Below are positions 1 to 40,342 of a stretch of DNA of 40,342 bases, piece after piece. Each line of letters starts with the position of its first letter. Position 1 is the first letter of the stretch. The translations under genes and the position numbers were made by a program. The stretch comes from an uncultured Candidatus Pelagibacter sp. (lineage in GTDB: Bacteria; Pseudomonadota; Alphaproteobacteria; Pelagibacterales; Pelagibacteraceae). The stretch covers positions 1 through 40,342 of the forward strand of contig CAJQRP010000022.1 of the NCBI GenBank assembly GCA_905612365.1, written 5' to 3'. The notes under the pieces are model-generated. The model was not told the origin of the DNA. It did no database searches and saw nothing but the letters and a program-made list of their open reading frames with translations.

Positions 1-427
1 TTTTTTTCATATTTGTTAAATTAACTGTATTTAAAAAAGTAAAGCCAATTTTAATATTTCTTAAAAGATGATTGTTGATATTTTGTATAAACTTAAGATT
101 TACACCCATTCCATAATGCTGGTAAGCAATTGTTGAGTCTGTAAATCTATCTATCAGTATGATTTTCTTACCAGTATTTTGTTTTATAATTTCAATGTTT
201 TCACTTCTAGCGGAAAGATAAAGTAGTAAATCAGTTTCTTTATTAAAAGTAGATTTGTTATTAAGAATAAGACTTCTTATTTTTTCAGAATTTGCGCTAC
301 CACCAGGTTCTCTAATTTGAATAAATTTAATTTTTTTGCGTTTTAAATAATTAGCAACATTTTTTATGTGATGAGATTTGCCAGTCCCCTCTATACCTTC
401 AAACACTATTATTGGTTTTTTAGACAT
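1..427 (-). CDS. tmk: Thymidylate kinase, N-terminal part (truncated by window start)
   Basis: Reverse-strand translation from the ATG at 427 gives MSKKPIIVFEGIEGTGKSHHIKNVANYL...IQIREPGGS...LIDRFTDSTIAYQHYGMG, with P-loop GIEGTGKS, REPGGS and DRFTDSTIAYQ motifs of Tmk. Open to the window edge; not in the ORF track. Confidence 0.93.
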   Translation of the reverse strand, partial: MSKKPIIVFEGIEGTGKSHHIKNVANYLKRKKIKFIQIREPGGSANSEKIRSLILNNKSTFNKETDLLLYLSARSENIEIIKQNTGKKIILIDRFTDSTIAYQHYGMGVNLKFIQNINNHLLRNIKIGFTFLNTVNLTNMKK

Positions 428-1571
428 CACCCCAAATTAAAAAATTAATTGATTTCATTAACCTTGAAAAAACATTTAATTTTTTAACATCTTCATAAGC
501 AAGTAAATCATATTCTCCAATAAGCTCACCGTCGAATGTTAACTTTAATTTTCCTAAAATATCATCTTTTTTAATAGGAGCTTGAATTGGACCATTATAA
601 TTCAATGATACTTTCAATAGTCTTTTTTTTGCTTTTGGAATAGTTTTATAGATATCATTTTTTATATAAGTTTTAACAGTATCTTTTTTACCTAACCAAA
701 CATCTATATCTTCTATTGGCGTGTTTGCTTTTGTGATTTCAACTAAGTCAAAATTAGTTAAGCCCCAGGTTAAAAGTTTAGCACTTTCGCGAGATCTATC
801 ATTTTTAGTATTGAAGCCACTGCCCACTGCTATTAATCGTCTTCCATTTCTTTCTACAGATGACGCTAGTGAATATTTTTCAACAGCTAAATAACCAGTT
901 TTGATTCCATCTGCTCCTAGGCTTTTATATAATAGGGGATTTCTATTACCTTGAGTAATGGGGTCACCCCCTGTTCTATCCCAGGTAAATTCTTTTTCTG
1001 CAAAATACTTATATTCTTCAGGAAATTCTTTAATAAGAAATCTGGACATAAGCATAATATCTCTTACCGTTGATACGTTTTCGGTATTATTAATTCCTGA
1101 TGAATTAGCAAAATTAGTATTATCCATACCTATTTCTTTAGCTTTAGCTGTCATCATCACTGCAAATTCATCCTCTGTACCAGCTATACCTTCAGCTAAC
1201 GCAACACATGCATCATTACCAGATGCAATAATTATTCCCTTAAGCAAATTTTCCACGCTAACTTCATCACCAACCATTATGAACATTGAAGAATAGCCAG
1301 CCGACGAAAGTCTCCAAGCATTCTCGGACACTAAAATTTTTTCATCTAGATTTAAATCACCACTTCTAATTAAATCAAACGCAATAATGGTAGTCATAAT
1401 TTTTGTCATTGATGCTGGATAGATTGATTTATCAGCATCTTTTTCAAATAATATTTCACCTGAAAGATAGTCTTGTAATATTGCTGTTCTAGCCTTTACA
1501 TCAAACGCAGCATTAGAATTAGCCGTTAGTAAGAGTGTCAATAAAATTGTTATAAGTCTTAATTTAATCAT
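420..1571 (-). CDS. dacC: D-alanyl-D-alanine carboxypeptidase (serine-type, PBP5/6-like)
   Basis: Signal peptide, SMTKIMTT (SxxK), SGN in IIASGNDACVALAE, KTG in GIKTGYL. Confidence 0.93.
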   Translation of the reverse strand: MIKLRLITILLTLLLTANSNAAFDVKARTAILQDYLSGEILFEKDADKSIYPASMTKIMTTIIAFDLIRSGDLNLDEKILVSENAWRLSSAGYSSMFIMVGDEVSVENLLKGIIIASGNDACVALAEGIAGTEDEFAVMMTAKAKEIGMDNTNFANSSGINNTENVSTVRDIMLMSRFLIKEFPEEYKYFAEKEFTWDRTGGDPITQGNRNPLLYKSLGADGIKTGYLAVEKYSLASSVERNGRRLIAVGSGFNTKNDRSRESAKLLTWGLTNFDLVEITKANTPIEDIDVWLGKKDTVKTYIKNDIYKTIPKAKKRLLKVSLNYNGPIQAPIKKDDILGKLKLTFDGELIGEYDLLAYEDVKKLNVFSRLMKSINFLIWGDV

Positions 1572-2328
1572 TTTTTATAATTTCGATATTTTCAAATTCA
1601 AGTATGCTTATATCATTAAATGATTTTTGTAGAGAGTTAATGTTATTAAAAGGACCTGCATATACTCTATATTTTTTTTCATTAATTTTTTTGATTTTAG
1701 CATCCCTAATCTTTGTTTCTTTAATGATTCTATCAACTAGCAATGATGCTGTATCATTAAAATAAAAATCAGCTATTTTTATTTTGTAAGAAAATTTTTT
1801 ACTTAATTCATTTTTGGTATTTTTTTCTTTATTGTTAAGATCACTAATATTGATATTGTTAACTGGAGCCTTATTTGCAACTTTTTTTTCTTCTTCAAAT
1901 GTTTTGGCTCTTTTTGCTACAAATAGTGCATCTTCTAGTATTTCTAAAATTTCTACATAAGGTTCATTTTTATTTAACCCTATTTCATCCGCTATTCTCA
2001 ATGATAATACTGCATTATTAAATAAGGGATAATCAGCATTACTACCAACAGTGGCTATAACAGATTTATTATTTAAAATGTTGGTAATTTTAACAATTGT
2101 ATTTTTTTTTAAATTTTTTTGAAAAATAACCAGGCTTCGTTCGTCAATTTTTTTTGAAATAATCTTATTGTCATAAAACTTATCACTATAAATAAGACTA
2201 AATCCTTTATTTATAAATGGATTATCTAATGAATTAGAAATTGTATTTTTTGTTAAGTTAGTTGTTGTACAGTTATTTAACAAAATGAAGCAGCATAAGA
2301 TTAATAGTTTCTTATAAAGCATTTTCAA
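1564..2328 (-). CDS. RlpA-like lipoprotein with C-terminal SPOR domain (degenerate double-psi barrel)
   Basis: Lipoprotein-like N-terminus (LLILCCFILLNNCTT); RlpA-like stretch IVKITNILNNKSVIATVG...LSLRIADEIGL; C-terminal YKIKIADFYFNDTASLLVDRI...YRVYAGPFNNINSLQ resembles SPOR. Confidence 0.7.
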   Translation of the reverse strand: MKMLYKKLLILCCFILLNNCTTTNLTKNTISNSLDNPFINKGFSLIYSDKFYDNKIISKKIDERSLVIFQKNLKKNTIVKITNILNNKSVIATVGSNADYPLFNNAVLSLRIADEIGLNKNEPYVEILEILEDALFVAKRAKTFEEEKKVANKAPVNNINISDLNNKEKNTKNELSKKFSYKIKIADFYFNDTASLLVDRIIKETKIRDAKIKKINEKKYRVYAGPFNNINSLQKSFNDISILEFENIEIIKND

Positions 2329-3313
2329 ATTTTTCCTTTAAAGTACATACTGCTAGGCCAAATCTTAAGGATCTATTCCATTGTAGTATTTTTTCATAAT
2401 TTTCAAAAACTATATAGGCTGGATCTAAATTTTGAGCATCAGGTATAATATCTTTATCTGGTGTTATTATTGATGCAATCAAATTTTCGTCAATAACATT
2501 AAAACCATCCTCATTAATTAAATATTTTTTTAATAGTTTAAACTTATTTTTATTGTGAAGTTTTTTTGCAGATGTGTTTAATATATTGTCAGGTATATTT
2601 TTCTTTAATTTGACTTTTATGAAACAAGGTTGGTTTTTCTTCCATCCTATTTTATTTATATAGTTAGCTGCAGAAGCAAATGAATCTATAGTTGATTTAA
2701 GCTCAATAATGTTATTTTTATCATAGTCTATCGCATAGTTGTCTATAGTAGAGGGCATAAATTGAAAAAAACCAAAAGCTCCCGCCCACGAACCATACAA
2801 AATATCATGGTCTATTTTTCCTGCATCTATTAATTGAAGAATTGTAATTAACTCGTTAGTAAAAAAATCAGATCTTCGTTGATCGTAACTTAAAGTTGCT
2901 AGGGATGACAATATATCCATTTTTCCCACATAAGTTCCAAAATTAGTCTCTATCCCCATCAATGCTAAAAGTAACTCTTTCTCAACTGAAAATTTATTAT
3001 CTATCATATTTATGAAATCTTTATTCAATCCATAAAGTTTAGTACCCTTATTTACTTTTTGTTTAGAGGTTCTCTTTGATATGTAAGTTTTTGTATCCTC
3101 ATAGAACTCGGGTTGAAAACGGTCATATTTTATCACCTTAGGTAAAAACACAACATCAGACATTGCTAGATTAAATGTCTTTTCTGATATTTTTTTTTCT
3201 AATGCATAAACTTTAAAATTTACCAACCACTCATTAAATTCTTTTTCATTGGCATTTAATGTTCCGTGGATAATTGTAAAAAATATAATTATTAAATATT
3301 TAATTATTTTCAT
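2312..3313 (-). CDS. mltB: Lytic murein transglycosylase (MltB family)
   Basis: GIETNFGTYVGKMDILSSLATLSYDQRRSDFF and GSWAGAFGFFQFMPSTIDNYAIDYD motifs. Confidence 0.9.
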   Translation of the reverse strand: MKIIKYLIIIFFTIIHGTLNANEKEFNEWLVNFKVYALEKKISEKTFNLAMSDVVFLPKVIKYDRFQPEFYEDTKTYISKRTSKQKVNKGTKLYGLNKDFINMIDNKFSVEKELLLALMGIETNFGTYVGKMDILSSLATLSYDQRRSDFFTNELITILQLIDAGKIDHDILYGSWAGAFGFFQFMPSTIDNYAIDYDKNNIIELKSTIDSFASAANYINKIGWKKNQPCFIKVKLKKNIPDNILNTSAKKLHNKNKFKLLKKYLINEDGFNVIDENLIASIITPDKDIIPDAQNLDPAYIVFENYEKILQWNRSLRFGLAVCTLKEKFENAL

Positions 3314-4181
3314 ATAAATCTTTTAAATAAATAATTACAGCAATCCATATTAAAATGAAACTTAATGATTTATCAAAAGAAAAAGCCTCATCATAATAAA
3401 AAAAACCTAATAAAAACTGAAATGTTGGAGTTATATAGAAAATCATTCCAGTAGGCCCCAGACCACATAGCTCAACACCCCTTACGTATAGAAATAGAGG
3501 TATGACAGTCATTGGCCCAGCTAACATTAATACAAACATCATTGAAGGATCATTCAAACTAAAGATATTTAAATTATTTTTAAAAAGTAAAAAAAATGCA
3601 AATAATGCAAATGGTAATATAAAAAGACTTTCTATTAGAAGGCCAACGTCAGTATCAACATTAACTTTTTTTCTAAGAAGGTTGTAAAAACCCCAACTAA
3701 GAGCAACAACTATTCCAACCCAAGGGATTGAGTGGAAACTTTTAAATAAGAGGAATAATATAGACAACAAAACAAGCAGTATGGCAAAACCTCTTCTTTT
3801 ATTTATTTCTTCACCATAAAAAATATATCCTAAGAATACACTTAAGATTGGCATAATAAAATAACCAAAGCTTGCATCAATAATCTTTTCTGTACCTACA
3901 GCATAAATCCAAGTTGCCCAATTTATAAAAATTAGTAAGCTTGAAAAAAATAAATAAATTATGCTTCTTTTATTCTTTATAATTTCAAAAAAAACTTCCC
4001 ATTTAGAAAAATAAAAAGTAGTTATTATTAAAACCACAGATGTCCATATACAACGATGGATCACTACCTCTATAGACCCGGCAAAAGAAATATATTTGAA
4101 GTAAATAACTCCAATAACACCCCACCAAAAAGATCCTAATGCAGTTAATCCTATACCTTTATTGAATTTTTGCTTTTCCAT
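3300..4181 (-). CDS. rarD: RarD-type EamA/DMT family transporter
   Basis: N-terminal GIGLTALGSFWWGVIGVIYFKYISFAGSIEVVIHRCIWTSV and overall multi-TM pattern of RarD. Confidence 0.85.
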   Translation of the reverse strand: MEKQKFNKGIGLTALGSFWWGVIGVIYFKYISFAGSIEVVIHRCIWTSVVLIITTFYFSKWEVFFEIIKNKRSIIYLFFSSLLIFINWATWIYAVGTEKIIDASFGYFIMPILSVFLGYIFYGEEINKRRGFAILLVLLSILFLLFKSFHSIPWVGIVVALSWGFYNLLRKKVNVDTDVGLLIESLFILPFALFAFFLLFKNNLNIFSLNDPSMMFVLMLAGPMTVIPLFLYVRGVELCGLGPTGMIFYITPTFQFLLGFFYYDEAFSFDKSLSFILIWIAVIIYLKDLYENN

Positions 4182-4273
4182 AGTAATAAAATTACACCTA
4201 TTAAATGATTATCTGTTTAATTTATCAATTTTATTGTTGAATTAAAAATTTATAATAATAAAACGTTGCTAAC

Positions 4274-4363
4274 GGAGAGATGGCAGAGCGGTTGAATGCA
4301 CCGGTCTTGAAAACCGGCAAAGGGGCAACTCTTTCCTGAGTTCGAATCTCAGTCTCTCCGCCA
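4274..4363 (+). tRNA. tRNA-Ser (anticodon TGA)
   Basis: GGAGAGATGGCAGAGCGGTTGAATGCACCGGTCTTGAAAACCGGC...TTCGAATCTCAGTCTCTCCGCCA; long variable arm, paired acceptor stem GGAGAGA/TCTCTCC, encoded CCA. Confidence 0.96.
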
Positions 4364-4630
4364 CTATTCATTGACATATTTAAAATTTTTAAAAATCTGC
4401 GAAACTTTATTTAGCTTAATTTGAATTGTTAAATTTTGACCTTGATTAAATTTATAAAGATTTTCATCATCATAATCCAACAAATCACATAAAAGCTTTA
4501 ACTCTTGTTCATTAAATTGATCAATATATTTTTTAGTAAATGAACCTAGCAGTTTATCCATTTCTTTAGTGCCCCTATAGTTGGCTCTATAAATTATTTT
4601 ATTTTTTAAATCCTTTATATTAATGGTCAT
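4364..4630 (-). CDS. sdhE: SdhE-type FAD assembly factor (DUF339)
   Basis: 88 aa with YRGTKEMDKLLGSF (RGxxE motif) and LLDYDDENLYKF. Confidence 0.85.
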   Translation of the reverse strand: MTINIKDLKNKIIYRANYRGTKEMDKLLGSFTKKYIDQFNEQELKLLCDLLDYDDENLYKFNQGQNLTIQIKLNKVSQIFKNFKYVNE

Positions 4631-4654
4631 AAAAATTATTATATTACACCTAAT

Positions 4655-6706
4655 ATGAAAAATAAGAATAATTATGATTATTTATTGGCAGATCTCACTA
4701 AATTAAATGGGGTGGGTAAAAAAACCATGGAAATTTTAAAGAAAAAAAAAGTAAATAATATTTTTGATTTACTGTGGAGATTGCCTAAGTCTTATACAGA
4801 CAGAACTCTAGTTAGTAAAATTTGTGACCTCCAAATAGGTATTATTCAAACTATCAGAATTGTTCCACTAAAATATCAATTTCCAAGAGTTCGAAACTTA
4901 CCAAATAGAGTTAATTGTATTGATGAAACTGGAAAGATTGATTGTATATTTTTTAATAGTCACGAAGGATATGTGAGGAAAATTTTGCCGTTAAATGAAG
5001 AGGTGACAATTAGTGGTAAGATAAGTAATTATAAAGGACGATATCAAATAACAAATCCCACGTATATTTCACAAGACAGCTCTTTAATTGAAAATATTGA
5101 TAATAAGTATTCATTAACAGATGGAATTACTGAAAAAACTTATAATAAAATCATCAATCAAATATTAAAAAACTTACCTACTTTAACTGAGTGGCACGAT
5201 AAAGACATATTAAAATTTTTTAATAATCAAAGCTGGAATGAATCAATAATAAAATTACACGATCCAAAAAATATTGAAAATTACAAATCTGATTTCTATA
5301 AAAGGCTTGCTTATGATGAAATACTAGCATCATTTTTAGTTAATTCAGAAATTAGAAAAAAAATTAAAAAAATTAAAAAAGTTTCTAAAAATTTTACTGA
5401 AAAGGCTCACAACAATATAGTTAACAAACTAGACTTTACTCTTACTAATGATCAAAAAATTTCATTAAATGATATCAATAATGACCTAAATTCTAAAAGT
5501 AAAATGTTTAGACTTTTGCAGGGTGACGTTGGAAGTGGCAAAACTATTGTTGCATTAATTTCTTCTTTAAGTGTCATTAGTTCAGGGTTCCAAGTTGCAT
5601 TAATGGCCCCTACTGAAATATTAGCTAGACAGCATTATAGTTTGGCCAAAAAACTATTTCCTAAAAATATTAATATTGAATTACTTTCTAGTAAGAGTGA
5701 AAATAGCGAAAAAAAAAGAATTGTAGAAGAATTAGAAAACAATGAAATTCAAATGGTTTTCAGCACGCATGCAATTTTTCAAAAAAAAATAGTTTTTGCA
5801 AACCTTGGTTATATTATAATTGATGAACAGCATAAATTTGGTGTTAGGCAAAGAAAGCTTTTATCAGATAAGGGTGGTGATAATTGTGATGTTCTTTTAA
5901 TGTCTGCAACACCAATTCCAAGAACCCTAACTATGTCAGTTTATGGTGATATGGATGTTTCTATTATTAAGGAAAAACCAAGTAATAGAAAAGAGGTCAA
6001 AACTTACAGTAAGTTAGAAAGTAAAATAGATGATGTTATTAATTTTGTTAAAAAGGAAATAAAGGAAGGAAACCAAATCTTCTGGGTATGTCCTTTGATA
6101 GAGGAATCAAAAAAATTAGATCACCAATCTTCAGTTACTAAATATAAATTTCTTAATGAAATTTTTCCAAACAATGTTGCATTACTTCATGGAAAAATTG
6201 ACAATGAAGAAAAAGAAGAAATATTGAATAAATTTTTAAACAAAGAATATTCAATTTTAGTTTCAACAACAATTATTGAAGTTGGTATTGATTTTCCTAA
6301 TGCCAATGTAATCATAATAGAAAATGCTAATAAATTTGGGTTATCACAGTTACACCAGTTAAGGGGAAGGGTTGGACGTGGGGCGAAACAAGCTAGTTGC
6401 ATATTGATGTTTAAGTCCAATTTAAGTGTTAATGCTAAAAAAAGAATTAATATTTTAAAGAACTCTAATGATGGTTTTGAAATCTCAGAAGAAGATATGA
6501 AGTTAAGAGGTTTTGGTGATTTGCTAGGATTTAAACAGAGTGGTGTTAAAAATTTTAAATTAGCAGATCCTATTCAAAATGAAGATTTATTTTTAATGGC
6601 AGAAAAACAAATTAAAAAAATAGAATTAGAAAATATTGATATTAAAAAATATAAATCATTACTCAAGTTATATGATCAAGCAGATATAATTAACGATATG
6701 GTTTAG
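4655..6706 (+). CDS. recG: ATP-dependent DNA helicase RecG
   Basis: LLQGDVGSGKTIVA, MAPTEILARQH, DEQHKFGVRQR, MSATPIPRTL, QLRGRVGRG helicase motifs. Confidence 0.97.
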   Translation: MKNKNNYDYLLADLTKLNGVGKKTMEILKKKKVNNIFDLLWRLPKSYTDRTLVSKICDLQIGIIQTIRIVPLKYQFPRVRNLPNRVNCIDETGKIDCIFFNSHEGYVRKILPLNEEVTISGKISNYKGRYQITNPTYISQDSSLIENIDNKYSLTDGITEKTYNKIINQILKNLPTLTEWHDKDILKFFNNQSWNESIIKLHDPKNIENYKSDFYKRLAYDEILASFLVNSEIRKKIKKIKKVSKNFTEKAHNNIVNKLDFTLTNDQKISLNDINNDLNSKSKMFRLLQGDVGSGKTIVALISSLSVISSGFQVALMAPTEILARQHYSLAKKLFPKNINIELLSSKSENSEKKRIVEELENNEIQMVFSTHAIFQKKIVFANLGYIIIDEQHKFGVRQRKLLSDKGGDNCDVLLMSATPIPRTLTMSVYGDMDVSIIKEKPSNRKEVKTYSKLESKIDDVINFVKKEIKEGNQIFWVCPLIEESKKLDHQSSVTKYKFLNEIFPNNVALLHGKIDNEEKEEILNKFLNKEYSILVSTTIIEVGIDFPNANVIIIENANKFGLSQLHQLRGRVGRGAKQASCILMFKSNLSVNAKKRINILKNSNDGFEISEEDMKLRGFGDLLGFKQSGVKNFKLADPIQNEDLFLMAEKQIKKIELENIDIKKYKSLLKLYDQADIINDMV

Positions 6707-7317
6707 CTTTTAGGCTTAGATGTTCCTGCTGAAACTATAAATTTTGACGCTTCTTCAAATGTCATATCTAAATAAATCAAATCTTCTTTTGGTATCATTA
6801 ACAGAAAGCCACTTGTTGGGTTTGGGGTCGTTGGAACAAAAACATTAACTAAATTAATATTTGTTTTAGCTTTAATTTCACCTGTATTTTCTTTGGTAGC
6901 AAAACCTACGGCCCATGATCCTTTTCTTGGATACTCAACTAGTACTACGCTTTTTTTATTACCCTCTTGCTCTCTAAAAGAATCTGTCATTTGTCCAATC
7001 GCAGAGTAAATAGTTCTTAGTATCGGCATTCTTTTAAATAAATCATCAATTATTTGTAAAAACTTTTTACCTATAAAAGTTAAAGAAAGGCCACCTACAA
7101 TTGTAATAAAAATAATTGTTAAAATTATTTCAATACCTGGAATTGCATATGGAAGATAAGTATTAGGATTTAATCCAGATGGTACTAAATTTGTTGAAAA
7201 ATTAATTAAGAATTTACTTAAATAAAGCGTAAACCCAATTGGAATTAAAACAATTACACCTGTAAAAAAATAGTTTCTTAATTTTAAAGCTAATGATTTT
7301 TTTTTCTTAATAGGCAT
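6703..7317 (-). CDS. DUF502 family membrane protein
   Basis: LRNYFFTGVIVLIPIGFTLYL...RMPILRTIYSAIGQMTDSF...VVLVEYPRKGSWAVGFAT...VFVPTTPNPTSGFLLMIP is typical of DUF502. The track ORF starts at 7350; the internal ATG at 7317 is the likelier start. Confidence 0.88.
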   Translation of the reverse strand: MPIKKKKSLALKLRNYFFTGVIVLIPIGFTLYLSKFLINFSTNLVPSGLNPNTYLPYAIPGIEIILTIIFITIVGGLSLTFIGKKFLQIIDDLFKRMPILRTIYSAIGQMTDSFREQEGNKKSVVLVEYPRKGSWAVGFATKENTGEIKAKTNINLVNVFVPTTPNPTSGFLLMIPKEDLIYLDMTFEEASKFIVSAGTSKPKS

Positions 7318-7441
7318 AGATAATTTAGTTATAACTAGAATAAATAACAAATAAAACGGCTATGATGAAAAGTGTAACTAAGATTTTATTGTTTAAATTC
7401 ATAAAAGTATATATTTATATAATTATCAAATTTTTAATAAA

Positions 7442-8269
7442 ATGAATAGAAGAAAATTTTTAAATTATATTGGGTGTGGATGTTCAGGCTTGATGCTTGG
7501 TGCTTGTTCTACAGCCCCAATAACTGACAGAAGGCAATTAAAAATTATACCAGAATCTAAATTAAATGCACAAGCAGCTCAAATTTTTGAAAAGGTCAAA
7601 GAAAAAGAGAAAATGAGTGATGACACTAAAACACTAAATGAAATTAAAGATATTGGAAAAAGAATGGAAAACTCTATATCTGAATATTTTTATAGTGCGG
7701 GTCTAAATGATCCTACTGTTAATTTTGATTGGGAATATATTTTAATAGATAATAAAAAAGTTAAAAATGCCTGGTGTATGCCTGGTGGTAAAATTGCTGT
7801 ATACACAGGAATACTTGACGTTACAAAAAATACAAATGGTCTTGCCTCAGTTATGGGTCATGAAATTGCGCATGCTGTTGCTAAACATTCGGTTGAAAGA
7901 GCAAGTAGAAGTGCACTTTTACAAACTGGAACATCTTTGATCAATATTTTTTCAGGTGGAAAGTTAGGACAGATCAATCAAGCAACTGGTATGAACACTG
8001 TAGGACTATTATCTCAAATAGGTATAATGAATCCTTTCTCAAGAACCCAAGAAAGTGAGGCTGATTACCTAGGAATGATTTTTGCATCATTATCTGGTTT
8101 TGATATTAGGGAAACTAAAAAGTTATGGGAAAGAATGAAAGCAGAAAATAAAGGCAAAGAACCCCCTCAATTTATGAGCACACATCCATCATCTTCTAAA
8201 AGAATAAAAGATTTATCAGAATGGGAAAATAGTGTAATTTTAGACTATCCACCGATTACAATTAGTTAA
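7442..8269 (+). CDS. M48 family metalloprotease, putative Tat-exported lipoprotein
   Basis: MGHEIAHAVAKHSVERAS (HExxH), ESEADYLGM; N-terminus NRRKFLNYIGCGCSGLMLGACS combines a twin-arginine-like motif with a lipobox. Confidence 0.9.
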   Translation: MNRRKFLNYIGCGCSGLMLGACSTAPITDRRQLKIIPESKLNAQAAQIFEKVKEKEKMSDDTKTLNEIKDIGKRMENSISEYFYSAGLNDPTVNFDWEYILIDNKKVKNAWCMPGGKIAVYTGILDVTKNTNGLASVMGHEIAHAVAKHSVERASRSALLQTGTSLINIFSGGKLGQINQATGMNTVGLLSQIGIMNPFSRTQESEADYLGMIFASLSGFDIRETKKLWERMKAENKGKEPPQFMSTHPSSSKRIKDLSEWENSVILDYPPITIS

Positions 8270-8289
8270 TATTTAAGAGATTATTTTAG

Positions 8290-8365
<76 letters not shown>

Positions 8366-8564
8366 ACATATAAATTAATAAAGTTAAGATAAATGTTTTT
8401 TTTATTTAATTTTAAAAAAAAACTTTTGGTGAAGTCTTCTTTAAAATTTTTAAATTTCTTTACACTTAAAAATTTAAACAATAAAAAAATATCAAACTTG
8501 AATAATTTTTATTACCAAAAAACAATTATTTATTCCATAACATCACAAATTGCAAATATTTAAA

Positions 8565-9677
8565 TTACAACTTATCAATGTATTCATCATGAAATTTATC
8601 AAATGTACCTTTTTTAATATTTTCTCTAATAGAGGACATTAATTCTTGATAAAAGTTGATGTTATGTAAGGTTAAAAGTGTAGAACCCAATATTTCATTC
8701 GTATTAAATAGATGATTTAGATAGTTTTTTGAATACCTGTTTAGATTTAAATTTGAACAATTAGGATCAAGAGCCTCATTGTCATTTTTAAATTTATTAT
8801 TTTTAATGTTTATACGACCCTTCCAAGTAAAAGCTAAACCAGTTCTTCCAGATCTTGTAGGCATTACACAATCAAACATATCAACACCTCTCTTAACAGC
8901 TCCAAGAATATCAGCTGGCGTCCCTACACCCATTAAATATCTCGGTTTATCATCAGGCATAATATTTTTTAAATCATCCAGAACACTAAACATTTCATTT
9001 TGACTCTCTCCTACTGCAAGACCTCCAATCGCATAGCCATCAAAGCCTATTTTGATCAACTCATTAAGAGATTTAGCTCTTAAATCCTTGAACAATCCAC
9101 CCTGGACTATTCCAAATAAAGCTTTGTGTGGGTTTAAACCAAAAGCTATTTTAGATCTTTCAGCCCAATATATGGATAATTCCATAGATTTATTTATTAT
9201 ATCATAATCTGTAGTTTTTTTGGGACACTCATCCATGATCATAACGATATCTGAGTCTAATCCTCTTTGAACTCTTATGCTTTCTTCGGGGCTTAATATG
9301 AATTTTTTACCATCTACATGAGAATTAAATATTGCACCTTTTTCTCTGTCTACTTTGTTTAACTTTGAAAGTGACATAACTTGAAACCCACCAGAATCTG
9401 TAAGTATCGGAAGCTTACAATTCATAAACTTGTGAAGTCCTCCTGCGGAAATTATTCTATCCACACCAGGTCTAATCATTAAATGATATGTGTTAGATAA
9501 TATTATTTCAGAACCAGTTTTAATAACATCATCAATAAGGCAAGCTTTTACAGTAGCCTGAGTACCAACAGGCATAAAAGCTGGTGTTTGAATGTTGCCT
9601 CTATGAGTTTCAATAATACCAGCTCGGGCAAATTTATCATTTTCGATGACATTAAATTTGAAATTTTTTAATGTCAT
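8565..9677 (-). CDS. tgt: tRNA-guanine transglycosylase (queuine tRNA-ribosyltransferase)
   Basis: ILSNTYHLMIRPG, LPILTDSGGFQVMSLS, GLAVGES, YLMGVGTPADILGAVKRGVDMFDCVMPTRSGR. Confidence 0.96.
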   Translation of the reverse strand: MTLKNFKFNVIENDKFARAGIIETHRGNIQTPAFMPVGTQATVKACLIDDVIKTGSEIILSNTYHLMIRPGVDRIISAGGLHKFMNCKLPILTDSGGFQVMSLSKLNKVDREKGAIFNSHVDGKKFILSPEESIRVQRGLDSDIVMIMDECPKKTTDYDIINKSMELSIYWAERSKIAFGLNPHKALFGIVQGGLFKDLRAKSLNELIKIGFDGYAIGGLAVGESQNEMFSVLDDLKNIMPDDKPRYLMGVGTPADILGAVKRGVDMFDCVMPTRSGRTGLAFTWKGRINIKNNKFKNDNEALDPNCSNLNLNRYSKNYLNHLFNTNEILGSTLLTLHNINFYQELMSSIRENIKKGTFDKFHDEYIDKL

Positions 9678-9694
9678 TGAAATGTGTATTAATA

Positions 9695-10249
9695 TTATTT
9701 TAAGCTAATAATTTTATCTGGGTTAGAAACAGAACCGTTATTATTTTGGTCTCCTCTTTTAATTTTATCAACTAGTTCCATACCTTCGATAACCTTACCA
9801 AAAACAGTATATTGTCTATCTAGGAATGATGACTCTTTGAAACAAATAAAAAATTGACTATTAGCACTATTTGGATCTTGTGATCTAGCCATAGACAAGG
9901 TTCCTCTTTCATGTGGTAAGTCACTAAATTCTTCTTTAAGATCTGGTAAATCAGAACCACCCATTCCAGCTTTTTTTAAATCAAATTGGTCATTAGAAGA
10001 GTTACCAAATTGTACATCACCTGTTTGAGCCATAAAACCATCAATTACCCTATGAAATACAACGCCATCGTACTTTCCATCTTTGGCTAATTGTTTAATT
10101 CTTTTAACATGGTTAGGGGCAACATCTTCAAAAAGTTCTATTTTAATGTCTCCATCTTTAAGTTTTAAAATCATTATATTCTCCTCCGCTATTATATTGT
10201 TGGTTAGTATAAAAAATAAAATTAAAAATTTTGTTATAAGTTTATTCAT
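9695..10249 (-). CDS. Peptidyl-prolyl cis-trans isomerase, cyclophilin type
   Basis: VVFHRVIDGFMAQTGDVQFGN, SMARSQDPNSANSQFFICF, FGKVIEGMELVDKI. N-terminal signal-like segment plus a strong internal start at 10174. Confidence 0.93.
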   Translation of the reverse strand: MNKLITKFLILFFILTNNIIAEENIMILKLKDGDIKIELFEDVAPNHVKRIKQLAKDGKYDGVVFHRVIDGFMAQTGDVQFGNSSNDQFDLKKAGMGGSDLPDLKEEFSDLPHERGTLSMARSQDPNSANSQFFICFKESSFLDRQYTVFGKVIEGMELVDKIKRGDQNNNGSVSNPDKIISLK

Positions 10250-10736
10250 ATTTCTCTTTTAAAGACTTTATTGTACTTTTTGTAGTAAATTTTTTTATAT
10301 CACCTTTTAGTCTCACTATTTCTTTAACAAATCTTGATGAAATAATTTGATTTTCAACATCTGACATTAAAAAAATTGTTTCTATATCGTTATTTAATTT
10401 TCTATTCATTCCAGCTAATTGAAATTCATATTCAAAGTCAGATACAGCTCTTAAGCCTCTTAGAATAATATTAGATTTGTATTTTTTACATAAATCAGTT
10501 GTTAATGATGTAAATGAAATAACTTCAATTCTTTTTTTATCAAACTTTAAATCAACAAATAGAGCTTTTTTAATTAACTGTATTCTTTCAAGTGAATTAA
10601 AAAGATAATTTTTATTAGTACCATCAGAAGCAGCAATAATAACTTTATCAAATAATTTTAAAGCTTTTTTAATTACATCAATATGACCAAAGGTTATTGG
10701 GTCAAATGTTCCGGGATATACGGCAACTTTTTTCAT
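10242..10736 (-). CDS. coaD: Phosphopantetheine adenylyltransferase
   Basis: AVYPGTFDPITFGHIDVI, ILRGLRAVSDFEYEFQLAGMNRKL, ISSRFVKEI. Confidence 0.96.
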   Translation of the reverse strand: MKKVAVYPGTFDPITFGHIDVIKKALKLFDKVIIAASDGTNKNYLFNSLERIQLIKKALFVDLKFDKKRIEVISFTSLTTDLCKKYKSNIILRGLRAVSDFEYEFQLAGMNRKLNNDIETIFLMSDVENQIISSRFVKEIVRLKGDIKKFTTKSTIKSLKEKYE

Positions 10737-13285
10737 TACTCCAAGTTATCATCAATTTTTATTGCTGAAACAACTTTTTCATCACCAGATAATTTGATAA
10801 TTCTTACACCTTGAGTATTTCTTCCTGCCGTTCTGATTTCTTTAACAGCAACCCTAATGACTCTTCCTTTATTTGTTGAAATCATAACATCATCTCCTTC
10901 AATAATTGGGAATGATGAACATATACTGCCATTTCTTGGAGAGTTAATAATTCCTATTATACCCTTACCACCTCTATTAGTAACTCTATATTCATTATTC
11001 AAAGTTTTTTTACCGTATCCATTTTCTGTAATAGATAAAACAAATCTTTCTTCAGACTTTGAATCTTTTTTTGTTTTTTCTTTATTTGCAATTGAAAGAG
11101 AAACGATCTCATCATTAGGTGATAGCTCTATACCCTTAATACCTTTAGAAGATCTACCCTTAAATATTCGTAGTTTTTTTGACTCAAATCTAATGCATTT
11201 ACCATTTTTTGTACTTAACATTACATCTTGATCGTCTTTGCAAATTTCAACACCTACGATTTTGTCATTGGGATCTAATTTTATTGCAATTTTTCCAGCT
11301 GAATTAATTGAAGAAAAATCTTCTAGGCTATTTTTTCTAACTTTACCTTTTGCAGTAGCGAAAACAATTTGAAGATTTTTTAGATCAGCTTCATCATCAG
11401 GAAATGGCATTATTGAACTAATAGATTGATGATTTTTTAATGGTAAGATGTTGAATAAAGATTTACCTTTTGATGTAGTTGATCCTTCGGGTATTTTCCA
11501 AGCTTTAATTTTATAAACAAGCCCTTCTGTTGAAAAGAAAAGAACAGAAGTACGAGTGTTAACTGACAATGTTTGAACAACAGAATCTTCATCTCTCGTT
11601 GTGATTCCAGATTTTCCTTTACCACCTCTTTTTTGTTGTTTGACGTTACTTAAGGCTCCTCTTTTAATGTAACCCTGAAGAGTAACTGTAATAATCACTG
11701 CTTCTTTTTGAATAGTCTCTTCGATATCATAGTTTAAAACAGCATCAATAATTTTAGTTCTTCTTGGAACTGCAAACTTTTCTTTGATGGTTTTAAGCTC
11801 TTCACTTATTACGTTTAAAAGTTCTTTTTTAGAATTAATTATTTTTTTATAACCTTTAATCAGGTCAGCTAATTTTTTAATTTCAACTTCTATTTCATTA
11901 ATACCAAGAGCTGTAAGTTTTTGAAGTCTAAGTTCTAAAATAGCAATTACCTGAGGATCAGTTAGTGAGTATAAATCTTTTCCCTTTTTATCTTCAACAA
12001 GTGAAATTAGCTTTAAAGATTTATTTATTTTCCACTTAGTGCTTAATAATGATTTTTTAGCATCATCAGGAGTTTTTGATGATCTTATAATTTTTATAAT
12101 TTTGTCTAAGTTCTCAACAGATACTGATAATCCAATAAGGATGTGAGCTCTATCTTCAGCTTTTTTTAAATCAAACTTAGTTTTTTTGATTATTACATCC
12201 TCACGGAATGTTAGGAAATTTGATAAAAATTCTTTTAAATTACAAATTTTAGGTTTGCCATCAACAATAGCTAAAGTGTTAAAGCCAAAAGAGCTTTCTA
12301 TAGATGTATTTTTATAAAGTAATCTTTTAATAGTTTCTGGTTCAACACCATTTCTTAAATCAATAGCAACTCTAATCCCTTCTCTGTTAGATTCGTCTCT
12401 AATATCTTTTATTCCCTCTATTTTTTTCTCTCTAACAAGTTGGGCAATTCTCTCATTTAAAACTGATTTATTTACTTGATATGGCACAGAAGTTATAACG
12501 AGTCTCTCTCTTCCATTTTTTTGTGCTTCAACACTAATTTCACCTCTAATTTTAAATGATCCACGACCAACATTATATCCAGCTTTAATAATTTCTTTTC
12601 CTATAATAACGCCACCCGTAGGGAAATCTGGTCCAGGTATATGCTTCATTAATTCTTTAATCTTAATATCTTTATTTTCAATTAAAGCTAATGTTCCATC
12701 TATAATTTCACCTAAATTATGTGGGGGAATACTTGTTGCCATTCCAACCGCAATACCACCCGCACCGTTTACTAGTAAATTAGGATATTGAGCAGGCAAG
12801 ACAGTTGGCTCTCTTTCCGTTTCATCATAATTACTTTTGTATTCAACGGTATTTTTTTCTATATCATCAATTAAGTATTGAGAAACTTTAGCTAATCTTG
12901 TTTCTGTATATCTCATAGCCGCAGCTGGATCTCCATCAATAGAACCAAAGTTACCCTGACCTTGAACAAGAGGTAAGCTCATTGAAAAATCTTGAACCAT
13001 TCTGACAAGAGCGTCATAAACAGATTGATCTCCATGCGGGTGATATTTACCAATAACATCACCAACTATTCTTGCCGATTTTCTAAATTGTTTTGACCAA
13101 TCGTAACCACCTTTATACATAGCAAACAATATTCTTCTATGAACAGGTTTAAGTCCATCTCTGACATCAGGAAGAGCCCTACTCACAATTACACTCATTG
13201 CATAGGACAAATAAGATGCGCTCATCTCGTCATGCATTGAAATGATTTTTATATTCTCGTCTTTAGGAATTTCTGTATCTTTCAT
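10736..13285 (-). CDS. gyrA: DNA gyrase subunit A
   Basis: [71 protein letters not shown] GyrA-box-like segment. Confidence 0.97.
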
Positions 13286-13290
13286 AGAAA

Positions 13291-13752
13291 CTAAAAGGGA
13301 ATTTCGTCATCCATATCATTAGGGGCTTGGGGGCTATCATCAGGATTGCTAGCAACAGCTTGCGAATTGTCATTTTGAATACCACCACCGCCAGTGTTTC
13401 CACCACCTAACATAGTGAGTGAAGAATTGTATCCTTGAATTACAATTTCAGTTGAATACTTGTCTTGACCAGACTGTTCATCTTTCCATTTTCTAGTCGT
13501 TATCTGTCCCTCAACATAAATTTGAGCACCTTTTTTCAAATATTGCTGAACAACATTGACTAACCCTTCATTAAATACAACTATTCGGTGCCATTCTGTT
13601 TTTTCTTTTTTTTCGCCAGTTGCTTTATCTTTCCAAGATTGGCTAGTAGCTAAACTTAAGGTAGCAAGACTTTTGCCATTTGACATTTGTTTGATTTCTG
13701 GGTCTGCGCCTAAACGCCCAATTAATAATACTTTATTTAAACTTCCAGCCAT
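13291..13752 (-). CDS. ssb: Single-stranded DNA-binding protein
   Basis: [18 protein letters not shown]...[10 protein letters not shown]...[15 protein letters not shown], acidic C-terminal tip DMDDEIPF. Confidence 0.97.
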
Positions 13753-13840
13753 AATATTTATAATTCTTTATTTATTTAATTAATTTTATATCACAATACA
13801 AACTCAATATTAATTTTATTAATTTAAAGCAACTAAAATT

Positions 13841-16720
13841 ATGATTAAAAAGATAGTTATTAAGGGTGCAAAAGAGCATAACTTAAAGAATGTTTCAGTA
13901 GAAATACCGAAAGATCAGTTTGTTGTAATTACTGGTCTTTCTGGTTCAGGAAAATCCTCACTAGCATTTGACACTGTCTATGCAGAAGGACAAAGAAGGT
14001 ATGTTGAAAGTTTATCAGCTTATGCTCGTCAATTTTTGGATAAAATGAAAAAACCAAATGTTGATCTTATCGAGGGATTAAGTCCAGCTATAGCCATAGA
14101 GCAAAAAAATACATCTAAAAATCCAAGGTCAACTGTTGCAACAGTAACGGAAATTTATGACTACATGAGAGTGTTATATGCAAGGGCTGGTGTGCCCTAC
14201 TCACCATTCACAGGAAAACCAATAACATCACAAACAATAACTCAGATTGTAGACTTAATAAAAAAGTTACCTAAAAAAGCTACTATATATGTTTATGCTC
14301 CAGTTGTTCGTGGTCGTAAGGGTGAGTATAGAAAGGATATTTTAAGTTATAAAAGAAGAGGTTTTAGAAAGATTAAAATTGATGAAGTCTTATATGAAAT
14401 AGATAATGCACCCAATTTAGATAAAAAACTCAAGCATGACATATCTGTTTTAGTTGATAGAATTGTTTTGAATTCCAATCTTGGTAATAGACTTGCTGAA
14501 AGTATTGAGACAGCTGTAAATTTATCAAATGGATTGGTATTTGTTGAGTATGAAGATGAAACATTGCCACAAAAATTTAGAAAAATTGAAAAATTAATTT
14601 ATTCTACAAAATTTGCCTGTCCAGAAAGTGGTTTTACAATTGAAGAGATTGAACCAAGACTTTTTTCTTTTAATAGTCCGTACGGAGCGTGCGCAGAATG
14701 TGAAGGCATTGGAATAAAGTTAAACGTAGATCCGAACCTTGTAGTTCCTGATGAGAAAAAAAGTATAGCAGATGGTGCCATAGAACCATGGGCCAAATCA
14801 ACAACACTATATTATGCACAAACCTTGGCCTCTATTGCTAAACATTATGGATTTTCTTTAGATGAAAGATGGAAAAAACTTCCAAAAAAATTTAGAGATG
14901 TAATATTGTTTGGATCAGATGAAGAAGAAATTAAGTTTGTTTATGACGATGGTTATGAAAAATATTCTCATAAAAAAACTTTTGAAGGTGTAATAAATAA
15001 TCTTGAAAGAAGATTTCTTGAATCTGATAGTGAATGGAAAAGAGAAGCGATAGCTGAATATCAATCTGATTCTGCTTGTGAAGGATGTAACGGTAATAGA
15101 TTAAAAGAAGAAGCCTTATGTGTTAAAATTGATAATCAGAATATAAGCGAAGTAACTAAAAAATCTATTCTAGATGCAGCTAAATGGTTTAAAGGCTTAG
15201 AACAAAACCTTGATAAACGACAATTTAAGATAGCAGAACATATTTTAAAAGAAATTAATGAAAGACTAACTTTCCTTTTAAATGTTGGGCTTGAATATTT
15301 AACATTATCCAGAGAGTCAGGTACTCTTTCTGGAGGTGAGGCTCAAAGAATAAGACTCGCGTCACAAATTGGTTCTGGATTAACTGGTGTACTGTATGTA
15401 CTTGATGAACCCTCTATCGGATTGCATCAAAAAGATAATGTTAAATTAATAAATGCATTAAAAAGACTAAGAGATTTAGGTAACACTGTAATTGTTGTTG
15501 AACATGATACGGAAACGATGGAAAATGCAGATCATATAATAGATATGGGTCCAGAAGCCGGAACTAATGGTGGTGAAATAATTGCACAAGGTACTTATGA
15601 TGAAATACTAAAAAATAAAAACAGTATTACTGGTCAATACTTATCTCATAAAAAGTATATAGAAATTCCAAGAACTAGAAGGCTTGCAAAAAATGGAAGG
15701 TTTGTTGAAATTAATGGTGCTAGTGGAAATAATTTGAATAACGTTAATCTTAAAATTCCAACAGGAAGTTTTACTTGTGTAACAGGTGTTTCTGGTAGTG
15801 GTAAATCTACACTAATATTACAAACGTTATATCATGCGCTAAATTTAACCCTAAATAACAAGGCTAGAAAAGTTCCTAAAGAGTTTAAGAGTTATAAAGG
15901 TGTTGAGCTTATAGATAAGATAATAGATATAGATCAGTCTCCTATTGGAAGAACACCTAGATCAAACCCAGCGACCTATACAGGAGCTTTTGGCCCTATT
16001 AGAGATTGGTTTACAGCGCTACCAGAGTCAAAAACAAGAGGATACAAGCCAGGCAGATTTTCTTTTAATGTTAAAGGTGGAAGATGTGAGGCTTGTGAAG
16101 GTGATGGTGTAATTACATACGAGATGCACTTCTTACCCGATGTATATATTCAATGTGATGAATGTAAGGGAACTAGGTACAACAGAGAAACTCTTGAGAT
16201 AAAATTTAAAGATAAAAGTATTGCCGATGTATTAGATATGTCAGTAGATGAAGGATGTGAGTATTTTGAAAATATTTCAAATATTAAAACAAAACTATTA
16301 ACATTAAAAAAAGTAGGCCTTGGCTATATAAAAATTGGACAGCAGGCAACAACACTATCTGGTGGTGAAGCTCAACGTATTAAATTAGCTAAGGAATTAT
16401 CAAAAAGATCTACAGGAAGAACCATGTACATATTAGATGAACCAACAACAGGTCTTCATCAACATGATATTAAAAAACTATTAGAAATACTTCATACATT
16501 TGTAGCTCTAGGAAATACGGTTGTTGTTATTGAGCATAATTTGGATGTAATCAAAACAGCTGATTATATTGTTGATATGGGTCCTGAAGGTGGTGTCAAA
16601 GGTGGAAATATTATCGCAGAGGGAAAACCAGAGGACATTATTAAAATAAAAGGTAGCTATACCGGAGAATTCTTAAAACCTATGCTAGAAGAAAAATTTA
16701 AAAAGAAGTTAAAGATTTAA
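13841..16720 (+). CDS. uvrA: Excinuclease ABC subunit A
   Basis: [46 protein letters not shown] x2, [10 protein letters not shown], Cys-rich segment [29 protein letters not shown]. Confidence 0.98.
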
Positions 16721-16735
16721 ACAATTAGTGTATAA

Positions 16736-17341
16736 ATGATTCTAATTATGGGTAATTTACTATCATCGCTTCCAAAAACAATTCATGCATCATTAGGATT
16801 GGCTATAATTCTATTTCTAGGATTATTTTATGGTAATGGTGGTTTTGATTTTGATACAATTTTTTGGAGTTGGTTAACAAGATTGATTCATGTAACGGTT
16901 GCTATCATGTGGATTGGTCTACTTTGGTATTTTAACTTTGTTCAAATTCCAAACATGCCTAAAATCCCTGATGAGCAAAAACCTGCTATTGGTAAAGTTA
17001 TTGCGCCAGCAGCTTTGTTTTATTTTAGATGGGCAGCTTTACTAACGATATTATCTGGATTAATTTTAGCACATTTAAATGGTTATTTACACGATGCCAT
17101 GACTTTAGGTGGTGGTGGAAAAAGTACGGCTATTGGCATTGGGATGTGGCTGGGTTTATACATGGCATTCAATGTTTGGTTTATAATTTGGCCAAATCAA
17201 AAAAGAGCACTAGGTATGGTTGAGTGCGAACCTGATGTTAAAGCAAAATCAGCAAGAACAGCAATGTTGTTTTCAAGAACAAACACTCTTTTATCGTTAC
17301 CAATGTTACTTTCAATGGTAGCGGCTCAAAATCTTTATTAA
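16736..17341 (+). CDS. Urate hydroxylase PuuD-like (Urate_ox_N-like) integral membrane protein
   Basis: TRLIHVTVAIMWIGLLWYFNFVQIP...AAALLTILSGLILAHLNGY...GIGMWLGLYMAFNVWFIIWPNQKR; no CxxCH cytochrome-c motif. Alternative start ATG at 16748. Confidence 0.7.
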   Translation: MILIMGNLLSSLPKTIHASLGLAIILFLGLFYGNGGFDFDTIFWSWLTRLIHVTVAIMWIGLLWYFNFVQIPNMPKIPDEQKPAIGKVIAPAALFYFRWAALLTILSGLILAHLNGYLHDAMTLGGGGKSTAIGIGMWLGLYMAFNVWFIIWPNQKRALGMVECEPDVKAKSARTAMLFSRTNTLLSLPMLLSMVAAQNLY

Positions 17342-17343
17342 AT

Positions 17344-18231
17344 CTACTCGGTATCTTCTTTTAGGATTGTTTTTTGTGAAACTCTAAGTTTCACAAGTAT
17401 AGGATTAGCAATATAAATTGAAGAATAAGTTCCAAATACAACACCCATAATCATAGCTAAGGAAAAACCTTTTAATATTTCTCCACCAAATAAATAAATT
17501 GAAACTAAAGCAAGTAATGTTGTGGCTGATGTAATTATAGTTCTTGAAAGTGTTTCATTGATTGAGATATTTGTAAGTTCATAAATTTTGATGTCAGAAA
17601 ACTTTCTTAAATTTTCTCTAACTCTGTCATAAATTACAACAGTATCGTTCATTGAATAACCTACTATGGTTAAAACAGCAGCAACTATTGATAGATTTAT
17701 TTCTAAACTAAATAGTGAGAAAAGACCTAGTGTTATAATGACGTCATGGAATAAGGCCAAAATAGCACCTAAACTAAATTGCCATTCAAATCTTATCCAT
17801 ATGTAAAATAACATTGCAGCTAGAGATAGTGCGATTGCAATAATACCAGACTTTAATAATTCAGAGCTAACTTTGGGACCTACATTTTCAACTCTTCTGA
17901 AATTAAAAGACCCTCCCAAAGAAGATGTTAAATCTTTTTTAATAACCTCAATGGTGTTTGCATCTGTGTCTTTTTTCTCTATCTTAATTAAAAAATCATT
18001 CTCATTACCAAATTTTTTAACATTAAAATCTCCTAAATTCATTTGGCTAAAAGATTGTCTTAGAGATGTAACATTGATGTTTTTATCATTTGATCTTAAC
18101 TCAATTAAAGTTCCACCTTTAAAATCTACACCAAAATTAAGTCCTTTAAAAAATAACAATAGAATAGATGCCACTACTAGACCCAAAGAGATGAGATTAA
18201 ATAGTTTATAAAATTTATTAAAATTAATCAT
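17344..18231 (-). CDS. secF: Protein translocase subunit SecF
   Basis: GLNFGVDFKGGTLIELR, LTIVGYSMNDTVVIYDRVRENLR, SINETLSRTIITSATTLLALVSIYLFGG. Confidence 0.97.
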   Translation of the reverse strand: MINFNKFYKLFNLISLGLVVASILLLFFKGLNFGVDFKGGTLIELRSNDKNINVTSLRQSFSQMNLGDFNVKKFGNENDFLIKIEKKDTDANTIEVIKKDLTSSLGGSFNFRRVENVGPKVSSELLKSGIIAIALSLAAMLFYIWIRFEWQFSLGAILALFHDVIITLGLFSLFSLEINLSIVAAVLTIVGYSMNDTVVIYDRVRENLRKFSDIKIYELTNISINETLSRTIITSATTLLALVSIYLFGGEILKGFSLAMIMGVVFGTYSSIYIANPILVKLRVSQKTILKEDTE

Positions 18232-19785
18232 TTATATTAGTTTAGTTTTTTCTTTATTTCTTACCACGTAAAGACCAGTAAGCATTCTTGCAATAAAATA
18301 AACTGAAAACAGTGTAGTAAAAATTCCTACAGCTAAGGTCACAGAGAAACCTTTAACAGGCCCTGAGCCCATAAAGAATAAGATTACAGCTGCAATTAAT
18401 GTAGTTATATTTGCATCTATAATTGCAGTTTTTGATTTAACGTAACCAGTATCAAAAGCTATTATATTATTTTTTTCTTTTTTACATTCTTCTTTAATTC
18501 TTTCAAAAATTAACACATTAGCGTCAACAGCCATACCAACAGTTAAAATAATACCAGCTATGCCTGGTAATGTTAATGTTGCTTCAAATAATGTGAGTAT
18601 ACCTACTAAAAAAAATAGATTAACTAAAAGTGTTATATTGGCTATCAAACCAAATATCTTATATTTAAAAAACATAAAAATAATCACAAGTAAAAAACCA
18701 ATCATTAGGGCAATAACACCAGCATTGATTGAGTCCTGTCCAAGATCAGGTCCTACAGTTCTTTCTTCAATTATATTTAGTGGTGCTGGTAAGGCTCCAG
18801 ATCTAAGCAATAATGCTAAATCTGTTGCTGATTGAAATGTAAAATTACCACTAATCTGACCATTTCCACTTGCTATAGTATCTCTAATTACTGGAGCACT
18901 AACAATTTTTCCATCTAAAACAATTGCTAACTGTTTACCAACTCCTGTACTTGTTGCTTTACCAAATCTTTTTGCACCCACCCGATCAAGAGTAAATGAT
19001 ACTACGGTTTCATTTGTTTGGTTGTTCATTTGTGGTTGAGCATCAAGTAAGTTTTCACCATTTAGAATTATTCTTTTACTAACCATTGCTTCACTCATGC
19101 CATCTTCAAATTGAAGCATTTCAGTGCCAAAAGTGTCATTCTTATTTTGAGTGACAAATCTAAAAGTTAGGTTTGCGGTTTTACCTAGTAGAGATTTTAT
19201 TCTCATAGGATCATCCAAACCAGGAAGCTCTACAAGAATTCTATTATTACCTCTTTTTATTATATTTGGTTCATTTGTCCCAACTTCATCAACTCTTCTT
19301 CTAACGATTTCTAGAGCTTGATCTTGAGATGATGTTTTAATTTCAATGAGTCCATATTTAGAAAGTGACAGTGTAAATTTACTATCTTCTATTATTACAT
19401 CAAATTGATGTGATTTATACTGATTGTAATAAGGGTTAATCTCACTCTCTTTATCAAGAAAAAAAGCTTCAACTGAACCAACATCCATTATAGGGGTAGT
19501 AAACACTATTGTTTTATCTTGTATTCTTAAATCATTAAAATTAATTTTCTTACTCTTTAGAAAATTCCTTATAACAGTAGTCGTATTTTGTAGTTTTTGT
19601 ATTTCGACAGGTTCATTATCTATTTCAAGTAATAAATAAGACCCTCCCTGCAAGTCAAGGCCAAGGTTTATTCTTTTCGAGATAAAGCTATTTTCAGGAT
19701 CTTGAAAGTTTGATAGTGCAAAATAAATAAAAAAAAGTGTTACAAAAGAAACTAAAGTAATTCTTATTTTGGAAAAGTATAACAC
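18232..19785 (-). CDS. secD: Protein translocase subunit SecD
   Basis: INLGLDLQGGSYLLLEID, RRVDEVGTNEPNIIKRGNNRILVELPG, GAGIILTVGMAVDANVLIFERIKEE-like segment. Confidence 0.97.
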   Translation of the reverse strand: MLYFSKIRITLVSFVTLFFIYFALSNFQDPENSFISKRINLGLDLQGGSYLLLEIDNEPVEIQKLQNTTTVIRNFLKSKKINFNDLRIQDKTIVFTTPIMDVGSVEAFFLDKESEINPYYNQYKSHQFDVIIEDSKFTLSLSKYGLIEIKTSSQDQALEIVRRRVDEVGTNEPNIIKRGNNRILVELPGLDDPMRIKSLLGKTANLTFRFVTQNKNDTFGTEMLQFEDGMSEAMVSKRIILNGENLLDAQPQMNNQTNETVVSFTLDRVGAKRFGKATSTGVGKQLAIVLDGKIVSAPVIRDTIASGNGQISGNFTFQSATDLALLLRSGALPAPLNIIEERTVGPDLGQDSINAGVIALMIGFLLVIIFMFFKYKIFGLIANITLLVNLFFLVGILTLFEATLTLPGIAGIILTVGMAVDANVLIFERIKEECKKEKNNIIAFDTGYVKSKTAIIDANITTLIAAVILFFMGSGPVKGFSVTLAVGIFTTLFSVYFIARMLTGLYVVRNKEKTKLI

Positions 19786-19797
19786 TTTAGTTTGATG

Positions 19798-20082
19798 TTA
19801 TTTTTTTACTTCAGGAGCGTTAAGTAATCCTTGGATACCAGTAGATTTGATAATTTCAACTTTAACGTTATCAGCAATTTGCACTTCAACTTTTTCATTA
19901 TCAATAATTCTTTCAACTGTACCAATGATACCAGCAGATGTTACAACCTTGTCGCCTCTTGATAAGTTTTCTACCATGGCTTTATGCTCTTTAACTTTCT
20001 TTTGTTGAGGTCTTATTAAAAAAAAGTAAAAAATAACAAATATTAAAATTAGCGGTATAAATTGTCCTATTCCTGAATCCAT
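19798..20082 (-). CDS. yajC: Preprotein translocase subunit YajC
   Basis: FIPLILIFVIFYFFLIRPQQKKVKEHKAMVENLSRGDKVVTSAGIIGTV. Confidence 0.96.
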   Translation of the reverse strand: MDSGIGQFIPLILIFVIFYFFLIRPQQKKVKEHKAMVENLSRGDKVVTSAGIIGTVERIIDNEKVEVQIADNVKVEIIKSTGIQGLLNAPEVKK

Positions 20083-20135
20083 AATTCTCCTTAATTAAAG
20101 TGAATACTTACAACATCTATTAAATTAAAACAACT

Positions 20136-21395
20136 TTAAATCTTAATGATTTTCTCAATATTATTCATGTAAGGCTTTAAAACCTCAGGTACAATGATAG
20201 ATCCATCTTCTTGTTGATAATTTTCTAATATAGCAACCATAGTTCTACCAACAGCTAAACCACTGCCATTTAAGGTTCCAACTAGCACAGTTTCTTTTTT
20301 TTCGTTTTTATATCTAGCTTTCATTCTTCTTGCTTGAAATGATCCACATGAAGAGCAACTTGAGATTTCTCTATATTTATCTTCTGACGGAAGCCACACC
20401 TCAATATCAAAAGTTTTTTCAGCACTAAAACCCATATCACCAGTGCACAAAACTATTTTTCTATATGGAAGTTTTAGTAAATCTAAAATTTTAGTTGCAC
20501 AATCAGTCATTCTATCGAGTTCTGGTAAACACTTATCAAACTCAACAATACTTACCATTTCAACTTTGTAAAATTGGTGCTGTCTAATCATGCCTTTTGT
20601 ATCTTTACCATAACTTCCTGCTTCTTTTCTAAAACATGGAGTTGAAGCAACCATTCGCATAGGAAGTTTTTTTTTATCAATAATTTGGTCTTTTACAATA
20701 TTGGTTAAAATAACTTCAGCAGTTGGAATTAAAAATTTTCTATCACTAGAATCATCTAATTTAAGTTCAAACTGATCATTATCAAATTTAGGCAATTGTC
20801 CTGTACCATACATAGTGTCATCTGTTGCAATTAGTGGCGGTGATATCTCTTCATAACCATTGGTATTCACATGTGTATCAAGCATAAAATTTGATAAAGC
20901 TCTTTCCAACAAGGCCAATTTATCTTTTACAAAAACAAACCTTGAGCCAGTAGTTTTTGTAGCTAAATCAAAATCAAGCATGTTTAAGTTTTCACCTAAT
21001 TCATAATGAGATTTAGGTTTAAATGTAAAATTAGGTAATTTTCCTGATTTAGAAATTTCTACATTTGAGTTTTCATCTTTACCTGTAGGAACGTCAGAAT
21101 GAGGCATGTTTGGTATTGAGGACAAAATAGCCTCTAATTCACTTTTAACACTAGATTGTAATTTACTAATATTATCAATTTCAGAAGAAATTTTTTTAGA
21201 TTTTTCAAAAAGAGACTGATCTTTAGATTTTGAGATATCTTTTTTTTCTTTTTCAAGCAATTCTCTTTGTTGGATGTATTCTCTATTACTCTCATCTAAT
21301 GATAAAATCTTATCCACATCTATATCTAGGAATCTTTTATTCAAAGCTTTTTTAAAAGCCTCAATATCATTTCTAATTTCTTTTATATTATGCAT
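20136..21395 (-). CDS. serS: Seryl-tRNA synthetase
   Basis: Class II motifs TPCFRKEAGSYGKDTKGMIRQHQFYKVEMV, REISSCSSCGSFQARRM, NGSGLAVGRTMVAILENYQQEDGSI. Start set at MHNIKEIRND (21395) rather than the track M at 21416. Confidence 0.96.
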   Translation of the reverse strand: MHNIKEIRNDIEAFKKALNKRFLDIDVDKILSLDESNREYIQQRELLEKEKKDISKSKDQSLFEKSKKISSEIDNISKLQSSVKSELEAILSSIPNMPHSDVPTGKDENSNVEISKSGKLPNFTFKPKSHYELGENLNMLDFDLATKTTGSRFVFVKDKLALLERALSNFMLDTHVNTNGYEEISPPLIATDDTMYGTGQLPKFDNDQFELKLDDSSDRKFLIPTAEVILTNIVKDQIIDKKKLPMRMVASTPCFRKEAGSYGKDTKGMIRQHQFYKVEMVSIVEFDKCLPELDRMTDCATKILDLLKLPYRKIVLCTGDMGFSAEKTFDIEVWLPSEDKYREISSCSSCGSFQARRMKARYKNEKKETVLVGTLNGSGLAVGRTMVAILENYQQEDGSIIVPEVLKPYMNNIEKIIKI

Positions 21396-22164
21396 TTTTT
21401 TTATTTTTCTTATCAATAATGTTTACAGAAAATATAGATAATTCATATAAAATCAATAATGGTATCGCTAGTCCAATTTGAGTTATAGGATCAGGTGGTG
21501 TTAATAGTGCGGCTGCTGCAAAAATCATTACAACGACATATTTTCTTTTTTCTCTAAGAAATTTAGCATTAACAATGCCAACTCTAGCTAACAAACTAAG
21601 AACAACTGGTAGCTGAAAACTTATACCAAATGCAAAAATTAATTTCATTACAAGTGAAAGATATTCACTAACTTTTGCTTCTAATTGGATGGGTAACCCT
21701 GTTGAGGCCCCGGTGCTTTCAAAAGAGAGAAAAAACTTTATCGCTAGTGGCATTATTAAATAATAAACAAGCATCCCTCCTAGAAAAAATAATATAGGCG
21801 TTAAAACTAGATAAGGAACAATTGCAATTTTTTCATGTTTATAGAGGCCTGGTGCAATAAATTTCCAAATTTGCACTAATATGAAAGGACAAGTAACAAA
21901 GAATGCTGCAAAAAAAGAAACCTTCAAGTATGTTAAGAATGTTTCTTGTAGAGCTGTAAAAATTAACCTTCTATCGGTACCACTTTCATTTACTGCTTTA
22001 GCAAAAGGCTCGACTAAAAAACCATAGAGATGTTCTGAAAAAAAATAACATCCAATAAAAAATATGAATAAAAAAATAAACGAATGAATTAATCTTTTTC
22101 TAAGTTCTGTTAAATGACTTACAAAGCCACCTTCATTTTCAGATTTTGTCATCTTTTTTTTCAT
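21388..22164 (-). CDS. tatC: Sec-independent protein translocase TatC
   Basis: FVSHLTELRKRLIHSFIFLFIFF, FLTYLKVSFFAAFFVTCPFILVQIWKFIAPGLY, FAFGISFQLPVV, ALLTPPDPITQ. Confidence 0.97.
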   Translation of the reverse strand: MKKKMTKSENEGGFVSHLTELRKRLIHSFIFLFIFFIGCYFFSEHLYGFLVEPFAKAVNESGTDRRLIFTALQETFLTYLKVSFFAAFFVTCPFILVQIWKFIAPGLYKHEKIAIVPYLVLTPILFFLGGMLVYYLIMPLAIKFFLSFESTGASTGLPIQLEAKVSEYLSLVMKLIFAFGISFQLPVVLSLLARVGIVNAKFLREKRKYVVVMIFAAAALLTPPDPITQIGLAIPLLILYELSIFSVNIIDKKNKKNA

Positions 22165-22360
22165 CTTCTTGTGGTTTTTCTATTTCATTAGAACCAATAT
22201 CAAGGTCAGCTACCTCACTTTGTATATTGCTAATATATCTTTTTGTTGTTCCGATCCATGAACCAACTTTTTTTAACATATGTGGGAAATCTTTGGGTCC
22301 AATAACAATAATTGCTACAGCTACTACGAGTAAAATCTCAAACCAGCCAATAGTAGGCAT
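22139..22360 (-). CDS. tatB: Sec-independent protein translocase TatB (short)
   Basis: IGWFEILLVVAVAIIVIGPKDFPHMLKKVGSWI, located between tatA and tatC. Confidence 0.9.
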   Translation of the reverse strand: MPTIGWFEILLVVAVAIIVIGPKDFPHMLKKVGSWIGTTKRYISNIQSEVADLDIGSNEIEKPQEDEKKDDKI

Positions 22361-22365
22361 TTGAT

Positions 22366-22566
22366 TTATTCTTTATCTTTGCTGTCTTGATTATTTTCAG
22401 AAACATTTTTAGGCTCTGGCTCATCTGTGATGTCTGTAGCCATGCCTTTTTTAAAACTTTTAATACCTTTAGCTACATCACCCATTAAACTAGAGATTTT
22501 ACCTCTACCGAATAGAAGGACAACTAAGATAACAACTATTGCTATTTGCCAAATTCCAATGCTCAT
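22366..22566 (-). CDS. tatA: Sec-independent protein translocase TatA
   Basis: [40 protein letters not shown]. Confidence 0.95.
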
Positions 22567-22608
22567 ATATTTTTATACCCTTTTTAGATTTAACTTTAAA
22601 GTAACTTT

Positions 22609-23310
22609 TTATTTTTCTTCATCAGGACTAAGCGTTCCACCTAACATTTCATCTATATTTTCATAGATGTCTTCTTTTTTTTCTTCTTGTTTTTCTTTGT
22701 AAAATTTACCAGTACCAAATATTGCATTATCTATGTTTGAACTATCAATCAGTCCGGCAGATCCCAATTCATCAACTGTAGGTAAATCTGACAACTTTTG
22801 AAGACTAAAATGACTTAAGAAATCATTAGTGGTTCCGTACTGAATTGGTTTACCCGGGACATCTTTGCGCCCTTGTGGTTTTACCCAATTGAGCTCCATT
22901 AAAATATCAAGTGTATTTGTACCAAAAGCAACACCTCTTATTTCTTCTATTTCAGCTCTAGTAACAGGTTGGTGATAAACAATTATAGCTAATGTTTCAA
23001 CCGCAGCTCTAGATAGTTTTTTTTCTACAGTTTTTTCTTGAGACATAAGGTTTGATAGATTTTCAGAGGTTCTAAAAGACCATCTCTTAGAAATACAAAC
23101 TAAATTAATTCCTCTTGATGAGTATTCTTTTTGAAGTTTTTCTAATGATTTTAAAACATCAATTTTTTTTGAAATTTTAGATTCAATGGTGTCGATATCT
23201 AACGGTTCGGCAGCAGCAAAAATTATTGCCTCAACTTCTCTTTCGCCATCATTCATTTTTGAGGGGAAAGTAACTATATTATCTTTTGTTTCTTTTTTTA
23301 TTTTTGTCAT
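22609..23310 (-). CDS. scpB: Segregation and condensation protein B
   Basis: VEAIIFAAAEPLDIDTIE, AAVETLAIIVYHQPVTRAEIEEIRGV, QYGTTNDFLSHFSL. Confidence 0.95.
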   Translation of the reverse strand: MTKIKKETKDNIVTFPSKMNDGEREVEAIIFAAAEPLDIDTIESKISKKIDVLKSLEKLQKEYSSRGINLVCISKRWSFRTSENLSNLMSQEKTVEKKLSRAAVETLAIIVYHQPVTRAEIEEIRGVAFGTNTLDILMELNWVKPQGRKDVPGKPIQYGTTNDFLSHFSLQKLSDLPTVDELGSAGLIDSSNIDNAIFGTGKFYKEKQEEKKEDIYENIDEMLGGTLSPDEEK

Positions 23311-24047
23311 TTTAGCTCTTTAATATAAATATCATCAAATAAGTTTTCTTGCTTTATAGTTAGATTGCCTTCTTTAACCAGCTCTAAGGAACCAGCAAAA
23401 ATTCCCGCTTTACCAGTTCTTTTATATTTTGAGCCATTCTTAAATGAAGATGGTATTAATTCATTAATATTTCTCCAATCAATTAACTTACCAAAGAATT
23501 CTTTTATTCTTTTGATGCCATCTTCAGTGGTAAAAACTGGAAGTTTAGGAATATTCATTCTTTGAAAATCTTTAGTCATAATAATTGAGGAATAAGATTT
23601 TAATAGTTCGTAAAGATTTAGTTTATATTCAGTACTATATATAGATCGTATATTTCCTTTAATTCCTCTAACTCTTATTTCTCTTCCAAGTCTTTTTCTT
23701 TTTAACATTTGGTCAGAAAGTAATCTAATCAACTCTAATTTTTTTAATTGTAATTTTAATTTTTCAGCAACTTCTAAAACTTTAAATTCTTCTTCGGGAT
23801 TTCCTGGCAACAAAAGTTTTGATTTAAGATAAGTTAACCAAGTAGCCATCAATAAATATTCTGAAGCAGATTCTAGATTAAGATTTTTTTCGTTTGTAAT
23901 ATAATTATGAAATTGGTCAGCTAGTAATGTTATAGAAATATCTTCAAGGTTAACCTTTTGAGCTTTTGCTAAATCTAATAAAACATCAAGCGGGCCATTA
24001 TAATTATCAAGATCAACATTAAAGTTTTTAGAATCGGTGTCAGACAT
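23307..24047 (-). CDS. scpA: Segregation and condensation protein A
   Basis: NYNGPLDVLLDLAKAQKVNLEDISI, ASEYLLMATWLTYLKSKLLLP; overlaps scpB. Confidence 0.94.
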   Translation of the reverse strand: MSDTDSKNFNVDLDNYNGPLDVLLDLAKAQKVNLEDISITLLADQFHNYITNEKNLNLESASEYLLMATWLTYLKSKLLLPGNPEEEFKVLEVAEKLKLQLKKLELIRLLSDQMLKRKRLGREIRVRGIKGNIRSIYSTEYKLNLYELLKSYSSIIMTKDFQRMNIPKLPVFTTEDGIKRIKEFFGKLIDWRNINELIPSSFKNGSKYKRTGKAGIFAGSLELVKEGNLTIKQENLFDDIYIKELK

Positions 24048-24055
24048 ATTAAATA

Positions 24056-25006
24056 TTAACTTATAATCTTATAAAATTGTGATGTTTTTTTTATAATAAA
24101 CTTACTTATAATCGGTGAATAAAGAGCCACATCATTCATTTCTTTTAAATTTCCATTACAATGAAGAACTAGATCGCAACCAGCGCTAAAGGATTTTTTT
24201 GTATTAATTGCTATAGAGCCCTTTAAACTCTTCATTGATATATCATCAGACATCAAAATATTTTTAAATTTAATTTGGTTTCTTATTAATTTTATAATTT
24301 TCTTCGAATGTGTTGCTGTATTAACTTTATCAATTTTTTTATAAATAAGATGTGCTGTCATTGCAAACAAACTATTTTTATTTTTGAATGCCATAAAATC
24401 ATTATTATTTAGATGTCTTAATTCCCTGTTGATTGTAGGAGTTTTTTTATGACTATCGACTTTAGCCAAACCGTGACCTGGAATATGCTTTATTACAGCA
24501 GCAATTTTATTATTATGCAATTCTTTGATACAAATATCACCAATTTGGGAAACAATCTTTGCATTACTTGAAAATGCTCTATCAGCAATTATTGAGCTTG
24601 ACCCTTTTGATCTTACGTCAAGAACAGGTAGAGTATTAATATTTATGCCCGCAGTTTTTAATAATGAAGCTGTTTTATAAATAAATTTTTTATACTCAGT
24701 ATAAAATTTTTTTTGATCATTTATATAAAGATTGCCAAAAAATTCTCCTGTAAACTTATCTGCATTAAAAAATTTTCTTAATCTATTTACTCTGCCACCC
24801 TCTTGGTCAATTAAAATAGGATATTTCTTATCATTAAATATTTTTCTAATTTCATCTGTTAATTTTTTTACTTGTGTAATATTTTTAATATTTCGTGAAA
24901 AAAGTATTATTCCCCAGGGCTTATGTTTAATTATAAATTTTTTTTCTTTAATCAATAATTTGGTTGATCTTAAACCAACTATAAAACTTTTACGATCATC
25001 CATCAT
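24056..25006 (-). CDS. nagZ: Beta-N-acetylhexosaminidase (GH3, NagZ)
   Basis: WGIILFSRNIKN, PILIDQEGGRVNRLR, VIKHIPGHGLAKVDSHK, ILMSDDISMKSLKG, AGCDLVLHCNG. Confidence 0.93.
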   Translation of the reverse strand: MMDDRKSFIVGLRSTKLLIKEKKFIIKHKPWGIILFSRNIKNITQVKKLTDEIRKIFNDKKYPILIDQEGGRVNRLRKFFNADKFTGEFFGNLYINDQKKFYTEYKKFIYKTASLLKTAGININTLPVLDVRSKGSSSIIADRAFSSNAKIVSQIGDICIKELHNNKIAAVIKHIPGHGLAKVDSHKKTPTINRELRHLNNNDFMAFKNKNSLFAMTAHLIYKKIDKVNTATHSKKIIKLIRNQIKFKNILMSDDISMKSLKGSIAINTKKSFSAGCDLVLHCNGNLKEMNDVALYSPIISKFIIKKTSQFYKIIS

Positions 25007-25259
25007 TATTTATTAATTTCCAAAAATTGTAATTCTTTTTGTTTTTATCTATGCTTTTTTCAATATATTCTACGATATTAACAGTATCACTATTAAGTAA
25101 AATAAGGTTACGAGAATAATTTTCAGTTTTATCTTCAATATTTTTTAAAGATCTATATGAATTTTTTTTATTTTCATTTGAAAAGTAGTATTTGAAAGAT
25201 AGAAAAAAAAATAAAACTATAACAATTAAAAATAAAAGATATTTAAGTTCTTTTAACAT
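24996..25259 (-). CDS. Small single-TM hypothetical protein between argS and nagZ
   Basis: 87 aa, hydrophobic LLFLIVIVLFFFLSF near the N-terminus; TAATG-coupled to argS and overlapping nagZ by 11 nt. Confidence 0.6.
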   Translation of the reverse strand: MLKELKYLLFLIVIVLFFFLSFKYYFSNENKKNSYRSLKNIEDKTENYSRNLILLNSDTVNIVEYIEKSIDKNKKNYNFWKLINNDG

Positions 25260-26992
25260 TACATTTTTTGCGGAGTTTCCACTCCAACAATATCCATTCC
25301 AGATTTGATAACATTAGATATAACTTTTAAAAAAACTAACTTATCATTTGGTATTTTCTTTTGTTCATTAATAAACCTTTTTGATGGATCATCTTTACCC
25401 ATATTCCAATAAGAATGGAATTCTGATGATAGCTCATAAAGATAAACAGGTATTCTGTGAGGCTCAAGTCTTAAGCTTGCAGCTTCAATACACTTAGGCC
25501 ATTCAGCTATTTTTTTTAATATCTTGATTTCATCTTCTGTGTATTCAAATTCGTAATCTTTTATATTTAAATCATTTTCTATATTAAGATCCACATGTCT
25601 AAAAACAGATGATATTCTAGCATAACAATATTGAACATAATAAAGAGGATTATCTTTTGATTTTTCTTTAACTTTTGTAAAGTCAAAATCTAACTCTACA
25701 TCGCTACTTCTATTAAGCATAATAAATCTTGTAGCATCCCTGCCCACTTCAGAAATCAAGTCTTCAACTGTTATATAGTCACCTTTTCTTTTTGACATTT
25801 TGAAAGGTTTTCCATCTTTAATTAGTTTAACGAGTTGGCTTACCTTACAAATTAATTTTTTTTTATCTCCAGACAACGCTTCAACGACAGAAGTTATCCT
25901 TTTAATATAACCAGCATGGTCAGCTCCTAATATATTAATAAGTTTGTCATAATTTCTATTCAATTTATTATCGTGATAGGCCACATCACTTGCAAAGTAA
26001 GTCCAGGATTTATCAGACTTTTGAAGCGCTCTATCTTTATCGTCACCAAAATCTGTTGATTTAAATAAAAGTTGCTCTCTTTCGACCCAGTTTTGATCAT
26101 CCACACCTTTGGGGGCCTTAATTTTTCCACTATAAACTAGTTTTTTATCCTTTAATTTGTCAATTGCTTTTTGAACTTCATTATTTAGGACAATATCAGT
26201 TTCACTGGTAAATTTATCGTGCACTATTCCAAGATTTAATAAATTGCTTTTAATTAATTTTAAAGATTCTGAGACTGACAATAAAGTTAATTCTTTTGAA
26301 ACATCTTCAAATTTATCAAATTTTAAAACTTTGTTAGATTCTATAATATTTTTAGCAATATCAGCTAAGTAATCACCAGGATATAAATCTGAATTTTCAA
26401 TCGGAAATTTTTCATTAAAAAGTATTTCTCTAATTCTAAAAAAAACAGACTTTGTAAAATTTATGATCTGATTACCATAATCGTTTACATAATATTCTTT
26501 CGAAACATCATGTTTGTTAAAAATTAATATATTTGAAATTACATCTCCTAAAATTGCGCCTCTACAATGTCCTACGTGAAGAGGACCTGTTGGGTTAGCT
26601 GAAACAAATTCAACAAGGTATTTTTGTTTTTTTTCTTTTAAATTGACGCCAAAATCTTTGTAATTTTCGTTAACATTTTTAATAAAATTGTTCCAATATG
26701 TTTGTTTAAATTTAATATTAATAAATCCAGGTTTTGCTACAGAAATAGTTTCAATTTTTTCATCTTCATTTTTAATTAAATCAATTAGAGTGTTTGCAAT
26801 ATCGATTGGTGATTTTTTATTCGCTTTAGAGAGTACCATGGCTACATTAGTTGATATATCGCAGTCAAAATTTGATGGTGGTATATCTACATTAATTCCT
26901 TTTAAAGATTCAGGTATTTCTAAGGAACCATCTTTATTTAGTCTTTTAATCAAAATTATTATTTTATCTAAGTAGAGATCAAAAATGTTCAT
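25259..26992 (-). CDS. argS: Arginyl-tRNA synthetase
   Basis: VEFVSANPTGPLHVGHCRGAILGDVISNIL, YYVNDYGNQI, MSKRKGDYITVEDLI. Confidence 0.97.
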   Translation of the reverse strand: MNIFDLYLDKIIILIKRLNKDGSLEIPESLKGINVDIPPSNFDCDISTNVAMVLSKANKKSPIDIANTLIDLIKNEDEKIETISVAKPGFINIKFKQTYWNNFIKNVNENYKDFGVNLKEKKQKYLVEFVSANPTGPLHVGHCRGAILGDVISNILIFNKHDVSKEYYVNDYGNQIINFTKSVFFRIREILFNEKFPIENSDLYPGDYLADIAKNIIESNKVLKFDKFEDVSKELTLLSVSESLKLIKSNLLNLGIVHDKFTSETDIVLNNEVQKAIDKLKDKKLVYSGKIKAPKGVDDQNWVEREQLLFKSTDFGDDKDRALQKSDKSWTYFASDVAYHDNKLNRNYDKLINILGADHAGYIKRITSVVEALSGDKKKLICKVSQLVKLIKDGKPFKMSKRKGDYITVEDLISEVGRDATRFIMLNRSSDVELDFDFTKVKEKSKDNPLYYVQYCYARISSVFRHVDLNIENDLNIKDYEFEYTEDEIKILKKIAEWPKCIEAASLRLEPHRIPVYLYELSSEFHSYWNMGKDDPSKRFINEQKKIPNDKLVFLKVISNVIKSGMDIVGVETPQKM

Positions 26993-28107
26993 TAAATACT
27001 TTTGTTTAAATTGATTGCATATCTATCTGTCATACCTGAAATAAAATCAGCAATTGCTCTATTAGAGTCATTCTTTAATTGGTCGGCATTTAAGAATTTT
27101 TTGGGCTTATTCTTAATTTTATAAAAAAGTTTATTAACAATTTTTTTTCCTTCATTATTTTTTAGTAACACTTTCTTGTTGTTGTACATTTTGCTTCTTA
27201 GAAAAAACCTAACTTCTTTTTCAATTTTTAGAAATTTACTAGAAAAACATACCATTGGATTATCTAATTTATAAACATCATTTAAAGATTTAATCTTATT
27301 AGTTTTTAAATTATTTTTAGTATTTTTAATCAAATCTCTAACCATTAAATCAATTGAATCACGTATTATTTGATATATCAAAATATCTTTATTATTATTT
27401 TTAATATTGTTTTTGTGAGATTTATAAATATCTTTAAAAAAATTAATTTCAATCAAGTCGTTTAAATTAAACATTTTGGCTCTGATTCCATCTTGTATGT
27501 CATGATTATTATAGGCAATGTCATCAGAGATTGCTGATATTTGAGCCTCCAATGATCCAGAGTTAATAAAATTTATTTTATTCTTTAAACTTTTTAATCC
27601 AATCAACTTATTAACTTTAGATAGATCCTTAATTGGACCGTTGTGCTTTAATAATCCATCTAAAGTTTCTAATGTTAAGTTTAAGCCTTTAAATTTAAGG
27701 TATTTATGCTCAAGAAACATAATTATTCTTAAAGTTTGAAGATTGTGGTCAAAGCCTCCAAAGTTAACCATGCATTCACTAAGAGCTTCTTCTCCAGCAT
27801 GCCCAAAAGGTGTATGCCCCAAGTCATGTGCCAAACTTAAGGTTTCAGCTAGATCATCGTTTAAGCCTAAATGTTTAGCTATAGATCTTGCAATTTGCGC
27901 AACTTCAATCGAATGAGTAATTCTAGTTCTAAAGTGATCCCCTTCTGTATTAACAAAAACTTGTGTTTTATGCTTTAGCCTTCTGAATGAGGCACTATGA
28001 ATAATTCTATCCCTATCTCTTTGAAATGGTGTTCTATAAAGTGAATTGGCTTCTTTAAAAATACGGCCTTTGCTTTTAGATAGAGCTAAATTTGAGTAAT
28101 TATTCAT
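26992..28107 (-). CDS. dgt: Deoxyguanosinetriphosphate triphosphohydrolase-like protein (HD domain)
   Basis: YRTPFQRDRDRIIHSASFRRLKHKTQVF, RTRITHSIEVAQIARSIA, AHDLGHTPFGHAGEEAL, DDIAYNNHDIQDGI. Confidence 0.95.
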   Translation of the reverse strand: MNNYSNLALSKSKGRIFKEANSLYRTPFQRDRDRIIHSASFRRLKHKTQVFVNTEGDHFRTRITHSIEVAQIARSIAKHLGLNDDLAETLSLAHDLGHTPFGHAGEEALSECMVNFGGFDHNLQTLRIIMFLEHKYLKFKGLNLTLETLDGLLKHNGPIKDLSKVNKLIGLKSLKNKINFINSGSLEAQISAISDDIAYNNHDIQDGIRAKMFNLNDLIEINFFKDIYKSHKNNIKNNNKDILIYQIIRDSIDLMVRDLIKNTKNNLKTNKIKSLNDVYKLDNPMVCFSSKFLKIEKEVRFFLRSKMYNNKKVLLKNNEGKKIVNKLFYKIKNKPKKFLNADQLKNDSNRAIADFISGMTDRYAINLNKSI

Positions 28108-28157
28108 ACTTTAAATTTAATAAATTGATATTATATTAGTAATACCAGTGTTGTTAT

Positions 28158-28475
28158 ATGATTAAAGAAATTAAATTTACAGATAAAGCTATAAAACAGA
28201 TTAATAATTTGTTGTCTCAAAAAGATCCAGGGTCATTTTTTAGAATCGCTATTAAAGGTGGTGGTTGCTCGGGTTTTCAATATGAGTTTACTTTTGACAA
28301 AAAATTAGAAGCAGATGACTTAAAGCATGAAAATATTCTCATTGATAAAACTTCAGCAGACTTATTAAAAGGTTCAGAAGTAGACTTTGTCTCAGAACTA
28401 ATTGGCGATCAATTTAAAATCTCTAACCCACAAAGCAAATCTTCTTGCGGCTGTGGCGTTTCATTCTCAGTATAA
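28158..28475 (+). CDS. erpA: A-type iron-sulfur cluster assembly protein (IscA/ErpA family)
   Basis: FRIAIKGGGCSGFQYEFTFD and C-terminal SSCGCGVSFSV. Confidence 0.9.
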   Translation: MIKEIKFTDKAIKQINNLLSQKDPGSFFRIAIKGGGCSGFQYEFTFDKKLEADDLKHENILIDKTSADLLKGSEVDFVSELIGDQFKISNPQSKSSCGCGVSFSV

Positions 28476-29251
28476 TGATCATAACATCTTGGAATGTTAA
28501 TTCAGTTAGGGCAAGAATTGAAAATATTAAAGAATATCTGCAAAAATTTTCTCCAAATGTTGTCATGATGCAGGAAATTAAAACTCAAGACGAAACTTTT
28601 CCGTATGATGATTTTTCAGCATTAGATTATGAAAGTCATGTTTTTGGTCAAAAGAGTTATAATGGCGTTGCAATCATTTCTAAGCACAAACTAGAAAATG
28701 TCAGATTAGATTTGATTAAAGATAAATTAAAACAATCTAGAATTATTTCAGCAGAATTAAAGCATAAGAAGAAAAATATACAAATAATTAATATTTACAC
28801 ACCAAACGGTAATCCAGTAGATACTGATAAATATACTTATAAAAAAGAATGGTTAGATAGTTTAATTAAACAATTAAAAACTCTTTCAAAAAAAAATGAA
28901 AATATTATTTTAGCAGGTGATTTTAATATTCTTCCTTCAGCAGAAGATGCATATAATATTAAAGGGTTTGAAGATGATGCTTTGTATAGACTTGAGATAA
29001 GAAAAAAATTTAGAGAAATGATTAATCTGGGTTTCCATGATGCTTACCGTCATATTCATGGTGAAATAGAAGGTTATACTTATTGGGATTATATGAGAGG
29101 TGCTTGGCAAAAAAATAATGGATTAAGAATTGATCACTTCTTAGTATCAAATTCTTTATTAAATATAGTTAAGAATGTTAATATTAATAAAGACCCCAGA
29201 GGAAAAGAAAAACCTTCAGATCACACACCTATTGAAATTGAATTAACTTAA
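28475..29251 (+). CDS. xthA: Exodeoxyribonuclease III
   Basis: MIITSWNVNSVRARIENIKEYL, VVMMQEIKTQ, GVAIISK, AGDFNILPSAEDAY, RIDHFLVS, KPSDHTPIEIEL. Start set at 28475 (TAATG with the upstream stop) rather than 28445. Confidence 0.95.
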   Translation: MIITSWNVNSVRARIENIKEYLQKFSPNVVMMQEIKTQDETFPYDDFSALDYESHVFGQKSYNGVAIISKHKLENVRLDLIKDKLKQSRIISAELKHKKKNIQIINIYTPNGNPVDTDKYTYKKEWLDSLIKQLKTLSKKNENIILAGDFNILPSAEDAYNIKGFEDDALYRLEIRKKFREMINLGFHDAYRHIHGEIEGYTYWDYMRGAWQKNNGLRIDHFLVSNSLLNIVKNVNINKDPRGKEKPSDHTPIEIELT

Positions 29252-30241
29252 AGATTTAATTTTATTAACAAGTTCTTCATTAATATTTCTTGGACCTTTA
29301 TCTAGTCTATTTTTATGTCTTCTTTCTCCAGGAAGCCTAACACCATCCATAGCTGACATTTTACTAAAAAACTCATCAGCATGCTTGTCCCAACCTTTAC
29401 CAGAAATTTTCTCAGGTGAGATTGCGATAATAAATTCACCACCACTTGGAGGACCACCATCGTTATTATCTTTAGCAGCAGTTTCAAAACTAAAATTTTC
29501 ACCGATTAATGCACCAGCAAGTAATTCTACCATCATTGCTATACTTGATCCTTTGTAACCACCGAACGGTAATATAACTCCACCATCTGCAATTTCTCCA
29601 GGATCGGTAGTTTCTTTTCCATCTTTAGTTAAGCCAGTTCCAAGGGGTACTTTGTGCCCTTCTCTTTTTGCAATTTGAACTTCGCCCATAGCCATTGAAG
29701 CTGTTGCCATATCATAAACAACTGGAGTTTTACCCGGTCTTGGCCATGCAAAAGAAATTGGGTTTGTTCCATACAAAGGTTTTGTAGCACCTGCTGGAGC
29801 AACAGCTGGCTTATAAGAAGTACAAGCTATACCAACAAGTCCTGCCTCAGCTATAGCTTCAGTTTCAGGCCAAAGAGCTGCCATGTGATGTGAATTTTTT
29901 ATAGCAAGAACAGCGACACCATTTTTTTTAGCTAAATCAATAACCGCTGGTAGTCCTAAACTTAAAACCATTGGTGCAACAGCATTATTACCTAATACTT
30001 TAATAATACATGGAGCAACATTTTCTAATTCTGGTCTTGCTTTACCATTAATTTTTTTGCTTTTTAAACCAGCTACATAAGCTGGGAGTCTAAAAAGACC
30101 ATGTGATACAGAGCCATCTCTTTCAGCTCTCATGATTGTGTCTGCTAAAATACTGGCATTTTCATCATCACAACCATTAGCTAATAATGTTTTTTTAGCT
30201 AATTCTAATATTTCATTTAAAGTTAAGGAAACTGTATTCAC
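29243..30241 (-). CDS. Malate/L-lactate dehydrogenase family oxidoreductase (Ldh_2; possibly delta1-piperideine-2-carboxylate reductase type)
   Basis: AERDGSVSHGLFRLPAYVAGLKS, VAVLAIKNSHHMAALWPETEAIAEAGLVGIACTSYKP, GTNPISFAWPRP, LPFGGYKGSSIAMMVELLAGAL. Confidence 0.85.
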   Translation of the reverse strand: MNTVSLTLNEILELAKKTLLANGCDDENASILADTIMRAERDGSVSHGLFRLPAYVAGLKSKKINGKARPELENVAPCIIKVLGNNAVAPMVLSLGLPAVIDLAKKNGVAVLAIKNSHHMAALWPETEAIAEAGLVGIACTSYKPAVAPAGATKPLYGTNPISFAWPRPGKTPVVYDMATASMAMGEVQIAKREGHKVPLGTGLTKDGKETTDPGEIADGGVILPFGGYKGSSIAMMVELLAGALIGENFSFETAAKDNNDGGPPSGGEFIIAISPEKISGKGWDKHADEFFSKMSAMDGVRLPGERRHKNRLDKGPRNINEELVNKIKSLS

Positions 30242-30256
30242 ACAAACTATTAAATA

Positions 30257-30655
30257 TTATTTATGTTTACTTTTCAAATCCTTTTTTAAATCTTCGTGAT
30301 CACCTACCACATTATGATATTGACTTTTGGTTACATACTTTTCTAAAAAAGGTACTGCTAATAGAGGTAAGAATCCACCAAGAACAATTCCATAAGCTGC
30401 ACTTTTTAAGTTAGGATCAAGCATGGCTGCTATAAAGTCCGCTATAATATGAGCTAAAACTATTCCAATAATTCCAGCAATTGCACCGTTAGAAACTAAT
30501 TTTAAAAATCGGTTGATACTCCAACCTGAATAAAACCCAATTAATGGAATTAATGTATGTATGAAGCCGAAGATAAAACCTCTTAATATTCCGTATTCTT
30601 CTATAAGTTCTTCTAAAAAATGAAGAAATTCTGGTAATTCGTGTGCGTGTTCCAT
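30257..30655 (-). CDS. Small integral membrane protein with His-containing N-terminus, coupled to the Fur/Zur-type gene
   Basis: 132 aa, about 3 hydrophobic segments; N-terminal MEHAHELPEFLHFLEE; TAATG overlap with the upstream regulator stop. Confidence 0.65.
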   Translation of the reverse strand: MEHAHELPEFLHFLEELIEEYGILRGFIFGFIHTLIPLIGFYSGWSINRFLKLVSNGAIAGIIGIVLAHIIADFIAAMLDPNLKSAAYGIVLGGFLPLLAVPFLEKYVTKSQYHNVVGDHEDLKKDLKSKHK

Positions 30656-31005
30656 TAGTTACATCTCCTACATATTGTTGAGACTTCAAGTTGAAACTTA
30701 CTGAAGTCATATTTTTTTATTGGGTTTTTTTTAAATATTGTTTCAAATAATTCTGAATTAAGCTCCTCTGTGTCTCCACAATCTCTACAAATAGCAATAG
30801 ATGGATTATGCTTAACATGTTCATGACTGCACAATACATAAGTCTTATTTTGATTGGATTTATGTATCTTATCCTCTTCTATTAGTTTTTTTAAAGATCT
30901 GTAAACAGCCATCGGTTGTATCTTCTTAAATTTTTGAAATTTATCTAATATTTCATAAGCAGTTAAATGCTTCTTGGATTTCTTAATTATATCAAAAACT
31001 AACAT
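30655..31005 (-). CDS. Fur-family (Zur-like) transcriptional regulator, apparently N-terminally truncated
   Basis: FDIIKKSKKHLTAYEILDKFQKFKKIQPMAVYRSLKKLIEEDKIHKSNQNKTYVLCSHEHVKHNPSIAICRDCGD...STICRRCN; wing-helix core plus two CxxC pairs. Start placed at ATG 31005; the track extension to 31074 is antisense to the PiT-like gene. Confidence 0.8.
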   Translation of the reverse strand: MLVFDIIKKSKKHLTAYEILDKFQKFKKIQPMAVYRSLKKLIEEDKIHKSNQNKTYVLCSHEHVKHNPSIAICRDCGDTEELNSELFETIFKKNPIKKYDFSKFQLEVSTICRRCN

Positions 31006-31958
31006 TACTATATACGATTGTTGGATTTGCATTAGCTGGATATAGTGTAATAGCAAATGACTCAATTCAAACACTGGGTACTTTTATTGCCTCAAAACAA
31101 AAATGGTTTAAATGGTATACGCTTGCAAGTGCAGCATCATTTGTACTGATCCTTGCTATTACTTGGGGCTGGTACAGTAATAATGGTGATATCTCATATG
31201 GAAGATTAACCCAAATACCTTACCAGGAAATTCAATGGTATCATGCTGTTGCACCAGGAATACTTTTGGTATTAACGAGATTTGGAATACCCGTTTCTAC
31301 AACTTTCTTAGTTTTATCTGCTTTTGCGTCAACTGTAATTCTTGAAAAAATGCTTATGAAAAGTGTTGTGGGCTATGGCCTTGCAGCAATAGCTGCATAC
31401 ATTTGTTGGATTATTATTTCAAAATTTATTAACGAAAAATTAGATGAAGTTGAAGATAAATGGATTGGTTTTTGGCGTAACTCAGTATGGTTTACTTCGG
31501 GTTTATTATGGTGGGCTTGGTTATCTCATGATGTAGCTAATATAGCTGTATATTTACCAAGACAATTAGATGTTACATTATTATTAATTGTTCTGGGTTA
31601 TTTTACAGTTTTATTATTTTATATTTTTTACATACATGGTGGAGCAATCCAAAAAGTAGTTTTAGAGAAAACTGGCACAAGATACGCTAGATCTGCAACA
31701 ATAATAAATATTATTTATGCTGGTGTTCTCTATTACTTTAAAGAACTTAATGACTTACCCATGTCTACAACTTGGGTGTTTGTTGGACTATTATGTGGAA
31801 GAGAATTAGCAATTGCTTCAATGAATAGTGATTATAAATTCAAATATGTTTTTCCACTTATCGGTAAAGACTTCCTTAAAATGACTTTGGGATTAACTGT
31901 GTCAGTAGCAATTGTATTAGCAATTCATTACATCATTATTCCAAACGGGTTTTTCTAA
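30987..31958 (+). CDS. PiT-like (phosphate permease family-like) membrane protein, start codon not identifiable
   Basis: Open frame from 30987: LYQKLTLLYTIVGFALAGYSVIANDSIQTLGTF... with two PiT-like repeats (ANDSIQTLGT/HDVANIAVYLP and PVSTTFLV/PMSTTWVFVGLLCG). The track ORF starts at an internal TTG (31266), which would cut off conserved-looking sequence. Confidence 0.7.
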   Translation, partial: LYQKLTLLYTIVGFALAGYSVIANDSIQTLGTFIASKQKWFKWYTLASAASFVLILAITWGWYSNNGDISYGRLTQIPYQEIQWYHAVAPGILLVLTRFGIPVSTTFLVLSAFASTVILEKMLMKSVVGYGLAAIAAYICWIIISKFINEKLDEVEDKWIGFWRNSVWFTSGLLWWAWLSHDVANIAVYLPRQLDVTLLLIVLGYFTVLLFYIFYIHGGAIQKVVLEKTGTRYARSATIINIIYAGVLYYFKELNDLPMSTTWVFVGLLCGRELAIASMNSDYKFKYVFPLIGKDFLKMTLGLTVSVAIVLAIHYIIIPNGFF

Positions 31959-31985
31959 ATTATTGATTATTTTAATATATTGGGT

Positions 31986-33191
31986 TTATTTAATACGGCC
32001 ATATACATCTTGAAACCTTACAATATCACTTTCTTTTAATATTGATCCAACTTGAGCTTCAATAATTTTTACTGGTTTGTTGCCCGGATTTTCAATTCTA
32101 TGAATTGCCTCTAATGGAATAAAAATATGATCATTTTGTTTTTTAGAAAAACTATCTTTGTTAAGTGTAATTTTTGGTGTTCCTTGAGTAACCAGCCAGT
32201 GTTCAGATCTATGGTGATGTTTTTGTAAACTTAAAACACCTTTTGATTTAACAAATAATTCTTTAATTAAGAAACCTTTACCTTCAAATAAATTAACATA
32301 CCTACCCCATGGTCGGTAATAAACATTTTTTTTCTTATAATATTTAATCTTATTTTTGGCATACATTTTTAAGATCTCCTTCCAACTACCAAGATCTGAC
32401 CAAGGAATATCTAATTTAATTGCATTGATTTGTTTAGTTTTTTCTAAAATTGCATAATCAAATGATTTAGCAGTAGCTTTCTCAAAAGAGGTTTTATTTA
32501 AATAATAAGTGTTATCTTTAAGTCTCGCTTTTGAAACGGCATTAACACAATTTTTATATATTGTTGGTTGGTACTTTTTAAAGTTATTTATTATTGAGTC
32601 TTTTCTTAAAAAAAACATTCCAGAGTTCCAATACCCTTTTTGTTTAATCACTTGTTTAGCCTTAGCTTCAGTTGGTTTTTCAATAAATCTAGTTACTTTA
32701 TTAATATTTCCTTTAACTTTTTTTGTTATAAAATAACCATATTCGCTAGAAGGAACCGTTGGTTTAATGCCAAAAATAAATATATTTTGATCAGTTAAAT
32801 TGTCTTTATTTTTATTTATAGCTTTATTAAAAATACTTGCTTTTTCTATCAAATGATCAGCTGCAAAAAATATTAGGGGTTGTTCGTTTGGAATATCTTT
32901 AATTAATGCTGAAGCTAGAATTGCTGGTGCTGTATTTCTTTTAGAAGGCTCTAGTACTATTTTATAGTTTTTAACTTTAAACTTTTTTAAGTAACTTTTT
33001 ACTAATTTTAAGTACTTAGCGTTAGTACTGATAATTGGATAATCAAAAGTTGGACTTTTAACTCGTTCTAAAGTTTTTTCTAATAAACTCCATCCACCGA
33101 AATCAATGAATTGTTTTGCTAAATTATTTTTAGATTGTGACCAAAGTCTTGTTCCGGCTCCACCACATAAAATAACGGGTCTAATTTTCAT
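31986..33191 (-). CDS. manC: Mannose-1-phosphate guanylyltransferase with C-terminal cupin (ManC/CpsB type), short form
   Basis: PVILCGGAGTRLWSQSKNNLAKQF, FAADHLIE, WNSGMFFLRKDSII, DIPWSDLGSW, cupin RPWGRYVNLFEGKGFLIKELFVKSKGVLSLQKHHHRSEHWLVTQGTPKI. Confidence 0.92.
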   Translation of the reverse strand: MKIRPVILCGGAGTRLWSQSKNNLAKQFIDFGGWSLLEKTLERVKSPTFDYPIISTNAKYLKLVKSYLKKFKVKNYKIVLEPSKRNTAPAILASALIKDIPNEQPLIFFAADHLIEKASIFNKAINKNKDNLTDQNIFIFGIKPTVPSSEYGYFITKKVKGNINKVTRFIEKPTEAKAKQVIKQKGYWNSGMFFLRKDSIINNFKKYQPTIYKNCVNAVSKARLKDNTYYLNKTSFEKATAKSFDYAILEKTKQINAIKLDIPWSDLGSWKEILKMYAKNKIKYYKKKNVYYRPWGRYVNLFEGKGFLIKELFVKSKGVLSLQKHHHRSEHWLVTQGTPKITLNKDSFSKKQNDHIFIPLEAIHRIENPGNKPVKIIEAQVGSILKESDIVRFQDVYGRIK

Positions 33192-34909
33192 TAAATATCA
33201 GCGTAAACTTTTACTTCTTTTCTTTTACCAGGATGAGTTGAAGCCCCCAAATAAGCTGGTCCTACTGTTTGAGCATATTTCCAAATAGTTCCAGATCCAA
33301 AGCTTGATTTTTTTGCTTTCCATTGTTTACGTCTTGTAGCTAATTGCGATTTAGTTAATCTAACGTTAATAGTCCCTTTTTTGGCATCTATATCAATAAC
33401 GTCACCATTACGTAAAAGAGCTAAAGGGCCTCCCAAGGCCGCCTCAGGGCCAACATGACCCACACAAAAACCTCTCGTAGCACCAGAAAACCTACCATCT
33501 GTAATTAGAGCAACCTTCTCACCCATACCTTGACCATAAATAGCACCAGTTGTTGATAGCATTTCTCTCATACCAGGTCCACCAACTGGTCCTTCATAAC
33601 GAATAATAATTACATCGCCCTCTTTATATTTTTTCTTTTGTACACAAGCCATTGCTGCTTCTTCATTATCAAAGCATCTTGCTTTGCCCGTAAATTGTAA
33701 TTTCTTTAAACCAGCAATTTTAACAATTCCACCATCAGGAGCTAAGTTACCTTTAAGACCAACAACACCACCATCTGGTGATAAAGGATTGTCATATGCT
33801 CTTAAAACTTTTTGCTTAGGATTAAATTTAATATTTTTTAAATTTTGTTTCATCGTTTTTCCAGTAACAGTCATGCAATCACCATGAATAAAACCACCAT
33901 CAAAAAGAGTTTTTAATAACATAGGAACACCACCAGCTAACCACATATCTTTTGCAACATATTTTCCACCTGGTTTTAAATCAGCAAGATAAGGAGTTTT
34001 TTTAAATATTTTAGCTACATCCATTAAATCAAACTTAATTCCAATTTCATTAGCAATAGCTGGTAAGTGTAACGCTGCATTAGTCGATCCACCTGTAGCA
34101 GCAACAATTGTTGCAGCATTTTCTAAAGATTTTTTTGTAACAATATCTCTTGGACGAATATTTTTTTCTAATAAGTTCATTACAGTCTTACCACTCAATA
34201 ATGCATATTTATCTCTTTCTTCGTAAGGAGCAGGTGTACCAGCTGAATAAGGTAAAGCTAAACCAATAGCTTCAGAAACGCAGGCCATAGTATTTGCAGT
34301 AAATTGTCCTCCACATGCACCTGCACTTGGACAAGCAACTAACTCTAGTTTTCTTAATTCTTTAGCAGACATTTTTCCTGCTGAGTGTTTTCCAACCGCT
34401 TCAAAAACATCAACAACAGTTACATCTTTACCTTTATATTGTCCTGGAAGTATTGATCCACCATAAATAAACACACTTGGCACATTTAATCTAACCATTG
34501 CCATCATTAAGGCAGGTAAAGATTTATCACAACCAGCAATACCAACTAGTGCATCATAACAATGACCACGTACAGTAAGCTCGGTTGAGTCGGCAATTAC
34601 TTCACGAGAAATTAATGATGACTTCATTCCTTCATGGCCCATGGCAATACCGTCAGTTACAGTTATTGTGCAAAATTCTCTAGGAGTTCCACCTGAAGCT
34701 CTAACACCTTTTTTAACTGATTGAGCTTGTCTCATTAAAGCAATATTACAAGGAGCAGCTTCATTCCAAGTAGACACAACACCAACAAATGGTTTTGATA
34801 CATCTTTTTCCGTTTCACCCATCGCATAATAAAAAGATCTATGTGGAGCTCTATCAGCACCTAATGAAGTATGTCTGCTTGGTAATTTCTTTTTGTTAAA
34901 TTTTGCCAT
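33191..34909 (-). CDS. ilvD: Dihydroxy-acid dehydratase
   Basis: [72 protein letters not shown]. Confidence 0.97.
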
Positions 34910-37536
34910 TATATACCCTTTATAGTTATTGATATTCTCTCAACATCATTTTTTAAATTATTATAATTAGTTTTTTCCTGATCAACAATATCTTTTGGCG
35001 CTCTATCAACAAAGCTTTTATTAGCTAATCTTTCTGATATTTTATTCATTTCTTCTTTATATTTATTTTGTCGAGTAGTTAAGTTTTCCCTAATCAATTC
35101 TAAATCAACATCTTCATCAAAATAAACTTTAAATAAATCTCCAGAAACCATCAATGTGGCAGCAGGTTTATCTAAATCTTTATTATATAAATTTTTGATA
35201 CGAGCAAGTTTTTTTAGAATAATCTCATTTTCAGTAAAAAATGATTGTTCTTTTTTACTAACAGTCTCTATTGAAATATCTATAAAAGAACCAGGACTTA
35301 CACTTAATTCATTTTTAAACGATCTTAATTCTGAGACTATACTGATAATTTTTTCAACTTGATTTGTGGACGAGTCTCTTTCAAGCTCACCAGAAGGCCA
35401 ATTAGCTAACATTAAAAAATCTTTACCAGAGTTATCAAATTTATTATTTAACCAAATTTCTTCAGTAACGAATGGAATAAATGGATGTAATAATATTAAT
35501 ATTTGCTTAAATATATAGGCTGATACTTGTCTTACTTCATCTTTTGCTTTTTCATCTTCTGAAAATAATATTGTTTTAGATAACTCTAAATACCAATCAC
35601 AATAAGAGTGCCAAGTAAATTGATAAGCATTTTTTGCTGCTTCATCAAACCTGTAATCTTTCAAGTTTTTTTCAATTTTATTCTTAGTTTCTATTAGTTC
35701 AGCATAGATCCATTTGTTAATATTAATTGTTAAACTTGGCTTTTCTTCAATTTTAGAAAAATCACAATTATTGGTAATTAAAAAATTGTTTGCGTTCCAT
35801 AATTTATTTAAAAAATTTCTATATCCCTTAACTCTATCTTCAGAAAGCTTTACATCCGTACCAGGTGATGCCATTGACAGTAAAGTAAATCTTAAAGCAT
35901 CTGCACTATACTTTTCAATTAAATCTAAAGGGTTAATTACGTTTCCTTTGGATTTAGACATTTTTTGTCCCTTCTCATCTTTAACAAGAGCATGAACATA
36001 AACATCTTTGAAGGGTTCCTTGTCTAAAAACTCCATTCCAAACATAATCATACGTGCAACCCAAAAAAATATAATATCAAACCCTGTAACAAGAACTGAT
36101 GTGGGGTAAAACTTATCAACATATTCTTTATTGTCAGGCCACCCCAATGTAGCAAAAGGCCATAAGCCTGATGAAAACCAAGTATCCAATACATCTGGAT
36201 CACGAATTAAATCTACATCTTTATTGTAGAATTTTTTTGCATCTAATTTTGCTTCATCTTCATTTATTGCAACAAAGATTTTTTTATCTGGTCCATACCA
36301 AGCTGGTATTTGATGTCCCCACCATAATTGTCTCGAGATACACCATGGCTCAATATTGTTCATCCACTGAAAATAAGTTTTGGACCAATTTGTAGGAAAA
36401 AAATTAGTTTTTTTAGAGTTAACTATATCTTTTGCTTTAATTGATAATTTTTTTGCATCGACAAACCATTGTTCAGTTAAAAAAGGCTCAATTATTGAAT
36501 TAGATCTATCCCCATAGGGAACTTTATTCTTTATATTTTCTTCCTTAACAAAAAACTCTTTTTCTTTAAGTTCTTTTAAAATTTTTTTTCTAGCTTCAAA
36601 TCTATCAAGTCCAATATATTCTTTAGAAGCATTTTCGTTTACTTTACCACCTTCAGTAAAGATATTTATGATTTCTAAATTATTTCTTTGCCCCACTTCA
36701 TAGTCATTAAAATCATGGGCTGGTGTTATCTTTAAAGCACCTGTGCCCATCTCTGGGTCAGCATAATCATCTTCAATAATTTTTATTTTTCTTCCAACAA
36801 TTGGAACTGTTACAAATTTACCAACCAAATGTTTAAATCGATCATCTTTAGGATTTACGGCAATTGCAGTGTCACCCAACATGGTTTCAGGTCTGGTTGT
36901 TGCTATAGTTATAAAATCATTAGAACCTTCAATAGGATATTGAATATAATAAATTTTAGAATTAACCTCTCTTTGATCCACTTCTAAATCAGATATTGCA
37001 GTTTTTAAAACTGTATCCCAATTTACTAGTTTTATATCTTTATAAATTAAACCCTTTTTGTGAAGCTCTACAAAAACTTTTAAAACTGATTTTGAAAGGT
37101 TTTCATCCATTGTGAAAGCATTTCTCGACCAATCACAAGAGCAACCTAATTTTTTAAGTTGATTTAAAATAATATCACCATGCTCTTCTTTCCATTCCCA
37201 AACTTTTTCTATAAACTTTTCTCTTCCAATTTCATTTTTATCAATACCTTCAGCAGTTAATTTTTTTTCAACTAAAGCCTGTGTAGCAATACCCGCATGG
37301 TCTGTTCCTGGTTGCCATAACGTTTCATAGTTATTCATACGGTGATATCTAACCAAAAGATCTTGAATTGAATTATTCAAAGCATGCCCCATATGCAGAC
37401 TACCTGTTACATTTGGTGGTGGTATAACTACTGAAAATTTCTTTTTATTTGCTGTGGGTTTAAATAAATTATTTTTTTCCCAATAAGTATAAATCTTATC
37501 TTCAACATCAGAATGTATGTATTTATCATTACTCAT
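34909..37536 (-). CDS. valS: Valyl-tRNA synthetase
   Basis: [79 protein letters not shown]. Confidence 0.98.
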
Positions 37537-37665
37537 AAGGTATTCATAAGTTTATAATTTAATAATATCAATTAACAATAATCAATTTGATAGTTTATTT
37601 GGTAGACTAATTATTAATATTTTATATATAAAAGGTTCACTATTTGATTTATTATGAGATGTGAG

Positions 37666-37739
37666 GGCAACGTGGCGGAATGGTTACGCAGAGGATTGCA
37701 AATCCTTGTATCCCAGTTCGATTCTGGGCGTTGCCTCCA
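37666..37739 (+). tRNA. tRNA-Cys (anticodon GCA)
   Basis: GGCAACGTGGCGGAATGGTTACGCAGAGGATTGCAAATCCTTGTATCCCAGTTCGATTCTGGGCGTTGCCTCCA; cloverleaf with encoded CCA. Confidence 0.96.
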
Positions 37740-37790
37740 AAAAAAAATCTTGTTTTACTTTAAAAAAAAAGTAGATTGTGATTTTGATAT

Positions 37791-37866
37791 TCCTCGGTAG
37801 CTCAGTTGGTAGAGCAGTTGACTGTTAATCAATTGGTCGTAGGTTCGAGTCCTACCCGAGGAGCCA
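37791..37866 (+). tRNA. tRNA-Asn (anticodon GTT)
   Basis: TCCTCGGTAGCTCAGTTGGTAGAGCAGTTGACTGTTAATCAATTGGTCGTAGGTTCGAGTCCTACCCGAGGAGCCA; cloverleaf with encoded CCA. Confidence 0.97.
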
Positions 37867-38005
37867 AAACCTTACTTTCAACATTTTTGTTAAAAACTTA
37901 ATTAGGATTATTTTTTCTAAATTTATATGTGTGGTGCAGAGATTATATTATAAATAAATTTTATAAGTAATTTGACTAAATTAGGGTCTTAAATAAATTT
38001 TTATA

Positions 38006-38377
38006 TTATCCTACTTTTGAAATTCCAATAGGTGCGGCTTGTAAAGATTTATTAAACTTTAACTTTTGATCATTATTAAGCTCAGAATATAATTTAACTA
38101 AAAAATTATAATTTACATTCATGTGACCCTCTTGAGATCTTTCAAGATTAATTAAATATTGAGAAAAATCTTCAAAAAAGTAATTTACAGGAACTTTTAA
38201 ATAATTTGCTAACTGAAGAAGTCTTATTGAACTAACACCATTAGTTCCTTTTTCATATTTTTGAATTTGTTGGAATGTAACACTAATTGCTTTTGCTACT
38301 TTTGTTTGTGTTAGTCCTAAAGCTAATCTTCTTAGCTTTAATTTGTTACCTAAATGTTTGTTAAAATTATCTTCCAT
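38006..38377 (-). CDS. XRE-family helix-turn-helix transcriptional regulator
   Basis: LGNKLKLRRLALGLTQTKVAKAISVTFQQIQKYEKGTNGVSSIRLLQLANYLKVPVNYFFED. Confidence 0.92.
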   Translation of the reverse strand: MEDNFNKHLGNKLKLRRLALGLTQTKVAKAISVTFQQIQKYEKGTNGVSSIRLLQLANYLKVPVNYFFEDFSQYLINLERSQEGHMNVNYNFLVKLYSELNNDQKLKFNKSLQAAPIGISKVG

Positions 38378-38392
38378 TAAGACCCCTCTTAA
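38377..38392. promoter_or_regulatory. Perfect inverted repeat TTAAGA-CCCC-TCTTAA next to the XRE start codon
   Basis: 6-bp arms with a 4-nt spacer; on the coding strand it reads TTAAGAGGGGTCTTAATG, placing GAGGGG where a ribosome-binding site would be. Confidence 0.5.
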
Positions 38393-38551
38393 AGTTAGTT
38401 TAAAAAGACCTATTGAACTAATTTTTAGATGTTATCGCAACAGAATAATTTTTTTATTTTAAAAAATTAGGTACAAAATAACAAATAGTGTCAAGATATT
38501 ATAAGACGATTTAAGAAAATATAAATGTTGTATAGTATAGCTAATAAGAGC

Positions 38552-39286
38552 TTATAAAATTTGGCTTAAGAAAAGTTTAGTACGATCACTTTTGGGATTA
38601 GCAAAAAAGTCTTTAGTTGTTGCCTTTTCTACAATCATTCCTTCATCCATAAAGATCATTTGGTCAGCAACTTCTTTAGCAAAACCCATCTCGTGAGTAA
38701 CAACAATCATTGTCATTCCTTGTTTTGCTAAATTAACCATAACATCAAGGACTTCTTTGATCATTTCAGGATCTAGTGCAGATGTTGGTTCATCAAATAG
38801 CATTATCTTGGGTTCCATGCAAAGAGCTCTGGCAATAGCAACCCTTTGTTGTTGACCACCAGAAAGTTGTCCTGGAAATTTTTGAGCTTGGTCTAATATT
38901 TGTACTCTTTCCAAGTGTTCTAAGGCTAATTTTTCAGCATCTTTTTTTGACATTTTTTTTACCCAGATTGGGGCTAGTGTACAATTATCTAGGATAGACA
39001 AATGAGGAAATAAATTAAATTGTTGAAAAACCATTCCAACTTCTGCTCTAACTTGTTCTATATTTTTTGTATCTTCTGATATTTCGGTCCCATCAACTAT
39101 AATAGTTCCTTTTTGATGTTCTTCTAACCTGTTGATACACCTAATTAGTGTAGACTTTCCAGAGCCAGACGGACCACAAACAACAATTTTTTCTTTTGGT
39201 TTAACTTCAAGGTCGATATCTTTTAAAACTTGAAAATCTCCAAACCATTTGTTTACTTTTTGTATTTGAATAATTGAATCTGACAT
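38552..39286 (-). CDS. aapP: General/polar amino acid ABC transporter ATP-binding protein
   Basis: [75 protein letters not shown]. Confidence 0.93.
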
Positions 39287-39289
39287 AAT

Positions 39290-40342
39290 TTATCTATCTG
39301 TTTTATATTTTAATTCTAAATTTTGACTATATTTACTCATACTGTAACAAATAATCCAGAATATTATTCCGGCAAAAACATATCCTTCCATGGAAAAACC
39401 TAGCCATTTTGGATTAGTTTTTGCTAAGTTTAACATTCCAACCAACTCTAAAAGTCCTACTACAAATATTAATGGCGTGTCCTTTATAAGAGCCAAGAAT
39501 GTATTGGCGATTCCTGGTATTACTAATTTTAAAGCTTGAGGAAGAATAACAAAAACATGCATTCTCCAATAACCCATACCAAGTGATTTAGCAGCATCAT
39601 ACTGACCTCTTGGTAGTGCTTGTAGACCACCTCTTATAACTTCTGCTGTATAAGCAGCCTCAAATAAAGTGATAGCAACAACGACTCTAATTAATTTATC
39701 AACATAAGTTCCATCAGGTAAAAACATAGGAAACATTACTGCAGACATAAATAGTACTGTAATTAAAGGTACGCCCCTCCAAAATTCTATAAAAGAAAGT
39801 GATGAATATTTAACAATAGGTAAATCAGACCTTCTTCCAAGAGCTAGCATCATACCCAAAGGGAAACAAAAAATTAGAGAAAAGAAAGATACCATGAAAG
39901 TTAAGGATAAACCTCCCCAAGCACCTGTTTCTACCCACACTAATCCAAATGAACCCCCAGATACTATAAAGTAGATTAAGATAAAGGAAATAATAGGTAA
40001 AATAAGGACATAATATAAAGATAGATAATTCCTAAGTCTTGTTGGAGCAAAAAAACCAGCCGCCATAAACACAAGGACAGCAATGAATGTTAAATTAACT
40101 CTCCATTGTTCTGCATTGGGGTACATTCCATACATAAATCTATTAAACCAAACTTTGATATAAACCCAACAAGCCCCACCGCCAGTACAAGCTTCTTTGC
40201 TATCACCAGCAAAATTGGCGTCTAGAATAAGCCAATTTAATAATGGAGGTAGTCCAAAAATTATAATTAAAATTATAGATACACTTAATGCAGCATTGAA
40301 ATTAGTTGTGTTAATGTTTTTATTGAGACTATCTAAAATCTT
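39290..40342 (-). CDS. aapM: General amino acid ABC transporter permease (AapM type), 5' end beyond the window
   Basis: Track ORF starts at 40135 but the frame is open to 40342 (KILDSLNKNINTTNFNAALSV...ANFAGDSKEACTGGGACWVYIKVWFNRFMYGMYPNAEQWRVN), with EFWRGVPLITVLFM and EVIRGGLQALPRGQYDAAKSLGM permease motifs. Confidence 0.9.
   Translation of the reverse strand, partial: KILDSLNKNINTTNFNAALSVSIILIIIFGLPPLLNWLILDANFAGDSKEACTGGGACWVYIKVWFNRFMYGMYPNAEQWRVNLTFIAVLVFMAAGFFAPTRLRNYLSLYYVLILPIISFILIYFIVSGGSFGLVWVETGAWGGLSLTFMVSFFSLIFCFPLGMMLALGRRSDLPIVKYSSLSFIEFWRGVPLITVLFMSAVMFPMFLPDGTYVDKLIRVVVAITLFEAAYTAEVIRGGLQALPRGQYDAAKSLGMGYWRMHVFVILPQALKLVIPGIANTFLALIKDTPLIFVVGLLELVGMLNLAKTNPKWLGFSMEGYVFAGIIFWIICYSMSKYSQNLELKYKTDR

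Follow-up and report, generated by a model that had tools for sequence, protein, structure and literature searches.

In the window, which comprises all of contig C22 (40,342 bp) of the uncultured Candidatus Pelagibacter sp. assembly G000, a minus-strand gene for a Fur/Zur-type regulator and a plus-strand permease gene are fused head to head at 30997-31004 with zero spacer (Table 1). We conclude that this join is probably an artefact, such as an MDA deletion chimera. The reading we prefer, to which we give a probability of about 0.72, is that it is a direct phi29 chimera that arose during the amplification of a single Pelagibacter cell, which presumes both a single-cell MDA source and an origin in the tube. 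The junction is most likely not a biological feature, and what deserves attention is the intact locus in the relatives rather than the join; that locus appears to hold a little-studied alternative metal-control module in a highly abundant ocean bacterial group.

Table 1. Features at and around the join, in window coordinates; the names of the dehydrogenase-like and guanylyltransferase genes are our assumptions, read off the sequences alone
Feature	Position	Strand	Remarks
Dehydrogenase-like gene (presumed)	29243..30241	-	adjoins the zur-like/mem132 pair in the genus, not in every relative
mem132, 132-aa membrane protein	30257..30655	-	directly downstream of the regulator; weak MntP/ZIP similarity
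Compact Zur-like Fur-family regulator, 116 aa	30655..31005	-	PF01475; orthologues about 120-123 aa
Junction	30997..31001	.	AACTA common to both sides with the G028 and G425 alleles
Permease	31002..31958	+	complete except for the start codon and second codon
Mannose-1-phosphate guanylyltransferase (presumed)	31986..33191	-	flanking; intact and collinear with relatives

The source assembly comprises 618 kb in 54 contigs and is 55% complete. Its closest named relatives are records of 'uncultured Candidatus Pelagibacter sp.', mostly labelled RIS_SAG, and the window genome is therefore SAR11; we infer that G000 is likewise a single-cell amplified genome (a SAG/MDA product). RIS_SAG_26 (G028) and RIS_SAG_41 (G206) served as the reference intact loci. 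On either side of the join the window contig runs collinear with G206 and G424, and the join is the sole break relative to both. The 'INV' flags that appeared when the window was compared with G066 merely reflect the permease being sited elsewhere in G066. Between 33500 and 37000 the nearest relative changes from G206/G424 (80-91%) to G066 (92-95%), as expected for ordinary recombination among SAR11 strains.

Comparison with the relatives showed what the join had removed. The six closest relatives carry 546-570 bp between the two junction halves, and in both reference loci, arranged permease < DUF6552 < Zur box > zur-like > mem132, 545 bp separate the start codons of permease and regulator and contain the DUF6552 gene. 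The lost stretch (~570 bases) thus comprises this 73-aa gene, the Zur-box palindrome, the start of the permease and the codons for about five residues at the N-terminus of the regulator, and both control regions with their leaders were lost along with it. In the window the open frame of the permease begins at 30987, just after a stop, and contains no ATG, GTG or TTG before the TTG at 31266, whereas the permeases of G028 and G206 have 321 aa and an ATG start. The regulator begins MLVFDIIKKS... at the ATG at 31005, a chance start codon made by the join, and ends at 30655; further upstream its frame is antisense of the permease. A search of 30600-31400 found no promoter-like site, where 4.2 were expected from shuffles. 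These observations bear out the preliminary description of both reading frames and its statement that no intergenic or promoter space remains. Its label 'PiT-like' for the permease is weak, as the full-length G028 permease matched PHO4 (PF01384) with only 12.9 bits (E 0.053), under the cut-off of 33.7, and no PHO4 match to the window form was listed in the profile search.

The preliminary description had offered two explanations, a deletion of both 5' ends and the promoter region between them or a chimeric assembly join, and the spacer, small gene, operator and two starts present in the relatives agree with such a loss, with the chimeric branch favoured. Matches to relatives extend as far as 31001 for the left junction half and begin at about 30997-31002 for the right one, giving an overlap of 5 bp (AACTA) relative to the G028 and G425 alleles and 0 relative to the other alleles. 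Identity to G206 beside the join was 97.4% on the left and 97.0% on the right. As the flanks belong to one lineage, without an identity step, the join is therefore of deletion type, and a join to a foreign contig was ruled out by the lack of a step at 31000. The spacer was not found elsewhere in the 55% of the genome that the assembly covers, and a search of it for DUF6552 returned a single hit, 41% over 32 residues, with stops. Flanks of the same lineage and a lost piece absent elsewhere would also fit a misclosed gap, that is, an assembler error joining two contigs by scaffolding collapse with no chimeric molecule. We consider such an error improbable, since at most 5 bp are common to the two sides, far under usual k-mer overlaps, and no run of N stands at the join.

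The join proved to be unique to this assembly. When a 200-bp query across it was compared with 14 other genomes, there were no matches spanning the join; both halves matched separately in 13 of the 14, and the regulator half alone matched in G427. A 30-mer across the junction, with up to three mismatches allowed, occurred in one of 399 genus genomes, G000 itself, and an exact match was absent from IMG/VR. We therefore rejected the idea of a common natural variant, given its absence from the 14 close relatives, the 399 genus genomes and IMG/VR. The locus comparison that had been named as a check able to refute a deletion or chimera revealed no equally short head-to-head genes among the 14. It is very improbable that the window shows a real, tightly packed head-to-head gene pair whose permease uses a non-canonical start. 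Short spacers do exist, with only about 150 bp between permease and zur-like gene in locus L102, but in those relatives whose permease adjoins zur, the permease starts with ATG and a spacer is present, and the window alone lacks the Zur box and both leaders.

A more serious alternative, although still an unlikely one, is a real and very recent chromosomal deletion by short-match end joining or slippage. In that event the permease and DUF6552 would be silenced and the zur-like/mem132 operon would be severed from its promoter and operator. The cleanness of the join, its position within a single lineage and the new in-frame ATG of the regulator would all suit a real deletion. The length and content of the spacer also vary in relatives; loci L101 and L102 have extra sequence of only 294 and 145 bp and naturally lack the DUF6552 gene, while keeping a spacer and Zur box, showing that spacer changes do occur. 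Against a real deletion stand the uniqueness of the junction, both among the 399 genomes of the genus and next to the 14 close relatives, and the removal of a permease start and an operator that are kept in nearly all relatives. Neither coding sequence has decayed; the codon differences from G206 are 8 silent and 0 replacement in zur, and 38 silent and 3 replacement in the permease. The lack of decay indicates that the event was either very recent or occurred in the tube.

A further argument in the same direction comes from a plainly artefactual join in the same assembly. We screened 20 further contig stretches of G000 together with the window against 840 kb of the complete relative G066; ~150 kb were alignable. 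Contig C14 (L131) contains, at 5160-5167, an inverted join with an 8-bp overlap, TATCATTG; the part to its left aligns with G066 888243-893409 on the plus strand and the part to its right with 882754-880670 on the minus strand. The join cuts two genes that we take from their sequences to be secG and lpxA, ~15 and ~95 codons before their respective ends, and both are intact in G066. As a cell with secG and lpxA both cut is unlikely to be viable, G000 contains at least one amplification-type chimera, and we therefore take the join in the window to be another, of direct type. A second candidate, an apparent insertion in contig C19 (L136) at 411-785, was rejected as a chimera because a whole cupin-like gene lies there between two intact genes, and we regard it as natural; the gene splits two G066 neighbours, and its G066 counterpart is far off (386 kb versus 1,230 kb coordinates).

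Both joins resemble described phi29/MDA chimeras, in which two nearby parts of the same genome are joined. The overlaps in such chimeras are mostly 5-8 nt with a peak at 6, and the joined sites lie at distances between 0 and more than 5,000 nt (PMC4595205). Inverted chimeras are reported to form more readily than direct ones (PMC4595205); the 8-bp example in C14 is inverted, and the join in the window belongs to the less readily formed direct (deletion) type. The short overlap seen with the G028 and G425 alleles, the restriction to G000 and the second, inverted chimera in C14 together support the chimeric join that the preliminary description had proposed. Counting against an artefact are the direct type of the join, the zero overlap with alleles other than those of G028 and G425, the position of both endpoints no more than about 20 bp from start codons, and the in-frame ATG regained by the regulator; the last two need not be expected of an artefact. 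We propose that, during whole-genome amplification by phi29 polymerase, a displaced 3' end would have re-annealed at AACTA about half a kilobase away, and that the chimeric product would then have been assembled as genome; the locus of the real cell would be as in G028 and G206. In single-cell genomes of streamlined bacteria, such chimeras can pass for lost genes or unusual starts; comparison with relatives and a check of the rest of the assembly for additional truncated genes can expose them.

We then considered the regulator as it occurs at the intact loci. Its PF01475 scores of 37-38 bits (37.9 for the window protein) against a cut-off of 23.1 indicate a Fur-family fold by profile, and the family has two CxxC pairs. 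The best PDB match of the G028 orthologue was E. coli Zur (4mtd; E 9e-8), with which it shares the winged helix of the Fur family and the two CxxC pairs; the NCBIfam Zur equivalog NF008646 gave 47.9 bits, below its cut-off of 167 and still the best of the Fur subfamilies. In contrast to E. coli Zur, the protein has ~120 aa and lacks ~24 N-terminal residues, the alignment beginning at query residue 17 and Zur residue 41. A loss of 25-30 residues in the window had been suggested at the outset, and this did not hold; orthologues begin MNNNDIVFDII (120 aa in G028 and G206), the window form is ~5 residues shorter, and ~40 orthologous loci in several SAR11 genera and two families share nearly the same start. 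The near-identity of these starts indicates that the short form is native to the whole family and that the join cost only those ~5 residues.

The 20-bp palindrome TGTTATGTTATAACATAACA, or a near variant of it, ends 0-5 bp before the zur-like start at nearly all loci examined (for example L087, at 3159-3178, L088 and L064). In two loci it overlaps the start codon, L075 carries a weaker version, and L105, whose zur-like gene is 88% identical, showed none within 90 bp of the start (upstream of 1376). Three loci, L077, L069 and L071, were left unscored in this tally of positions, L069 and L071 because they were too short. The motif of E. coli Zur is TRWNAYRWTATAWYRTNWCA (PMC6103462), and the palindrome of the relatives agrees with it at 20 of 20 positions. 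Allowing up to three mismatches, the palindrome had a single occurrence in each of seven genomes that carry the zur-like gene; three near-complete genomes that lack the gene, and G000, had none. Likewise, TRWNAYRWTATAWYRTNWCA occurred once in 840 kb of G066, at the zur-like gene, and was not present in the window. The putative operator thus lies at the gene for the regulator itself, as in autoregulated Zur, but with a single operator per genome and not beside znuABC. Autoregulation of Zur has been seen where zur and its targets share an operon (PMC6103462, a review). The mem132 gene is a conserved partner at nearly all zur-like loci, and in G039 the two genes are divergent with the palindrome between them. 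We infer that zur-like and mem132 would form a self-regulated operon or pair acting through the predicted Zur box, in keeping with that review.

The distribution of the regulator was compared with that of ZnuB in 397 genomes of the order. The compact Zur-like protein was present in 29, spread over seven genera and two families, and ZnuB in 311; only G190 had both, against about 23 expected (Fisher p 1e-19, a value that ignores shared ancestry and incomplete genomes). The znuB of G190 looks intact. In G019 and G002 an ordinary Zur with znuB occupies the place beside DUF6552, so that this SAR11 zur-znuBC locus has the same neighbourhood of permease, DUF6552 and then a Zur-type gene. There, however, a 135-aa Zur leads into znuB/znuC, whereas in the window type a short paralogue, 33% identical, leads into mem132. 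The near-exclusion of ZnuB and the shared slot make the compact Zur-like/mem132 pair look like an alternative to Zur/ZnuABC, judging from gene content and neighbourhood. In a survey of SAR11 metal uptake, ZnuABC was the sole zinc system named and was present in half of 22 genomes (PMC4771312). We tentatively suggest that in some SAR11 lineages a compact Zur, its DNA-binding domain shortened, may have taken the place of Zur/ZnuABC; the single genomic operator under its control would be the one at the two-gene operon that it forms with a small membrane protein.

The likeness of that membrane protein to the MntP and ZIP metal transporters consists of weak profile similarity and conserved His/Asp in its helices. 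The mem132 protein scored 23.1 bits with Mntp (PF02659; cut-off 24.4) and 22.1 bits with Zip (PF02535; cut-off 35.1), and weak similarity was found to the MntP profile in 21 of 26 relatives and to ZIP in 12 of 26; the proteins, of about 123-144 aa, differ from both families in falling below the curated cut-offs. A profile search of the PDB found nothing, and a predicted model (mean pLDDT 73.8) matched no solved structure at E<=0.001 in Foldseek, the best match, photosystem I subunit L at E 0.46, being dismissed as uninformative. The sequence of mem132 is strongly conserved, and its motifs AHxxxD and VGDH are invariant; in some relatives the protein is extended at the N-terminus by what resembles a signal peptide, and L080 carries two mem132 copies in tandem.
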